From contig JAPPFH010000023.1 in the NCBI GenBank assembly GCA_028875185.1, positions 34,866-98,865 of the forward strand: 64,000 nucleotides of DNA, given 5' to 3'. This DNA comes from Chloroflexota bacterium. Lineage in GTDB: Bacteria > Chloroflexota > Anaerolineae > Aggregatilineales > Phototrophicaceae. Under the pieces are notes generated by a model. It was not told where the DNA came from, made no database searches, and was given only the letters and a program-made list of their open reading frames with translations. Position numbers and translations under genes: made by a program. Positions 1 to 64,000 of the stretch are shown in pieces (position 1 is the stretch's first letter; each line of letters opens with the position of its first letter).

Positions 1-864
1 GTCCAGCAGCCGTTTGACGACCGTCACCTGATCGGGCGCGTTTGGCGCGGATAGGGCGCTGTTCTGCGCATGGAATTGCCAGCTCTGACGGCGCCCCATT
101 TCCGAGTTCGGATCCTGCCAATTGGGCTGCGCGTAGGGCGGCTGCCAGACATCAAATCGCGGCGGCCGCCGAAAGAGCAGGCGCAAGATCAGGCTGAGCA
201 GCCAAAGGCAAAACAGCGCCAGCGCAAGTATGCCGATTGCGCCCAGAATGTCGCCGCCCGAATAGCGGCGGTCATTCACTTGAATCCCGTCCTCAAGGAA
301 ATTGATGCCCAAGTTGACAACGGGAATGCTGAGGTCAAAGACCGCGCCTGTTTCGGAATCGGCTTCCGACATGCTGTCCCTGCCATCGGCATCGCCGGCT
401 GCGGCTCGATCAATGTGGAAGAGCTGCGAGTTGTCGCGGGCGATTGGGCTGTCCGCCAATTCGAATGCGTCGATGCCGGCTTCGATCTTGAACGAGACGA
501 TGCCGTTCGTCGATAATTCCGCCAGCGGCAACTGAATCGAGAAGTCTCGCGCTTGATCGGCCGCGATCGCCGGCAGGGGCTCAACGGATTCGACGCGCCC
601 CGACTGATACTCGCTGATGATGATCTGCGATGGCTCGCTGGCATCGCCGCCTTGATTGCTTACGGTGAATGACACAACCGCGACTTGGCCCTCGGCGGTA
701 TAATTGACGCGAGGCGGCGATATTGAATAATCGCGCGGCGCCGATTGCGCGGCGCCAAATTGCGAGACCAACCAAAGGCAAATGAGCAACAGCAATTGCC
801 TCAAGGCGCCAACGTCAATTGCCGCGAATAGTCGGGTGCTGCGGTGGCTTAGCGCATTATCCAT
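1..864 (-). CDS. Secreted/membrane-anchored protein with CARDB-like domain, truncated by window edge
   Basis: The reading frame is open without a stop from an ATG at 864 to the left edge, so the C-terminus is missing (288 codons visible). Residues about 18-38 form a signal-like hydrophobic segment. Residues about 45-200 look like a beta-rich Ig-fold domain: a stretch such as VSFTVSNQGGDASEP resembles CARDB/NEW3-type domains. A second hydrophobic segment at about 206-229 is followed by an arginine-rich cytoplasmic start and a proline-rich tail. A TATAGT-like -10 and an AAGG lie just upstream of the start. It is probably an extracytoplasmic domain tethered to the membrane; its specific function is unknown. 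Confidence 0.6.
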   Translation of the reverse strand, partial: MDNALSHRSTRLFAAIDVGALRQLLLLICLWLVSQFGAAQSAPRDYSISPPRVNYTAEGQVAVVSFTVSNQGGDASEPSQIIISEYQSGRVESVEPLPAIAADQARDFSIQLPLAELSTNGIVSFKIEAGIDAFELADSPIARDNSQLFHIDRAAAGDADGRDSMSEADSETGAVFDLSIPVVNLGINFLEDGIQVNDRRYSGGDILGAIGILALALFCLWLLSLILRLLFRRPPRFDVWQPPYAQPNWQDPNSEMGRRQSWQFHAQNSALSAPNAPDQVTVVKRLLD

Positions 865-997
865 TATGACCTTACTATAATGCTGAAATCGCGGATTTCC
901 AAGTCGGCTGGCGGCCCGCAAGAACCTCAATGATTACAATCGATACAGTTGATGATAACCGGCTTTCGCGCGCGATCGCTGGGAGGGAAGGACATCA

Positions 998-1657
998 ATG
1001 ACAAAGCCCGACGAAATTCAGATAGACGCGCTGATTCACGATTTGTCGGGCGCGAAATTGGCGGGCGACGCCTTCAACCAATATGCGCCGGGCAACCCTA
1101 ACAACGCCATCCGCCGGTCGAATCTACGGCTCTATCTTCGCGCGCTAGCGTCGAGGCGCGCGGAATCCTTGCTGCTGATGGAAGCCCCAGGATATCGCGG
1201 CTGCCGCCTGACCGGTGTTCCGGTGACCAGCCGCAAAGTCTTGCTGGAGCGCCTGCCCGCGCTCGGCATGTTCGGGCGCGAAGCGGGCTACCGCGATGTC
1301 GCCGATGCCGGCTTCGAGCGCGTTCATGGCGAACAATCGGCGACGATCGTCTGGAATGCGCTATCGGACCTGTGCGCGCTGCCCGTCATTTGGAATGCCT
1401 TCCCCTTTCATCCTCATCGGGCGGGGAAGCCACTCAGCAACCGCAAGCCACGGTTGGGAGAACTCGTCCTGGGCGCTGAATTTCTTCGCCGGATGCTGGC
1501 GATGTGGGGCTTTGAGCAAGTGATCGCTGTGGGAAATGTCGCCTATGAGACAATGCAATATTTGAATTTGGACTGTCAGAAAGTGCGGCATCCAGCGCAC
1601 GGCGGCAAACAGGATTTCATCGCCGGTCTATCGGCTTCTCTTTCAGTCGGCGCTTGA
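998..1657 (+). CDS. Uracil-DNA glycosylase family protein
   Basis: A 219-residue protein of the uracil-DNA glycosylase superfamily fold. Visible motifs are LLMEAPGYRGCRLTG near residues 60-75 (the EAPG block seen in several UDG families), WNAFPFHPH near 130, and VRHPAHGG near the C-terminus in the place of the second active-site block. The likely role is removal of uracil or a related damaged base from DNA, but substrate specificity cannot be read from the sequence. The start is well supported by GGGAGGGAAGG a few bases upstream. Its 3' end overlaps the convergent EthD-like gene by 15 bases. Confidence 0.75.
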   Translation: MTKPDEIQIDALIHDLSGAKLAGDAFNQYAPGNPNNAIRRSNLRLYLRALASRRAESLLLMEAPGYRGCRLTGVPVTSRKVLLERLPALGMFGREAGYRDVADAGFERVHGEQSATIVWNALSDLCALPVIWNAFPFHPHRAGKPLSNRKPRLGELVLGAEFLRRMLAMWGFEQVIAVGNVAYETMQYLNLDCQKVRHPAHGGKQDFIAGLSASLSVGA

Positions 1658-2080
1658 CCGGGCGACCGGGTCGGAAACTGTTTTAGCGGCTTCGGCCGAG
1701 TCACCATCTGCTGCGTCAGCGTTATCTTCGGGCGTAACTGTATCTTCTTCGGCCGCCGCTTGCGGTGTGCTGCCGCCGTCTTCTTCGTAGACATCAGCGT
1801 GCAGCAACTGGTAAGAGCCTGTCGCGAGACGTTGAAGCTCTTTGCCGGCTTCCTGCCCAGCGATAGACAGTAACGCTTCGTTCTGTGTCTCAGTCGACTC
1901 AAAGTAGAGCTCAAGTATGCGGTAGATTTCGGGCGTCCCTTGCGGGCTGCCGGTGACATGCACAACCTGACGCCGCAGAATATTGGGCATGCGTTCGGCC
2001 AGCGCCAGGAAATCCTGATACACATTTTCGAAGCGCTCGGCATCTTCCGGTTGGCTAAAGAGGATCATAAACTTCAACAT
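1643..2080 (-). CDS. EthD-family (dimeric alpha-beta barrel) protein
   Basis: A 145-residue protein whose first ~100 residues resemble EthD domains: an N-terminal MLKFMILF strand, a long helix, then RRQVVHVTGSPQG and a YRILELYFES strand. EthD proteins are small dimeric alpha-beta barrel proteins, often linked to degradation of ethers or other organics, but most are of unknown function. The last ~45 residues are an acidic Ala/Glu/Asp-rich low-complexity tail that is not part of the fold. It is convergent with the UDG-family gene and overlaps its end. Confidence 0.6.
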   Translation of the reverse strand: MLKFMILFSQPEDAERFENVYQDFLALAERMPNILRRQVVHVTGSPQGTPEIYRILELYFESTETQNEALLSIAGQEAGKELQRLATGSYQLLHADVYEEDGGSTPQAAAEEDTVTPEDNADAADGDSAEAAKTVSDPVARSSAD

Positions 2081-2447
2081 CGCGTGGTCATTCTAATCTG
2101 GGATTCATGAGCGAATACGATACGCAACATCATCGCGATATGCAAGGGGATGAACACGCGCGCGCCACCCGCAACTGGGCAGGCGCTGGTTTCGTTTTGT
2201 CCGCCGCTGTGGTAAATTCTCTGCGAGTCCGCTGAAAACGTACAGCCGCGCCAGCCTACGTCAGTGCTCGTAAATCATACAATCCAATCACAGTAGCTGG
2301 CTGTGGGGCTTTTCGCCGAAAAGCCCGCGAACAAGAGATCTGTTTGCGCTTTCTCCGCGCTCTCAGCGTACTCTGTAGTTGCAATTGCCGCATAATGCGC
2401 TTGGATTCACTTACGATATTGGCGCGAAAAGGAAACTGGACATTATC
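2081..2447. other. Intergenic region, no confident gene
   Basis: This gap separates the EthD-like gene from the UxaA-family gene. A 42-codon ORF (2107-2235, forward) starts with ATG but has only a weak upstream GGGA and no recognisable product, so it is not called. A short hairpin-like GGCTTTTCGCCGAAAAGCC occurs near 2308-2326, with no T-tract. The reading frame of the downstream gene is open back to a TTG at 2379, but that 23-codon extension does not look like a SAF domain. Confidence 0.4.
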
Positions 2448-5108
2448 ATGCATCATTTGAATGAAGTTGGACGCCTGCCCATTCCATCCGACAACTGCGC
2501 CATCGCCATCCGCGATCTGGCCGCCGGCAGCGCCGTCGAGCACGACGGCAAGCGCTTCAAGCTGTCTCATCATGTGCTGGAGGGTCATCGCTTCGCCATT
2601 CGCAGAATCGAATCGGGCGAACGGCTGACTTCCTGGGGGCAGCGTTTTGGCATCGCGCTGCGCCCAATTGAGCCCGGCGAATACGTCATCAATGAGGCGG
2701 TCCAGGTTGAATTGGCGCGGCGTGAGCTCGACTTTGCCATACCGAGAGAGCCGAACTTTGACAATATGATCTCTGCCTACGAATTTGATGAAGCGGCATT
2801 CAAGCCGGCTCCAGCAATGACGCGCTATGACGACATTCGCAGCTTCAATGGTTACGCGCGCAGTGGCGGGCGCGGCGTCGGCACGCGCAACATGATCGTC
2901 GTACTGGGCACATCCTCGCTGGTCGCGGGTTTCGTCCGCACCTTGACGCAATTGACTGCGAGCCAGGCTGACGGTTACGACAATGTCGATGGCATCGTGC
3001 CAATTGCCCACACCGAGGGCGGGCATCGTGATCCCAACAACCGCGAGGTGCTGCTGCGGGCGCTGGCCGGCTTCATGGTCCATCCGAATGTGGGCGCGGT
3101 CGCCGCGATTGACTTCGGGGGCGAGGCGATCACCAACGCCGACTTGCGCGATTACATGCTAGATAATGCGTATCCGCTGGATCACGTCACCCATTGTTTT
3201 CAATCGCTGTCGACCAGCTTCGAAGCCAACGTGGGCTGGTTTAAGTCGCTCCTGGCGGAATGGCTGCCGCTGGTGAACCGCGTCGAACGCAGCCCGCAGC
3301 CCTTGAGCGAACTTAAGATCGCCTTGCAATGCGGCGGCTCCGATTCTTTTTCCGGCATCAGCGGCAACCCGCTGGCGGCTTGGGTGGCAAAAGAAGTGAT
3401 TAGCTATGGCGGCTCGGCGAACCTGGCGGAGACGGACGAGCTGATCGGCGCCGAGTCTTACTTGCTGGACAAGGTCGAGCGGGTCGAGAGCGCGCGCAAG
3501 TTTCTCGGCATGGTCGAGCGCTTCAAGGAACGGGTTGGCTGGCATGGCGAAACAGCCGAAGGCAACCCCTCCGGCGGCAACAAATATCGCGGACTTTACA
3601 ACATATATCTGAAATCACTGGGCGCGGCCGCCAAACGCCATCCCGATGTGCCACTGCATGATGTGATTGATTACGGTCAGCGCATGACCAGTGGCGGCTT
3701 CTATTTCATGGATAGCCCGGGCAACGACCTGGAGAGCATCGCCGGGCAGGTGGCCAGCGGCAGCAATATGATCTTCTTCGTCACCGGCAACGGCTCGATC
3801 ACCAATTTCCCTTTCGCGCCGACCATCAAATTCGTGACTACAACGGCGCGTTTTGAACTGCTGCGGCAGGACATGGATGTGAATGCTGGCGAATACCTCG
3901 ATGGCAGTCCGCTAGATGAGTTGGGCGCGCGCGCCTTTGACCTGACATTGGCTGTGGCTAATGGGCAGCCCTCAGCCGGCGAGAAAGCCGGGCATCATCA
4001 GGTGCAGATCTGGCGCGATTGGCAGCAGACGCGACCGGCGAATGTCACTTTGCTGGCGCAGCGAAGCTATACTGGCGAGCCGATCGCGATACCCGATGTT
4101 GTCGATCTGCCCCCGGTGCGGATTCCCGCCTATGACGTCGATGGCGAATGGACGACCGAGCGGATCGGCTTGATCATGCCGACCAGCTTGTGCTCGGGCC
4201 AGATCGCCAAAATGACAACCGACTCACTCAATGCGGAGGAAAGGGGGCGGGAGGCGGGGCTTTCGCGTTTCGCCACCCTGGTGCATACCGAAGGCTGTGG
4301 CGGCAATGTCGTGCCTGAGTACAAAGACATGCAGATCGGCTACTTGCAGCACCCGAAGCTGCGCCACGCGCTGCTGCTTGAACATGGCTGCGAAATCACG
4401 CATAACAGCTATTTTCGCGCGATGATGGCGGAGCGAGGTCTGGATCCTGACCATTTCGGCTGGGCGAGCATTCAACTGGACGGCGGCATTGATGCCGTCA
4501 TGCGCAAAATAGTCGGCTGGTTTAGTGAGCGGCTGCGCGACGACGCGCCGCCACCGCTGACTACCGCCGGTTTGGACGCGCTACGCCTTGGTCTGCTGAC
4601 TCAAGTAAAGCCACCCGCCTATGTCGCGCGCGGCTTGGCTCTGCTGTGCCAGGTCATCGTCGCCGGCGGCGGCACCGTGGTTGCCTCGGATAAGGACGCC
4701 CTATTTGAAAGTCCCTTCGCGGCACAGTTGGACCTGGCCCGCGCGCCCGCCGCTTCCCTGGGTTATGGGCAGCGGGCGAAGCGAGCCGGCTTCCACATCA
4801 TGGCGAACCCGCGGGCGCACTGGGGCGAGACGCTCGCCGGGCTGGGCGCGAGCGGCGTTGAAGTCATGCTGGGTTACGTCGATGGTCATTTGCTGGCGGG
4901 GCATCCCTTGGCGCCGGTGCTGCAAGTCAGCGGCGGCGCGGCATCGCCAGAGGACCTGGACTGCGTGCTGGCGGCGGACGATGATATCTCCGGGCGCCTG
5001 CTTGGTCTGTTGGTGGCGACCCTCTCGGGCGAGCATACCCCCAAACATCAAGCGGTCGGCAACAACGATTTCCAGGTGACCCGCGGTGTGCTCGGCGTTT
5101 CATTTTAG
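2448..5108 (+). CDS. UxaA/altronate-dehydratase family protein with internal duplication
   Basis: The N-terminal ~95 residues form a SAF-like domain. The following ~500 residues match UxaA/GarD: GVGTRNMIVVLGTSS, then LQCGGSDSFSGISGNP, then MDSPGNDLESIAGQVASGSN and DMDVNAGEYLDG. Family members catalyse dehydration of sugar acids such as altronate or galactarate. Family proteins are usually about 500-550 residues; this one is 886. The extra C-terminal ~300 residues repeat the early part of the fold (IGLIMPTSLCSGQ, then HTEGCGG, then HPKLRHALLLEHGCE). The first copy has HTEGGH where the second has HTEGCGG. ATG at 2448 is preferred over an upstream in-frame TTG at 2379. The sugar-acid substrate is unknown. 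Confidence 0.8.
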   Translation: MHHLNEVGRLPIPSDNCAIAIRDLAAGSAVEHDGKRFKLSHHVLEGHRFAIRRIESGERLTSWGQRFGIALRPIEPGEYVINEAVQVELARRELDFAIPREPNFDNMISAYEFDEAAFKPAPAMTRYDDIRSFNGYARSGGRGVGTRNMIVVLGTSSLVAGFVRTLTQLTASQADGYDNVDGIVPIAHTEGGHRDPNNREVLLRALAGFMVHPNVGAVAAIDFGGEAITNADLRDYMLDNAYPLDHVTHCFQSLSTSFEANVGWFKSLLAEWLPLVNRVERSPQPLSELKIALQCGGSDSFSGISGNPLAAWVAKEVISYGGSANLAETDELIGAESYLLDKVERVESARKFLGMVERFKERVGWHGETAEGNPSGGNKYRGLYNIYLKSLGAAAKRHPDVPLHDVIDYGQRMTSGGFYFMDSPGNDLESIAGQVASGSNMIFFVTGNGSITNFPFAPTIKFVTTTARFELLRQDMDVNAGEYLDGSPLDELGARAFDLTLAVANGQPSAGEKAGHHQVQIWRDWQQTRPANVTLLAQRSYTGEPIAIPDVVDLPPVRIPAYDVDGEWTTERIGLIMPTSLCSGQIAKMTTDSLNAEERGREAGLSRFATLVHTEGCGGNVVPEYKDMQIGYLQHPKLRHALLLEHGCEITHNSYFRAMMAERGLDPDHFGWASIQLDGGIDAVMRKIVGWFSERLRDDAPPPLTTAGLDALRLGLLTQVKPPAYVARGLALLCQVIVAGGGTVVASDKDALFESPFAAQLDLARAPAASLGYGQRAKRAGFHIMANPRAHWGETLAGLGASGVEVMLGYVDGHLLAGHPLAPVLQVSGGAASPEDLDCVLAADDDISGRLLGLLVATLSGEHTPKHQAVGNNDFQVTRGVLGVSF

Positions 5109-5134
5109 GTCGCCGCAAGCGTATCGCTGTCGGT

Positions 5135-5686
5135 TTAGCCGCGCCGGAGGGCGAGATCGCGCCAGAATACCGCGATTCGCTCAATAAGGATCGCGTCAGT
5201 GATGGTGGTCGCATCGAATTCGACAACATTTTCGACATCGCGTATGCGCCATTCGCGCTGCAATTCGCCGATGGCGCGCGATCGTTCGACCGGGTCGTGG
5301 TAGCGCGCGCCCAGCGTTAGGTGGATGCGCCGCAGAATCGAATCCAGCGATGCCACCAGGCAGACGATTACGCCGTTGCGCTGGAATTCCGCCAGATGCC
5401 CGCTATTGAGCAGTGTATTTCCGGAGACGCGAATCAAGGCGCGGCGATGCAAAACGATTTCGTCCATGATCTGCGTTTCGATTGCCCTTAGACGCCGCTC
5501 GCCGAAAATCTGGCGCATATTCTCGACGGTATCACCCAGGCGATTTTCAATCTCGCGCTCGACATCAATCATCTCCAGCCCTAGACGCAGCGCCAACTGC
5601 TGCGATACCCGCGGTCGGTTCGGTTCGAGATAACCGGTGACGATCAGATTTAGATCGCCATGCAGCGGGAAATCACGCGTTGCCAT
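5135..5686 (-). CDS. Shikimate-kinase-like protein lacking the P-loop
   Basis: The 183-residue protein follows the shikimate kinase layout: an opening LIVTGY strand, a helix QQLALRLG, then MIDVEREIENRLGDTVENMRQIFGERRLRAIE, which corresponds to the shikimate-binding aspartate strand and the I-F-x-x-x-G-E-x-x-F/L-R segment. The Walker A (GxxGxGKST) expected at residues 18-27 reads GYLEPNRPRV, with no Lys-Ser/Thr. Kinase activity by the normal mechanism is therefore unlikely, and a regulatory or repurposed role is inferred. ATG at 5686 is preferred to an upstream TTG because it overlaps the end of the preceding HAD gene by only 14 bases. Probably co-transcribed with that gene. Confidence 0.6.
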   Translation of the reverse strand: MATRDFPLHGDLNLIVTGYLEPNRPRVSQQLALRLGLEMIDVEREIENRLGDTVENMRQIFGERRLRAIETQIMDEIVLHRRALIRVSGNTLLNSGHLAEFQRNGVIVCLVASLDSILRRIHLTLGARYHDPVERSRAIGELQREWRIRDVENVVEFDATTITDAILIERIAVFWRDLALRRG

Positions 5687-6449
5687 TGCTCCAGCCTGGA
5701 TACCATTCGTCCAGAATCGCGGGCAGTCGTTCAAGTGTACGGGCGCGCGGCTGATGATTGGCGTAGGCGCTATTCGCCGCCGCGCGCTCGGTGACTCTCA
5801 GAACAGCCTTCATGCCGACAGACAGCGCGCCGGCAATATCAGCCTCCGGGTTATCGCCGATGAAGACGGTTTCTTGCGGCGCCGCGCCAATACGACTCAG
5901 CGCGCGTCTGAATATGCGCTTGTCGGGCTTGAGGTAGCCAGCGTCCGCCGCCGATAGCCGGCAAGCGGGGAAATATTCGATTAGACCGTGCGCTTCCAGC
6001 TCGGCGTCGCGCATCGCCATCGGCTGCGACGCGTTGGTGACGATGCCCAGTTTTACGCCGGCCTCGCGCAGGACTTTTAATGTGGGCGGCACATCGGGGA
6101 AGACCACCACGCCCGGCACAACGTTCCAATCATAAGCGCGCAAGACTTCAGCGATATCCAGCCGGTCGATCTCAACGCCCAGCGCATCCAGCGTTTCCAT
6201 TAGAATGTTCGGCATGTGCGGGGCACAGAGCGTCACGCGCGCTTCCGCCCAAGCCATGCGCGTCCGCTGCCAGTAGGCGTCCAACAGCGACTCTGGCTCC
6301 AGCCAATTTGCGCCCGTCTTGCCGCGCGCGTAATCTAACACACGGGACAGGCGCGCCGCCTCGATTTCGCGCCAGGAGAGCTGAACGCCGCTCCAATCGA
6401 CCAGGGTATCGTCAAAGTCGAAAAGAACGCCCTTCAGTTGAACGCTCAC
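5673..6449 (-). CDS. HAD-superfamily hydrolase
   Basis: A 258-residue HAD-like phosphatase. Motif I is DFDDTLVDW (nucleophile Asp at about 11, acid/base Asp two residues on), motif II is IVTNAS, motif III is in the YLKPDKRIF region, and motif IV is FIGDNPEADIAGA. The long helical insertion between motifs I and II is a C1-type cap, as in phosphoglycolate phosphatase and 2-haloacid dehalogenase relatives. A small phosphorylated metabolite is the expected substrate, but it cannot be named. It lies 6 bases after the epimerase-like gene and overlaps the shikimate-kinase-like gene, so the three probably form one operon. Confidence 0.85.
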   Translation of the reverse strand: MSVQLKGVLFDFDDTLVDWSGVQLSWREIEAARLSRVLDYARGKTGANWLEPESLLDAYWQRTRMAWAEARVTLCAPHMPNILMETLDALGVEIDRLDIAEVLRAYDWNVVPGVVVFPDVPPTLKVLREAGVKLGIVTNASQPMAMRDAELEAHGLIEYFPACRLSAADAGYLKPDKRIFRRALSRIGAAPQETVFIGDNPEADIAGALSVGMKAVLRVTERAAANSAYANHQPRARTLERLPAILDEWYPGWSNGNA

Positions 6450-6455
6450 GCGCGT

Positions 6456-7688
6456 CTATCCTCCAGCGCTCTTGGCAGCTCGCTTCGCCTTGCGTTCGAG
6501 CGCGCGCCGGCGCCGTTCTTCGCGCTTGGCTTCGTCTTCATTCCAGGGGGTAGGTCCGTCTGACGGGGGCGGCGCCGACGCCTGTACCGGCGCCGGTTCT
6601 GGCGCGGCCGGCGCCTCAGCAGCCGGGGTCGATTCCTCAGCCGCAACCGGTTCGGGCAAAGCCACATCATAAGCGAAGGACGCAATCGCGGCATGGGCTG
6701 CGTCTTCGTATTCATAAAAGGCTTCGGCCGGGACGGCGTCCTGCATCCGCCAGACCAGCGCGGTCGCTTCCATGCCACTCTCGAGGTCAGCATGTCGCGG
6801 CTGCCAGGCGAAGCGCTCCCTGAGCTGCCCACTGTCGATGATGATTTCGCGCTCGAGCAGCTTGTCACGCAGCGATTTCTCGCGCAACATGGCCAAGAAT
6901 CCAGCGGATTCGCACCCCGGCGCATTCAGACCAAGCGCCTTGCTGAGGGCAATGCAGAAAGCGTTTGGCGTCGCTGCGGCATTGGCGGCGGCGTTGATAA
7001 TTTCGACGCCCTCCGGCGACGATTCCGTTTCCAAGAGTGACACAACTGCCGAAGCCAAATCATCTTCGTGAATCCAGGATGCGGGAAGCGCCCCGGCCGG
7101 CAGCCGCCGCGACCCTTTGATCGATTCGGCGAGCGCGACCGTATCGGCGCTGCCGCCGCCGTAAATGTAAGCGCTGCGAACGATAAAGCCACTCAGTCCG
7201 CTCTCTCTCACGAGGGACTCGGCCAGCAGCATCGGCGCATAATCCCCGTCATGCGCATCCGGGCTGCCTTCTTTTGCCGCGCCCAAGCCCGCCTCATAGA
7301 GATAACCGAAGCTGAGCGAAATGATCCGCTTTACGCCACGCTCTTTTGCCGCCTCGGTCACTGCCGCGCTATATTCGACAAGTTGGTCGCCATGAGCGGC
7401 GTATTCGTCGCTCGTATGGGGCGCGCAGCCGAAATATTGAGGACCGGCATGGACTATAGCGTCGGACTCGGTCAGCTGAAGTACGCTAAGAATCGCGCTG
7501 GAGCGGCTCAAATCGGGAAAGACCGGCAGCGCCCCCGCCATCCTAATCGCCAGGGCGCCCTCGGAATCGCAGGCGGTCGCCGCGACCTTATGCCCGCGTT
7601 TCAACAGCGCGCGCGCCGTCGCCAAGCCAGCGCCTTCCGCGCCGCCTGTGACTAGAATGTTCAATGGATTGGTCGCTTCCGCCATCAT
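6456..7688 (-). CDS. NAD-dependent epimerase/dehydratase-like protein with charged C-terminal tail
   Basis: An extended-SDR Rossmann fold starts at once: NILVTGGAEGAGLATARALL matches the TGxxGxxG nucleotide-binding loop. Further on, RIISLSFGYLYE and RSAYIYGGG match family segments. The usual Tyr-x-x-x-Lys pair is not evident, so catalytic competence is uncertain. After about residue 345 the chain becomes a Pro/Ala/Glu-rich linker and ends in a strongly basic segment (KREERRRRALERKAKRAAK) that is not part of the fold. The start is placed at tandem ATGs (7688/7685) behind GAGAGAG; the frame also opens upstream at a TTG (7721). First gene of a likely three-gene operon. Confidence 0.7.
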   Translation of the reverse strand: MMAEATNPLNILVTGGAEGAGLATARALLKRGHKVAATACDSEGALAIRMAGALPVFPDLSRSSAILSVLQLTESDAIVHAGPQYFGCAPHTSDEYAAHGDQLVEYSAAVTEAAKERGVKRIISLSFGYLYEAGLGAAKEGSPDAHDGDYAPMLLAESLVRESGLSGFIVRSAYIYGGGSADTVALAESIKGSRRLPAGALPASWIHEDDLASAVVSLLETESSPEGVEIINAAANAAATPNAFCIALSKALGLNAPGCESAGFLAMLREKSLRDKLLEREIIIDSGQLRERFAWQPRHADLESGMEATALVWRMQDAVPAEAFYEYEDAAHAAIASFAYDVALPEPVAAEESTPAAEAPAAPEPAPVQASAPPPSDGPTPWNEDEAKREERRRRALERKAKRAAKSAGG

Positions 7689-7912
7689 CTCATCTCTCTC
7701 TGTCTCAGAAATCTGCCGCAATTATGCCACAAGTCGCTATCGTTTGGCATGCGCGTTTGCCAGCGAGACGAAGTATGCCCCCCGCAGTTCAAGCAACGCT
7801 GTGATAACGTTCGGCCTGCGCATATAATCTGCGCATATATAATTGAAAGGATAGGGTACCGTTAGCGGATGGCGCTTGAGGCAAAGCGCCAAACTGGCCA
7901 GGACCGAATCAG

Positions 7913-8383
7913 ATGGCTCGCAAACGAAAATCGTCCAGACCGCGTTTGATAACCCTTCGCGGCATCTTGTTCCTGCACGTCGCCATTTATATCGGGGCGA
8001 TCCTCTATACCTGGTGGTCTTTCGTCGATCTGATGTATCGTACCGGTTATATATTCAACGAGGCTGAAGTGCCGCTCCTGTTTCACGCGCTTTGGACGGC
8101 TGGCCTCGTCGGGCATATCACGCTGACAGCTATGCTTAGCCAATTTAACCGATGGCGGCTGTCGCGCAAACGCCGGCGGGAAACGGGCGCGCTATCGAGT
8201 ATAAAGTCGGATGAGGAGCGCTTCAGCGCGCTGGTGGACGAGCTGACCGAATTGCGCGCATCGCTTGAAAGCAGGCGCGGACGAGCGGCGCCTTATCGAT
8301 TGATCGAATGGGATGAAGAGCCGAACGACGAGATGATTATGCTGGAGCAGTATCGAGCGGAACGCGAGGCGATGAAGCGCTGA
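7913..8383 (+). CDS. Small membrane protein with two transmembrane segments
   Basis: 156 residues, unrecognised. A basic N-terminus (MARKRKSSRPR) leads into hydrophobic segments at about 17-38 and 55-75, then an arginine-rich stretch and a charged, probably coiled-coil C-terminal half (LVDELTELRASLESRR). This suggests a 2TM inner-membrane protein with a cytoplasmic tail. Two near-identical AT-rich repeats, each containing TATAAT (7823-7828 and 7837-7842), lie upstream and may include the -10 element. The stop codon overlaps the next ATG (TGATG), so translation of the two genes is probably coupled. Confidence 0.6.
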   Translation: MARKRKSSRPRLITLRGILFLHVAIYIGAILYTWWSFVDLMYRTGYIFNEAEVPLLFHALWTAGLVGHITLTAMLSQFNRWRLSRKRRRETGALSSIKSDEERFSALVDELTELRASLESRRGRAAPYRLIEWDEEPNDEMIMLEQYRAEREAMKR

Positions 8384-8667
8384 TGCAATCCAATGCGACC
8401 AGTTGGATCTGGGCGGACGCAGCGAGCGGCGGCGTCAAAGGCGCGCGCATTGATATGGCGGCCGGCTTTATCGAGTGGGTAGATCAGCCGGGCTGCGCTT
8501 GCGGCGATGCCGTAGCGAGGCAGACTATTGCTGACTTTCTGGCAAAGGCCCCGTTTGAATCGCCGCCGCCCGATGTATTGAGTGAGATGCGCGATGCTGT
8601 GAATGAGCGCTGTCTATTGACAGGTCCAACCGGCGTCGTTAATATACGCGAATTCAAGGGCCTGTAG
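8383..8667 (+). CDS. Hypothetical protein, 3' end inside tRNA gene
   Basis: 94 residues, no recognised domain. The start ATG shares bases with the stop of the preceding membrane-protein gene, which implies translational coupling. Residues about 36-42 contain GCACGD with two close cysteines, and a third cysteine sits near residue 79. The frame runs without interruption into the downstream tRNA, and its TAG stop (8665-8667) is formed by the universally conserved U8-A9-G10 region of that tRNA. If the protein is real, its last three residues are dictated by the tRNA acceptor stem. Confidence 0.5.
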   Translation: MQSNATSWIWADAASGGVKGARIDMAAGFIEWVDQPGCACGDAVARQTIADFLAKAPFESPPPDVLSEMRDAVNERCLLTGPTGVVNIREFKGL

Positions 8668-8730
8668 CTCAGTTGGGAGAGCGCCACAATGGCATTGTGG
8701 AAGTCAGGGGTTCGAGTCCCCTCAGGTCCA
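8658..8730 (+). tRNA. tRNA-Ala (anticodon GGC)
   Basis: A complete cloverleaf can be drawn. The acceptor stem GGGCCTG pairs with CAGGTCC and has a G3-U70 wobble, the classic alanine identity element. The D arm is GCTC...GAGC, the anticodon stem is CCACA/TGTGG with loop ATGGCAT giving anticodon GGC, and the T arm is AGGGG-TTCGAGT-CCCCT. The discriminator base is A, and CCA is partly encoded only by coincidence (TCCA then CTG). There is no intron and all stems are intact. Confidence 0.95.
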
Positions 8731-8746
8731 CTGATTGGGGTAAGCG

Positions 8747-8953
8747 CTGGAGTATAGCAAGGAATCAGCTATCGAATCAGAAGGCGGAATCGCTCGTCTG
8801 GAAGGGCGGGTTGATTGGGCGATGTCGCATTTGGCGACAAAAGCTGATATCGCGGAATTGCGCGGAACGTCGCGTATCCTGATTGCGCTGAATATCGGAA
8901 TCGCTTTAGCAATTCTGTCTTTGTTATTTGACTGGCTGCCGGCCGCCGTTTGA
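8747..8953 (+). CDS. Possible small coiled-coil/membrane protein (non-ATG start)
   Basis: An open frame after the tRNA reads as a sensible protein: a coiled-coil part (IARLEGRVDWAMSHLATKADIAEL) followed by one transmembrane helix (about ILIALNIGIALAILSLLF), and it ends in TGA. This pattern resembles small DUF1640-like coiled-coil membrane proteins. No ATG, GTG or TTG precedes the coiled coil in frame. A CTG at 8747 with GGGG seven bases upstream is the best full-length start; an ATG at 8822 would give 43 residues. It could also be a remnant that lost its start. Confidence 0.35.
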   Translation: MEYSKESAIESEGGIARLEGRVDWAMSHLATKADIAELRGTSRILIALNIGIALAILSLLFDWLPAAV

Positions 8954-9017
8954 GACACCTGCCGAGTTGTCTATCCTAATCCAGCTTATGTCAATACTCT
9001 TGAAGGAAGGCTAGTAC

Positions 9018-9182
9018 GTGGCGAAGCATAAGCGCAATATCTGGGAAGAATTGCTGGAGTTGGGTCGGCGGGTTCTCAAAGAGATTGACGATTTGCTTGA
9101 TCCGCGAGCGCCTCAACCGCGTAAGCCGGCGCGCGTTCCGGTTCCCGCTGGCAAGCGGCCAAATCGGCGAGAGCGCGAATAG
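9018..9182 (+). CDS. Small basic hypothetical protein (54 aa)
   Basis: A GTG-initiated ORF of 54 codons with a very strong ribosome-binding site (GAAGGAAGG, 8 bases before the start). The N-terminal half is an amphipathic helix (NIWEELLELGRRVLKEIDDLL) and the C-terminal half is Pro/Arg-rich and basic. It ends 26 bases before a good intrinsic terminator, which supports a real short gene. No homologue is recognised. Confidence 0.5.
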   Translation: MAKHKRNIWEELLELGRRVLKEIDDLLDPRAPQPRKPARVPVPAGKRPNRRERE

Positions 9183-9208
9183 ACTTTCGACTTGGTATAA
9201 GTGTTGAT

Positions 9209-9240
9209 AGCGCAGTTCGATCGGACTGCGCTTTTGCTTT
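9209..9240 (+). terminator. Intrinsic terminator after the 54-aa gene
   Basis: An 8-bp perfect stem (AGCGCAGT / ACTGCGCT) with an 8-base loop is followed by TTTTGCTTT. It would end transcription from the tRNA/small-gene side before the dipeptidase gene. Confidence 0.8.
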
Positions 9241-9326
9241 CCCCTCGCTAGCAGTTAACCCAGACAGTTGCATCGCATTCCATTTGCTGACATCATTTAC
9301 GCGCCGAACGTAACTGGAGGGAGACA

Positions 9327-10373
9327 ATGCCCGAATTCTCTATTTTCGATGGCCACAACGATACGCTCTTGCGCTTTATTCAAGATGATGTGACATACAA
9401 AGACTTCTTCCGCGAATTGGATAGCGGCCACATCGACCTGGTTCGCGCGCGTCGCGGTGGCTTCGCCGGCGGCTTCTTCGCAGTCTGGACGCCGAACGAG
9501 CAGCGAATCGCGCCCGACAGCATGCCCGATACCGCCAAACCCTTCACCCCGCCAGCGGTCGATTGCGAATTCGCCAGGAGCGTCGCGTTGAGCATGTCGG
9601 CCGATCTTTTTAGAATTGAAGCGGAATCGAACGGGCAGGTCAAGGTCGTGCGCGCAGCCGCTGAATTGGAGCGCTGCATTAGGTCGGGCGTCTTCGCGGC
9701 GATTCTGCACTTTGAAGGGGCGGAAGCCATTGATGAAGACCTTAACGCGCTGGAAGTCTTTTACCGCGCCGGGCTGCGCTCGCTCGGCATAGTCTGGAGC
9801 CGCCCCACGATCTTTGCCCATGGCGTGCCCATCGCCTTCCCCTCATCGCCCGATATCGGGCCCGGCTTGACCGACGCCGGGAAGCGCCTCGTCCGGCGCT
9901 GCAACGAGTTGGGCATCATGATCGACCTGTCGCACATGAACGAGAAAGGCTTCTGGGATGTGGCCGCCATTAGCGACGCGCCCCTGGTCGCCACGCATTC
10001 CAACGTCCACGCGCTCTGCCCGATATCGCGCAATTTGACCGACAAGCAGTTGGATGCGATCAGAGCCTCGGACGGGATGGTCGGTTTGAACTTCGCCACC
10101 GGATTCCTCAACGAAGACGGCTCCTGGGACGCTGATCGCCCGCTGGATGTGATGGTGCGGCATCTCGATTATCTGGTGGAGCGGCTGGGCGAATCCCGCG
10201 TCGGCTTGGGCTCCGATTATGATGGCGCGCGCGTGCCGAACGCTGTCGGCGATGTCTCCAAGCTGCCGAATCTGATCGCCGCCTTACAAGCCGCCGGTTA
10301 CAACGACGCGCTTCTGCATAAGCTGACGCATCGGAATTGGCTGCGCGTCCTGCGCCAAACCTGGGGCGCTTAG
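9327..10373 (+). CDS. Membrane dipeptidase, peptidase family M19
   Basis: A 348-residue zinc dipeptidase of the renal-dipeptidase family. The binuclear metal site is readable: FDGHNDT at residues 7-13 (His-x-Asp), the bridging Glu in LHFEGAE, histidines in LSHMNEKGFWD and ATHSNVHA, and GLGSDYDG near the C-terminus. The segment PISRNLTDKQLDAI is also characteristic. It hydrolyses dipeptides, often with D-amino acid tolerance; there is no signal peptide, so it is probably cytoplasmic. A GGAGGGAG ribosome-binding site precedes the ATG. It stands alone behind a terminator. Confidence 0.92.
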   Translation: MPEFSIFDGHNDTLLRFIQDDVTYKDFFRELDSGHIDLVRARRGGFAGGFFAVWTPNEQRIAPDSMPDTAKPFTPPAVDCEFARSVALSMSADLFRIEAESNGQVKVVRAAAELERCIRSGVFAAILHFEGAEAIDEDLNALEVFYRAGLRSLGIVWSRPTIFAHGVPIAFPSSPDIGPGLTDAGKRLVRRCNELGIMIDLSHMNEKGFWDVAAISDAPLVATHSNVHALCPISRNLTDKQLDAIRASDGMVGLNFATGFLNEDGSWDADRPLDVMVRHLDYLVERLGESRVGLGSDYDGARVPNAVGDVSKLPNLIAALQAAGYNDALLHKLTHRNWLRVLRQTWGA

Positions 10374-10734
10374 GTTCTGTTTTTGCCGCAGCGCTCGCCG
10401 TAAGATCGCCATGTAGGGGCGAGCCATTGGGTCGCCCGCTGAATTGCTGCAGGCGTAGGGGCGAGCCCGCTTCCGCCATTTACAGGCTAAGCGCCGTATG
10501 TTAGGGTCTACATCAGACCAGACGAGAGCAAGCATATTATGAAAGCTAATCGCGTCCCGGGTTTCGGGGTGGCCCGCTCTTTCCTTATGTAGCGCATAGC
10601 GCCAGCTTGCTTCGCGCTCCCTCGCGACTTACACCGATACTCCCACTGACAATCCAAGAGACAGCCTTTCCCGTTTGCCGCGCGCAAAACGCGCGATTCG
10701 TCTTTCCACATATGACAAGGAAATCTAAGAGCCA
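10374..10734. other. Intergenic region and leuS leader
   Basis: No coding capacity was found. The first 100 bases hold a palindromic repeat (10416-10437) and a half copy near 10455-10468. The part nearer leuS contains GGGGTGGCCCGC (around 10566-10577), which vaguely recalls a T-box sequence, but there is no room or sequence for stem I, so it is not called as a T-box. A hairpin-forming CGCGCAAAACGCGCG lies near 10681-10695. Confidence 0.4.
10416..10437. repeat. Palindromic dispersed repeat, copy A
   Basis: GGGCGAGCC-ATT-GGGTCGCCC forms a hairpin (one G-G mismatch) preceded by TGTAG. The same unit, with a perfect palindrome and flanking CTGTAGGGGCGA, occurs in inverted orientation at 24364-24388. 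A half copy (GTAGGGGCGAGCC) lies about 40 bases downstream. Confidence 0.6.
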
Positions 10735-13506
10735 ATGACTGAGATCTATCAACCACATGCGATAGAAGTGAAGTGGCAGAAGCGCTGGGACGACAGCCAG
10801 CTCTATCGCTCAAAAGTGGATTGGAGCAAGCCCAAGCATTATGCCTTGACCATGCTGCCTTATCCATCGGGCGACTTGCATATCGGCCACTGGTTCGCCA
10901 TGACGCCATCGGACGCGCGCGCCCGCTGGATGCGCATGCGTGGTTACAATGTGCTCTTCCCGATGGGCTTTGACGCCTTTGGCTTGCCGGCGGAGCAAGC
11001 GGCCATCTCCCGCAATATCCACCCTTGGAAGTGGACCTACGCCAATATCGAGCGCATGCGCGAACAACTGCGCAGCATGGGCGCCATGTTCGATTGGGAG
11101 CGCGAAGCCATCTCTTGCACACCGGAATACTACAAATGGTCGGAATGGTTCTTCAAGAGATTCTACGAGCGCGGCGTCGCCTACCGCGGCTCGGCTTTGG
11201 TGAACTGGTCCGAGACGCTGCAAACCGTGCTGGCGAATGAGCAGGTCATCGATGGCAAGGACGAACGCACCGGGCAGCCGGTCGTGCACAAGATGATGGA
11301 GCAGTGGTTCTTTCGGATTACCAAGTACGCTGATGAGCTGCTGAACTTCGAGCCGCTGGATTGGCCTGAATCAATCAAGATCATGCAGACAAACTGGATC
11401 GGCCGCAGCGAAGGCGCGCGCGCTACTTTCCACACGGAAAAGGGCGGGCATCCGATCGAGATCTACACCACCCGGCCGGACACGCTCTGGGGCGCCACCT
11501 TCATGGTGCTGGCGCCGGAGCACGATCTGGTCGAGCGGATTACGACAGACGAGCGGCGCGCGGCGGTCGAGGCTTATATCGAGCGGACGGCGCTGGAGAC
11601 CGAAATCGAGCGCATGGTCGAAGACCGCGAAAAGACCGGGGTCTTCACCGGCGCTTACGCCATCAACCCGGTGAATGACGAGCGCATCCCGATATGGATC
11701 GCTGATTATGTGATGATCACCTATGGGACGGGCGCGATCATGGCGGTGCCAGCGCACGACCAGCGCGACTTCGAATTCGCCCGCGCCCACGACCTGCCAG
11801 CGCGCGTCGTAATCCAGCCCGGTGACGCTGGCGCGCCGCTCGACGGCGAGACCATGAGCGAAGCATACGATGGACCGGGCCTCATGGTCAACTCGGACGC
11901 GATGGACGGTAGCGAGAGTACCTGGGCAAAAGGCCGGAAGAACCCGGCGATCAACCGCGTCATTGACTGGCTGGAAGAAACGGGCAAGGGAGCGGAAGCG
12001 GTCAACTACCGTTTGCGCGATTGGCTGATCAGCCGGCAGCGTTATTGGGGCGGGCCCATCCCGATGATGTTCGACGGCGATGAAATCATCCCCGTGCCCG
12101 ATGCGGACTTGCCGGTCGAATTGCCGGAAGATGTCGATTTTCTGCCGACCGGACGCAGTCCGCTAACCTATCACGAGCCCTTCTTCAAAGTGGATGAGAC
12201 TCGCCGCCGCGAGACCGATACCCTCGATACCTTCATGTGTTCGTCCTGGTATCAGCTGCGCTATCTGTCGCCAAAATGCGATACCGCGCCCTTTGACCCG
12301 GAAGAAGCGGCTTACTGGCTGCCCGTCGACGTCTACACCGGCGGCGCCGAACACGCGGTGATGCACCTGCTATACACCCGTTTTTTCACCAAGGTACTGC
12401 GCGATATCGGCGTGTTTGAAGACGCGGCGGACGCAATGCGCAAGCATGGGCGCGACCCGGATGGCGCCTTTGATGAGCCAATGACCGTGCTGCGCAATCA
12501 GGGGCAAGTGCTGGGCGGCGAACGGCAGGGCGATTTTGTGTTGTGCAGCGGGGCGCGGGTCGGCGGCAAAATGCTGGCGGACCGCGTCGAAGTTGCCGAT
12601 TGGAATCAAGTGCCGGCCGGCTTTGACGGCGTCTTCGGCGAGATCGCCCACCGCACGGAAAATGTGCTGCATGTGGATATGGCCGGCATCACTCAATTCG
12701 TTGAGGTCCAGCCCGATGCCGAGATCATCATTCCCGATATCGCCGGCGAGAACAATGTGAATCAACTGCGGCATCACCTGGATATCCAGCGCATGTCGAA
12801 GAGCAAAGGCAACGTGGTCAACCCCGACGAACTCGTCGCTGAATACGGCGCCGATGTCGTGCGCTGCTACTTGATGTTCAACTTTGATTGGCAAAAGGGC
12901 GGTCCCTGGAACGAAAACAATATCAAGGGTCCCCAGGGCTGGCTGCAAGATGTCTGGAAGATTGCGGAGACGGGCGCGCCCAGCGCGCCGGGCGATGCCG
13001 CCGCGGAAAGGGATATCGAACGCAAACTGCATCAGACTATCGCGGTAGTAAATCGCGGCTTGGAAGACTTCAGCTTCAATACCGCCATCGCCGAACAGAT
13101 GAAATTCAAAAACGCCTTGCGGGCGGCGCTGCGCGATGGCGGGATCGGCGCGGCGATGTGGCGCAACCTGATGAACCAGACTATACGCTTGCTGGCGCCG
13201 TTCGCGCCCCATATCGCCGAAGAATTGTGGGCGCGCCTGGGCTGGGACTACAGCGTGCATACGCAGCCCTGGCCCGAGTATGACGTGGAGAAAGCGCGCG
13301 AAGAGATGGTGGACTTGGTCGTGATGATCAATGGCAAGCCGCGCGAAACGATTGATGTCGCCGTGGATATCACGCAGGAGCAGGCGCAGGAACTGGCGCT
13401 GGCGAGCGGCGCCGCGCAGCGCTTGTTGGCTGGCAAGACGCCGAAGCGGACCGTCTATATTCCCGGGCGCAATGGCAGCGACCCGAAAGTGAATATCGTG
13501 GTCTAA
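10735..13506 (+). CDS. leuS: Leucine--tRNA ligase
   Basis: A 923-residue class I aminoacyl-tRNA synthetase. The HIGH signature occurs as LHIGHW at about residues 49-54 and the KMSKS signature as RMSKSKGNVVNP at about 687. The CP1 editing domain is present (TTRPDTLWGATFMVLAPEH; later GTGAIMAVPAHDQRDFEFA). LeuS-specific features include the catalytic CSSWYQLRYLSP and YTGGAEHAVMHLLY segments. An ~80-residue region between about 560 and 685 is the leucyl-specific insertion, apparently longer than usual. It charges tRNA-Leu in the cytoplasm. ATG is preceded by AAGGAAATCTAAGAG. There is no same-strand neighbour within 360 bases upstream. Confidence 0.97.
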   Translation: MTEIYQPHAIEVKWQKRWDDSQLYRSKVDWSKPKHYALTMLPYPSGDLHIGHWFAMTPSDARARWMRMRGYNVLFPMGFDAFGLPAEQAAISRNIHPWKWTYANIERMREQLRSMGAMFDWEREAISCTPEYYKWSEWFFKRFYERGVAYRGSALVNWSETLQTVLANEQVIDGKDERTGQPVVHKMMEQWFFRITKYADELLNFEPLDWPESIKIMQTNWIGRSEGARATFHTEKGGHPIEIYTTRPDTLWGATFMVLAPEHDLVERITTDERRAAVEAYIERTALETEIERMVEDREKTGVFTGAYAINPVNDERIPIWIADYVMITYGTGAIMAVPAHDQRDFEFARAHDLPARVVIQPGDAGAPLDGETMSEAYDGPGLMVNSDAMDGSESTWAKGRKNPAINRVIDWLEETGKGAEAVNYRLRDWLISRQRYWGGPIPMMFDGDEIIPVPDADLPVELPEDVDFLPTGRSPLTYHEPFFKVDETRRRETDTLDTFMCSSWYQLRYLSPKCDTAPFDPEEAAYWLPVDVYTGGAEHAVMHLLYTRFFTKVLRDIGVFEDAADAMRKHGRDPDGAFDEPMTVLRNQGQVLGGERQGDFVLCSGARVGGKMLADRVEVADWNQVPAGFDGVFGEIAHRTENVLHVDMAGITQFVEVQPDAEIIIPDIAGENNVNQLRHHLDIQRMSKSKGNVVNPDELVAEYGADVVRCYLMFNFDWQKGGPWNENNIKGPQGWLQDVWKIAETGAPSAPGDAAAERDIERKLHQTIAVVNRGLEDFSFNTAIAEQMKFKNALRAALRDGGIGAAMWRNLMNQTIRLLAPFAPHIAEELWARLGWDYSVHTQPWPEYDVEKAREEMVDLVVMINGKPRETIDVAVDITQEQAQELALASGAAQRLLAGKTPKRTVYIPGRNGSDPKVNIVV

Positions 13507-13589
13507 AGCAATTCCCGCCTTGCTGCCTTATGGCGGGGCGGGAACTGGTCTTCAGCTTCTGTGTGGCGCTGAAGCCCTTCCCCTTTTAT

Positions 13590-13610
13590 GGGGTCGCGTA
13601 GACACTGACC
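13590..13610 (+). repeat. Dispersed GTAGACACT repeat
   Basis: GGGGTCGCGTAGACACTGACC here is close to the reverse complement of two units near 24231-24285 (AGCGTCTACGCGACG and TTAGTGTCTACGCTACCC). It lies just after leuS. Confidence 0.45.
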
Positions 13611-13661
13611 GCCAACACTGACCCGCCGGGGCGGGGTTGGGGTGAGGATAGGTGGCCCGCC

Positions 13662-14510
13662 TCAGCCACAGCCCCCGCGCAGCACCTTGCGATGATACCG
13701 GCTGACGAAACCGGTCTTGCCTTCGAATTCAATCTTGTACCAGAAGCCGCTGATCTGGAGCGCAGGCACCTCGGAATTCTGCCAGACCAAGCCGATGATT
13801 TCGCCGGCTGGATGGTCGCGCAAGAAGAGCGTCTCGAGAAGTTTGATCATGCAGCCGTCCAGCGGGATGCCATTAATTGAGGGCAGCGCGTCCGCTTCCG
13901 GTGTTGCTGGCGGAGCTGATTCCGGAGGCATGTCGGATTGCAGCAGCACCACAGTGCCGGCGCCGTAGATCGCGCCACAAGTCATGCCGTCGCGCTCATA
14001 GGCTTCCAGCTCAACCAACATCCGCGGCGAGTGTTTGGCATCGAAAAAGACGAAGCTGCCGTATTCTTGGAAGCACACTTCCAAACCTGGGGGGACGTTG
14101 CCCCAAACATCCACAGCGTCCAAAAACTTTGGTCGGAGCCTGTCTGATTGGCTGATGCCCCTTGCGCCCACCATTTGGCATTGCGTGGATGGTAAATAAT
14201 CAAAGACGGTTACATGGGATGGCAGGTAGCGGCAAGTCGACCCTGTGATGCGATCGCTGCTCGCTGCTTTGCTGCCGCTTCCGCTATCGGCGCTGTGATC
14301 CCGCTCGCCACTTCCCGAGTCTCCCGAGCTGCTCGGCCTATCCTCGTCCGGCTCTTGGGGGCAAAACTCCTGCTGGCCCAAAAAGCATTGGTCCGCATCG
14401 GAGAGCGTATCCTGCGTCAGCGCCGGCAGCGCCGCGATGAGCAGCAGCGCAACCATAAAGCCGCAACGCAGCGCCGCGCAAGTTAAGCGCATGACAGAAT
14501 TATTATTCAT
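13662..14510 (-). CDS. Secreted protein with conserved Cys-containing module and C-terminal SH3-like domain
   Basis: A signal peptide (hydrophobic CGFMVALLLIAALPALT) is followed by a Ser/Gly/Asp-rich linker at about 50-90. Next comes a ~110-residue module with CRYLP, AVDVWGNVPPGLEVCF, FFDAKHSPRML and GTVVLLQSD, and then an SH3b-like domain (LFLRDHPAGEIIGLVWQNSEVPAL... WYKIEFEGKTGFVSRYH). SH3b domains commonly bind cell-wall or surface material. The same module-plus-SH3 order recurs at the end of the beta-helix protein at 44381-46414. ATG at 14510 has GGAGACTTCAA upstream and is preferred to an upstream in-frame start at 14537. Confidence 0.65.
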   Translation of the reverse strand: MNNNSVMRLTCAALRCGFMVALLLIAALPALTQDTLSDADQCFLGQQEFCPQEPDEDRPSSSGDSGSGERDHSADSGSGSKAASSDRITGSTCRYLPSHVTVFDYLPSTQCQMVGARGISQSDRLRPKFLDAVDVWGNVPPGLEVCFQEYGSFVFFDAKHSPRMLVELEAYERDGMTCGAIYGAGTVVLLQSDMPPESAPPATPEADALPSINGIPLDGCMIKLLETLFLRDHPAGEIIGLVWQNSEVPALQISGFWYKIEFEGKTGFVSRYHRKVLRGGCG

Positions 14511-14671
14511 TTGAAGTCTCCCTACTGTAGGAATCATATTCCACTCTAGTTTTGAATGCGGATTTCGGCAACAATTTTAGTGTTGCCTTTGCCAAATCCG
14601 ACAGAAGCGGCCGCGGCGGCAAAGCCTGCGCCAAGGGTTGGCGGCGTCGATTGCGCCTGGCGTCGCGCCGC

Positions 14672-14699
14672 TTGCGATTTCCTGGCAATTGGTTATACT
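14672..14699 (+). promoter_or_regulatory. Candidate promoter of the selenoprotein gene
   Basis: TTGCGA, a 16-base spacer and TATACT lie 40 bases before the selenoprotein ATG. The same -35 hexamer is used by the candidate promoter at 47345. Confidence 0.5.
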
Positions 14700-14739
14700 T
14701 GGGGCATCGGCCGCTGTATCGATTAGAAAGGATCCTATC

Positions 14740-15033
14740 ATGCAAGAGGGTGGAATGGATATTGTCGTCAAGTATTGCGCGACTTGAGGACACCAACCCA
14801 ATGCCGTCAGTTTGACGGACGAAATTCTGAACGAACGTGAAATCGAATACTTTATCAGCAGTTGGACCTTGATTCCGAGCACCGGCGGCGTCTTTGATGT
14901 CACGGTGAATGGAGAGCTGGTTTTCTCCAAGCACGAGGTAGGCCGTCATGCGGAGCCGGGTGAAGTGCGCGCCGGTATCTTAAAGGCGCTGGAAACCGTC
15001 CGCCCCGCCGATTCCGAGCTTGTCAGCAAGTAA
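14740..15033 (+). CDS. Rdx/SelW-family selenoprotein (in-frame UGA = selenocysteine)
   Basis: Read through TGA at 14785-14787, the gene gives 97 residues. It opens with a beta strand (MDIVVKY) followed by Cys13-Ala-Thr-Sec16 (KYCATU), the CxxU redox motif of SelW/Rdx thioredoxin-like proteins. It continues with the family's LIPSTGGVFDVTVNGELVF and the C-terminal EPGEVRAGILKAL. The frame is continuous on both sides of the TGA, and the part after the TGA has no ATG start of its own (only a TTG at 14812). AAAGGA lies 7 bases before the ATG. A 6-bp hairpin follows the TGA at SECIS distance and an intrinsic terminator follows the gene. A redox role is known for the family; the partner is unknown. 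Confidence 0.85.
14804..14818 (+). promoter_or_regulatory. Candidate bacterial SECIS hairpin
   Basis: CCGTCA-GTT-TGACGG forms a perfect 6-bp stem with a 3-base loop containing G. The loop starts 22 bases after the UGA, within the spacing expected for SelB-binding bacterial SECIS elements. It lies inside the coding sequence. Confidence 0.7.
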
Positions 15034-15078
15034 CACTCCGCGCTTTGCGAATTTGAATTCGCAACTCGCCAATTATCG

Positions 15079-15120
15079 AAAACCGCGCCGTCAAGCGCAA
15101 GTTGGCGGGCGGTTTTTCTT
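15079..15120 (+). terminator. Intrinsic terminator after the selenoprotein gene
   Basis: AACCGC-GCC pairs with GGC-GGGCGGTT around a loop of about 14 bases, followed by TTTTTCTTT. Confidence 0.75.
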
Positions 15121-15265
15121 TGGGACAAGCCCGGCAATTGCTTGGCAGTCAAGCGCTTATGTTGTAGACTAAAGGTGTGGAAACTGCTGACGCGGGTTCT
15201 AACGCGGTTCGTGTTCAGCATAGAAGTGCCAGTCAATTTATACTCCCAAAGGAGGGTGGTTCAAA

Positions 15266-16303
15266 ATGAAACGTCTTGTATTGGTAGCGCTACTTATCTT
15301 TGCCGTGCTTGTCGTCAGCTCTGGGCTTGCGGCGGCGCAGGACGGGCACATCGTCCAGCGCATTCGCGACCGCGGGGAATTGATCTGTGGCGTGAACTCG
15401 GTACTGCCGGGCTTCGGCACACAGAATGACGCCGGCGATTTTGAAGGATTTGATGTCGACATTTGCCGCGCAGTCGCCGCCGCGATACTGGGCGACGCCA
15501 ACGCGATTGCATTCCGCCCGCTTGCCGCTGCCGAGCGCCCGACCGCCTTGGCCAGTGGCGAGATTGACATGCTCAGCCGCAACACCACCTGGACGCTCAG
15601 CCGTGATACCGAATGGGGCGCCACCTTTGGTCCCACGACCTTCTATGATGGTCAGGGCATCATGGTCAAGATCGACTTTGGCGTCAGCACCATTGACGAG
15701 CTCGGAGAAGAAAGCATCGTCATGTGCGCCACTGCCGGCACCACCACCGAACTGAACATTACGGACAAAGCCAACGCGCTCGGCGCCGATTGGGAACTGA
15801 ATACATTCCCCGACTTCGACGCCATTATGGATGCCTACGAAGCTGGCGCCTGCGACGCCTTCACCAGCGACATCAGCAGCTTGGTCTCGCGCAAAGCCAC
15901 CTCGGCTGATCCGGCCGCGCATGTGATTCTGCCGGGCGCCATCAGCAAGGAGCCTCTGGGGCCGGTCAGCCCGCAGAACGACGCCAACTTCGCCGACATT
16001 ATCCGCTGGGTGGTGTGGGGATTGTTGACCGCGGAAGAATTCGGCATCGACAGCATGAACATCGGCGATTACATGGATAGCGATGACGCCGGAATCGGGC
16101 GCCTGCTTGGCTTGGGCGACAATGTGGCCGGCGACTACCTCGGCATCAACGATCAGTTCATGGTTGACGTGATCACGCAGATGGGCAACTACGGCGAGAT
16201 CTTTGATCGCAACCTGGGTCCGGATACGATCTTCGGCCTGGAACGCGGATTCAACGACCTGTGGACGAACGGCGGCTTGATGTACGCGGCGCCCTTCCGT
16301 TAA
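15266..16303 (+). CDS. aapJ: General L-amino acid ABC transporter, substrate-binding protein
   Basis: The 345-residue protein has a cleavable signal peptide (MKRLVLVALLIFAVLVVSSGLAAAQ). The mature part matches AapJ-type binding proteins: LICGVNSVLPGFG, GFDVDICRAVAAA, SGEIDMLSRNTTWTLSRDTEWG and YDGQGIMV. It captures amino acids outside the membrane and delivers them to the AapQM permeases. AAAGGAGGGTGG gives a very strong ribosome-binding site. A terminator directly after the gene, before the permeases, would let this component be made in excess. No lipobox Cys is present, so in a monoderm-like envelope its retention would need another anchor. Confidence 0.92.
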   Translation: MKRLVLVALLIFAVLVVSSGLAAAQDGHIVQRIRDRGELICGVNSVLPGFGTQNDAGDFEGFDVDICRAVAAAILGDANAIAFRPLAAAERPTALASGEIDMLSRNTTWTLSRDTEWGATFGPTTFYDGQGIMVKIDFGVSTIDELGEESIVMCATAGTTTELNITDKANALGADWELNTFPDFDAIMDAYEAGACDAFTSDISSLVSRKATSADPAAHVILPGAISKEPLGPVSPQNDANFADIIRWVVWGLLTAEEFGIDSMNIGDYMDSDDAGIGRLLGLGDNVAGDYLGINDQFMVDVITQMGNYGEIFDRNLGPDTIFGLERGFNDLWTNGGLMYAAPFR

Positions 16304-16333
16304 GTCGGCGGGCGTAAAAGTCTGAGATTGAAG

Positions 16334-16367
16334 AGGCGCGTCATCGGTCAGGTGGCGCGCCTTTTTT
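16334..16367 (+). terminator. Intrinsic (probably partial) terminator between aapJ and aapQ
   Basis: AGGCGCG pairs with CGCGCCT, with an additional CA/TG pair toward the loop, and is followed by TTTTTT. It sits inside the transport operon. Confidence 0.75.
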
Positions 16368-16542
16368 CATAATCAGGTTAAGCCTGCATGGCGAAGAATT
16401 CTCAATTTGCAAAACCGTGAAGTTTTCGAGCAACAGACCCTGCAAGGCAAAATTTGTCTTATCCGCCTCTTTTGAATAAAATTGTTGCATTACGCTGACC
16501 AGCCTGGCTGTGTGATTCCTTAATCCGTGCGGGCGTAAGCTA

Positions 16543-18057
16543 ATGGCGATCAAATCACAAGCCCAACAAGCGAGTATCCTGCCGACGATGTTGCGCGATG
16601 GGCGCATCTTGCAGGGCATCGCCCAGATCATCTTTGTCGTCATTGTGGTAATTGTCCTCAACGATTTGCAGACGCGCATCAATACCGCGCTGGAATCGAC
16701 CAATCAATCGCCAAACTTCGAATTTCTGCAGAATCGCGCCGGCTTCAGCTTGGCGGACTCCGGCAGTTATTCCTCAAACGATCGCTACATTGACGCCTTT
16801 GAAGTCGGTTTTATCAATACTTTGCGCGTCGTCTTGCTGGGTCTGGTGTCTACGACTGTCATCGGCATCTTGGCTGGCATATTTCTTTTGAGTCGAAACT
16901 TCTTGCTGCGGACGATTTCGCGCGCCTACGTCGAGGTCTTGCGCAATACGCCGATCTTGTTGCAGATCATTGCCTGGTATTTCATCGTGATGCTGTCCTT
17001 GCCGCAGCAGCAGGAATCGATCGCCTTTCCCCGCGAGGGCGTGCGCAGCCTCCCGCTGCTCCAATATGCGCTATCGCTGGTCGTTATCCTGGTCATCTGG
17101 CAATACGGCGGGACCTTGCGGCGCCCAGCCTGGCGGATGCTCGTGCGCGAGGCTGGTATCGCCATCGTCGTGCTGGTCAATCTATTGGGCATTGGTCTGG
17201 TTGGCGCCGGCACGCCAATTGAGTTTCACCCCGGCATCTACATCAGCATCAAGGGCGTCGCTATTTTCGAGCTGATTCCCTCATCGCTCTTTGGCGTCTG
17301 GATGGTCTTCATCGTGATCGGCGCGGTGGTCGCAATGGCGCTGTCGCGTTATTTCGCCTTCATCACCGAGAGCACCGGTCAGCCAATCCCGCGGACGCGC
17401 TTCGCCATTGCCGCGTTCATCGGATTTGTACTGCTGGGTTGGGTCATTGTGGGCATGCGGCCCACGCCGGCAGCGCTAAACGTCTACGATGACGAAGCCG
17501 GCGCCTCGATGGAAATGGAATACGAGGACGCCTTTGAATCCGGCTTGCTGACGATAGAGCAAGAGCTGGAGTATACGCGGCAGCCGCTCCTGTTCCGCCC
17601 GCCAACGCTGGATCGACGCGGGCGCAACATCGAAACCGGCATTGAATTCTCGCCCAACTATCTTGCCGTCTTTCTGGGACTGGTGATTTATACATCAGCA
17701 TTCATCGCTGAAATCGTGCGGGCGGGCATCCAGGCGGTGCCCAAGGGCCAGTTGGAAGCTTCGCGCGCTTTGGGGCTCTCGCAAACCGATATGCTGCGTC
17801 TCATCATTTTGCCGCAGGCGCTGCGCGTTATCATCCCGCCGCTGGGCAATCAATTTCTAAATCTCTCAAAGAATTCCAGCCTCGCGATCGCCGTGGCTTA
17901 CACCGATATCTATCAAGTGACATTCACGATTATCAATCAGTCGGGGCAGTCGGTCACCGGCATTGTAATGGTCATGCTCTCATATCTGCTCATAAGCCTG
18001 TGCATTTCGCTGCTGATGAACGTGATCAATCAGCGCTATCAGTTGGTGACGAGGTAA
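16543..18057 (+). CDS. aapQ: General L-amino acid ABC transporter, permease (first)
   Basis: A 504-residue HisM/GlnQ-type permease, longer than the ~400 residues usual for AapQ. The N-terminal transmembrane helix is followed by an extracytoplasmic segment and the first BPD_transp_1 half (VEVLRNTPILLQIIAWYF). The EAA loop is near the C-terminus (EASRALGLSQTDMLRLIILPQALRVIIPPLGN), where it contacts the ATPase. A polar, acidic stretch (about residues 320-365) between transmembrane helices accounts for part of the extra length. It pairs with AapM in the membrane. The stop is 7 bases before the next start. Confidence 0.88.
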   Translation: MAIKSQAQQASILPTMLRDGRILQGIAQIIFVVIVVIVLNDLQTRINTALESTNQSPNFEFLQNRAGFSLADSGSYSSNDRYIDAFEVGFINTLRVVLLGLVSTTVIGILAGIFLLSRNFLLRTISRAYVEVLRNTPILLQIIAWYFIVMLSLPQQQESIAFPREGVRSLPLLQYALSLVVILVIWQYGGTLRRPAWRMLVREAGIAIVVLVNLLGIGLVGAGTPIEFHPGIYISIKGVAIFELIPSSLFGVWMVFIVIGAVVAMALSRYFAFITESTGQPIPRTRFAIAAFIGFVLLGWVIVGMRPTPAALNVYDDEAGASMEMEYEDAFESGLLTIEQELEYTRQPLLFRPPTLDRRGRNIETGIEFSPNYLAVFLGLVIYTSAFIAEIVRAGIQAVPKGQLEASRALGLSQTDMLRLIILPQALRVIIPPLGNQFLNLSKNSSLAIAVAYTDIYQVTFTIINQSGQSVTGIVMVMLSYLLISLCISLLMNVINQRYQLVTR

Positions 18058-18064
18058 GCCGCGG

Positions 18065-21000
18065 ATGTCGGATCAGATGAACGCCGAGGCGGGACAGTCG
18101 ATCATCCATTTCGATGATGAGCCGGCGCGTCCGCCGCCGACGCTTGAAGTGGGTCTGGCCGGCTGGGCGCGGCAGAACCTCTTCAATTCGCCCGTCGACA
18201 TTGTCATCACCGTTGTTACTTCCGTGCTTATCCTGGGTCTGCTCGTTGGCTTTTTCGATTGGGCGATTCGCTCCGCCAACTGGTTCGCCATAATCAACAA
18301 TCAACGTCTTTTCATGATGTTGTCCTACGAGCCGATCTTTGAATGGCGGCTCACGCTGACGGTCTTGCTGGCTGCTATCTTGACCGGCTTTAGCCTGGCG
18401 GCTTGGGCGCGCCGATCTGTCGTTCGCGTTCTTGCCATAATCGCCTTGGTCGTTGTCGTGGTCGTCGGTGTTGCGCCGCCGCTTATTGAAGCGACAATCA
18501 AGCAACCGCGCTCGTACTTCACCGCTGGCAATGTCGATATTGTCGACCGCGCCACCGCTCTAACGCCACAGCCTGAATTAGCCTTCATCGCGCAAGCCGG
18601 CGAGCGAGTGACCGTGAGCCTGGCGCTTGATGAAGTTGTCGATATCGAAACGCTGAGCCGGCTCGCGGGCTTTTCCGATCGTGGATCGAACGCCCTGGGC
18701 AACGCCGCCCTCAATCGACTTGAACAGCGCGCGAAAACCGGCGAAACCTTCGATCAAATGGCCAGCGGCGAATTGACCGAGTCGCTCGAAGAACGCGCGC
18801 GGCTGAATATCCGCACCTTCACCCGCACCAATGATATGCTGGCATCGACCGCGGACACTGTCGCCCATATGGGTGGCTTGCTCGCCACCTCCGGAGCGGA
18901 AGTGGGCGAGCTGCGCTATTGGCTCGGACGTTTGGAGCGCGCCGCTACGGGCATGGACCCGCGCGCGGACGTTGTGTTGGGGCAGGCGGAAGCGGTTGAC
19001 GACTCGGTAAAGAATCTGTCGGTCAACGATGCGATTCCGGCTGATCTGCGGCCCGCGATTGAAGCGTTGACCGCCACGCTACTGGCGAGCGAGCAATTGG
19101 AAGACCTGGGAGTACTGCTCGTCGTGCAGCTGTCGGAAGATTTCATCGGCAAGCCGGACCAATCCAATGACGATGAGGCGCTGATTAAGCCTTCGCCGCG
19201 TGAAGCCGCCTTCCTGCAGGATATGTTTGCGCGCTTGCTGACGCCCCAATCAGTGCTGGATTTGTACCAGCTCGGTCAGACCCCGATGGCGATCGCCATC
19301 CTGGACGCCAGTTCGCTGGAGCCGCTGGCTGAAGCTGTCTTGCATGGGGCGGGAGACAGCGTCTCATACGATATTCCGCGCGATGGCTGGTACATCCTCA
19401 GCAAGAACGCGGCGGAGGGCGAAGAAGGCAGCACCATTTTAGCCGCATCCGGCATCTACCCGATCGTTGAGCGCACGCTCAGCGCCACCGAATCGCAATT
19501 TGCCCGCCTGACCGACAACGAGTTGGTCGTCACCGATAGCCGGCCGATGCGCGACGGCAAGACGATACCCGTCGCCGTCTTGATCGACAATCAGTTCCGC
19601 GGTCGCCGCGATTTGCAGACCTATCTTATCCATTTCATCCCACCGTTTTTTGAGCAGGTCGAGGCGTTGCTGATTCCCTTCCTAATCACTGTCGCCTGGG
19701 GCTTCATCCTGGGGCGCGCGGCCGCCCATCTGCTGGGCGAGAAGTCAGTCTTCAATGACAATGGCAGTCGTGTCCGGGTCTTGGCTTGGTCGCTGACGCC
19801 GCTGCTTATCCTGCTTATGTACTTTGCTTTGCTTGACGGCGCCGGCGTGGTGTTGCATATCGCCGCTGCCTTTGGCGCTGTGCTAGCGGTTCGCTGGGCT
19901 GAAGCCTGGCTCAACCTGCGCAATCAGGGCGAGGATGCCGAAGGCTCAACCAATCGCCTGCTGATCTATGGCTGGGGCGCCTTTCCCCTAATCATGTTCG
20001 GTTTGGCATCGGGCATCGGCGGGCTTTCCGGCGCGACGCTCGGCAGCATGATTGGCGGTCTGTTCTGGCTGCTCCTGATGTATTTCGTCGGTCTCAGCTA
20101 CAGGGGAACGCTCGGTTTCGCCCTGCTGGTGGGCGGCTTCTTCTTGCAAATCGCGCAAGCTTTCTTGATCAATCTGGTTTGGGACGGCTGGTATAGCGAT
20201 CCTTCATTCGCAATACTGCTCTGGCTGGCGCTTGCCGCCATCGGCGTTGTGGCCGGCATCGGCGGCGCTCGATTGAATGGCGCGCTGGATATGAGGATCA
20301 AACGAACTGGTTTCTTGATCGGCTGCGTCTCCTTCGCCTTTGCGCTCTTCGATACCAATGTCGTTTCAGCGACCGCGGGCAATTCGACGGTGACGATGGC
20401 GAGCGCCGCCTTCTTATTGTGGATCGTCTGGATGTTCTTCAGTGGCGCCACCAAGTGGACCGCGAATCGGATCCTCATCGGCTTGCTGCTGCTGACATTC
20501 TTGTGGATGCAGACTTTCACCGCGGTTGATCGCTGGTCGACCATCTATTTTGTCATTTGGCTTGCTGGCGGGGTCGCCGTCTTCAAGCGCGGGCAAGCGG
20601 CGCAGTTGGACAAACGAGCAGAGCCGGGCGCGCGCGGCGTTTGGCTCGCCCATCGCTACCCGCTGCACAGCATGGCGGCATCGGCTGTGGCTTGGCTGGC
20701 CGCCTTGTGGATCATCCCCAGCATCATCAGCGGCTTGGGCGCGCAGGGCGCCTTGCAGGCATCGCCCGATGACCTGCTGCCGCTTTCGGACAAGCGGCTT
20801 TGGGGCGGCCTTATGATCACCATGCAGCTTACCGTGCTCGGCATCGCAGCCTCTTTCCCAATCGGTCTGGCGCTGGCGCTGGGGCGGCGCAGCCGGCTGG
20901 CGGTTGTCAAATACACCTGCATTCTCTACATTGAGCTGGTGCGCGGCGTACCCTTGATTACGATTCTGTTTCTGGCATCGCTGCTTGTGCCGCTGGTGGA

Positions 21001-21445
21001 CCCCAATCTGGCGGCGATTGACCAAGCGGTGCGCGCTTGGGTAGCCTTCACCATGTTTAGCGCCGCCTACCTGGCGGAGAATGTGCGCGGCGGCTTGCAG
21101 TCGCTCGATCGCGGCCAGACCGAAGCGGCGCAAGCCATTGGCTTATCGCATTGGCAGACGACGATATTCATCTTGCTGCCCCAAGCTTTGCGCGCGGTGA
21201 TCCCGGCGCTTGTCGGGCAGTTCATCTCGCTGTTCAAAGACACATCGCTGGTATTCATCGTTGGCTTGGCTGATATCCTGGGCGTCGCCTCGCGCGTGGT
21301 GGCGCAGGCGGAATTCTTGCAGAAGCGCCAGGAAACGTTCTTATACGTGGCGATCCTGTTCTTTGTTTTCAGCTACATCATGTCTTATATCAGCCGACGG
21401 ATAGAAGCGACTGGCTCGGGGGCATATCGAGCGCAAGAGCTCTGA
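18065..21445 (+). CDS. aapM: General L-amino acid ABC transporter, giant permease (second)
   Basis: 1126 residues, about three times the usual AapM. Residues ~912-1126 are a standard permease domain: LWGGLMITMQLTVLGIA, YIELVRGVPLITILF and the EAA loop AAQAIGLSHWQTTIFILLPQALRAVIP. In front of it lie transmembrane helices at about 45-75, 95-115 and 120-142. A ~370-residue extracytoplasmic domain (about 146-518) then follows, and a set of roughly ten further hydrophobic helices up to ~890. No frameshift or internal stop is seen, and the permease domain is in frame. The function of the N-terminal three quarters is unknown. It lies between aapQ and the ATPase gene in a tight operon. Confidence 0.85.
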   Translation: MSDQMNAEAGQSIIHFDDEPARPPPTLEVGLAGWARQNLFNSPVDIVITVVTSVLILGLLVGFFDWAIRSANWFAIINNQRLFMMLSYEPIFEWRLTLTVLLAAILTGFSLAAWARRSVVRVLAIIALVVVVVVGVAPPLIEATIKQPRSYFTAGNVDIVDRATALTPQPELAFIAQAGERVTVSLALDEVVDIETLSRLAGFSDRGSNALGNAALNRLEQRAKTGETFDQMASGELTESLEERARLNIRTFTRTNDMLASTADTVAHMGGLLATSGAEVGELRYWLGRLERAATGMDPRADVVLGQAEAVDDSVKNLSVNDAIPADLRPAIEALTATLLASEQLEDLGVLLVVQLSEDFIGKPDQSNDDEALIKPSPREAAFLQDMFARLLTPQSVLDLYQLGQTPMAIAILDASSLEPLAEAVLHGAGDSVSYDIPRDGWYILSKNAAEGEEGSTILAASGIYPIVERTLSATESQFARLTDNELVVTDSRPMRDGKTIPVAVLIDNQFRGRRDLQTYLIHFIPPFFEQVEALLIPFLITVAWGFILGRAAAHLLGEKSVFNDNGSRVRVLAWSLTPLLILLMYFALLDGAGVVLHIAAAFGAVLAVRWAEAWLNLRNQGEDAEGSTNRLLIYGWGAFPLIMFGLASGIGGLSGATLGSMIGGLFWLLLMYFVGLSYRGTLGFALLVGGFFLQIAQAFLINLVWDGWYSDPSFAILLWLALAAIGVVAGIGGARLNGALDMRIKRTGFLIGCVSFAFALFDTNVVSATAGNSTVTMASAAFLLWIVWMFFSGATKWTANRILIGLLLLTFLWMQTFTAVDRWSTIYFVIWLAGGVAVFKRGQAAQLDKRAEPGARGVWLAHRYPLHSMAASAVAWLAALWIIPSIISGLGAQGALQASPDDLLPLSDKRLWGGLMITMQLTVLGIAASFPIGLALALGRRSRLAVVKYTCILYIELVRGVPLITILFLASLLVPLVDPNLAAIDQAVRAWVAFTMFSAAYLAENVRGGLQSLDRGQTEAAQAIGLSHWQTTIFILLPQALRAVIPALVGQFISLFKDTSLVFIVGLADILGVASRVVAQAEFLQKRQETFLYVAILFFVFSYIMSYISRRIEATGSGAYRAQEL

Positions 21446-21477
21446 CGCCCGCTGCATTTTCTTAAGCGGAGGTTGAA

Positions 21478-22248
<771 letters not shown>

Positions 22249-22264
22249 CGGTAGACGCGAATCC

Positions 22265-22309
22265 AACCCCACCCCCAAACCCCCCTTCCCTCCTTGTGGG
22301 GGAGGGGTT
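22265..22309. terminator. Bidirectional hairpin between convergent genes
   Basis: AACCCC-A-CCCCCA pairs with TGGGGG-A-GGGGTT, giving a 12-bp stem with one A-A mismatch and a 19-base loop. It sits exactly between the ends of the ABC operon and the reverse-strand DUF3179 gene. There is no clear T-tract, so it may be a repeat used as a terminator rather than a classic intrinsic terminator. Confidence 0.55.
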
Positions 22310-22321
22310 GAACCGATGGCG

Positions 22322-24034
22322 CTAGCCGTCAAGCTTGTTCAGCTCCTCTTGCAGCAGCTGGCGCAGCAGTTCCGGGTTCGCGTTGGCGACGGGCTGTCCG
22401 CCGATGACAAAGGTCGGCGTGCTGCGAATGCCCAAAGCGGCCCCGCGATCGTGATCAAAGCGCACAGTCGCAACATGTGTGCCGGCTTCGTAGCATTTGC
22501 GAATGGCATTCGCGTCCAAGCCAGCCTCAGCGCCCAATTGCAGCAGTTCCTCGGCGCTCGCCCGCCCCTGTTCCGCCCGCGTGAATATGACATCATGCAT
22601 CGTCCAAAATGGGTCGTTACCCAGATCGAAAGCGCATTGCGCGATTTCGGCCGCCCTCTGGCTGTAAGGCGGCACGATGATGGGAATGTCGCGGTAGGTG
22701 AAATTGACTTGCCCGGCGAATTCCTCAAGCAGCGCTTCGACTATCCCTTCCTCATGCCAGTGTTTGCAGGCGTGGCAGCCGTAAGCGCCGTATTCGATGA
22801 GGGTGACAGGCGCCGCCGGATCACCCAGGATTGGGTCCAATTCGTAGCGGGCGATCGCTTCCGCGCTCGGCGGCTGATAGCCATAAAGGAGCGTATCCGG
22901 GTAGAAGGCCGCCCACGCGAACCAGAAATGCGGAAAGGCGTTGATTTGCCGCAGTTGCATCCCCGCCAAATCACCCGCGACCGCGGCGCCGAAGATATTC
23001 CAGCGGCTACCCGTCTCGGCATCGACGATTTCGCCATTCACCGACTCAAAGGTCAGCGTCTTGCCAGCCACAACCCGGTCGAAAAGCGCAGCCATGCCGA
23101 CATCGCGCGATTGGTCAATGCGAGCCGCGTCCAGCGCGCTGACGGCGCCCGGCTGCCAAATCGCGACCAGATCCGATGCGGCGATGCGGTCGTTGATGAC
23201 GCCTGCCTCCGCCAAAACCGAAAAGGGGTAGGCGATGCTGACGCCGTCTATGGTCGCGCCGAGCACACGCTCGGTTGCCAGCAGTCGGTCATCCAGCGCT
23301 CCCATGAACAGGAAGGGCCGCGGGCTGCTGTCGTAATTGACGTAGGGATTGCTGCCATAAAAGCGGCCGCCGGTCGAAAGCACTTCGCCGTCTGGATACT
23401 GCGCTTTGAAGGCGCCGTAGCCAACCAGTTGTGATGGCACGATTTCCAGCAGCGTGTCGGTATGCGCGCCAACGATGCCTTCGCCAGTCAACTGTTGCCA
23501 GAGCGTCTGCGTCGCATCATCCCACATGATCAGGTCGCTGTTGCGCAGCAAGCCGCTGACGCCAAAGCGCAAGGTTTCGCCAGCGACGCGCCGATCGAAG
23601 ACGATGGCGCTGTTGCACAAGGGACAGAAGGTGACGGCAATGGGCACATCATTGATGACATCATTAGCGATCTCGTGGCGCGTCAGTATCGCCAGCGGAT
23701 AGGCGCGCGCCATACCATCGATCTCCAGCGCGATCACTGGCGACGCCGATTGCAGCCATTGGTCTGCGGTCGCAATATCGTCGAATTGGGGATTGTCAAT
23801 CGGCGGGATGCCATCGCGGCCGACGCCGCCCGAGATGATCTCAAGGAATACGCCCTCCTGGCTCTTGCAAACGTCCATCCGATCCCATGTTGTCTGCCAG
23901 TTTTTCAGCAAATCCTCGTTGTCGAAGGGCGCGGGCGGTATGTCACAGCTGAGCTGCGCCAGCGCAGTCAGCGGCAGAAGCAGGGCTAGCCACAAAAGGA
24001 AAAATGGCGCGAGCGTTCTTGGTCGCTGGAACAT
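22322..24034 (-). CDS. DUF3179 protein fused to DsbA-like thioredoxin domain
   Basis: 570 residues with a signal peptide (about 10-26). Residues about 60-395 are a DUF3179 domain: ARAYPLAILTRHEIAND, then FCPLCNSAIVFDRRV near 136, FGVSGLLRNSDLIMWD and LWQQLTGEGI, ending with NAFPHFWFAWAAFYPDT. Residues about 400-570 are a DsbA-type thioredoxin domain: LIEYGAYGCHACKHWHEE with a C-H-A-C active site near 420 and the cis-Pro region GIRSTPTFVIGG. The protein should act outside the cytoplasm in a thiol or cofactor reaction; DUF3179 itself has no assigned reaction. AAGGA precedes the ATG. A second DUF3179 gene without the fusion lies at 26003-27175. Confidence 0.85.
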   Translation of the reverse strand: MFQRPRTLAPFFLLWLALLLPLTALAQLSCDIPPAPFDNEDLLKNWQTTWDRMDVCKSQEGVFLEIISGGVGRDGIPPIDNPQFDDIATADQWLQSASPVIALEIDGMARAYPLAILTRHEIANDVINDVPIAVTFCPLCNSAIVFDRRVAGETLRFGVSGLLRNSDLIMWDDATQTLWQQLTGEGIVGAHTDTLLEIVPSQLVGYGAFKAQYPDGEVLSTGGRFYGSNPYVNYDSSPRPFLFMGALDDRLLATERVLGATIDGVSIAYPFSVLAEAGVINDRIAASDLVAIWQPGAVSALDAARIDQSRDVGMAALFDRVVAGKTLTFESVNGEIVDAETGSRWNIFGAAVAGDLAGMQLRQINAFPHFWFAWAAFYPDTLLYGYQPPSAEAIARYELDPILGDPAAPVTLIEYGAYGCHACKHWHEEGIVEALLEEFAGQVNFTYRDIPIIVPPYSQRAAEIAQCAFDLGNDPFWTMHDVIFTRAEQGRASAEELLQLGAEAGLDANAIRKCYEAGTHVATVRFDHDRGAALGIRSTPTFVIGGQPVANANPELLRQLLQEELNKLDG

Positions 24035-24230
24035 TGGTGGTCCTTTGCTCTTAGTTGCCGGGCGGCGCCACAGCGGGCAATCGCCGTTTCCGATGCCATT
24101 ACCTTAGCGCGCTGGGCTTACGAAAGGCTTACGTTTGCCCGGGGAGTGGCGTATCTAGTGGATGCGCCAATATCGCATGGCTATGTAAGGCTTGTCTGCT
24201 AGTGCGATTCTCAATGCCAACCCCACCCTC

Positions 24231-24285
24231 GAAGGCCAGCGTCTACGCGACGCGGCCCCTCCCGAAGGTTAGTGTCTACGCTACC
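24231..24285. repeat. Two tandem GAAGG..GTCTACG units
   Basis: GAAGGCCAGCGTCTACGCGACG (24231-24252) and GAAGGTTAGTGTCTACGCTACC (24264-24285) are related units in the same orientation. A reverse-complement relative lies at 13590-13610. Confidence 0.45.
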
Positions 24286-24297
24286 CGAGGCATCACC

Positions 24298-24466
24298 GAG
24301 GACAGGACAGATTTTAGGCGAGCACAATATCATCCCGAATTCTACAATTTCTAAGGCTTTTTCGGGCGACTCACCGAGTCGCCCCTACAGTTTTCGCCAG
24401 GATAGACGCTTTCGAAGTCTACCTTGGACCACAAATTATCGATTAGACCAAACCTGTCCTGTCCTC
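24298..24466. mobile_element. MITE-like element with 13-bp terminal inverted repeats
   Basis: GAGGACAGGACAG at 24298-24310 is the exact reverse complement of CTGTCCTGTCCTC at 24454-24466. The similarity extends a little inward (ATTT versus AAA-C). The internal 143 bases have no gene but contain a REP-like palindrome. GAGGCATCA occurs near both outer edges (24288 and 24470), possibly as flanking repeats. There is no transposase, so mobility is an inference. Confidence 0.4.
24364..24388. repeat. Palindromic dispersed repeat, copy B
   Basis: GGGCGACTC-ACC-GAGTCGCCC is a perfect 9-bp palindrome followed by CTAC. On the reverse strand it reads GTAGGGGCGAC, matching copy A near 10412-10437. Confidence 0.6.
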
Positions 24467-24707
24467 AGCGAGGCATCAGGGAGGGGAGCAGAATCAAGCG
24501 AATTAGACGATATTCCATCGGAATTCCTAATACCAACAGATCTCGGCAAAGCCTTCCCCCAAGGAAAGGGCATTCAGCGGTTTAGACACTCCCGTTTGCC
24601 CGCGACAGCGCAGGCTACCAAACTGCTCGGATGCGGCTACAATCGCGACATCGAATTGAGGGAGTTGCTCCATTGAGCTCAGATCCGAGTCGACGGAGGA
24701 CACGCGC

Positions 24708-26006
24708 GTGAATCGCATATTCTCGGCTCTCGGCATCGGCGGTTTAATCGTTGCGGCGGTCGGGGCTGGCTTGGATCTCGTGCCCGGCGCCAGCCCCGGC
24801 TTCAGCGCGCCGCAGCTGCTATTGATTGGCGGCGGTTTGGGCTTATCGGCAGCCGGTTTTGCCTTGCGCGTTCGCCGGCGGCGTCAGCTTATCTTGCGCT
24901 GGCTGAAAGCAAACGCGCTCAAAGCGTGCCTGGTCGCGCTGATGACCCTAATTCTGCTGGAGTTTGCTCTCAGCCTGGGCGGGCAACCGACTTGGTTCCC
25001 GCCGGACGCGCCCGATACCTTCCTAGAACCAGTGGATTGGTGGATCTGTGATGCCGCTGGCTGTCACTTCGTTTACGATGAGATGGCAGCGTATTGCGAG
25101 ACAAGTCAGATTGGCGGGCGATTCTGCGTCACTAACCGCCAGGGCTTCCACGATACACAGGATTTTGCGCCCAGCGCGGACATGGCGGAACGTTTTCGCG
25201 TGCTGGTATTGGGCGACTCATTTGCCTTCGGCCGCGTTGCCGATATCGGCGCCTCATTTGTCGATTTGATGGAAGCGGCGCTGCCTGAAGCTATCATCTG
25301 GAATGCGGCAATCCCGGGCACAGGCACCAACCAGGCTTTGCAGACTCACGCCAGTTTTGCCCCAGAGCTAAAGCCACATCTGACGATTCTCGGCTTTTAT
25401 ATGAATGACTTCGACGACAATTTACTGCCGATTGACAGCTATTTCCTGGGATTCAGCCCCGAGCATGGCGTGGTATTCGTGCGCCAATATCAGATAGACA
25501 TCGCGGGAAACGCGCATAAGCTGGCGCGGCAATCCGATCTGTATTATCGTTTCCATGGTGTTGATCCGCCCATCAACGAATTGCATCGGCTGCTGGGCCT
25601 CACTCGAATTGGTTCGCTGGGCATCATGGCGACCGACGCCGCGATTCAACTGTTTACCAGACTCGACGGCGCGCGCCATCGCCGCGGCCTGGAAGTTACT
25701 CGCGGTTACCTCGCCACGCTCCGCGATCAGGTCCAGGCGGGGGGCGCCGCCTTTCTCGTCCTCGCCATCCCGCACCATGAAGACCTGGACCAGCCGGGCG
25801 CGCGCTATCCGAGCACACTGCAGATGCTGGACGAACTGGGCATTGCCACCATTGATATCGCCGACCAATTGCAGGCGCAGGCGGACTACGCCATTCCGCA
25901 CGATACGCATTGGACCAATTCGGGCCACCAAAAGGCGGCTACCGCTTTGATCCGCTGCCTGGAACACTTCCAATCGAGCGGAGACTTCAACGGCTGCCAG
26001 CCCTAG
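24708..26006 (+). CDS. Membrane-anchored SGNH-hydrolase-like protein, paralogue 1
   Basis: 432 residues. Hydrophobic segments at about 5-25, 35-55 and 68-90 precede a large extracytoplasmic domain. This opens with a four-cysteine motif (DWWICDAAGCHFVYDE.., spacing C-x4-C-x10-C-x9-C) and NRQGF. SGNH blocks follow: LVLGDSFAFG, then IPGTGTNQAL, then a C-terminal DTHWTNSGHQK (Asp-x-His, as in AlgX/AlgJ-like proteins). Such proteins often add or remove acyl groups on surface glycans. GTG start with GGAGG at a good distance. It converges on the DUF3179 gene with a shared CTAG stop. Confidence 0.75.
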   Translation: MNRIFSALGIGGLIVAAVGAGLDLVPGASPGFSAPQLLLIGGGLGLSAAGFALRVRRRRQLILRWLKANALKACLVALMTLILLEFALSLGGQPTWFPPDAPDTFLEPVDWWICDAAGCHFVYDEMAAYCETSQIGGRFCVTNRQGFHDTQDFAPSADMAERFRVLVLGDSFAFGRVADIGASFVDLMEAALPEAIIWNAAIPGTGTNQALQTHASFAPELKPHLTILGFYMNDFDDNLLPIDSYFLGFSPEHGVVFVRQYQIDIAGNAHKLARQSDLYYRFHGVDPPINELHRLLGLTRIGSLGIMATDAAIQLFTRLDGARHRRGLEVTRGYLATLRDQVQAGGAAFLVLAIPHHEDLDQPGARYPSTLQMLDELGIATIDIADQLQAQADYAIPHDTHWTNSGHQKAATALIRCLEHFQSSGDFNGCQP

Positions 26007-27175
26007 CTCTCGGCGTATAAATCAGTGTCAGGGTGGAAGGCAGCCCAGGCAAACCAGAAATGCGGGAAGGCATGCACCCAATTGAGCTGGCTGCCCGCAA
26101 GTTCCCCGGCGATTGCCTCGCCAAAGGCGTTCCAGGTCGATCCCGTCTCTTCATCCCTGAAAGAGCCGTCATCGTTGGCGGCGAAGCGCAACACCTTGTC
26201 ATCAATGCTGGATTGATACATGCCGGCGGCGCCGATATCGCGGGCGTTGTTGATGTCCGAATCGCCGAGCGCGCTGGCGACGCCGCTCTGAAAGAAGATG
26301 ACAATTGGCGTTTCCCCGATAGCGTCGTTGATCACGCGGTCGCGTTGCAGAATCTCAAAGGGATAGGCTTTCGCGCTCTCGCCAATGATCGCGGCCAGCA
26401 CATGATCCACCGCAGAATCCAGCCGCGGATCCACGGCGCCCCGAAACAGAAATGGGCGCCCCGTACTGCTGTCGTAATTGGTGTAAGGGTTGACGCCGTA
26501 TTGACGGTAGTGGCCCGTATCGCGCGACATCACCTGCCCGTCGGGAAAACGCTCGGCGAAGCTATCGAATCCGATGACCTGAGACGGCACGATATCCAGC
26601 AAAACGCCGGCGTATTCGCCCGCCAGACCTTCACCGGTCAGCTGCTGCCACCAGGTTTCGCTTTGGCGATCATACATAATCAGGTCGCTGTTGCGCAGCA
26701 ATCCACTGACACCGAAATCCAGCAAATCGCCGTTGACGCGCCGGTCAAATGTAATTGCGCTGTTGCAAAGCGGGCAAAAGGTGACAGCGACCGGCGTACC
26801 GGCGATTTCGTCATTGGCGATTTCATGCCACATCAGAATCGCCAGAGGATAAGCGCGCGCTTCGCCCTCTATCTGAATGGCAATCACCGGCGACCGAGCG
26901 CCGAGCCAGGCGGATGCTTCGTCAACCGTCTCCATTGCGGGGTCGGACACTGACGGTATGCCGTCCTTCACCGGGTGCCCGACCAGGATCTCGCTGAAAT
27001 CAACGGCGTTGCTGCAGAAGTCGGTTGACCAGTTGGCGGTATTGAGGTTGGCGGGCTGGCAGTTGTCTTGACCGCGCGCGGGCATCTGCGCCATATTCAG
27101 CGCGAGAATGCCCGCCACCAATAAGATGACGCCGGCGAACGTCGGCGCGCGCCACAGTCGATTCGAAGAGAGCAT
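26003..27175 (-). CDS. DUF3179 domain-containing protein
   Basis: 390 residues with an N-terminal signal/anchor (about 12-34), then one full DUF3179 domain: ARAYPLAILMWHEIANDEI, FCPLCNSAITFDRRV near 130, FGVSGLLRNSDLIMYD, WWQQLTGEGL and NPYTNYDSSTGRPFLF, ending with HAFPHFWFAWAAFHPDT. It ends at that point, without the thioredoxin domain carried by its relative at 22322-24034. Extracytoplasmic location is expected; the reaction is unknown. AAAGGATCTTCCCT gives a good ribosome-binding site. It lies between SGNH paralogues 1 and 2 on the opposite strand. Confidence 0.85.
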   Translation of the reverse strand: MLSSNRLWRAPTFAGVILLVAGILALNMAQMPARGQDNCQPANLNTANWSTDFCSNAVDFSEILVGHPVKDGIPSVSDPAMETVDEASAWLGARSPVIAIQIEGEARAYPLAILMWHEIANDEIAGTPVAVTFCPLCNSAITFDRRVNGDLLDFGVSGLLRNSDLIMYDRQSETWWQQLTGEGLAGEYAGVLLDIVPSQVIGFDSFAERFPDGQVMSRDTGHYRQYGVNPYTNYDSSTGRPFLFRGAVDPRLDSAVDHVLAAIIGESAKAYPFEILQRDRVINDAIGETPIVIFFQSGVASALGDSDINNARDIGAAGMYQSSIDDKVLRFAANDDGSFRDEETGSTWNAFGEAIAGELAGSQLNWVHAFPHFWFAWAAFHPDTDLYAES

Positions 27176-27523
27176 AGGGAAGATCCTTTCATACCCGGAC
27201 TACAAAGGCAGAATACGATGTGTTCATTACGTTGAGGTTACATGCAGGCAAGTCCCTTGAAGGTAATCAGTTGTTAATCGCGTGTATAAGCGCTAAAGCA
27301 GCGTTCGCAGGCTCGCGCGTACGCGTAGCAGGTTCACCTTGCGGCGGCATCTGGACGGCTGGCAACTTTCAGTTGCCGTCCGCCAGCCCAAGCCCGACAG
27401 CTAAAGCGGATGTTCCAAGACGTGCTAGAATGAGACCGGCGCTGGATTGGCGCAGGCTTAGGCAAGAAATACGCTGATGGTTCGGAATCTGTCCCCATTT
27501 ATTCAGTGTCCGGGAGGAAGCAG

Positions 27524-28828
27524 TTGACGCGGCGGACGACCAAATACGCGGTTGTGTTGGGCGCGGGCATCGCAATAGCCGGCTTGGCGTTGGATTTGCT
27601 GCCCAGCGCGCGCCCCGGCCTGCATACGGTGCAGCTTCTTGTTATTTTGCTGGGCTTATTCGTCACGGCGCTGCCCTTCTTGATTCGCCGAATTGGCGCC
27701 TGGAAAGGGTCGCCCAAGGCATGGCGCGCGCTGCCAAAAGCGCTAATCGTCGTGCTCTTGACTGGCTTGGTCCTCGAATTCGCCTTGATCGCCATCGGTT
27801 ATGGAACCTACTTCCCGCAAGAAATTCCGGAGTCGTTTTTGCGCCCCGCGCCTTGGTGGACCTGTGAAGACCCAGCCTGTCACTATGTTCAAGACGAAAT
27901 GACCTTAGCCTGCGAGCGCGGCTACATGACCGGGCGCTACTGCATCGTAAACGCGCAGGGCTTCCATGATACCGAAGACTTCGTCTACAGCGCCGCCCTT
28001 GATGACCAAACGCGGATTCTCGTGTTAGGAGATTCGTTCACCTTTGGCGAAGACGCCGACATCGGCTGGTCTTATGTGGAGACGATAGAGGCGGGCGAGC
28101 GCAAACCTGCGCTCTGGAATACCGGCATATTTGGCGTCGGAACGAATCAGGCTTTGGCGGCTTTTCACATGTTCGCGCCGACAATGAAACCGCATTTGAT
28201 CATCTATGGATTCTATGTCAACGATTTCTTCGACAACCTTTTCCCGGTAGACGGCTATTATCTGGGCATCGACGAAAACGACGAAGTCGTCAAATTGCAG
28301 CGCTATCATCTGGATCCTTGGGGAAATGTGACCAGGCTGGAATCGCAAAAGATTCTCTATTATCGCTGGAGCGGCGTTGAAGCGCCCGCCAACGATGTCG
28401 AGCGCATCCTCGGGGCGACGCGACTAGGTTCTATTTTCATCAGCGCTATAGACCATTTCGGCAAACAGTTTGGTGTGGCGCAGCGAACGCACCGCCAGCG
28501 CCAGATTGATCTCACGCGCGAGTATTTGCGCGAATTGCGCGACGCCAGCGCCAAGCTCGATAGCGAGCTTTTGATCATGCTAATCCCAAGGAAGACGGAT
28601 CTGGAAAAACCGGGGACTGATTTTTTACGCGCCGTCCAACTGTTTGAAGAGCTCGGCATAAGTTACTTTATGCCAATCGAAGTGCTCGACGCGGATTCGG
28701 ATTACGCGCCCGACTGGCATTGGAATAACGCAGGCCATCAAAAGGTCGGCGCGCTTCTGAGCGAATGCGTCGACAGATTCATCGCCGCCGGTAACTTGGC
28801 AGACTGTCGCTATGTTGTCTTGCCGTAA
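27524..28828 (+). CDS. Membrane-anchored SGNH-hydrolase-like protein, paralogue 2
   Basis: 434 residues, clearly paralogous to the genes at 24708 and 28937. It has three N-terminal hydrophobic segments, then PWWTCEDPACHYVQDE with the same C-x4-C-x10-C-x9-C spacing, NAQGFHDTEDF, LVLGDSFTFGED, GIFGVGTNQAL and WHWNNAGHQK. The start is set at TTG 27524 because GGGAGG lies 6 bases before it; an in-frame GTG at 27506 would put that ribosome-binding site inside the gene. It is probably an esterase or acyltransferase acting outside the membrane. Confidence 0.72.
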   Translation: MTRRTTKYAVVLGAGIAIAGLALDLLPSARPGLHTVQLLVILLGLFVTALPFLIRRIGAWKGSPKAWRALPKALIVVLLTGLVLEFALIAIGYGTYFPQEIPESFLRPAPWWTCEDPACHYVQDEMTLACERGYMTGRYCIVNAQGFHDTEDFVYSAALDDQTRILVLGDSFTFGEDADIGWSYVETIEAGERKPALWNTGIFGVGTNQALAAFHMFAPTMKPHLIIYGFYVNDFFDNLFPVDGYYLGIDENDEVVKLQRYHLDPWGNVTRLESQKILYYRWSGVEAPANDVERILGATRLGSIFISAIDHFGKQFGVAQRTHRQRQIDLTREYLRELRDASAKLDSELLIMLIPRKTDLEKPGTDFLRAVQLFEELGISYFMPIEVLDADSDYAPDWHWNNAGHQKVGALLSECVDRFIAAGNLADCRYVVLP

Positions 28829-28936
28829 TATCGCCAGTATTGTTGGCGTCCCTAATCGGCGGGCTGCACGGATAGCGTTTCAGACGATAGACGCTTGACG
28901 TAATGCGAAAGGAATCACAAATCACGAGACCGCAAT

Positions 28937-30256
28937 ATGATTGACTTGCTGCTCAAGGCGGCGATCGCATGCGGCTTGATCTTGGCGCTAGCGGGATTGG
29001 GTATCGATTACCTCTTGCCGGGCACCAGCCCCGGGCTCAACCTGCCGCAGCTCCTCATCATCGCCGCTGGCTTTACCTTAGCGCTTGCCGCTCGGCAGCT
29101 GAGGCGCCCGAGCCTGCGCCGCCGGCTTTCGCGCGCGCTTGGCAAAACATTGCTTACCGCCGTCGTCCTGTCCCTGATTACGTTGGTCGCGCTCGAGATC
29201 TTGCTGACGGTCTTCGGCATGTCCACGCTCTACCTCGCAACACCGCCGCCGATTCAGGTGACGCCAATTGATTGGTGGATCTGTGACGCGCCTGGCTGTC
29301 ATTACATTTATGACAATGTGCAGGCGGATTGCCAAAAGGGCCATGTCCCCGAGCGCATTTGCGCGATCAATCGCCAGGGTTATTTCGGCTCGGAAGACTT
29401 CGTGCCGCCCGAGGAATACGACGACTCCCTGCGCATCCTGCTGCTGGGCGATTCGTTCACCTTCGGGCGGACAGCTGAACTGGGCAAGTCTTTTGCCGAG
29501 TACCTCGAATTGGCTTTTCCTGAAGCGCTTATCTGGAATACTGGCATGTCCGGCACCGGCACTAATCAGGCGGTCAGAGCCTTCGAGTATTACGCGCCGC
29601 AATTGAAACCGCAGTTGGCCATCCTCGGTTTTGTAATGAATGACTTTGGCGACAATCTGCTGCCGATCGACAGTTGGTTCCGCGTTCTCGATCCGCTAGG
29701 CAGACCCGTGTCTGTGAGGTTTTACCATTATGACGCCTGGGGCACGGTCTACAATTCCGATATTGAAACCGCCATGCGCTATTTCGGGCACGGCACGCCA
29801 CCAAGGAATGGCTTGGAGCACGCCATCGGCATCACCCGGCTCGGGACTTTGCTGCTTCGATTGCGCGATAATCTGGCGGCGCTATCGGGCCAGCTCAGAG
29901 CCAAGCAGATCAAGGTAGCTCGAGAGTATTTGGCGGCGCTGCGCGACCGGGCAAGGGCGCAAGGCACAGAATTGCTCGTTCTCGTTATTCCGCAGCAGGA
30001 ATATGTCAAATCTCCCAACGAACTTTATCTCGCGGCAATCCAGCTAATGGAGGAAACAGGCTTGCCCTATTTGAATCCGTCGCCAGTGCTGAACGGCGAA
30101 TCCGATTATGCGCCAGCGGGGGACGGTCATTGGAACTCCGCGGGCCACCAGAAAGTTGGGGCGCTGCTAGCCGATTGCGTCGAAACTTACATCGCCAGCG
30201 GCGACCTGGCAGACTGCGAAAAGGTGATCATGCCGACCGTCAAGAGCGGATTTTGA
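28937..30256 (+). CDS. Membrane-anchored SGNH-hydrolase-like protein, paralogue 3
   Basis: 439 residues. Hydrophobic segments at about 5-25, 35-55 and 70-95; then DWWICDAPGCHYIYDN with the conserved C-x4-C-x10-C-x9-C spacing, INRQGY, LLLGDSFTFG, MSGTGTNQAV and GDGHWNSAGHQK. It stays highly similar to paralogue 1 around the catalytic blocks (LGFVMNDFGDNLLPIDSWF), so the copies arose by tandem duplication. Paralogue 2 lies 108 bases upstream on the same strand. The glycan or lipid substrate is unknown. Confidence 0.72.
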   Translation: MIDLLLKAAIACGLILALAGLGIDYLLPGTSPGLNLPQLLIIAAGFTLALAARQLRRPSLRRRLSRALGKTLLTAVVLSLITLVALEILLTVFGMSTLYLATPPPIQVTPIDWWICDAPGCHYIYDNVQADCQKGHVPERICAINRQGYFGSEDFVPPEEYDDSLRILLLGDSFTFGRTAELGKSFAEYLELAFPEALIWNTGMSGTGTNQAVRAFEYYAPQLKPQLAILGFVMNDFGDNLLPIDSWFRVLDPLGRPVSVRFYHYDAWGTVYNSDIETAMRYFGHGTPPRNGLEHAIGITRLGTLLLRLRDNLAALSGQLRAKQIKVAREYLAALRDRARAQGTELLVLVIPQQEYVKSPNELYLAAIQLMEETGLPYLNPSPVLNGESDYAPAGDGHWNSAGHQKVGALLADCVETYIASGDLADCEKVIMPTVKSGF

Positions 30257-30336
30257 CAGACAATTCCAGCAGCCGCGCGGCGCCTCATCGCTTGTGGCCC
30301 GCGGATAGCTGACGAGCCGGTTGCAGCGATCAAGCC

Positions 30337-31710
30337 ATGAGCAAAAAACGCCGTTCCTTCGTCTGTTCCAATTGTGGCAAACGCAGCTCCGCCTACTTCG
30401 GACGCTGCCCACAATGCCGCCAGTTTGAAACGATGGAGGAACAAATCGACGAAGCGAGAACGTCCTCCCGCCGGGGAAGAAGCGCGAGTGGCGCGCCGCC
30501 AATGGCGTCCCTGCTCGCCGATATTAACCTGGCGGACGAAGCGCGCATCCCCGTGCCGATCGCTGAATTCAGTCGTGTGCTCGGCGGTGGCTTGGTTCCG
30601 GGCAGCCTGGTTTTGCTTGGCGGCGAACCCGGCATCGGCAAATCCACGCTCGTGCTGGCATTGTCGGCGCTCTTGGCGCGGGCGAATGATAGCGTGCTAT
30701 ACGTCAGCGGCGAGGAAAGCGCGCAGCAGATCCGGCTGCGGGCGGAGCGTATGGGTTTGCGCGATACCGCTCTGCACCTGCTCACGGAGACTGATCTCGA
30801 CCGCATATTTGAACAGATAGCGGCTATTGAGCCGATTCTTGTGGTGATTGATTCGATTCAAACGACCCGCGTCGCCGCCCTGGATTCTTCGCCCGGCACG
30901 GTCGCCCAGGTGCGTGAGTGCGCCATTCATCTGCAGGAGCTGGCTAAGCGTCAAGCCGTGAGCGTCTTGATGATCGGCCATGTAACCAAGGACGGGCAGA
31001 TCGCCGGTCCCCGCGCTTTGGAACATATCGTCGACGCTGTGCTCTATCTTGAAGGCGATCCCTTTGGTCAATATCGTCTGCTGCGCGCAGTCAAAAATCG
31101 TTTCGGCGCCACTAACGAAGTGGGCGTGTTTGAAATGCGCGGCAGCGGATTGGCGGAGGTCGCCAACCCGTCGCAAGTATTTCTCGAAGAACGCGTGATC
31201 AACGCGCCCGGCTCCGCCATTGCGATTACGATGGAAGGCACTCGTCCCTTGTTGGTCGAATTGCAAGCGCTGACCAGTCCATCGGCGTTCGGCAATCCCC
31301 GGCGAACGCCGAACGGCATCGACCTCAATCGCCTGCTGCTGATCAGCGCGGTGCTTAGCAAACGAATCGGGCTGAAACTGTGGGAGCAAGATGTCTTTGT
31401 CAATGTCATCGGCGGCTTGAGGATCTCGGAGCCAGCTTCGGATCTGGCGCTGGCGCTGGCGATTGCGTCCAGCTATACCGATCGCCCGCTGCCGGCCGAT
31501 ATCGCCATCGTTGGCGAAGTCGGCTTAAGCGGCGAGGTGCGGCGCGTCGGGCAGTTGGCGGCGCGATTGAATGAGGCTTGCAAGATTGGCTTCAAGCGGG
31601 CGCTAGTGCCGCGGCTGCCGCGCGCTGGGCCGGGCGCGCCCGCCGATATCCAACTGATCCAGGTCAGGAGCGTCGCCGACGCCATCCGCGCTGTCTTGCC
31701 TTTGGAATGA
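30337..31710 (+). CDS. radA: DNA repair protein RadA (Sms)
   Basis: 457 residues with the full RadA layout. The N-terminal zinc finger is Cys10-x2-Cys13...Cys24-x2-Cys27. The RecA-like ATPase has Walker A GGEPGIGKST near 95-104, the RadA signature KNRFGATNEVG is near 252, and a C-terminal Lon-protease-like domain carries SEPASDLALALAIASS and VGEVGLSGEVRRV. RadA is a hexameric helicase acting in recombinational repair and branch migration. The ATG follows the last SGNH gene by 80 bases; a separate promoter was not identified. Confidence 0.96.
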   Translation: MSKKRRSFVCSNCGKRSSAYFGRCPQCRQFETMEEQIDEARTSSRRGRSASGAPPMASLLADINLADEARIPVPIAEFSRVLGGGLVPGSLVLLGGEPGIGKSTLVLALSALLARANDSVLYVSGEESAQQIRLRAERMGLRDTALHLLTETDLDRIFEQIAAIEPILVVIDSIQTTRVAALDSSPGTVAQVRECAIHLQELAKRQAVSVLMIGHVTKDGQIAGPRALEHIVDAVLYLEGDPFGQYRLLRAVKNRFGATNEVGVFEMRGSGLAEVANPSQVFLEERVINAPGSAIAITMEGTRPLLVELQALTSPSAFGNPRRTPNGIDLNRLLLISAVLSKRIGLKLWEQDVFVNVIGGLRISEPASDLALALAIASSYTDRPLPADIAIVGEVGLSGEVRRVGQLAARLNEACKIGFKRALVPRLPRAGPGAPADIQLIQVRSVADAIRAVLPLE

Positions 31711-31793
31711 GCGGCGTTATTCCTGCGCTCAGATTGAAGACTTTGTAGGGCGTTTTGTGAAACGTCCGCGTGATTGTGAAGCCTTGCCGCCAG

Positions 31794-33134
31794 CTACGGA
31801 TACTTCCGATTGAGCAGGCGGGCGTAGGGAATCGTCTCTCGCACATGGCTGAGGCCGCAAATCCAAGCCACCGTGCGCTCAATGCCGATGCCAAAGCCAG
31901 CGTGCGGCACGGTACCAAACTTTCGCAGGTCGAGATACCATTGATAGGCTTCTCGTCCCAGTCCCATTTTGTCGATATTCGTCGCTAGCAGATGCTCATC
32001 ATGGATGCGCTCGCTGCCGCCGATGATCTCACCGTATCCTTCGGGCGCCAGCAGGTCGACGCTGCGGCAAACCTCGGGCCGGCCGGCGACCGGCGTCATA
32101 TAAAAGGCTTTGACCGCCGTTGGATAATGGTAGACGAAAACGGGCTTGTCGAACATCTCGGCGAGCGCGGTCTCGTGGGGGCTGCCGAAATCCTCGCCCC
32201 ATTCGATCGCCATCTCCGCCTTGGCAACGGGATCGTCAATTTGTCCATGAGCCTCTCGCAGCCGCGCCACCGCGTCATCGTAGCTGATGCGGGCGAAGGG
32301 CGCCGCGATCGCCTTGAGCTTGTCGCTGTCGCGCTCAATGATGGCGAGTTCCTGCTGGCGCTGCTCCAGCACTTGCGAGACAAGGTAGCAGATCATGCCT
32401 TCTTCGATGTCCATCAGCTCTTCCAGGCTGCAGAAAGCGATCTCCGGCTCCAGCATCCAAAACTCAATCAGATGACGCCGCGTCTTTGATTTCTCGGCGC
32501 GAAAGGTAGGACCAAAGCAGTACACCTTGCCGAAAGCCATGATATTCGCTTCGTTGTAGAGTTGCCCGGTTTGCGCCAAGAAAGCGTTCTCGCCAAAGTA
32601 ATCGACTTCGAAAAGGGTGGTGGTTTCTTCGCCAGCGGCTGGAGTGATGATCGGCGTATCCACTAACAGAAAGCCCTGATCATCCAGCCAGTCGCGCATC
32701 GCCTTGATGATGGTCGCGCGGATGCGCAAAATCGCCCATTGCCGGTTGCTGCGCACCCACAGATGGCGGTGGTTCATCAAGAATTCGGTGCCGTGATCTT
32801 TGGGCGTGATCGGGTATTCCTGCGCCATCTGCGCCAATTCCAGCGTCTGGATGCCAATCTCATAGCCGCCTGGGAAACCGGGGGCGCGTTCATCGGCGCG
32901 CACGACGCCGGTAATGATGACCGAAGACTCTTGCGTCAGGCTCCGCGCGATTTCGAATTCGGCCGGCGCCATCTCCTTCTTGAAAGCGACGCATTGCGCT
33001 TGCCCGCTGCCATCGCGCAGCAGAATGAATTGCAAGCGGCCCTTGCCCGTCTTGTTGTAGACCCAGCCGCGCACAGTGATTTCTTGACCTTCGTGGTCCG
33101 CGATATCTTTGATCTGTATGACTTCCGCCACCAT
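31794..33134 (-). CDS. asnS: Asparagine--tRNA ligase
   Basis: 446 residues. The N-terminal OB-fold anticodon-binding domain ([24 protein letters not shown]) leads into a class II catalytic core. Motif 2 is [21 protein letters not shown] with the catalytic Arg, and motif 3 is [15 protein letters not shown]. The pattern fits AsnS rather than AspS (no bacterial GAD insertion and the length suits AsnS). It charges tRNA-Asn. ATG at 33134 has AGAAGGAA upstream and is preferred over an upstream in-frame start at 33191. Confidence 0.95.
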
Positions 33135-33218
33135 CAATTCCTTCTGTAGGTCGCCCGAGCTTATGGCGGCATTATAGCACAGCCGCCCCATTGCCAGGGC
33201 TTGGCGCGCTCGCCGCGA

Positions 33219-34118
33219 TTAAACGCGCAGCCACAGGCTTCCCCCGCTCGTCGTTGGGCTATCGGGAAAGGCGCGGCGCAGCGCCTCGGGGTGATTTTCG
33301 ATCATATATCGATTAGCGAAGAGAATCCGCGCGCGCTGATTGTGCAGCAAGTAGGCATGAATAAGATACTGTTCATTCCAGAATACGCGCCGCTGCTTGA
33401 GCCAAGTCATCGGATAATCAAAGGGCAAGAATATATCGTGAAAATGGACGATCACGCCCTCCGCCAGCCGCGGCAGCGCTTCCAGTACGAGATAGCAGAC
33501 ATCGCTGCCGGTCTTGACGATATGCGAGCTGTCGATGAAGAGAATGTCATTTGCCTGCAACTCGCTGAAAACGCCGATATCAACCCTTTGCGCGATCTGC
33601 TTCACCAGATGGATCTCGCTAGCGATGCCCGATAGCATGTCGCCCGGATAGGGTTCAATGGCGGTGATCTCGGTCGCGCCGTTTTGCGCGGCGGCATTAA
33701 ATGCGATGAGCGTGGAATAGCCAGCGCCCACCTCGATAATCCGCGCCGGTTTGAAATGGCGGATCATGCAATGATAGGCTACGGGGTCATAGCCAATGAA
33801 TTCCAGTCTCCGCTCGGCGAGGCGCCCGGCAGCGCGAAGCCCCTCGTGGAAAGCCGTGTATTCCGCGGCGTATGGGGGGAAGGCCTCATTGACCAGGCGC
33901 AGCTGCTGCTGCTCCTGCCAATCGATGCCAGGCGCCTCCGTCCGCGCGCGATACAGTTCGTCCAGCTCTCGCGTATCGGGTATCGGCTGATAGAAGTGCA
34001 CTGGCGTAACGTGGTAGCCCTTCGACTCCACGTATCGCCAGAGCTCGGGGTTATGATGGATGAAGCGCAATTTCGGCGCCATCCATTTCACCAGCTGCCG
34101 CACTAGCCAACGCTTCAT
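33219..34118 (-). CDS. Class I SAM-dependent methyltransferase
   Basis: 299 residues. The SAM-binding loop is ARIIEVGAGYSTLIAFNAA near 130-150, followed by an acidic loop (ITAIEPYPGDML) and FIDSSHIVKTGSDV, the layout of Methyltransf_24-type enzymes that often act on sugars or secondary metabolites. The target is unknown. ATG at 34118 is chosen; the frame also opens at TTG 34139 directly after the preceding stop. It follows the Sua5-family gene closely on the same strand and is probably co-transcribed with it. Confidence 0.75.
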   Translation of the reverse strand: MKRWLVRQLVKWMAPKLRFIHHNPELWRYVESKGYHVTPVHFYQPIPDTRELDELYRARTEAPGIDWQEQQQLRLVNEAFPPYAAEYTAFHEGLRAAGRLAERRLEFIGYDPVAYHCMIRHFKPARIIEVGAGYSTLIAFNAAAQNGATEITAIEPYPGDMLSGIASEIHLVKQIAQRVDIGVFSELQANDILFIDSSHIVKTGSDVCYLVLEALPRLAEGVIVHFHDIFLPFDYPMTWLKQRRVFWNEQYLIHAYLLHNQRARILFANRYMIENHPEALRRAFPDSPTTSGGSLWLRV

Positions 34119-34139
34119 TAGCGCAATGCTTTCAGTCAA

Positions 34140-35183
34140 TTAAACCACAACTAACGAGCCGACCGCGGCGCGCAAAAGGCGATCCCAAACTGCCAAACCC
34201 AAGCCCGCCTTTGCGGGGGCGCGCGCCAGAATGCAGTCCATCCCTTGCTGATCCAGCGCCCGCAGCGCGGCGAATAAGCGCCGGGCAGCCTCGTCCGCGT
34301 TTGCGCCCAGCCGCTCGACGGCAATATCCAGGTCAGCGAATTCAGCCGCATCGGCCGCGCAGGCCAATAGCCCCACACCTTCATGCCTGGCGATCTCGGC
34401 GCGCATAGCCGCGTAAACCTCGGCGTCGTCTTCGCCCGAAAACAAGATGACCCGCGCTCTGGGTGAATAATGCCGCAGCATGGTTCCCGGCGCCGGCGCG
34501 GCGTTATCATCCTCGGCAAAAAAAATCGGCTCGTATGCCAGGTCGGGTACGCTCGCGCGCAGCGCTTCCACGACGATGCCGCCCGGGCGCAGTACGCGCG
34601 GACGCTCGTCAACCAAGCTTAGAATCGTCGATTCCACGCCGATGGGCGTTGCGCCGCCATCCAATACGACGTCAACCCGCTCCCTGAGATCATCAATGAC
34701 ATGCTGCGCGCTTGTGGGGCTGGGGCGCGAAAATTGATTGGCGCTAGGCGCGGCTATGGGCACGGCCGCCGCCTGCAAAAGCGCCAGTGCCACAGCATGA
34801 TCGGGCAAGCGCACCGCCACCGTGTCGAGACCGGCCGTCAAATTCGCCGGCACGCGCTCCGACTTCTTCAATACCAGCGTCAGCGGACCGGGCCAATAAC
34901 GGCGGGCGAGATCGGCGGCAAGCGGAGGAATCTGGCGCGCGACTTGCGTCAGTTGGTCCATGTGGGCGATATGTACGATCAGCGGGTCATGGGCTGGTCT
35001 ACCTTTGGCGGCGAATATAGCCGCCACCGCCGCCGCGTCAAAGGCATTGGCGCCCAAGCCGTATACCGTTTCCGTGGGAAAGGCGACCAATCCGCCGGCG
35101 CGAATCGCGCGACCGGCAATCGCAATCGCCGCCACCTGTGGCGCATCAGGATCGACGCGAATGACACGAGTCCTTTTCGCCAT
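34140..35183 (-). CDS. sua5: L-threonylcarbamoyladenylate synthase, Sua5/YwlC type
   Basis: 347 residues: an N-terminal YrdC-like domain (GGLVAFPTETVYGLGANAFD, KGRPAHDPLIVHI, SANQFSRPSPTSAQ) plus the C-terminal Sua5 domain that distinguishes Sua5/YwlC from the shorter TsaC. It makes threonylcarbamoyl-AMP from threonine, bicarbonate and ATP, the first step of t6A37 modification of ANN-decoding tRNAs. ATG at 35183 has GGAGA nine bases upstream; an in-frame GTG at 35201 is less likely because it would precede that ribosome-binding site. Confidence 0.92.
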   Translation of the reverse strand: MAKRTRVIRVDPDAPQVAAIAIAGRAIRAGGLVAFPTETVYGLGANAFDAAAVAAIFAAKGRPAHDPLIVHIAHMDQLTQVARQIPPLAADLARRYWPGPLTLVLKKSERVPANLTAGLDTVAVRLPDHAVALALLQAAAVPIAAPSANQFSRPSPTSAQHVIDDLRERVDVVLDGGATPIGVESTILSLVDERPRVLRPGGIVVEALRASVPDLAYEPIFFAEDDNAAPAPGTMLRHYSPRARVILFSGEDDAEVYAAMRAEIARHEGVGLLACAADAAEFADLDIAVERLGANADEAARRLFAALRALDQQGMDCILARAPAKAGLGLAVWDRLLRAAVGSLVVV

Positions 35184-35353
35184 CAATTGAGTCGTCTCCA
35201 CTGCCAGACGCCGCGCTCATTTCTGTAGCTGAGGCGGGCGTATGCGCGTATTCTACCACGCTTGACGACGGTATCGGCGACGCGGCTGCGTCCCTGACTT
35301 CGTCCTGCTGCTATAATGAAAGTAAGCTCGACGCATAGGGAAAGGCGCAAACG

Positions 35354-36307
35354 ATGACTATACTGATTACAGGCGCGGCTGGCTATCTGGGCAATCAAAC
35401 GGTGAAGCGCTTGGTCGCCGCGGGGCGTCCGGTGCGGGCGCTGGTGCGGCGCAAGACTAAGGCGGCGTTGCGCTTGCGAGAAGTCGCCGACCGCATCGAG
35501 ATCGTCGAAGGCGATGTCACCCGGCCCGCAAGCCTGGCGCCAGCGCTGGCAGGCGTCGACTGCGTGATCCATTACGTCGCGATTGCGATGGAGAAGGGCG
35601 GGCAAACCTACGAGGCGGTCAATTATCAGGGCGCCGTGAACATATTGCGCGCCGCCGAAGCGGCCGGCGTCCGGCGCTTTATCAACATGAGTCAAAACGG
35701 CGCCAGCAGCGATTTGCCGTATCGCTTCCTCGCCAGCAAGGGCCGCGCCCAGGAAGCGGTCGCCGCCTCGGGCTTGGATTGGACGGCGCTGCTCCCCTCA
35801 GCGATTTTTGGACCGCAGGATGAATTCTTCAATTCCTTCGCGCGCCTGCTCAAAATCACGCCCTTGATCTTTCCCCTTATCGGCGGCGGGGCAGCGCAGT
35901 TCCAGCCGGTTTCAGTCGATGACGTCGTCGAAGCGGTGATCCGCTGCCTTGATGATGATAGCACGATCGGCGCAGAGTTGGCGCTTGGCGGTCCCGAAGT
36001 ATTGACGCTCGGCGAGATCGAACGGCGCGTTATTGAGGCGCTCGGAACTTGGCGTTTGCTGCTGCCCGTGCCGGTGGCGGTTTTGCGCCCGGTCGTATTG
36101 GTCATGCAAAGGCTGCTGCCCGGCTCGCCAGTGAGCGCCAGCCTGCTAGATTTGCTGGCTGTCCCGAATACGGTGCCGGACAATGCGCTGGTGAATCGCT
36201 TCGGCATGACGCCCATCCCCTTTGCCGGCGAGCATATCGCGTATTTGAAAGACAACACTCTCAGCGATACGCTCGCCAAATTCCTCGGCAACGCCATCAT
36301 CAACTAA
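35354..36307 (+). CDS. NAD(P)-binding epimerase-like protein (NDUFA9-like atypical SDR)
   Basis: 317 residues. The Rossmann loop is TILITGAAGYLGNQTVKRL at the N-terminus; DCVIHYVAIAMEKGG, RRFINMSQNGA and YRFLASKGRAQEAV follow. The pattern matches complex I NDUFA9-like atypical short-chain dehydrogenases, which bind NAD(P) and often are not true epimerases. GGGAAAGG precedes the ATG, and a TATAAT occurs at 35312-35317. Its 3' end overlaps the convergent glycosyltransferase gene by 8 bases. Confidence 0.75.
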   Translation: MTILITGAAGYLGNQTVKRLVAAGRPVRALVRRKTKAALRLREVADRIEIVEGDVTRPASLAPALAGVDCVIHYVAIAMEKGGQTYEAVNYQGAVNILRAAEAAGVRRFINMSQNGASSDLPYRFLASKGRAQEAVAASGLDWTALLPSAIFGPQDEFFNSFARLLKITPLIFPLIGGGAAQFQPVSVDDVVEAVIRCLDDDSTIGAELALGGPEVLTLGEIERRVIEALGTWRLLLPVPVAVLRPVVLVMQRLLPGSPVSASLLDLLAVPNTVPDNALVNRFGMTPIPFAGEHIAYLKDNTLSDTLAKFLGNAIIN

Positions 36308-37448
36308 GCGCAAGCAAGTCTTCAAATATCGCGCTGTGAGCAGCCGCGGCCGCGCCAAGCGAGAAGCTGCGCAGGACCCGTTCGCGCCCGGCGGCGCCCA
36401 TGCGGCTGCGCAGCGGCGCGTCATTAAGCAGTTGCAGCACGCGCTCCGCCAAGGCATCGGCATCGCCGGCATCTACCAGGTAGCCGGTGAGGTTTTCGGC
36501 GATCGTCTCCGATGGTCCGCCGCGGCGAGAGCTGACCACGGGCAGCGCGCAAGCCATCGCTTCGAGATTGGCTAGCCCGTAGCTCTCGAAATCCGAGGGG
36601 CAGACAAATACATCAGCAGCGGCGTAAACCGATTCGACATCGGCGCGGAAGCCGAGATAGTGAAGCCGCTCCCGCAGGTCGGCGCTCGACCCGGCATGGG
36701 CCAGAATTTCATCGCGATAACGCTGATCCGCCGCCACGCCGAAGACATCATCGCCCGCAATGATGAAATGCGTATCAGGCAGCTGCGCCAAGATGCGCTG
36801 CGCCATCGCCTGAAAGGTATGATGCCCTTTGACGCGCTGAAACCGCGCCACCATGGCGACTACCCGAACATCGTCGCTAATGCCGACTTCACGCCGCAGC
36901 GCCGTGCCATCCAGCCCGGGGCGGAACCGCTCAGTATCCACGCCGGAGTAGATCACCGGCAGGCGCGCAGCCGGCATGAAGGGCGGCTGCCCAAGGAAGC
37001 CATCCCGTATCGCCCGTGAGCGCGCGGCTGCCACAGGAATCTGCCGGAAGAATGCCCGCTGCCAGGGCTTTGGCTGGTACCACCAACCCCAGACCGTCCA
37101 GCTGAGCGGTATGCCAGCGGCGCTGCGAGCGGCCGGCGCGACCAGCGGAAGCGTGTGGTAATCGCCCTGTACCAGATCGATTCGCTGCCGGCGCAGCAGC
37201 TCGGTCATTCGGCGAACGGCAGGAAAGCGTTTCCATATAGCGGGGATGAAAAACGTTGAGGCGCCGCGATAAGGCAGGATATGCGCCGGGAAACCGGCCT
37301 CGCGCCAGCGCTGCGACAATTGACCGTCAGCCGGCAGCAGTAGATGTGGCTGGTAGCGGCTATTGTCCAGCGCATTCGCCAGCGTGAGCAGGTCGGTCTC
37401 GCCGCCGCCCAGCCCGGTGTACCAGGAGGTGAATAAGATGCGCTTCAT
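36300..37448 (-). CDS. Family 4 glycosyltransferase (GT-B)
   Basis: 382 residues. The N-terminal domain has TSWYTGLGGGETDLLTLANAL (the glycine-rich acceptor-side loop). The C-terminal domain has VAMVARFQRVKGHHTF and the E-x7-E motif in ESYGLANLEAMACALPVVSSRRGGPSE, which binds the donor sugar nucleotide. It is probably involved in envelope polysaccharide or glycolipid synthesis; donor and acceptor are unknown. It starts five bases after the stop of the TIR-WD40 gene, so the two may be co-transcribed. Confidence 0.88.
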   Translation of the reverse strand: MKRILFTSWYTGLGGGETDLLTLANALDNSRYQPHLLLPADGQLSQRWREAGFPAHILPYRGASTFFIPAIWKRFPAVRRMTELLRRQRIDLVQGDYHTLPLVAPAARSAAGIPLSWTVWGWWYQPKPWQRAFFRQIPVAAARSRAIRDGFLGQPPFMPAARLPVIYSGVDTERFRPGLDGTALRREVGISDDVRVVAMVARFQRVKGHHTFQAMAQRILAQLPDTHFIIAGDDVFGVAADQRYRDEILAHAGSSADLRERLHYLGFRADVESVYAAADVFVCPSDFESYGLANLEAMACALPVVSSRRGGPSETIAENLTGYLVDAGDADALAERVLQLLNDAPLRSRMGAAGRERVLRSFSLGAAAAAHSAIFEDLLALS

Positions 37449-37453
37449 GCCCG

Positions 37454-40400
37454 TTACACGCAGAGCGGGGGCGCCAGGTAGCGCTCGCGTTCGGCGCAGG
37501 TTAAGTCTCTAGGCTTGTGATCAGCTTCGATCCGCGCGAGCAATTCTTCGGCGCTTTCCACTTGCCACAGCCGCAAGACGCCGCTTTCGTCAGCGGTCAA
37601 TATGCGCCGTCCATCTCGGCTGATGCTGAAGTCAACGAGGCTTTGGCGATGCGCGAAAACCTGATCTATGGCGCCAGCATCGGCATCCCACAATATCAGC
37701 TCCGAACCGAGGGCTGCCGCCAGCGCCTTTGACTCCGGCAGATATTGCAGCATAAGCGCATCGCCCGCCGCGGCGTCGATCTTGTGGATGACAGCGCCGC
37801 TGTGCGTCGAGACAACGACCATGCGACCGTCGCGGTAGACAAGAGACAACTGCTCGCCATCAGACGCGAGCGCCGTAGATTGCGCATCGACATAGGTCTG
37901 GCGCCGCGCCTCGTTTTCAGCCAGGTCCACGATGGTCAATCCCGCCAAGCCGTCTTCCAATTGCACATAGAAGATGACGCTGCCGCCATCACCGCTGAAA
38001 GCCGCTTGTACATCGGCGTAATCTCCCGTGCCAAGCGGAAAAACGGCGCGCGCCAAACCAAGTTCGCTATCCCAAAGCCGGGCGAATTCGCCTTGCAAGC
38101 TGAGGATGGCGTCGCCCGCCGGCGCAAAGCGGACGAGCGAAGGACGCGCCCCCGCTTCCGCCAATTGCTTCGGCGCATCGGTCCCGCGCCGAAATAGCCA
38201 GAGCCCATCAGTTGCGCCGGCAGCCAGCAACTGTTCGCCATCTGCCGACAGATGCAGATCAAGCAATTGGCCCGCCCAATTCCAGCTCTGGTCTTCGGCG
38301 CCAGTCTCAAAATCATGCAAGCTCAGACGGCCGTCTGCGAAAACCGCGAAGTGGGCGCCGGCTAAGCTGACCAAATCGGCTGGCAATTGGACGAGCGTCT
38401 CCCCGCTAGCGGCATCGCGCAAGCTGAGGCTCTCGTCCTCGATGAGGAGAATGGCGTCGCCGTTCGGGCTGATGGATGAGCCAGGCAGCGCATTTTCCAG
38501 CGTCAGCAATGGCTCGGCGGCGCCGCCTTCAAATCGCCAAAGATGGACGGCGCCGTCGGCGGCGCCGGCGACGACAAGATTGGCCGCGGAATTGACTTGC
38601 AGACTTTCTATACGCTGTGGCGCGACACCAATCTCGCGGATCAAGCGGCCATCGGCGCTCGACCAAAGCAGAACGCGCTTGTCGCTCGTGGCGGACAGCA
38701 TCGTCTCCTCGTCAATAAAAGTCGCCGATGTCACGTTTGCTGCTATCTCGCCCTCCAGGCGACGCAATAGACGCCCGTCCGCGGCATTGACCAAGTTCGC
38801 GCGCTGCCCCTCGTCGCTGTTATCCACTACTGCCAACGCCAGATTCTCAGAAAAGGCGACGAAACGCAGATCATCTGTCGCCGCCGCCAGACCGTCCCCG
38901 CTCAGGAAGGACCAGTTGAAGCCATCGGTCAGGCGGGCGATCTGCCCGCCGCTCGAAAGATCCCACAAAATGAGATCGCCCGTATTGCTGTCGCCGGGGT
39001 AGGCGGGCAGGCTGCCGCCGCCGCTGTAGCCGATCCGCCCTTGCGCATCGACGCCGCGATAGACGCGCCCGCCACTATCGGCGCTGAGCAAATCAAGCCG
39101 GGGCGCCGACCATTGCGCCATCATCTTTCGACCGTCGCTTGCATACCAGCCGATGACGCGCTCGCCATCCGCAGTAACGAGCAATTTGTGAATCTCTATG
39201 TCGCTCTCATCATCGGCTCGATATGCCGCCAGCTCCGCGCCACTCTCTATGTCCCAGGCGACCAGCAGCCGATCGCGCCCGGCGCTATACAATGTACGGC
39301 TGTCCGACGCCAAAGCCAGCGCGGTAACCGCGTCGCGATGTTTGTTCAGACGCTGCTCGGCGGACCCGGTCAAGCCATCGCGGACGATTATCTCGCCATC
39401 ATCGGATGCCGAAATCAAGCGGTCTCCGTAGACGAGGCTGGTAATTTCACCTTCGTGGTCGGTCAATTCATATAGTGGCGACCAGGAATCGCCGTCGTAA
39501 ATGCGCAGCGCGTCTCGGCTGCCCGGCACGAGCGCGAAGACATCCCCAGCCGGATGGATGCGCAAAAGCGCCACATCATCTATAGACGCGGCGCGTCCGG
39601 CGGCGGCCGCTCTGCGCAATAGACGGTAGGCTGATGCAGGATTGTCGAGCCCTTCTTTCGCCTCCCAAGCCAGCGCCAGCGCCAATTCACTTTCGCCGCG
39701 CGCGCGGGCTTCCTCTCCCGCCAGGACCAGACGCCTGGCGACATCGTCCTTTTCCAGCGCGGCGATTTCGGTGATGCGCAGTTGTGTGGCGCGCATGTCG
39801 GACCTCGCCTGCGCCGTCTGTGTGGAGCCGGCGACTGCTGTGGCTGTGATCGACTCAAGAGTCGCGTTTTGGGCGACGGCTGTGCGGACCACCGCGCCGG
39901 TGGCTGCCACCTGGTCAATCAAGCCGAAAGCGCTGTCGCTGGCGGCGGTGGCTTGAGCGGCCGCCTGGGTCTGAGCTTGGTATAATTGCGCGTCCGCGAC
40001 TCGCTGCGCCTGCCAGCTTGCTACACCGCGCTGGAGCAATAGCAGCATGGCTACCAAAGCAATCACCGCCGCTATGCCCGCCACTATAGGCAAGGGACGC
40101 GCAGGCCCCTGCCGCTGCGGCTGACGGCGGCTGCTGTGCACATATTCCAATTGCAGCGCTACCGGTTTCGGATGACGGGCGGAGGCGGCCGCCAGCCAAT
40201 CCCGCGTTTCGTCCAACTTGTCAGGCGGCAGCAGCAGGTCGGGCGGGCGCCCACGATCGCGCCAGTTCTCAGCCCGAACCAGCAATTCGGTATGCCGCTT
40301 GAGGTGGTCATCGCTGCGCAAGTAGGCGCGCAACTCATCGACTCGCGCAGGCAGCTCATCGTCGCCGCGGAAAAATACGTAAGGATTCTGCGCGATCGAC

Positions 40401-40717
40401 GGGTGAACCTCGACCGCGATCTCGTCTTCCAGGATCAGCGTCACCAAAGGCTTGCCCTTGCTGACCGCATACTGCAGGAGCTCGTTGCACAGTTGACTTT
40501 CGGCCGAGTCGGGAGACATCACAAACGCGACCGTATAAGACCGCAATATGCCCTTTTTCAGCTCCTTGACGCCGGCGGCATTCTTGCCAAACTCGTCTTC
40601 GTGGAGCAGGGCGTCGATGCCAGATGCGCGCGCCTGCGCCGCGATCCGCCCGACTCTGTCGATATCGGCCGGGTGATAAATGAAGAAGATGTCGAAGAAG
40701 CTGTTGTTATCGCGCAT
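37454..40717 (-). CDS. TIR domain - transmembrane - WD40 repeat protein
   Basis: 1087 residues. Residues ~8-130 are a TIR_2-like domain: DIFFIYHPADIDRVGRIA, ALLHEDEFG, YTVAFVMSPDSAESQLCNELL, with the Glu of CNEL in the place of the catalytic Glu of NAD-cleaving TIRs. A basic region leads to one transmembrane helix (about 209-229), then an Ala/Gln/Thr-rich coiled coil (230-340). From ~375 to the end run WD40-like beta-propeller repeats (for example LYSAGRDRLLVAWDIESG, LRLWQVESAEEL). TIR would be cytoplasmic and the propellers outside if the single helix is the only span. It resembles bacterial signalling/defence TIRs; the role is unproven. Confidence 0.8.
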   Translation of the reverse strand: MRDNNSFFDIFFIYHPADIDRVGRIAAQARASGIDALLHEDEFGKNAAGVKELKKGILRSYTVAFVMSPDSAESQLCNELLQYAVSKGKPLVTLILEDEIAVEVHPSIAQNPYVFFRGDDELPARVDELRAYLRSDDHLKRHTELLVRAENWRDRGRPPDLLLPPDKLDETRDWLAAASARHPKPVALQLEYVHSSRRQPQRQGPARPLPIVAGIAAVIALVAMLLLLQRGVASWQAQRVADAQLYQAQTQAAAQATAASDSAFGLIDQVAATGAVVRTAVAQNATLESITATAVAGSTQTAQARSDMRATQLRITEIAALEKDDVARRLVLAGEEARARGESELALALAWEAKEGLDNPASAYRLLRRAAAAGRAASIDDVALLRIHPAGDVFALVPGSRDALRIYDGDSWSPLYELTDHEGEITSLVYGDRLISASDDGEIIVRDGLTGSAEQRLNKHRDAVTALALASDSRTLYSAGRDRLLVAWDIESGAELAAYRADDESDIEIHKLLVTADGERVIGWYASDGRKMMAQWSAPRLDLLSADSGGRVYRGVDAQGRIGYSGGGSLPAYPGDSNTGDLILWDLSSGGQIARLTDGFNWSFLSGDGLAAATDDLRFVAFSENLALAVVDNSDEGQRANLVNAADGRLLRRLEGEIAANVTSATFIDEETMLSATSDKRVLLWSSADGRLIREIGVAPQRIESLQVNSAANLVVAGAADGAVHLWRFEGGAAEPLLTLENALPGSSISPNGDAILLIEDESLSLRDAASGETLVQLPADLVSLAGAHFAVFADGRLSLHDFETGAEDQSWNWAGQLLDLHLSADGEQLLAAGATDGLWLFRRGTDAPKQLAEAGARPSLVRFAPAGDAILSLQGEFARLWDSELGLARAVFPLGTGDYADVQAAFSGDGGSVIFYVQLEDGLAGLTIVDLAENEARRQTYVDAQSTALASDGEQLSLVYRDGRMVVVSTHSGAVIHKIDAAAGDALMLQYLPESKALAAALGSELILWDADAGAIDQVFAHRQSLVDFSISRDGRRILTADESGVLRLWQVESAEELLARIEADHKPRDLTCAERERYLAPPLCV

Positions 40718-40823
40718 GGTGGGTCAAGCATGCCGGCGGCGGTTGCGAATACTACCGACTATAGCACAATTGAGTCTTTGGCATGGCGCCACGTACGGCG
40801 CTCCCGCGCCATTGCGTTAAGCA

Positions 40824-40851
40824 AAGAAAAACCGCTGGCATGCGCCAGCGG
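40824..40851 (-). terminator. Intrinsic terminator of the 5'-nucleotidase gene
   Basis: On the reverse strand CCGCTGGC-GCAT-GCCAGCGG is followed by TTTTTCTTTGC: an 8-bp GC-rich perfect stem, tetraloop and T-tract, about 45 bases after the gene's stop. Confidence 0.85.
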
Positions 40852-40894
40852 CTCAGTTTGATATGTGTGCGGAAACGCTAAAACGGCGCGATGC

Positions 40895-42484
40895 CTAGCC
40901 GCCGGCCTGGTGGGTGATGCGACCCTCGAGCGCGGCGCTCAGCGGGCTGTTGGCGGCGATATAATCAGCCACCACCTGATCAAGTGGACGGCCTGCGTCG
41001 TAGGCGTTCATTGCGTTGGTCTCCAGTATCGAGTATCCATCGCCGCCACTGCGCATATAGTCGTTGGTTGCCACGCGGTAGACAGCTTCCGGATCAATCG
41101 AGACGTAGGCGCCATCCTGCATGACCTCGGCGCTAATGATGCGGCTGCCGGGCTCCTGCGAGGCGTCAAATGTATAACGCATCCCCGCCACTTGCGGGAA
41201 GCGCCCCGAAGCGCCCTCGACCGTCGGGTTGCCATCGTCGCCCAATTCCACCCGGCTGACGCCATTCTCCAGCGCGGCGATCACGTCAGCGCCGGTCAAC
41301 TCCAGCGTGCTGACCAAATTTCCGAATGGCAGCACGTTCAATACCTCGCCCAGCGATACGGCGCCTGCATCGATATCAGCGCGGATGCCGCCGCCATTCT
41401 GCAAGACGATGTCGACGCCGGTGTCTTCCAGCACCGCATCAGTGATGACGTTGCCCAGCAGACATTCTTCAATGCGGCAGAGGCGCGGGCTGGTGCCGGT
41501 CAGCGCCATGCTGGTTTCGCCCACAGGCTGCGAGGTCAGCTCGGCGATCGGCGCGGCCAAGCCAGCGATAAGCTCGCTGAGTTCTGGGTCGGGTGCGATG
41601 TAACGGCTCAGCAAGATGGCATCGCCGTCCCAGTCGGTCAATACGCCCGCGCCATCAAATTCGACATCCAGCCGCCCGAGATAGATGGTCTTCGTATTCG
41701 CCTGGACGACCAACACTGGCTCGCCACTGGCGCTTTCGAGCACGGTGGGGTACCCGCCGAGCGCGCCGCTGTAGGCGTTGCTGAGGAAGGTATTGGTGTG
41801 CCCGCCGACGACGATATCGACACCGCTGACTGCCTGCGCCACTTCGAGGTCTGGCGCATAGCCGAGATGCGACAGCAAGATGATTTTGTCGATGCCCTGG
41901 GCGCTGAGGCTGTCGACCTGCGCTTGGGTGATTTCAGCCAGGTTTTCGTGGAAGACGAGATCTTTGCTGGGCAGGTTCAAGACCACGGTTTCTGGTGTGG
42001 TCAGCCCGATGATGCCGATCGATTCGCCACCTACATCCAAGACGACCGACGGCGCGACCAGACCCGCCAGATAGGGGTCTTCGCTGAAGTCGATATTGGC
42101 GCTTATAGTCGGCGAGTCCAGCCCTTGGACGAATTCCGCCAGCTTTTCGCTGCCTTCATTAAACTCATGGTTGCCGAGCACGATGGCATCATAGCCGATC
42201 GCGTTCATGATCTGTACGCTGTCCTGCCCGCGGTGCTGGACGTGGAAGAGCGTGCCAGTGAAGCGGTCGCCGGCATCCAGCAGCAGACTGTTGCCGCCTT
42301 CCGCGCGGATCTGCTTGACGACGGTCGCCTGGCGGGCGGCGCCGCCATCGCCGCTGCGCTGCGGCTCATGGTGGCCATGCACATCATTGGTGTGCATGAT
42401 CGTTAGCTCGTAAGCCTCTTGCGCCCCAACGACGCCTGCCAACAGCATGAGCAGGACAATAAGTGAAACTAGTTTTCGCTGCAT
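40895..42484 (-). CDS. Secreted 5'-nucleotidase / 2',3'-cyclic phosphodiesterase family protein
   Basis: 529 residues with a signal peptide (MQRKLVSLIVLLMLLAGVVGAQ). The metallophosphatase domain has TIMHTNDVHGH, LLDAGDRFTG, VLGNHEFNEG, ILLSHLGYAPD and VVGGHTNTF, which supply the two-metal ligands. The C-terminal nucleotide-binding domain has LQNGGGIRADIDAG and ATNDYMRSGGDGY. It dephosphorylates nucleotides outside the cytoplasm for phosphate or nucleoside salvage. ATG at 42484 has AAGGAGAG seven bases upstream, which fixes the start. It is followed by its own terminator. Confidence 0.93.
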   Translation of the reverse strand: MQRKLVSLIVLLMLLAGVVGAQEAYELTIMHTNDVHGHHEPQRSGDGGAARQATVVKQIRAEGGNSLLLDAGDRFTGTLFHVQHRGQDSVQIMNAIGYDAIVLGNHEFNEGSEKLAEFVQGLDSPTISANIDFSEDPYLAGLVAPSVVLDVGGESIGIIGLTTPETVVLNLPSKDLVFHENLAEITQAQVDSLSAQGIDKIILLSHLGYAPDLEVAQAVSGVDIVVGGHTNTFLSNAYSGALGGYPTVLESASGEPVLVVQANTKTIYLGRLDVEFDGAGVLTDWDGDAILLSRYIAPDPELSELIAGLAAPIAELTSQPVGETSMALTGTSPRLCRIEECLLGNVITDAVLEDTGVDIVLQNGGGIRADIDAGAVSLGEVLNVLPFGNLVSTLELTGADVIAALENGVSRVELGDDGNPTVEGASGRFPQVAGMRYTFDASQEPGSRIISAEVMQDGAYVSIDPEAVYRVATNDYMRSGGDGYSILETNAMNAYDAGRPLDQVVADYIAANSPLSAALEGRITHQAGG

Positions 42485-42861
42485 GATTCTCTCCTTGAGA
42501 TTCTGATTTCTGTTCGGAACACGTTGCATCAAACGTTTGGACGGCTATGCAAACGTTGCCAGATTAAGCCAGTGAATGCAGTGACAAAGCCATTGTTTTG
42601 AAAAAGTGAAGCGAAGAAGCGGCTTTCTGTAAATGAGACGGCTGGCATCTGTTCTAGCCAGATTATAACGTATCGGGCTCTAATAGTCATATTCAGGATT
42701 GAATTGAAGTGGCAAGCTCCGACCAACTAATAACTTCGCCATGCTATCAGAATAACTCTGTGTCCTCTGTGTTGCCTCATTTCCTCTGTGGTGAAAATAT
42801 CTGTGGTTCTCAACCGGGGGCGATCTTCAACAACATCACCACTCTCATGGATTCCGCGGAT
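42485..42861. other. Intergenic region with a CTCTGTG-type repeat
   Basis: No gene is visible and the sequence is more A/T-rich than the neighbours. It holds a dispersed repeat at 42757-42797 related to the one at 60664-60694. The region upstream of the 5'-nucleotidase (42485-42700) should contain its promoter, but no clear -35/-10 pair could be assigned. Confidence 0.4.
42757..42797 (+). repeat. Dispersed CTCTGTG-type repeat, copy 1
   Basis: CTCTGTGTCCTCTGTGTTG...TCCTCTGTGGTGAAA matches the reverse complement of 60664-60694 (ATCTCTGTGCCCTCTG...CTCTGTGGTGAA). Both lie in non-coding gaps. Confidence 0.55.
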
Positions 42862-43422
42862 TCATTTCGTCTCGGAATTCGTGATTAGCCCGACGACCTG
42901 ACACCATTGTGGCGCCGGATGCGGATTCTTGTAGAGCTTCATCCCAAGCTTAACCATCGTCCGCTGGGACGCAATATTGTCGCGTTCAGTCGTCGCCACC
43001 ACTTGCCGCGCCCGCAACGCGCCGAACAGATAACCCAAAAGCGCGCTGCCGGCTTCAGTTGCGAACCCGCGCCGCCGATGCTCGGGCAAGATTCCCCAGA
43101 AAAGCCCGACTTCCGCATTGAGAAGCATGTCCGTAGCATCGCCCTTTAACGCGCCCCACGGTATCACCGTCGGCGCCACCCCAACTGAACCAATGAATAC
43201 ACCGCTGCCCTTTAATTCAACGGCGTAATCGGCGTAAGGTGGCTGGCCGAGGGCAGCCAATTCGCGGTAGCTGTCGATCGTCCACTGGAGCCAGCTTTGC
43301 CCTTGCGCGCCCGCTTCGTCGAGCCCGAATACCTCGCGGCGAAAATGCAGGCAACGCTCCAGATCTGCCTGGTTAAAGGGCCGGATGCGCAGCCGTTCGG
43401 AATCAAGCGATTCGATTTTCAT
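42862..43422 (-). CDS. GNAT-family N-acetyltransferase
   Basis: 186 residues in the RimJ/RimL-like layout: SERLRIRPFNQADLE at the N-terminus, AEVGLFWGILPEHRRRGFATEAGSALLGY carrying the acetyl-CoA loop (Q/R-x-x-G-x-A, here RRRGFA), and a C-terminal ATTERDNIASQRTMVKLGMK. It transfers an acetyl group from acetyl-CoA to an amine; the acceptor is unknown. It lies 21 bases downstream of the SDR gene on the same strand. Confidence 0.85.
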   Translation of the reverse strand: MKIESLDSERLRIRPFNQADLERCLHFRREVFGLDEAGAQGQSWLQWTIDSYRELAALGQPPYADYAVELKGSGVFIGSVGVAPTVIPWGALKGDATDMLLNAEVGLFWGILPEHRRRGFATEAGSALLGYLFGALRARQVVATTERDNIASQRTMVKLGMKLYKNPHPAPQWCQVVGLITNSETK

Positions 43423-43443
43423 GGTCTTATTCGCGGCTGCGTC

Positions 43444-44214
43444 TCAACTGCGCAGGTAGGAAGCGCCGTTGACATCGACGATGGCGCCAGTGGTGAATTC
43501 CGCGCCATCGGAGGCGAGGAACATGGCGACATAGGCGACTTCCTCTGGCGTAGCCACGCGGCCCAGCGGTGATTGGCGGCGGATCTCATCGCCATCAGAG
43601 CCGCTTAGATGCCCGGCAGTCATGTCCGTGTCGACAAAACCGGGCGCCACCGTGCCGACGAAGATTTTATGCGGCGCCAGCAGCTTCGCCAACGATTGTC
43701 CCAAGCTGTTCATCCCCGCTTTGCTGGCGCCGTAAGCGGGCGCCGTCGGCTCGCCGCGGAATGCGCCGCGCGACGAGATATTGACGATGCGCCCGCCGCC
43801 GGCTTTGATCATGTGCTTCGCCGCGCAATAGCTTGCGTTTGCCGTGCCCAAAAGGTTGACCTGGATAGTACGCGTGAAATGAGCGATCCACTCATCGTAG
43901 GTTGCGTCAGGGAGCGGCAGCTCCTCATAGATGCCGGCGTTATTCACCAGAATGTCAATTCGTCCCATGCGTTTGACCACGCGCGCAACCATGTCGGCGA
44001 CTTGAGAGGCATGGCTGATATCGGCTCTTACAATTATATGCCCGCCGCCAGCGAGCGCGCCCAGCGCCGCCTCAGCCGCCGCCGCATTCGTGTTGTAATG
44101 CAGCGCGACCTGTGCGCCGCGCGCGGCCAAGCCCAGCGCGATAGCCCGCCCGATCCCGCGTGATCCGCCGGTCACCAGCGCAGTCTTGCCATCGAAACGC
44201 ATGGTCATTTCCAT
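43444..44214 (-). CDS. Short-chain dehydrogenase/reductase (FabG-like)
   Basis: 256 residues of classical SDR: cofactor loop ALVTGGSRGIGRAIALG, NNAG in DILVNNAGIYEEL, catalytic Ser in VNISSRG and Tyr-x3-Lys in AYGASKAG, and PGFVDTDM after the active site. The Arg after the second Gly favours NADPH. The substrate is a ketone or alcohol and cannot be named; the 3-oxoacyl-ACP reductase annotation is only one possibility. Three in-frame ATGs (44214, 44208, 44202) are possible starts. Confidence 0.88.
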   Translation of the reverse strand: MEMTMRFDGKTALVTGGSRGIGRAIALGLAARGAQVALHYNTNAAAAEAALGALAGGGHIIVRADISHASQVADMVARVVKRMGRIDILVNNAGIYEELPLPDATYDEWIAHFTRTIQVNLLGTANASYCAAKHMIKAGGGRIVNISSRGAFRGEPTAPAYGASKAGMNSLGQSLAKLLAPHKIFVGTVAPGFVDTDMTAGHLSGSDGDEIRRQSPLGRVATPEEVAYVAMFLASDGAEFTTGAIVDVNGASYLRS

Positions 44215-44380
44215 TCGCCACTTTTTCAGTCGCGAGGCGCGCTAATCGACTGCGGATGGCGATAACGAGCCCTTGGCATATCACGCGGGAGCGCCGGACT
44301 CGGCTTCCAGAAAGCGGCGAGCGACACCCGTTGAGTCATGATTTGGTTGTGGGAGCAGCCCAATCCCGGCGCGCCCCGCG

Positions 44381-46414
44381 CTAGCCGCAGTTGCCGGACT
44401 TGCTGAGATAGTCGCCGCTTAGCCAGCCGACAATATCGTAGTAATTCACCCGATACCAGTTCTGCTCGGTTTGGTCGGCGGTCAATTGGACATTGTTCAG
44501 CACATTGGCGAGGATTCCGCTGGCGCTGTTCGGTTCGCTTCGCAGGTTCAGAATCGCCGTTGTCGTCACTGTGCAGCTGCTCAAATGCCAGATCGGCATC
44601 GGCGCCAGACCAGTTTGAGCGAATTGCAGCGGCATGAGCACGACGGTGCCGGCGCGCGGCACATCAGCGCAAATCATGTTGCCGTCAAGACGCGGCTGCA
44701 AGGGAACAATATTACGCGGGGAATTGGCCGCATCCAACAGAATGATAACGCCCGGACCGTGCTGAAAACAGGCGCTCACGGTCGCCGACAGATCGCCGAA
44801 AATATCGACGGCGTGAAAGAAGCCGTGACTAAGCACCGTCTGGTTGCCGACGCCTTGCGCGTCCAGCGCTTTACAGGCTGTGCCGTTCGTATAACCGGTG
44901 ATTAGGATGTTCGAGGGCATATCGCTGCAGATTGAAGGCAAGGGCGTTGGCGGCGGCGAGGTAGGCGCTGGCGTCGCCTCCTCCTCCTCTTCTTCTCCTA
45001 AAGCCGCGCCATCGGCCGAGCCATCTGGCGATATGACGCCAAGCGCGCTTTGAATCTGGAAGCTAAAGGCGCCCTGCTCGAATTCGGCGGCGCCAATATC
45101 GCATGCGTCCAGCACTCGGCTGATGCCGCGCTGGTCGGTCGCCGAGCAATGATCGGCGGATGCCGCATCTACTGCCGGGCTTCCCTCTTGCGGCAGGTAA
45201 TAAGCGGGCGAGCCGCCAAGCAGCAGCAAATTGGGATCTTCGCTCAAGCCATCGTGCCCGCAGGAGCGATCGCGGATCAAGTTGCCCAGCAGCGCATTGA
45301 GCGTGCCGCTGCAGTCTCCGCCCGCGTTGTCGGCGACGACGCTATTGTAAAGTTGCAGCGTCGCGGTATCAAATATGCCGCCGGTATCCGCGGCCGAGTT
45401 GAAGACCAACGTTACATGCGTCAGCCTGCTGTCGCCGGCATTGTATAGCGCGCCGCCAGAGCCGCCGGCGCTGTTGCCGCTGATTGTCGCGTTTGTTATT
45501 GTTGCCCGACCGCTAGCGATGTAAAGTCCGCCGCCATGATTGCGCGATCGGTTGCTTTCCACGCCGCTTCTGCCGATGACGAGGCTGTTGTTCTCGCCGT
45601 TGAAATACACCCCGCCGCCAGAGGTATCCCAGGGGATCTGCTCAGGAGTCGCCTCCGCCGCGGCTTCAGTCTGCGCCTCGGCTTCCGACTCGTCCGAATC
45701 GGCGGTTTGCGCCCTCAGCTCGGTCTCGTCAGCTTCCTCCGCTTGAGCAGCCTCGCCATTTTCATCGGTGTCGTCGCCGCTTTCCGCGATTCCATCGTCA
45801 GCTTCCGGCCTGGTTAATACGCCGGTCGCGTTGCCGGTTACCACACTATCAAACAGCGAAAGATCGCTGTTATAGGCATAGATGCCGCCGCCCAGGGCTC
45901 TCGTGGCGCTGCCGCTCACGACGCTGTTACTCAGGCTGAGCGCGGCTTCGCGGACGGCGATCGCGCCTCCATTGCCATCCGACCAGCCGCCGCGCATCGT
46001 GAGGCTGGCGACCGCCAGCGAACCCGCTGTCACATCAAAAATCTGATTGCCCGCGCCCTCAATGACAGATCCATTGCCCACAATCGCGATATGCGATGTG
46101 ACGCTAAGCGTCCCGTCTAGCGTAATCACGCCATCGGTCGTGCCCTCAAATTGAATCGTGATTGTGTCTGATCCCGAAGGAATCTCGACGCCGTCTTCAT
46201 CGACTTGACTGTAACCATCGTCCACATCGCCCGCTTCGCAATCAGCCGACGGCGCAACCATCGCTTGCTCGTTGGCGGAGAGGACGGCGTTTGCCAGGCT
46301 GCAATCGGCGTCCACATTGATGTCGGCAGCCAGCGCTCGCCCTATCGGCATCAACAGCAAAAACAGCGCGGCTGCGAAAAGCGTTCTCCTGGATGTGAAA
46401 CTCGGCGTTTTCAC
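44381..46414 (-). CDS. Secreted beta-helix protein with Cys module and SH3-like C-terminus
   Basis: 677 residues. The signal peptide (FAAALFLLLMPIGRALA) is followed by a domain beginning DINVDADCSLANAVLSAN, the start typical of CSLPD/choice-of-anchor-Q beta-helix proteins, then right-handed helix repeats (GGAIAVREAALSLSNSVVSG, GGGLYIASGRATITNATISGN). An Asp/Glu/Ala-rich insertion (about 205-260) interrupts the helix. ACDIGAAEFE closes it. After an acidic/Pro linker, a module (GTACKALDAQGVGN, AVDIFGDLSATVSACF, LLDAANSPRNI, GTVVLM) and an SH3b domain (ILNLRSEPNSASGIL...WYRVNYYDIVGWLSGDYL) follow. Likely a surface adhesin or wall-binding protein. Confidence 0.75.
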   Translation of the reverse strand: MKTPSFTSRRTLFAAALFLLLMPIGRALAADINVDADCSLANAVLSANEQAMVAPSADCEAGDVDDGYSQVDEDGVEIPSGSDTITIQFEGTTDGVITLDGTLSVTSHIAIVGNGSVIEGAGNQIFDVTAGSLAVASLTMRGGWSDGNGGAIAVREAALSLSNSVVSGSATRALGGGIYAYNSDLSLFDSVVTGNATGVLTRPEADDGIAESGDDTDENGEAAQAEEADETELRAQTADSDESEAEAQTEAAAEATPEQIPWDTSGGGVYFNGENNSLVIGRSGVESNRSRNHGGGLYIASGRATITNATISGNSAGGSGGALYNAGDSRLTHVTLVFNSAADTGGIFDTATLQLYNSVVADNAGGDCSGTLNALLGNLIRDRSCGHDGLSEDPNLLLLGGSPAYYLPQEGSPAVDAASADHCSATDQRGISRVLDACDIGAAEFEQGAFSFQIQSALGVISPDGSADGAALGEEEEEEATPAPTSPPPTPLPSICSDMPSNILITGYTNGTACKALDAQGVGNQTVLSHGFFHAVDIFGDLSATVSACFQHGPGVIILLDAANSPRNIVPLQPRLDGNMICADVPRAGTVVLMPLQFAQTGLAPMPIWHLSSCTVTTTAILNLRSEPNSASGILANVLNNVQLTADQTEQNWYRVNYYDIVGWLSGDYLSKSGNCG

Positions 46415-46682
46415 GGCTCATTCCTAACGGTTGCTTGGGTGATCACGGGCGCGGCAATCGCCTCGGCGGTGAATCTTTGGCTCTAGCCCAGTCGCTCTTG
46501 CCCGCGCAATTACGTTGCCAAAACGGCTCGCCCGGGCGCGACAACTGACCCGATTGAAATGCGATTCCGAACAATTTCATTAAAGTACGAATCGTCGTAT
46601 CGCACAAATCGTTATTCGGCGGATTTGACAGCGCCCGGGGCTTGCCGCGCAAGGCGCGTCCGTGTTGGCCTGGGCCTGTGAG

Positions 46683-47261
46683 TTAGCGGCTCTCCGCCAT
46701 TTTGTGGATGAGGGATAACGTAAGCCGGGCATCATCGAACGCGTCATGCGCTCGCGTAACTTGAAGCCCCTCTTGAGCGGCGGCCGCGCCGAGCTTATGC
46801 CAGACATAGTTGCGCCCCTTGCTGTGTCGCACGCCTTTGAAGCGCGCATATTGCTTCATGGCGCAATCGCGCTTGCCAATGCGCATCGCGGGCAGACGGT
46901 AGCGTGAAGCGCTCTGCTGCAGCATGCGCCAATCAAAATCCATGTTGTAAGCAATGACAACTTGCCCAGCCAAAAGCGTTGACAGCCGGATGTAGATGTC
47001 TTTGAAGCTGGGCGCGTCTTCCACATCGCTGTCGCCGATGCCGTGCACAGCCGAGGCGACCGGCGGAATCGGAATCGTCGGCTTGACCAGTTGGCGCATC
47101 GCGGCGGCCCCGCTCCCGTCGAGGATGGCGATCTGTACGATTTCATCGGATGCGCCAAGACCGGTAGTTTCCGTATCAAGGACATAGAACCGATGCGCGA
47201 TCAGATTCCGCGCCCACTGAATCGCTTGCCGGCGATGCGCCGGGTGGAAGTGCCGGGTCAC
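46683..47261 (-). CDS. DnaQ-like 3'-5' exonuclease
   Basis: 192 residues with the DEDDh exonuclease motifs: ExoI FYVLDTETTGLG, ExoII IAYNMDFDWRML and ExoIII AHDAFDDARLTLSL (His-x4-Asp type). There is no polymerase domain, so it is a stand-alone 3'-5' exonuclease as in epsilon-subunit or RNase T relatives. The start is GTG at 47261 with GGAG about ten bases upstream. It probably trims nucleic-acid ends; the in vivo substrate is open. Confidence 0.88.
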   Translation of the reverse strand: MTRHFHPAHRRQAIQWARNLIAHRFYVLDTETTGLGASDEIVQIAILDGSGAAAMRQLVKPTIPIPPVASAVHGIGDSDVEDAPSFKDIYIRLSTLLAGQVVIAYNMDFDWRMLQQSASRYRLPAMRIGKRDCAMKQYARFKGVRHSKGRNYVWHKLGAAAAQEGLQVTRAHDAFDDARLTLSLIHKMAESR

Positions 47262-47344
47262 TTTTGCAGTCTCCAGCCAGTATGTGGCGCGATTATAACA
47301 TAGCGCCCGAATCGACGTGGAAGCGCAGGCTGTGTAAAGACGAC

Positions 47345-47373
47345 TTGCGAAATTGAGGCGCTTGTGTTATGCT
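47345..47373 (+). promoter_or_regulatory. Strong candidate sigma-70 promoter
   Basis: TTGCGA, a 17-base spacer and TATGCT give a near-consensus promoter. Transcription would start about 47380 and run into the small RNA candidate. Confidence 0.65.
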
Positions 47374-47379
47374 CTCAGC

Positions 47380-47553
47380 ATCGTTGGCCGAGTAAGGGAG
47401 GTGATCAGAAATGTCAGGTTCTAAGGGGGCTACCCTCTAACTGATTCACTCCTCTAAGGGTTTCTCCGTTAGTGGGTGAACCCGAAACCGCTAGACTGTG
47501 AATTTGACAGTCGAGGGACCGCAGACTAATCCTCTGCGGTCTCTTTCGTTTTT
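47380..47553 (+). ncRNA. Candidate small structured RNA / leader peptide transcript
   Basis: The unit lies between divergent/convergent reverse-strand genes and has no downstream gene on its own strand. After a promoter it carries AAGGGAGGTGATC, a near-perfect complement of the 16S rRNA 3' end, seven bases before ATG of a nine-codon ORF (MSGSKGATL, stop TAA at 47438-47440). Directly after that stop, CTGATTCACTCCTCT can pair with the Shine-Dalgarno sequence. A 6-bp hairpin GACTGT/ACAGTC (47494-47512) and a 12-bp terminator follow. No known RNA family could be matched by eye. Confidence 0.5.
47514..47553 (+). terminator. Intrinsic terminator of the small RNA candidate
   Basis: GACCGCAGA pairs with TCTGCGGTC, extended by A-G-G with C-T-T, around a 7-base loop, then TTTCGTTTTT. 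This strong terminator reads toward the convergent GNAT gene. Confidence 0.85.
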
Positions 47554-47561
47554 CCGGCATC

Positions 47562-48110
47562 TTATATGCAAACGACATCGTAGTCGGACCGCAAAATAGC
47601 GTAGCGCAGCTCGTCTTTGTATTCGCCGCGATGCAATAGCGCTCCCCGCAGCGTGCCCTCATAACGCATATTCGCCTTTTGCATCACGCGGCCCGAGGCC
47701 AGATTGCCGGGAAGATGCCCGGCGGCGATGCGATTGAGCCCGAGCTCTTCAAAGCCGAATTGAATGATCAAGCGCAGAGCCGCCGTTGCCAAGCCGCTCC
47801 CCCAATAGGGCAAGCCAATCCAATAGCCGACCTCGGCGCGATTATGCGCCGGCTGGAAATGGATGCCCATGCAGCCGGCAAATTGGTCGCTCGCTCTTTC
47901 AACGATCGCAAAAACGCAGGCTTCATCGTTTCGCCATTGGTCGCGCGTTTTCTGAACGAACTCGTCAGCCGCTTCAGGCGGGTAGGGGTGCGGCACATAG
48001 GTATTGTTGGCAATTTCTTCCGCCGCCGCCAGCCGCCTGATATGCGGGATATCCGCCAGCGCCAGCGGACGCGTCATAACCAAGCTGTTCACCAGTTCAA
48101 TCGGCTTCAT
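47562..48110 (-). CDS. GNAT-family N-acetyltransferase (RimJ/RimL-like)
   Basis: 182 residues: SLVMTRPLALADIPHIRRLA at the start, AEVGYWIGLPYWGSGLATAALRLII with the acetyl-CoA loop, and GNLASGRVMQKANMRYEGTLR at the end. This is the RimJ/RimL subgroup that acetylates protein N-termini or antibiotics; the acceptor here is unknown. It begins 11 bases after the HtrA-like gene, so the two are likely co-transcribed. Confidence 0.85.
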   Translation of the reverse strand: MKPIELVNSLVMTRPLALADIPHIRRLAAAEEIANNTYVPHPYPPEAADEFVQKTRDQWRNDEACVFAIVERASDQFAGCMGIHFQPAHNRAEVGYWIGLPYWGSGLATAALRLIIQFGFEELGLNRIAAGHLPGNLASGRVMQKANMRYEGTLRGALLHRGEYKDELRYAILRSDYDVVCI

Positions 48111-48121
48111 AGACTACTCGC

Positions 48122-49303
48122 TTATCGCCCGCTGTCGCAGTCAATTATGGAACGGTCTTTGCTAGGCCGGCTCTGAAGCCTAACCTTAACGTCCGATGCT
48201 TGTCGCCCGCGGATGACGACCAGCTCCAACTCATCGCCCGGGCGCGTGTTCTGAACCAGGTAGGTTATCAGCGCGTCCAGGTTGTCAAAATAATAACCAT
48301 TGACGGCGACGATCAGATCGCCGCCGCTGCAAACGCTTTTGCCCCGAATATCGACCAAGGTATCGCCGCCGCGCAGCCCGGCCAAATGCGCTGGCGAGCC
48401 TTCGCTAACGCCGCGCAGCAGCACACCGCGCTCGACCGGCAAGTCCAGCGCTTCACTCAAGCCGGCCACGCCGTAACCGCCATCCTCCGGCATCACCGAA
48501 ATCCCCATCCAGGCGTACTCAACCCGTCCCGCTGCAATCAGATCCGGTATGACACGCCGCATAGTGTCGGCGGGAACAGCAAAGCCGATCCCCTGAAACT
48601 GACCGCTGTCCGACTGCATCGCCGTCGTAATGCCGATTACCAATCCCTTGGAGTCCAGCAATGGACCGCCCGAATTGCCGGGATGAACTGCGGCGTCGAT
48701 CTGAATGATTGATGGATTATCGAAACCGGCCGCCGCCCCGGCTTCAATCAGCTCGGCTGAGGGCAAGGTTCGGCCCAAACCGCTTACGATGCCGGTCGTC
48801 AGCGACGCCTTCAAACCGTAGGGATTGCCGATCGAGATGGCGCGCTGCCCCACCTTGACGCTCGCGGACTCGCCTATTCTCAGCGGCGCCAGGCGCCCAT
48901 CGGCGGCGCTGACTTTGATCACAGCCAGATCGCTGAAGCTGTCCAAACCCACCAACTCCGCTTGCAGCGCCAAAGCATTCCGCAGCGTCACTGTGATGGT
49001 ATCAGCAGCCTTAACCAGATGCGCGTTGGTGACGACGCGCCCCTGCCGATCGTAAATGAAGCCGGCGCCCCGACGCGTCTCAGCGCCGCTCACGACCTCA
49101 ATGTTTACGACAGAAGGGCTTGAGCGCGCGTAAATGTTGGAAAGCAGCAGATATTCGGCATCAGCGGCGTTGATGATTTCGTCCGACAATGCTGTCGGCG
49201 TTGCTGCCGACTGCCGCGATGAGTCCGCGTCACGCCGTGCCGTCAATTCGCTGCAAGCCGATAGCAGCAGAAGGCAGCCCATCAGCCGGAGAAAGCGCCG
49301 CAT
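48122..49303 (-). CDS. HtrA/DegP-like trypsin-fold serine protease with PDZ domain (lipoprotein)
   Basis: 393 residues. The N-terminus MRRFLRLMGCLLLLSACSE carries a lipobox (LSAC), so the mature protein should be lipid-anchored outside the membrane. The protease triad is VVTNAHLVK (His), FSDLAVIKV (Asp) and VHPGNSGGPLLD (Ser). A PDZ domain follows (VLLRGVSEGSPAHLAGLRGGDTLVDI...). It degrades or refolds damaged envelope proteins. CAAAATG-type spacing is ordinary. It heads a small operon with the GNAT gene. Confidence 0.93.
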   Translation of the reverse strand: MRRFLRLMGCLLLLSACSELTARRDADSSRQSAATPTALSDEIINAADAEYLLLSNIYARSSPSVVNIEVVSGAETRRGAGFIYDRQGRVVTNAHLVKAADTITVTLRNALALQAELVGLDSFSDLAVIKVSAADGRLAPLRIGESASVKVGQRAISIGNPYGLKASLTTGIVSGLGRTLPSAELIEAGAAAGFDNPSIIQIDAAVHPGNSGGPLLDSKGLVIGITTAMQSDSGQFQGIGFAVPADTMRRVIPDLIAAGRVEYAWMGISVMPEDGGYGVAGLSEALDLPVERGVLLRGVSEGSPAHLAGLRGGDTLVDIRGKSVCSGGDLIVAVNGYYFDNLDALITYLVQNTRPGDELELVVIRGRQASDVKVRLQSRPSKDRSIIDCDSGR

Positions 49304-49355
49304 TCATCTTGCCTCTGTCTACGCTGTGATTTGATTCTATCAGAATATCAGCAGC

Positions 49356-50240
49356 CTATTCACGCGAATGCGCGGCAAATGAATCTCGCAGGTAAGCCAG
49401 AACTTCGCTTTGATAGCGCTGCGGATCAAGCTGGTACAGGTCGCTGTGGCCACCGCCGTCAAACACGGACAGCCGAACAAGGGAGTGTGCCTCGGCGATG
49501 CGTCTGGCTTCGGCCAGCGGAATGACCGGGTCCGCGCTCCCGTGAAAGAGCAATGCCGGTTTTTCGAGCGCGGCAAGCGCGTCGATCGGGCGGACGGCGC
49601 TCCAGTCGCTCCCGCTCAAATAGCCGTAAAGCGAGACGAGAATCCCGCTGACGGGTGAAACGGGCAGCCCGCGGGCGGCCACTCCGTCACGAACCAAAGC
49701 GGGGAAGTCGGTGAAGGTGGCGTCGACGAATAGAGCGGCGGCATCGACCTCGCTCATTAGCAGGCAAGCGACGGCGCCGCCCATCGAATGACCCCAAAGC
49801 GCAATCCGCTTGACATCCGATTGGCGCTCCAAATAGCGAAAAGCGGCGCGCGCGTCTTTGAGCTCGTGGTAACCCATTGAAGTACGGTCGCCTTCCGAAT
49901 CGCCATGATTGCGAAAGTCTATCAGCAGCGCCCCGTATCCGGCCGCAACCAGATACTCGGCGTGGATCAGCAGTTGATCGCGATTGCCGCGATGCCCATG
50001 CAGCAGCAGGACCGCATTCCCTTCAGCCCTCGGCGGCGGCGCGTGCCAGGCACTTATTTGTAGCCCATCATCGGTTTCGAACTTCACGGTTTCGAAGGGC
50101 GAGCCCGCAGCTTGCCGCTCGACCGACGGCGACAGAGGGTAAAGCCATTTCCGCACCTGCAAGTAGGCGAGCAGTAAAATTACCGCGGCCGGAATTAGAG
50201 GAATGGCAATAAACAGAAGCGTTAGAATTCGCATCTTCAT
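49356..50240 (-). CDS. Alpha/beta hydrolase, membrane-anchored
   Basis: 294 residues. The N-terminal helix (ILTLLFIAIPLIPAAVILLLAY) is a signal anchor. The hydrolase core has VLLLHGHRGNRDQ (oxyanion loop), LWGHSMGGAVA (nucleophile elbow), the acid in LFHGSADPVIPL and the His in GGGHSDLY. The layout matches BAAT/DUF-type serine aminopeptidase or esterase families (Hydrolase_4). The substrate is unknown. It is on the same strand as the HtrA-like and DnaJ-like genes. Confidence 0.85.
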   Translation of the reverse strand: MKMRILTLLFIAIPLIPAAVILLLAYLQVRKWLYPLSPSVERQAAGSPFETVKFETDDGLQISAWHAPPPRAEGNAVLLLHGHRGNRDQLLIHAEYLVAAGYGALLIDFRNHGDSEGDRTSMGYHELKDARAAFRYLERQSDVKRIALWGHSMGGAVACLLMSEVDAAALFVDATFTDFPALVRDGVAARGLPVSPVSGILVSLYGYLSGSDWSAVRPIDALAALEKPALLFHGSADPVIPLAEARRIAEAHSLVRLSVFDGGGHSDLYQLDPQRYQSEVLAYLRDSFAAHSRE

Positions 50241-50287
50241 TCGGTCTTCGATAGCGGCGGCGAGAGACTGAAGCGCCTCCGGCGAAT

Positions 50288-51169
50288 CTAGCGAAGGCTG
50301 GCGCGCAGCGCTTCCGCTCGTTCGCGCTGATCCGCATTGAGCGGCGTCGGCACCGTGATCATGACGCGGGCGTACAAGTCGCCATATTCGTTTTCTTTTC
50401 GCAGCTTGGGCATGCCTTTGCCAGTCAGGCGCAACTTCTGGCCCGACTGCGTGCCAGCGCGGATTCTCGTGCGCAGCGGGCGGGCGAGCGTGGGTACTTC
50501 AGCCTCGCCGCCCAGCATGGCGGTCATCGCATCAACCTTGACATCCACGTGGATATCATCGCCTTTCCGCTCAAATTGCGAGTCATCAGCAACTTGCACC
50601 ACCAGGTAGAGATGCCCGGCAGCGCCGCCGTTGTAACCGGGATGCCCTTCACCCGCGAGCCGCACTTTCGTGCCGCTTGCGGCGCCCCGCGGCACGCGCA
50701 CCTTAATGTCACGCCCGTCTTTGCTGACGATGCGCTGCGCCCCCTCGTAAGCTTCGCGCAAGCTGATCTGGACATCTCGCTCAATATCCTGCCCGGCGCG
50801 CGGGAAGTCGGCGCGTGTGTGAAATCCGCCGTGCCCGCCGCGCCGTCCGCCAGCACCGCTGAATAGCGTCTCGAAAATATCGGACATATCGGTGTAGGCG
50901 GCGCCACCGCCGCTGCCGAAGGGGCTATCGCCATTGGGATTCTGGTATTGCCGCCAATTCGGCCCGAAGCGATCATAGGCTGCGCGCTTTTCTTCATCGC
51001 TCAGCACTTCATAGGCTTCATTGACTTCTTTGAAACGGGTTTCCGCGCCCGCGTCTTCCGGATTGGCGTCGGGATGATATTGCTTCGCCTTCTGGCGAAA
51101 CGCCTTTTTTATCTCGTCATCGGGGGCGTCCCGCGAGACGCCAAGTACGGAATAATAATCTCTGCTCAT
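50288..51169 (-). CDS. CbpA-type DnaJ co-chaperone
   Basis: 293 residues. The J domain is at the start ([30 protein letters not shown], with the HPD tripeptide near 32-34). A Gly/Phe-rich linker follows ([19 protein letters not shown]), then a DnaJ C-terminal domain ([36 protein letters not shown]). The CxxCxGxG zinc finger is absent, which makes it a CbpA/DjlA-like type B J-protein rather than DnaJ proper. It stimulates Hsp70 ATPase and presents substrates. ATG is at 51169. Confidence 0.93.
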
Positions 51170-51514
51170 GTCAAGATTCCGTTGAGACAGCCGCCTGCGC
51201 CCAATGCGCGTATTCTACGGCAGCGACAGGCGCCGGTCAATTCCCGCGCCGCCCCGCCCAAAGCGTAAATCGAGCGCGCTGCCCGGGCGCTTCACCTCAA
51301 GTTTAGCGCAGCCGCGTTAGAAGCGCGTTGGCGCGCGGGCGAAAAGGCGCGAACGGTTCTGTGTTATGATAAGCGTGACCACTGGCGCCGCGCTGCAAAG
51401 CGATGGCGCAAGCTCATCACTGGATTTGTAGCGGCGGCACGATAAATCGCCCGCCCGCAACGTTGCTCCAGAACATTCGCCTGACGAACACGGTAAACAT
51501 TCCAAGACTGACCT
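51170..51514. other. Divergent intergenic region
   Basis: It separates the J-protein gene from the DtxR-type regulator and must hold both promoters. A -10-like TATGAT lies at 51364-51369 toward the regulator, with no recognisable -35. No inverted-repeat operator was identified with confidence, and no coding sequence is seen. Confidence 0.35.
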
Positions 51515-52207
51515 ATGAAGGCAAGGAGAGACCCTTCAGGAACATCGCAATCGGTAGAAGACTTCCTGAAGGCAGTGTACAACCTGCAAGGGGACGGCGA
51601 TCGCGTCTCTACCAATGCGCTGGCTGACGCCCTGAATATCTCGGCGCCCGCCGTCACCGATATGGCGCAGCGCCTGGTCGATGAAGGCACGGTCGATTAC
51701 CTCAAGTATCGCGGCGTCCGTCTCACGAATGAGGGCGAGCGCGTTGCCCTGCAAATGCTGCGCCGCCATCGGCTTATCGAAACCTATCTCGTGCAGGACT
51801 TGGGCTACCAACTGCACGAAATCCACGAGGAAGCCGAGGCGCTGGAGCACACGGTGTCGGATCGCTTTGTTGAGGCCATCGCGCGCAAAATGGGCGAGCC
51901 CCGCTACGATCCCCACGGCGATCCCATCCCCAACCTGGAAGGCATTATGCAGGAGCGGAACCTGCAGCCGCTTTCGACCCTGCGCGCAAACTCGCGGGCG
52001 CGCATCCGCCGCTTCATCATGGATGACCCGGCCATGCTCCAAAATACCCAGGAACGCGGGCTGGTCATGGGCGAGACCCTGGAAGTCGTCGAACGCGATC
52101 CTTTTGATGGTCCAGTCACCGTCCGCCTAGGCGCCTCCAAGACGCAAACCATCGGCTACAAAATGGCCTCCGCCATACTTGTTGAATTTATTGACCGCCT
52201 GTGTTAA
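51515..52207 (+). CDS. DtxR/MntR-family metal-dependent transcriptional regulator
   Basis: 230 residues in three parts. A winged-helix DNA-binding domain contains STNALADALNISAPAVTDMAQRLVDEG. A dimerisation/metal-binding domain contains MLRRHRLIETYLVQDLGY and HEIHEEAEALEHTVSDRF, whose His/Glu residues occupy the positions of the DtxR metal sites. A C-terminal FeoA-like SH3 domain (LVMGETLEVVERDPFDGPVTVRLG) follows. It represses iron or manganese genes when metal is bound; no transporter gene lies beside it. The promoter is not resolved. The ATG has only a weak upstream ribosome-binding site. Confidence 0.9.
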   Translation: MKARRDPSGTSQSVEDFLKAVYNLQGDGDRVSTNALADALNISAPAVTDMAQRLVDEGTVDYLKYRGVRLTNEGERVALQMLRRHRLIETYLVQDLGYQLHEIHEEAEALEHTVSDRFVEAIARKMGEPRYDPHGDPIPNLEGIMQERNLQPLSTLRANSRARIRRFIMDDPAMLQNTQERGLVMGETLEVVERDPFDGPVTVRLGASKTQTIGYKMASAILVEFIDRLC

Positions 52208-52416
52208 CATCCAAAGCCTTTTCAAAACAGAATAGCAGACGCTGATAATTCTCAGCCGATGCCGATGGAAGCCCGTTCGCAGTCACTTCTGGAGAAACGC
52301 TTTGCCGGGCTGCGGTCGAAGTTTAATCGGCGGCGAGACCGAGATTGACAGTTCTCGCGCAGTGTAGAAATTGGCAGGCGCCTCTTTAATCCGAGAAGCG
52401 CCAATGGTATTGAAAG

Positions 52417-52905
52417 ATGTTAGCGGACACTAAACGGACAAGCGTAATCAATCAGCGTGTGCGCGCGATCTTGCTGGCGGGCGATGGATCCGCCCTGATG
52501 ATCAAGCGCGTTAAGCCATCTCGATCAACACCCTATTGGGTCGCACCGGGCGGCGGCGTCGAGTGGACAGACCTTGATCTTTTCGCCGCATTGGAACGCG
52601 AGCTTTATGAAGAGCTGGGCGCCTTTGCGACCGTGCTCGCCACTGCCTTCGTCCTTGAACACGAGAAAGCGGGCAAACAGCTAGAAGAACACTTCTTCGT
52701 TTGCCTGCTGCAAGACCTCGACCTTAGCAAACGCTATGGGCCGGAATTCAACGATCCAGCGCGCGGCCAATTCATCCCGGAATTTATCCCGCTGGAGCGC
52801 GCGCAATTGGATGCCATCCGCTTCCAGACGCCGGAATTGCGCGATTGGATGATCCAACACCTCGATTATCTGCGCAGCATTCGGCTTCAGCCCGCGAGCC
52901 TCTAA
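52417..52905 (+). CDS. Nudix hydrolase
   Basis: 162 residues. The Nudix box GGGVEWTDLDLFAALERELYEELGA (about residues 48-70) satisfies G-x5-E-x7-R-E-U-x-E-E. A strand APGG and VILLAGDGSALMIKRV flank it. Nudix enzymes cleave nucleoside diphosphates linked to another moiety; the substrate is not predictable. It stands alone, 209 bases after the regulator. Confidence 0.9.
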   Translation: MLADTKRTSVINQRVRAILLAGDGSALMIKRVKPSRSTPYWVAPGGGVEWTDLDLFAALERELYEELGAFATVLATAFVLEHEKAGKQLEEHFFVCLLQDLDLSKRYGPEFNDPARGQFIPEFIPLERAQLDAIRFQTPELRDWMIQHLDYLRSIRLQPASL

Positions 52906-53184
52906 GCCAATCCCCCACAAACTCGGGCTTCGCGCGTTTGTCAGTTGTTCTAAGTTAAGCATTTAGAATGATTGTAGATTGATCAGAAGCGCCAAAACAC
53001 TCGAATCTGCGTACGGGCGAGCCGGCGGCTTGCCCACTTTTACTACAAAACAGCCAATCAGTATTCGCGCAATTAACTTGATTCACCTTCTGTGTCGACG
53101 CGCAATTGACGCCATCTCAAGAATTGTCGCAGCGCAAAGGCTGGTCTATGATTGCGCCTGGCAGCCGGCGAAGGAGCAGCGACG

Positions 53185-54042
53185 ATGCGCATCAAAATCG
53201 GTCTGGCGCAGATCTACCCCAAACTCGGCGATGTGGCGCATAACCTCGACGTCCACCTGGAATACGCTCGTAAGGCGCGCGCTGACGGCGTCGACTTGCT
53301 CGTCTTCCCCGAGCTGTCGCTGACCGGTTATCAAGTGCAAGACCTCGTGCCCGAAGTGGCGCTGCGAACTGACGAGAACGATCCAGTTTTCGTCGAACTG
53401 CTTCAAGCCAGCGCCGATATCGACATCGTCGTCGGCTTTGCGCATGAAGACAGCCGCAATCGCTTCTACATAGCGGACGCCTACCTCTCCGGCGGTGAAC
53501 TCGTCCACCTGCATCACAAGCTCTACCTGCCCACTTACGCCATGTTCGACGAATCGCGCTATTTCGCCCAAGGCAACAGCGTGCGCGCCTTCGACACCCG
53601 CTTCGGGCGCGTCGGCATGCTCATCTGCGAAGACTTCTGGCATGTCTCGCCGCCCTATCTGCTCTGGCTCGATGGCGCTGATATCCTGATCCTCAACAGC
53701 TCCAGCCCCTCGCGCGGGCTCAACGATAGCGACCGGCTGATGGGCGCGCGCTGGGTCGAGCATGTGAACCAGGCTTACGGCAGCATGTTCACGTCCTACA
53801 TCCTGCACTGCAACCGCGTCGGCTACGAAGACGGCAAGAATTTCTGGGGCGGCTCGTCGGTCGTCGACCCCGATGGCGAATTCATGACGAGCGGGCGCTA
53901 CTTCGATGAGGCGCTGATCACGCAGGAGATCGACCTGAATCAACTGCATCGGACGCGCGCGCGCCTGCCGCTGCTGCGCGATGAGCGGCCCGGCCTGGTG
54001 CGGCGGGAGCTGGGCCGGATTCTGCGCGAGAGTTTGGGGTAG
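53185..54042 (+). CDS. Nitrilase-family carbon-nitrogen hydrolase
   Basis: 285 residues. The Glu-Lys-Cys triad is visible: LLVFPELSLTGY (Glu), LHHKLYLPTY (Lys) and GMLICEDFWHV (Cys). Members cleave non-peptide C-N bonds in amides or nitriles; the C-E-D-F-W context fits the amidase/N-carbamoyl-type members more than true nitrilases, though not decisively. ATG at 53185 follows GAAGGAG by eight bases and is preferred to an upstream in-frame GTG-like start at 53152. It is three bases ahead of the FRG gene, so the two may share a transcript. Confidence 0.9.
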   Translation: MRIKIGLAQIYPKLGDVAHNLDVHLEYARKARADGVDLLVFPELSLTGYQVQDLVPEVALRTDENDPVFVELLQASADIDIVVGFAHEDSRNRFYIADAYLSGGELVHLHHKLYLPTYAMFDESRYFAQGNSVRAFDTRFGRVGMLICEDFWHVSPPYLLWLDGADILILNSSSPSRGLNDSDRLMGARWVEHVNQAYGSMFTSYILHCNRVGYEDGKNFWGGSSVVDPDGEFMTSGRYFDEALITQEIDLNQLHRTRARLPLLRDERPGLVRRELGRILRESLG

Positions 54043-54045
54043 GGG

Positions 54046-55029
54046 ATGAAGACGGACAAGTATGGAATACCATTGATTCGTTGTCGAACAGCCAAGGGAT
54101 TCCTAACTCAGCTTGACGAGTTGCATGATCGCTGGGCGAGAAGTACGTGGATTTTCCGTGGTCAGAATGACGCAAGTCGAGCTCTGTATCCCAAGGCCAT
54201 GAGAAAGGACGGGCTTATAGCCAGATTAGTTAAGGAACGCTTGGACAAATATACGGATCGAACGCTTGTTACAAATGACGCTGCAAAACAATGCTGTTTG
54301 CAGATGGATGATGACGAGTTTCGCGAAAGAGTGTGGCACGCTTTACATGTATCTATTGAGAAAAAAGTAGTTGGAGCTTTCACAGAGTTAGCAGACCAAT
54401 CGAGACTGGACGTTCCGACCGATACTCTGGGCAAAGTCGGGGGGTCTCGCTGGCCACTTGAACGCTTAGTATCACATTATGTTAACAAGGCCTGTTTGTA
54501 TGAAATTGAACATTATCCTCGATCAATAATATACGCGCTTGCGCAGCATCATGGGATCCCAACTAGACTGATGGATTGGACTTTCCGATCGATGGTGGCT
54601 GCGTTTTTTGCAGCTTACGAGTTCAATCTTAGTCGTTGCTCTTCCAACGGCAAAGTGCCCACCCATATGGCAGTGTGGGCTGTACGTTGGCCGGACCTGG
54701 GGAGATCAGGCCTTTTGCGGTTAACTCATCAACGAAACCTGATTGGGAATCTACAAGCACAGGAGGGTCTTTTTCTTTACAATCCGCTGGCTGATAAAGA
54801 CCGTCCGTCCCGTCATTCCTGGCTCAATTTTGACCACTTACTCGAAACAATCGTTCAATTCGAGGCTGTTTACAAGATAACGCTTCCGTTTTCGCAGCGT
54901 CACGAGGTGCTTGAACTTCTCGCAAGATTAGGCTATCGACGACCATATCTCATGCCGACGTTTGATAACGTTGCTGACGAGTTTATCAGCGGAAGACTCG
55001 ACCCTATCGAATTTCACGAAAGGCACTGA
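54046..55029 (+). CDS. FRG domain-containing protein
   Basis: 327 residues. The FRG motif is WIFRGQNDASRALYPKAMR near 35-53, followed by ALAQHHGIPTRLMDWTFRSMVAAFFAA near 165-190 and NLQAQEGLFLYNP near 245, the conserved core of FRG proteins. FRG domains are of unknown mechanism and occur often beside phage-defence and transferred genes. The gene is visibly richer in A/T and AT-ending codons than its neighbours. It starts three bases after the nitrilase-family gene. No other defence gene flanks it in this window. Confidence 0.88.
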   Translation: MKTDKYGIPLIRCRTAKGFLTQLDELHDRWARSTWIFRGQNDASRALYPKAMRKDGLIARLVKERLDKYTDRTLVTNDAAKQCCLQMDDDEFRERVWHALHVSIEKKVVGAFTELADQSRLDVPTDTLGKVGGSRWPLERLVSHYVNKACLYEIEHYPRSIIYALAQHHGIPTRLMDWTFRSMVAAFFAAYEFNLSRCSSNGKVPTHMAVWAVRWPDLGRSGLLRLTHQRNLIGNLQAQEGLFLYNPLADKDRPSRHSWLNFDHLLETIVQFEAVYKITLPFSQRHEVLELLARLGYRRPYLMPTFDNVADEFISGRLDPIEFHERH

Positions 55030-55092
55030 TAGTCCCACGCATATCTCTTCGCGGTACCATCTTCGGCGTGGTTCATCAATCGTAGACTCGGA

Positions 55093-56757
55093 CTACTCGC
55101 TCGCGTTTGTCGTGACAGGAGCACCAATCTGACACTTACCGTCCAGTTCTTGCCCCGGCGGGCAGTAGCCGTTCGCGACAGAACCGCTCCACGTCGCCCC
55201 GCAAGTGCCATCCGAAATATGGTTATCGCCGCTCTCAAGCAGTTCACCTTTGCGCCCTAAATGACAATCACCGCCGGGATTGTCGGCGAGGATGCTTTCA
55301 TTGATGCTCGCAATACCCTGATTGGCTATTGCGCCGCCTTCTTCTTCAGCAGAATTATTGATGAAACTGCTGCGACCAACCGTCAATTCACCCCAACTGT
55401 AAATCGCGCCGCCGTCTTCCGCTTCGTTGTCACGAAAGACACTGTGGCTGATATCGACGACTTTTTCTTCTGTTCCGCGAATAGCGCCACCCTCATCCCC
55501 GGCCGAATTCCCGGTGAAGATACTATTGCTGATATTGACGTTAACTGTTACAGTCCCGCAAATGCAAATCGCTCCGCCGTCTTCACTCGCAAGATTATTC
55601 CTAAATGTGCTACCGTCAATTCTTGTATCACTCCAAGTGTAGATTGCTCCACCCTCTGCTGCTGTACTGTTGATAAAGGTACTATCGTTGATTATTGCCT
55701 GCTCGCCATTTGCAATCGCGCCGCCAGATTCCTCTGACATATTGTTCATAAAGATACTTCCGCTTATGCTTGCTTTTCCCCAGTTGAAGATTGCGCCACC
55801 ACGTTCGCCAGTTGAATTGTAAGTAAAATCGCTGTTGCTTATCTCGATCATTGTCGCATTTTTCAGGTATATCGCGCCTCCATCATATCTGGCCGAATTA
55901 TTAGAAAATGCACTGGAACTAATCTCGATAATTGCCTGATTCCACAGGTTTATCGTGCCTCCGTCAGTTCCTGAGGAATTACCTGTAAAAGTGCTAGCAA
56001 CTATGCTAGCTGTTGTAGCATCCCAGCATTGTATTGCTCCTCCCAAGTCCGCCGAATTTCCGGTGAATTCGCTGTGGTCTATTGTGACTCTTGCCTCACT
56101 TGCGCTGTTGATTGCACCTCCTCCTTCACGAAAGCCAATTGCTCTATTTTTTTCGAAAATGCTGTTGCTGATGACGACAGATACGGAGTCCGTGTTATAG
56201 ATCGCGCCTCCAACACTTGCAGAATTATCCTTGAACTCGCTATTGCTGATCGAGACACTTGCCTCTCCCAAGTTGAAAACCGCACCGCCCCAATCTGCAG
56301 AGTTGCCCTTAAAGACACTGTCGCTGACCTCAAGGCTGCCGAAATTCAGAATGGCGCCACCGATGAGTACGTCTTCATCATATAGATCGTCGTCATCCGC
56401 GCCACGCCCATCAGCCAGCGTCACATTCTGAATCGTCAGCGCGCCAGTTTCTTCCACACAGAAAATCTGATACTGCTCATTCCCGCTGATGGTATAGCCA
56501 TTGCCCTCGACTGTGATCTCGGATTCGATTATCGGCAGAGCGGCAGTGAGCGTGATATTTCCTGTCAGCGTGATTGTATCCGCGCCGCTTCCCGCCGGGC
56601 AGCCGCCAGTCGCCGCGTCACTGTTGGCAGCGTTTATCGCATCCGCCAGCGTGCAATTGGAGTTAACAGTAATATCGGCGGCGTAGACGGTCGCTGTAAG
56701 AAGCGCGGGCAGGCAAATCATGGCTAGCGGGACGAAAACACGACTTAACTTAAGCAT
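55093..56757 (-). CDS. Secreted Pmp-like right-handed beta-helix protein
   Basis: 554 residues with a signal peptide (SRVFVPLAMICLPALLTATVYA). DITVNSNCTLADAINAANSD follows, the CSLPD-type entry of polymorphic-membrane-protein-like beta helices. About a dozen repeats of the type GGAI...SISNSEFKDNSA then follow, with GG-A-I and F-x-x-N spaced roughly every 20-25 residues. The C-terminus has several Cys (GDCH, GTCG, GYCPPGQELDGKC). Likely a surface-exposed adhesin; it has no obvious anchor. ATG at 56757 is preceded by a TTG in the same frame. Confidence 0.8.
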   Translation of the reverse strand: MLKLSRVFVPLAMICLPALLTATVYAADITVNSNCTLADAINAANSDAATGGCPAGSGADTITLTGNITLTAALPIIESEITVEGNGYTISGNEQYQIFCVEETGALTIQNVTLADGRGADDDDLYDEDVLIGGAILNFGSLEVSDSVFKGNSADWGGAVFNLGEASVSISNSEFKDNSASVGGAIYNTDSVSVVISNSIFEKNRAIGFREGGGAINSASEARVTIDHSEFTGNSADLGGAIQCWDATTASIVASTFTGNSSGTDGGTINLWNQAIIEISSSAFSNNSARYDGGAIYLKNATMIEISNSDFTYNSTGERGGAIFNWGKASISGSIFMNNMSEESGGAIANGEQAIINDSTFINSTAAEGGAIYTWSDTRIDGSTFRNNLASEDGGAICICGTVTVNVNISNSIFTGNSAGDEGGAIRGTEEKVVDISHSVFRDNEAEDGGAIYSWGELTVGRSSFINNSAEEEGGAIANQGIASINESILADNPGGDCHLGRKGELLESGDNHISDGTCGATWSGSVANGYCPPGQELDGKCQIGAPVTTNASE

Positions 56758-56955
56758 CAAACTTATTTCCTGTTTCTATGATTTCAATGGATAAAGTATA
56801 ATGCTACTCGCAGTGAGAGGTCAATCAGCAGAGGTTGATATCTTTACACTACTCACCTGACAGGCCGGCGCCTGACGCAACCGCCAGCCCGCAATCCCGT
56901 ATCCATAGTCGTCGTCGTCCCCAATAATTGGGGAATCCAGCGGCGGAACGTGATA

Positions 56956-56964
56956 TGATATAAT
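56956..56964 (+). promoter_or_regulatory. Extended -10 promoter element
   Basis: TGATATAAT (extended -10, TATAAT at 56959-56964) lies about 50 bases before the SPFH gene; no convincing -35 is present. Confidence 0.45.
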
Positions 56965-57013
56965 CAGCGGGTGAAACTTAGCTAGCAGACGCAACTGCTA
57001 TGAAGGAGCAGAC

Positions 57014-58060
57014 ATGAATTTTGGAGGTTTACTGGGAATCGTCGCGGTGCTCGCGTTCGGAGTTGGCATATTAGGCGTTGCCTTCGCCTTCACCCTGGCA
57101 TCGCAGGGCCGGTCGGCGCGGGGTGGCGTTATGCTGGCGATCGTGGGATTCGCCGCCGGTGTTGCGCTTTTCATCATCAGTTCCGGCATCTTGATTGTGC
57201 AGCCGGCGCGGGCAGCCGTCATCGTCAATGTCCTGACTGGCGAGCTGGAAGATCCGGCGCGCGCCCCCGGCACATCGATCATCATCCCCGGCTTGCAGGA
57301 GTACATAATCTATCAGACCGATCAGCGCGAATACACCATGTCGGGCATCAGCACCGAAGGCCGCCTGCAAGGCAACGACGCCGTCGAGGCGCTGACCGTT
57401 GATGGACAGGAAGTGCGGCTGGATATCACCGTGCTTTACCGCATTGAGCGTCAAGATGTCAATCTGATTCACCTCAATTGGCAGAATCGCTACGAATCCG
57501 ACTTCATCCGCCCGACCGTGCGAGCGGTTACGCGTGATGTCGTCTCTCAATTCGAGGCGGAAGCGATCTACGGTTTGGAGCGTGAGGCGCTTGGCGGACA
57601 AATTTCCGAAGTAGTTGGCAGAGAGATGAAAGGCGAAGGCTTGACGCTGACATCGCTGCTGGTGCGCCAGATCGACTTCAATGACGCCTTTGCCAATTCG
57701 ATCGAAGAGAAGCAGATCGAGGAACAGAAGCTGCAGCGCGCCCGCACCGAAGCCGAACGCGTCCAGACCGAAGCCGGCGGTCGCGCCGATGCGCTGGAGC
57801 AGGAAGCCCGCGGTCGCGCCAACGCTCGCTTGATTGAAGCGCAGGCGGAAGCGGAAGCGCTGCGCGTCATCAGCGACCAGATCGCCGCCAATCCGAACCT
57901 GATCCAATATCTCTATGTCGCCAACTTGTCAGATAATGTCTCCTTCGCGCTCTTGCCAGCGGACGCGCCCTTCATCTTCAGCGTGGATGACTTCACGCAG
58001 CTGGGTGAGGACTTTGAAGCGCCAGAGGCATCAATTCAGTTGACCGAATCGGGTCGATAG
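57014..58060 (+). CDS. SPFH/prohibitin-family membrane protein
   Basis: 348 residues. Two N-terminal hydrophobic segments (about 4-27 and 37-62) precede the SPFH domain (QPARAAVIVNVLTGELEDPARAPG, DGQEVRLDITVLYRI). A long Glu/Ala/Arg-rich coiled coil then follows (QLQRARTEAERVQTEAGGRADALEQ, about 230-300). Such proteins form large membrane rings and scaffold lipid domains or proteases. The C-terminus (VSFALLPADAPFIFSVDDF) is the flotillin/prohibitin-type tail. GAAGGAG gives a clear ribosome-binding site. Confidence 0.9.
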   Translation: MNFGGLLGIVAVLAFGVGILGVAFAFTLASQGRSARGGVMLAIVGFAAGVALFIISSGILIVQPARAAVIVNVLTGELEDPARAPGTSIIIPGLQEYIIYQTDQREYTMSGISTEGRLQGNDAVEALTVDGQEVRLDITVLYRIERQDVNLIHLNWQNRYESDFIRPTVRAVTRDVVSQFEAEAIYGLEREALGGQISEVVGREMKGEGLTLTSLLVRQIDFNDAFANSIEEKQIEEQKLQRARTEAERVQTEAGGRADALEQEARGRANARLIEAQAEAEALRVISDQIAANPNLIQYLYVANLSDNVSFALLPADAPFIFSVDDFTQLGEDFEAPEASIQLTESGR

Positions 58061-58089
58061 CTCGATAGGCGCATAGTCTGAAAGCACTG

Positions 58090-58113
58090 AGGGCGCTCCA
58101 ACTGGAGCGTCCT
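58090..58113 (+). terminator. Hairpin after the SPFH gene
   Basis: AGGGCGCTCC pairs with GGAGCGTCCT (one G-U) around AACT, followed by a weak T-containing run. Possible terminator. Confidence 0.5.
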
Positions 58114-58132
58114 TCACTTTGGTTCCGCGTCC

Positions 58133-59416
58133 GTGTCGCGTCATCGGATACTTTTAATTTCCCTGCTCCTGCTCGCCGCTGCGCTGACGCGCGCTCAGGG
58201 AGAGGCCGCTTTGCTCGATCGCTATTTCTACACCTATCACAACCCGGCGGGGAATCACTTCCTGCGCGGAAACGGGACCTTTCCCGATGTAATCGCGGTC
58301 GATGCGCCTTTGCGCGGGCGGCCCTCCTGGGCGGTCGGCTACGCGATGGAGACGGCAGTTTGGCATGTTGTGCTTGAAGGCGGCGACCTGCAAGTGATAG
58401 AAGTCGAAAGCGGTGGGGCGGCGCGGACGCTCGCCTATGAAACGGGCTGGTTTGAAGGGGCGCAGCCACCGATTGTCGGCGTCTCCATGATCGAAGGCAC
58501 CTATGTCATGCGCAGCGATGCTACGGTCTCGCCGCTTTCTCATCCGATACCGGTCAATGATTTTGAAGTCTTATACATCAATCGCGCTGGCGATTTAGTG
58601 CTGGGGCGGGAAGGCAGCGTGGTCGACAGCCTGCCCGTCAATGCAGCTGCGGACGCCCGCCTGGTGATGAACAGCGTCGGCCAAGTCGCCATCTACGCCA
58701 ACGCGACCGATCAGCGCTATACGCACGGAATCATGGGCGACCGCGTCGAAGCGGCGACTCTGCTCGTGCTTGAATCGCGCGACAGCCGCATTCAGCTTCT
58801 CGCGCGCATCGTCCTGCCTGGCCAGGACGTATACGAGGGTATCGCGCCTTTCTGGGCGGATATCGATGGCGACGGCGTGGAAGACCTGGTGACCACCGTC
58901 TCGAATGGTTCGCTGGGGGCCCGCCTTCGGGCGTACATTTGGGATGGCGCCGGGATTCGCCAAGAGCTGGATGGACCGGCAATCGGACGAGGCAATCGCT
59001 GGCGGCATCAACTGACGGCTGGTCCCTTTGCAGCGGATGGCGCTATCGAAATCGCTGATGTTCGTACACCGCATCTGATGGGCGAGATGGAGTTTTTCCG
59101 CCTCGGCGATGGCGGGCTTGAGCTTGCCGCGACTTTTCCCGGCGTCACGACGCACCTGATCGGCTCGCGCAATCTTGACCAGACGGCGGCTGGCGACTTC
59201 AATGGCGATGGCGCGCCCGAGGTCCTGGCGATGGACTTGCGGCGCCGCAACATCGTGGCGATCCAGCGAAGCGAGTCGGGCGCCCATGAAATCTGGCGTC
59301 TGGATGCCGGCGGCGAGATCGTCAGCAACTTCGCCCCAGTCGAACTGCTTGATGGCGGGCTGGCGCTGGCTGTCGGCGTCGACGATAAGCGATTGCGCGT
59401 CTGGCTGCCGGTTTAG
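58133..59416 (+). CDS. Secreted FG-GAP/VCBS-repeat protein
   Basis: 427 residues with an N-terminal signal peptide (ILLISLLLLAAALTRAQG). Two calcium-binding FG-GAP-like units are visible: ADIDGDGVEDLVTTV near 240 and GDFNGDGAPEVLAMD near 360. The rest reads as beta-propeller-like repeats without further named motifs. It is probably secreted; no enzymatic motif was seen. The start is GTG at 58133. Its stop overlaps the convergent protease gene by four bases. Confidence 0.65.
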   Translation: MSRHRILLISLLLLAAALTRAQGEAALLDRYFYTYHNPAGNHFLRGNGTFPDVIAVDAPLRGRPSWAVGYAMETAVWHVVLEGGDLQVIEVESGGAARTLAYETGWFEGAQPPIVGVSMIEGTYVMRSDATVSPLSHPIPVNDFEVLYINRAGDLVLGREGSVVDSLPVNAAADARLVMNSVGQVAIYANATDQRYTHGIMGDRVEAATLLVLESRDSRIQLLARIVLPGQDVYEGIAPFWADIDGDGVEDLVTTVSNGSLGARLRAYIWDGAGIRQELDGPAIGRGNRWRHQLTAGPFAADGAIEIADVRTPHLMGEMEFFRLGDGGLELAATFPGVTTHLIGSRNLDQTAAGDFNGDGAPEVLAMDLRRRNIVAIQRSESGAHEIWRLDAGGEIVSNFAPVELLDGGLALAVGVDDKRLRVWLPV

Positions 59417-60498
59417 AGATCGACTTCCATCACATCCATAACCGTTTGCATCGGCGTGAAAATGGTCGCCCGGCGGGAGCCGGCAAATAGCAGACCGACC
59501 GCTTTGAGACTGTCGCGCTCGACAATCAGCGCGCCCGAGTCCCCACCTTGGCTCATCGGCGTGGTGATGACCTGCCCGACGAAGCGCGCCTGCAAGTCCT
59601 CGCCGTAGGACACATCCACGGTGGCGTTCATCAAGGTGACGGCGCCTTCGGTATAGCCGGTGGTGCGCCCTTGTTTCCGTACATTCATGCCCAGCTGGGC
59701 GAGCTTGGTTCCGTTAGGCCGGCCGATCTCGGCGATCGCCTGCTGGAATAGCATTGGATTATCCGGGCGGGCGAGCGCAGCATCCACCCGATTCGGGTAA
59801 ATCGGCATTGATTCGCTCTGCGGCGTCGCCTTGGGCACGCTGGTTAGGCGTTTTGACGAGCCGCTGATCCATCCGAATGCGTTCCCCACGGTGGCCCAAA
59901 GCTCGACAATGTCGCAGCCGCCGGGCGGGAAGAGTGGCGGGCTTGACCTTGGCGGCGAGGGTCCCCTGCCGGACTCGTCATAAAACCGAATCATCTCAAA
60001 TCGATGCAGCTTGGCGACGACATCATCGGGCCTCACACCGTGATCGGTCGGTCCTGGTTGCAAGATAACATCGCCGATTTCAGCCTCGTTGCTGTTGGCG
60101 AGCACATGATTGTTGGAAAGTATGAGCGGCTCGCCGGTGTTTTTGTCGAAGACGATGGCGCCTAATGTGCCGGCGGTGACTTTGTAATGCCCGATGCTGA
60201 CGCCAGCCGGGATATTGGGGCGGAAGCGGTCGCGCGGGTTCACCAGCGCTTCCAGCCGCCCCACCTCAATCACATCGGTTCTCGCCCCGTTGACATCGGA
60301 TGGCACGATGTCGTCCGCGCTAAGCGCCTCAATCGGTTTTTTCTGCTGAACCAGCACAGCCAGCGCCAACTGATCGGTGACTTCTTCCTTGTAGTTCTTG
60401 AATCCGACCGCCACACCAACCACGCCGCGCCGCCGCAACAAATCCGCCTGCGCCAGGCGCTGCGCCTCCAGCGTTTGGCGGAGCAAATCCACCGACAT
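59413..60498 (-). CDS. Trypsin-like serine protease
   Basis: 361 residues without a signal peptide. The chymotrypsin-fold triad is LILSNNHVLA (His), a central Asp (RVDAALARPDN) and SQGGDSGALIVE (Ser). A ~110-residue N-terminal part (GVVGVAVGFKNYKEE...) and a Pro-rich insertion (about 175-190) flank the core. It resembles NAL1-like/viral-type S1 proteases, with natural substrates unknown. The lack of a signal peptide suggests a cytoplasmic enzyme or leaderless export. Confidence 0.8.
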   Translation of the reverse strand: MSVDLLRQTLEAQRLAQADLLRRRGVVGVAVGFKNYKEEVTDQLALAVLVQQKKPIEALSADDIVPSDVNGARTDVIEVGRLEALVNPRDRFRPNIPAGVSIGHYKVTAGTLGAIVFDKNTGEPLILSNNHVLANSNEAEIGDVILQPGPTDHGVRPDDVVAKLHRFEMIRFYDESGRGPSPPRSSPPLFPPGGCDIVELWATVGNAFGWISGSSKRLTSVPKATPQSESMPIYPNRVDAALARPDNPMLFQQAIAEIGRPNGTKLAQLGMNVRKQGRTTGYTEGAVTLMNATVDVSYGEDLQARFVGQVITTPMSQGGDSGALIVERDSLKAVGLLFAGSRRATIFTPMQTVMDVMEVDL

Positions 60499-60965
60499 TC
60501 CGCATCATCCTCATTGTAGCCTGCCAAACCATTATACGACGGATTGCGAGAGCGGGATAACGCCCGCCGCCGCGCGCAAGCAAGTCATGCGGAATCATGT
60601 CTCAATAACGGGAGTGCTGAATATCGCAGAGTTACGATGCTTGCCGAGTCTCACACAGGGTAATTCACCACAGAGAAACAGAGGGCACAGAGATTTCTTG
60701 ACAAGATCGGGCTGAATCCGTATCGTCAGCATTTACCACTCCCCAATTACTGCTTACTTGACTACCGAGGACATGGCCTTATCTGGAGGGCGCTGAGGTT
60801 TGAAATTGCTGCTACGCTCGCGCAATAGATGCCGCCATTCTTACAAATCGAAGGGTTCGCTGCCAAATTAGCCCGTTACAGCTTTGCTCCTTGTCCTCAT
60901 TTTTCTCGGCGCGCTCGGCGGTTAATTGCCGCGCGACTAACTTGGTTCTTCACCTGCCTGCACCC
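60499..60965. other. Intergenic region with CTCTGTG-type repeat, no gene seen
   Basis: This gap lies between the protease start and the end of the threonine synthase gene. It holds the dispersed repeat at 60664-60694 and no ORF with a ribosome-binding site or recognisable product. Confidence 0.45.
60664..60694 (-). repeat. Dispersed CTCTGTG-type repeat, copy 2
   Basis: Reverse-complement match of the repeat at 42757-42797, sharing CTCTGTG, CCTCTGT and CTCTGTGGTGAA. Confidence 0.55.
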
Positions 60966-62048
60966 TTAGGTGGCGACAAGGTTTTTGAGTCCGCTGCCAG
61001 TGAAAGCGATGACCAGCTCGGCGTCCGCGCCGATGCGCTCGCGGATCTTGGTTAAGGCGGCGGCGGTCACGGCGCTGGTTGCTTCAATCATGAAGCCTTT
61101 GCTGTGCATCCGCTTCCGCGCCGCTTCAATAGCGTGATTGTCGACGCGCAGCGCGAATCCATCCGTGTCGTAGAGCGCGCGCAGAATCTGCGCGCCGCGA
61201 ACCGGGACATCGACAAGGATGCCATCGGCGATACTGGGTAAAGGCTCAATCTGAGGCGGCGCCTCGGACAGCGTTTCCCAGCCGCGCACAACCGGGTCGA
61301 CGCCCGTCGATTGCACCGCGATCATGCGCGGCAACTTGTCTATCAAGCCGGCAGCGTGGAGCGCCTTGAAGCCGCGGTAGAAGCCGAGAAATAATCCACC
61401 GTGGCCGACCGGAGTCGCTAATGCCGCGGGCGCGCGACGCCCCAGTTGCTCCCAGGTTTCCCAGGCGGCCGTCTGCTGCCCCAAGACGAAGAAAGGGCTC
61501 CAGGCGTGGCTGGCGTAGACGCGCTCTTCAGCCGCCAGGTATACATCCGCCAGGTAGTTATGCGATTCGATGATGTCGCCGCCGAAAGACCGTATCAGCT
61601 GTTTCTTGCTTTCGACCGCGGTGGCCGCCGGCACAAAAACGGTCGCCGACATCCCCGCGATTCCAGCATAAGCGGCGAGCGAGGCGCCGGCGTTGCCCGA
61701 CGAATTGTCGATCGCATCCCTGGCGCCGTGGGCGGCCAGGTGGTTGAGCATGGTCGCGGTGCCGCGATCTTTGAAAGAACCGGTCGGATTTAGGTATTCC
61801 AGCTTGGCGTTGAAACCGATGCCGTCAATCTCAGCGCGAACCAGCGGCGTCATGCCTTCGCCCAGGCTGAATCGCCGCTCCACCGGAAGCATTGCGCGGT
61901 AACGCCAGAGGGAGAAATCACAGGCATTGATGGATGCGGCATCGAACGCTGGCAGACCGACCAAATCGAGCGAGCCGCCGCAGGCTTTGCAGCGCCAATC
62001 AAGCGCTTCCGCGAGAATTCCGCATTTGTTGCACCGTATTTCTGTCAT
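60966..62048 (-). CDS. thrC: Threonine synthase
   Basis: 360 residues of the fold-type II PLP family. An N-terminal zinc ribbon (CNKCGILAEAL..CKACGG) leads to the PLP-lysine segment LEYLNPTGSFKDRG and the phosphate-binding SSGNAGASLAAYAG, with FTGSGLKN near the C-terminus. Converts O-phosphohomoserine to threonine with release of phosphate. Other PLP-dependent enzymes share these motifs; the zinc ribbon plus NPTGSFKDRG pattern fits threonine synthase best. It is divergent from moaA. Confidence 0.85.
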   Translation of the reverse strand: MTEIRCNKCGILAEALDWRCKACGGSLDLVGLPAFDAASINACDFSLWRYRAMLPVERRFSLGEGMTPLVRAEIDGIGFNAKLEYLNPTGSFKDRGTATMLNHLAAHGARDAIDNSSGNAGASLAAYAGIAGMSATVFVPAATAVESKKQLIRSFGGDIIESHNYLADVYLAAEERVYASHAWSPFFVLGQQTAAWETWEQLGRRAPAALATPVGHGGLFLGFYRGFKALHAAGLIDKLPRMIAVQSTGVDPVVRGWETLSEAPPQIEPLPSIADGILVDVPVRGAQILRALYDTDGFALRVDNHAIEAARKRMHSKGFMIEATSAVTAAALTKIRERIGADAELVIAFTGSGLKNLVAT

Positions 62049-62241
62049 CGAGCATCCCGTTTATTCGTCCGTCCATTGCGCCGCGTCCGCCGGGTATCAT
62101 ATCCAATTCTAAGGGACATAAGCTATACTGGCTATTGAAGAGGCGTATGCCGGCACGGTTCGCCTTATGAGCCGGCGGGCTTGATATACGAGTGACGCCT
62201 CGCTACACTGGCATGTCACACGAGTTGTCTGAAGCGGGACG

Positions 62242-63261
62242 ATGAACCTTCACGATAAGTATGAGCGACCCCTGCGCGATCTGCGGATCTCGGTCACCGA
62301 TCGCTGCAATTTCCGCTGTCCTTACTGTATGCCAGCGGAGATCTTCAACGAGCGTTATCGCTTCTTGCCCAAGCCGCATTTGCTGACATTCGAGGAAATA
62401 ACCCGGCTGACGCGGATCATCGCGCGGCTGGGCGCGGTGAAAATTCGCTTGACCGGCGGGGAGCCGCTCTTGCGCCAGGACATCGAAAAGCTGGTGGCGA
62501 TGCTCAACGCGCTTGAGGGCGTCGATGATTTGGCGATGACCACCAACGCCTTCCTCCTGCCGCAAAAGATTCAGGCTTTGAGAGCCGCCGGCTTGAAGCG
62601 TTTGACAATCAGCCTGGATACGCTCGATGATGAGATCTTCCGTTTAATGAATGGCGGGCGTTCGGGCGTGGACAAGGTGTTGGCGGGCATCACTGCGGCG
62701 GAAGACGCCGGTTATGCGCCGCTGAAGATTAATGCGGTGGCGCAGCGCGGCGTCAATGACCACACGCTGGTTGATCTGGCGCGCTTTTTCAAAGATCGCG
62801 GGCATATTCTGCGCTTCATCGAGTATATGGATGTCGGCAATATGAATGGCTGGAAGATGGACGAAGTCGTTTCCGCCGCCGAGATTGTCGAGGCGATCAA
62901 CGCCGAGATGCCGCTGGAGCCGGTCGCTGGCAATTACTTCGGCGAGGTGGCGCGGCGTTATCGCTACGCCGACGGCGAGGGCGAAATCGGGCTGATCAGT
63001 TCGGTGACGCAGCCCTTCTGCGGCTCATGCACACGAATGCGTCTTTCGCCGGAAGGGCAGATCTTCACCTGTCTCTTCGCTATCGAAGGCGCGAGCCTGC
63101 GCGATCCGCTGCGCGCTGGCGCCAGCGATGACGAACTAGAAGCGATTATCCGCGCGACTTGGGGCGAGCGCATAGACCGCTACTCGGAGATTCGTAGTTC
63201 CCTCACGCAGGAAGTGCGCGACCGCCGCAAAAAAGTCGAGATGTACCACATCGGCGGCTAA
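62242..63261 (+). CDS. moaA: GTP 3',8-cyclase (molybdenum cofactor biosynthesis)
   Basis: 339 residues of radical-SAM MoaA. The N-terminal cluster motif is DRCNFRCPYCMP (C-x3-C-x2-C) with RLTGGEPLLRQDI downstream, and the C-terminal cluster is PFCGSCTRMRLSPEGQIFTCLF (C-x2-C-x13-C). The protein ends in a terminal Gly-Gly, as needed for the MoaA/MoaC reaction. It makes 3',8-cyclo-GTP, the first Moco precursor; molybdoenzymes are therefore expected elsewhere. Its stop overlaps that of the convergent dinB by four bases. Confidence 0.96.
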   Translation: MNLHDKYERPLRDLRISVTDRCNFRCPYCMPAEIFNERYRFLPKPHLLTFEEITRLTRIIARLGAVKIRLTGGEPLLRQDIEKLVAMLNALEGVDDLAMTTNAFLLPQKIQALRAAGLKRLTISLDTLDDEIFRLMNGGRSGVDKVLAGITAAEDAGYAPLKINAVAQRGVNDHTLVDLARFFKDRGHILRFIEYMDVGNMNGWKMDEVVSAAEIVEAINAEMPLEPVAGNYFGEVARRYRYADGEGEIGLISSVTQPFCGSCTRMRLSPEGQIFTCLFAIEGASLRDPLRAGASDDELEAIIRATWGERIDRYSEIRSSLTQEVRDRRKKVEMYHIGG

Positions 63262-64000
63262 TGATATTTGTCTCCGCGCAGGTGTTCGTACATATAGTAG
63301 GCTGGCTGATAATCCAAATCGCTGGCGGGCCGGATCGAACTCTCGCCATATATATCCCACAGCTTATCCAAGACAGCTTGCAAAGCAGCCGCTCGCTTAT
63401 GGGCTTTAAGGTCTTCCCATACACCCCATTGCCAATAGCGTTTCCCAAATTTGCTCAGATCAACCCCGATTAAGCGCACCAACTCCCCCCGCAACCAATA
63501 CCGATCAAACAGGTCGACGGCGGCGGCATAAATTTGGTCGTCTCGGTCAATGGGATTGTGAAGCGTCATCTGTCGGGTGATTGTGGAATAATTCTCCCAG
63601 CGCAATGTGAGTGTTACCGTGCGTCCACACAAGCCCGCTCGCCGCACCTGCCGCCCGACTTCAGCAGACAAGCGCCGAAGGGTGAGTTTAAGTTCGCCTT
63701 CGTCATTTGTATCGCTTTGAAAAGTCATCTGGCGGCCCGCCGATTTTTGAGTCGGGAGAGGCAGGACAGGGCTGGGGTCGATGGCGTTGGCATGATACCA
63801 CATATCGCGGCCAGGCTTGCCGAAGCGTTTGCCAAGCATATCTTTTGAGCTGGCGGCGAGCTGCCCGATAGTCTTTATGCCGAGTTCTTCCAGCGCCTGC
63901 TCGGTGCTTGAGCCAACGCCCCACAGCTTGCCTACTGGCAAATCCTCTAGGTGTTTAGTATCAGAGTGAAGTGGTGAGGGTCTCGGTGGAATATGTCCGG
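63258..64000 (-). CDS. dinB: DNA polymerase IV, 3' part (cut by window edge)
   Basis: The open frame runs from the right edge to a TAG at 63258, so the N-terminal palm (with its catalytic acidic residues) is outside the window. The visible part has the thumb helix-hairpin-helix (PVGKLWGVGSSTEQALEELG.IGQLA), then GRDMWYHANAID and the little-finger domain (EVGRQVRRAGLCGRTVTLTLRW). It is a Y-family translesion polymerase. The segment in front of PVGKLWGVG (GHIPPRPSPLHSD) is unusual for the family, so an error or a divergent sequence near the edge cannot be excluded. Confidence 0.85.
   Translation of the reverse strand, partial: GHIPPRPSPLHSDTKHLEDLPVGKLWGVGSSTEQALEELGIKTIGQLAASSKDMLGKRFGKPGRDMWYHANAIDPSPVLPLPTQKSAGRQMTFQSDTNDEGELKLTLRRLSAEVGRQVRRAGLCGRTVTLTLRWENYSTITRQMTLHNPIDRDDQIYAAAVDLFDRYWLRGELVRLIGVDLSKFGKRYWQWGVWEDLKAHKRAAALQAVLDKLWDIYGESSIRPASDLDYQPAYYMYEHLRGDKYH

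Follow-up and report, generated by a model that had tools for sequence, protein, structure and literature searches.

Bacterial SelW-like selenoproteins with a CxxU motif had been described by 2005-2008 (PMC1088965, PMC1794560, PMC2398784). In two marine surveys, those of the Sargasso Sea (PMC1088965) and GOS (PMC2398784), the SelW-like family was the most abundant selenoprotein family, the latter survey counting 427 Sec and 56 Cys forms, and it is named first, at 11.3%, in a 2021 marine survey (PMC9402790). SelW was reported to have few Cys homologues in Sec-using organisms in a study that also lists three Chloroflexi selenoproteins (PMC1794560), and formate dehydrogenases of Anaerolineales single cells have been annotated with selenocysteine (PMC4959059). 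The parts of the literature consulted on SelW and selenoproteins in Chloroflexota, Anaerolineae and sponges contained no obvious description of SelW in this lineage. In a published model of the bacterial SECIS element, the stem has 4-16 bp and the loop 3-9 nt, with a G in its first two positions; 16-37 nt lie between UGA and loop, and the minimum free energy (MFE) is <= -7.5 kcal/mol (PMC13188914).

The window analyzed here is a stretch of 64,000 nucleotides from a Chloroflexota bacterium (contig JAPPFH010000023.1, assembly GCA_028875185.1), the source genome comprising 4.37 Mb in 158 contigs and being 93.8% complete. It carries what is, with very little doubt, the gene of a complete SelW-like (Rdx family) selenoprotein whose TGA is read as selenocysteine (Table 1). 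A preliminary description of this DNA had proposed a frame that runs from an ATG through one TGA into an Rdx C-terminus and includes the motif C-A-T-U. Translation bore this out, since a single frame leads from ATG 14740 through the TGA to TAA 15031-15033 and its 97-residue product, with TGA translated as selenocysteine, begins MQEGGMDIVVKYCATUGHQP. The Pfam Rdx profile (PF10262) matched residues 8-78 of the read-through product with 55.7 bits (cut-off 22.6), the match starting ahead of the TGA. The mechanical ORF listing contained the 73-residue fragment (TTG 14812 to 15033) that, as the preliminary description had it, would be all that gene callers report, and this fragment alone scored 34.2 bits against 55.7 for the read-through product. 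The word "hidden" used of the gene is therefore fair for naive gene callers, although the family itself is not new. NCBIfam TIGR02174 (CXXU_selWTH) matched with 45.6 bits, above its cut-off of 34.2, and the narrower equivalog NF041051 (SelTWH_Campy) with 71.3 bits, under its cut-off of 88.

Table 1. Features of the SelW-like locus (window positions).
Feature	Position	Strand	Basis
Sigma-70-type promoter-like site, TTGCGA-16-TATACT	14672..14699	+	consensus scan, 9/12
Probable ribosome-binding site, AAAGGA	14727..14732	+	sequence
selW-like selenoprotein gene, 97 residues and TAA stop, internal TGA = selenocysteine	14740..15033	+	translation, Pfam/NCBIfam profiles, start residues
CxxU redox motif, C-A-T-U	14776..14787	+	Cys codon TGC 14776-14778, Sec codon TGA 14785-14787
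Predicted bacterial SECIS hairpin, 6-bp stem CCGTCA/TGACGG, loop GTT 14810-14812	14804..14818	+	spacing, folding, conservation
Intrinsic-terminator-like hairpin, then T-rich tail	15088..15108	+	sequence scan

The solved relatives recovered by sequence search were SelW-related proteins: 2fa8 (E 2.4e-7), 3dex, human C17orf37 (2ljk), 2p0g, 2obk and mouse SelW (2npb, E 0.013). An AlphaFold model based on 20 aligned sequences (mean pLDDT 78.3, pTM 0.71) has a strand at residues 6-13 followed by the motif at 13-16, predicting a thioredoxin-like fold with CxxU after the first strand. Foldseek comparison of this model returned the SelW-related structures 2fa8, 3dex, 2obk, 2p0g and mouse SelW 2npb, with a best E of 5.7e-8.

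The codon at the selenocysteine position was compared across a sample of 298 genomes of the class, and 129 of these had an Rdx match. The 134 matched Rdx copies, the window's included, comprised 128 CxxU copies with TGA, from 126 genomes, and six CxxC copies with TGT or TGC. Relatives with Cys in place of U, which the preliminary description had suggested looking for, are thus present, and the in-frame UGA stands at exactly the position held by Cys or Sec in homologues, and the sequences show exchange between Sec and Cys at this codon. A pseudogene, in which a point mutation made a stop of the second Cys codon of an ordinary CxxC Rdx protein, is extremely unlikely: the TGA is kept in 128 of the 134 class copies and in all 28 named Chloroflexota loci (L154-L181), and the differences from the nearest same-genus copy (L051) fall mostly at third codon positions (4, 3 and 18 at positions 1, 2 and 3). 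Two points would suit a pseudogene, the use of TGT/TGC, one base away from TGA, by the six CxxC homologues and the truncation that gene callers would report, but the conservation of the TGA contradicts it.

A scan of named genomes gave 33 loci, 32 with TGA and one with a Cys codon at the same place. Twenty-eight of them (L154-L181) are from Chloroflexota or Anaerolineae MAGs, and all 28 have TGA in CxxU and the CCGTCA-GTT-TGACGG hairpin, with loop GTC in L178; some of their isolate names suggest sponge sources. TGA is likewise present in four Acidimicrobiia/Actinomycetota MAGs, whose sequence differs at the place of the hairpin, and one Thermomicrobiales MAG has Cys. The TGA-containing SelW genes of the four Acidimicrobiia/Actinomycetota MAGs (L182-L185) were 41-49% identical in the best segment, and possibly reflect transfer between phyla.

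The preliminary description held that the organism makes selenocysteine, and the genes on which this depends, selA, selB, selC and selD, were all found in the source genome. The tRNA-Sec (selC) scored 70.7 bits and was confirmed by ARAGORN with a UCA anticodon; selB scored 337 bits, selA 558 bits, and selD 377 bits with one in-frame TGA. Judged from its gene content, the organism is able to make selenocysteine. Three further tRNA-Sec-like matches in this genome (L002-L004) were tRNA-Ser by ARAGORN. The selD gene (L063, G000:C116:52645-55580, minus strand) encodes CAGUASKLSP near its N-terminus, with a hairpin just downstream of its TGA; because of the in-frame TGA (CAGUASK), selD itself is probably also a selenoprotein. 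An organism-wide change of the genetic code, with TGA standing for an ordinary amino acid, would agree with the in-frame TGA of two genes here (the SelW-like gene and selD), but it has next to no probability, since TGA ends 9 of the 41 long non-overlapping ORFs of the window and the in-frame TGA sits where homologues have Cys, in a genome with Sec machinery.

Across the class, selA (E <= 1e-60) was detected in 249 of 298 genomes; among the 126 TGA genomes the figure was 119 (Fisher p 7e-6). In all seven TGA genomes without a selA match (G002, G047, G132, G188, G205, G225 and G290; six 77-86% complete, G002 92%), selB was over the curated cut-off, and therefore no TGA genome lacked both. A tRNA-Sec of at least 66 bits was present in five of these seven; in G205 nothing matched tRNA-Sec at E <= 1e-7, and ARAGORN identified the 46-bit hit of G132 as tRNA-Arg. 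Wherever checked with ARAGORN, tRNA-Sec matches of about 40-51 bits were other tRNAs, that of G083 being tRNA-Ser.

Three genomes had the Cys form only (G146, G135 and G153). Two of them, G135 and G153, have selA, indicating that the Cys form does not depend on loss of the machinery. The third, G146, belongs to the same family as the window and has C-A-P-C; no selA (E <= 1e-60) and no selB over the cut-off were found in it, and its tRNA-Sec-like match (50.5 bits, above the Rfam cut-off) was tRNA-Ser by ARAGORN. In a tree of 46 of the 134 Rdx copies, the Cys copy of G146 grouped with the copies of its own family with support 93/88, under the program's starred level. In genome G252 a Sec copy occurs alongside a Cys paralogue (L058, G252:C1:71901-82116), and this paralogue grouped with a Sec copy of another family (100/97), suggesting transfer plus a Sec-to-Cys change in an organism still having selA. 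Genome G222, of the same order, has a real tRNA-Sec (L188, G222:C15:49150-49442; 76 bits, UCA anticodon), with no selA (E <= 1e-60), no selB over the cut-off and no Rdx match.

The hairpin was located where the preliminary description had placed a 6-bp stem with a G-containing loop: it begins with the 17th base past the TGA, so that 16 nt separate the TGA from the stem and 22 nt separate it from the loop. With a 3-nt loop (GTT), a 6-bp stem, the 22-nt spacing and an MFE of -8.6 and -8.8 kcal/mol for 48- and 38-nt stretches, it lies within the limits of the published SECIS model (PMC13188914). By itself the window hairpin is weak, non-significant evidence: shuffle z-scores for four stretches were -0.6, +1.0, -1.5 and -1.0, 5.7% of synonymous redraws equalled its score, and a comparable hairpin followed 9 of the 2045 TGA trinucleotides on both strands of the window. 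An Rfam scan of 14600-15200 at E <= 10 matched no family. A search of the inter-ORF gaps of the window for TGA-interrupted frames with a SECIS-like hairpin gave five candidates, this gene and four others; the four, with no Pfam match at E <= 0.01, were taken as chance.

It is conservation across relatives that decides. Of the 128 TGA copies, 116 had a strong hairpin with G in its loop after the TGA, where synonymous redraws gave an expectation of 28.9, and a stem of at least 5 bp with a loop G was present in some register in 125 of 128, with the loop starting 14-28 nt after the TGA (22 nt in 77 copies); a stem of at least 4 bp in the exact register of the window was absent from 48 of the 128. 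The folding-energy gain over synonymous redraws peaked in the 36-nt segments 1 and 4 codons past the TGA (-2.2 and -1.7 kcal/mol), the mean gain in the remaining segments being between -1.1 and +0.5 kcal/mol. In the six Cys copies, too small a set to weigh, the values were -1.5 and -0.7 at those two segments and down to -1.7 elsewhere. In the register of the window, the six stem positions all paired in the 12 copies of its own family or order (12/12), in two of which both bases of a C-G pair had changed to give T-A; in four of these 12 (L051, L052, L056 and L061) the 51 nt after the TGA had a minimum-energy fold other than the hairpin. Among 97 distinct class sequences 89.9% of cells were paired, against 26-56% with one arm slid by 1-3 nt, and changes on both sides occurred at all six stem pairs, counts that do not represent independent events because related sequences are included. 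These comparisons show conservation of the RNA structure.

Selenium-independent UGA readthrough, whether programmed or leaky, in which the hairpin serves only as a stimulator and a standard amino acid takes position 16, would equally leave the frame open past the UGA with a hairpin downstream. It is nevertheless very improbable: selA or selB was found in each of the 126 TGA genomes, the same-family genome without both (G146) uses Cys, and the hairpin fits the published SECIS rules (PMC13188914).

If the TGA is read as selenocysteine, the ribosome would start at ATG 14740 and reach the UGA, where SelB with Sec-tRNA(Sec) would bind the hairpin and selenocysteine would be inserted instead of termination. 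Translation would then continue to the TAA, giving a thioredoxin-like protein in which the Cys13-x-x-Sec16 pair would be a thiol/selenol redox centre, presumably acting with an electron partner.

The hairpin also appears to constrain the protein sequence. The first base of the loop, which is the middle base of codon +8 from the TGA, was G in 128 of 128 copies, and the residue encoded there was Ser in 68, Arg in 52 and Gly in 8. All 68 Ser codons at this position were AGY and none TCN, whereas from codon +10 on there were 149 AGY and 312 TCN codons. Among the six Cys homologues, the +8 residue is Glu, Ala or Trp. Most likely, the RNA signal restricts the choice of residue at this position. It seems reasonably probable, taking the class as a whole, that SelW is almost always a selenoprotein, that the SECIS dictates codon +8, confined to Ser (AGY only), Arg and Gly by the requirement of the loop for a G, and that G146, which has Cys at the active site and Glu at +8, was freed at both positions in a genome where no Sec machinery was found. 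The class set, with 128 Sec and six Cys copies and G146, offers a natural experiment on an RNA signal constraining a protein.

A promoter and a terminator had been said to frame the gene. Such sites are present, but matches of this kind were just moderately above chance in 14500-15300 on both strands (promoter-like, 2 against 0.6 expected; terminator-like, 4 against 1.2). A TATAAT-like hexamer lies 38-47 nt before the conserved ATG here (40 nt) and in five of seven relatives checked, the spacing in L059 being measured from its upstream ATG, and 71-72 nt away in the other two (L054 and L060). AGGA is 7 nt from the ATG here and 8-9 nt in three same-genus relatives.

About 230 bp past the SelW gene lies a polar-amino-acid ABC transporter binding-protein gene (14740-16303 spans both). 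An amino-acid-type binding-protein gene was downstream in 27 of the 28 named Chloroflexota loci, the exception (L166) being a sequence that ends 333 bases past the gene. Upstream, 26 of the 28 had leuS or a homologue of ORF 13662-14537, and L156 and L180 had neither. In the same family, a binding-protein homologue (35-63% identical) was downstream in G163, G212, G252 and G279 and was not found in the fetched stretch of G019, G146, G178 and G201. A joint function with the transporter, suggested by this synteny, was not adopted, as terminator-like and promoter-like sites intervene; co-transcription is doubtful because the transporter has a promoter-like site of its own ahead of it. At 16543-21445 lie two ABC permease genes of unusual length (504 and 1126 aa), and permease profiles match mainly their C-terminal parts.

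In this Chloroflexota lineage and in most of the Rdx-bearing genomes sampled in the class, the SelW gene encodes Sec and would be truncated by naive calling. The class set further provides conserved neighbours and sequence constraints for testing bacterial SelW function.

The gene resembles known bacterial SelW-like proteins, such as those of Geobacter sulfurreducens and those from the Sargasso Sea and GOS surveys, in its SelW-type family, CxxU motif and in-frame UGA (PMC1088965, PMC2398784, PMC1794560). It also resembles these systems in having a SECIS just 3' of the UGA with a G in a small apical loop, in a family marked by marine abundance and few Cys homologues. By sequence and model, the fold is that of mouse selenoprotein W (2npb) and of the structural-genomics Rdx proteins 2fa8, 3dex, 2obk, 2oka and 2p0g, although 2fa8, the top solved bacterial match, has C-T-Q-C where the window protein has C-A-T-U. 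The eukaryotic SECIS sits in the 3' UTR, unlike the window hairpin. Among bacteria, SelB of E. coli often fails to recognize SECIS elements. Copies of this lineage are distinguished by an M-Q start, common to 11 of the 12 TGA copies of the same family or order (the exception being L061 of G127), and by a middle segment two residues longer than in the five other aligned rows, four from Actinomycetota and one from Thermomicrobiales. No mechanistic difference from the known bacterial SelW-like systems was found, and the gene is almost certainly an ordinary member of a known selenoprotein family in a Chloroflexota genome, genuine and easily missed by gene finders.
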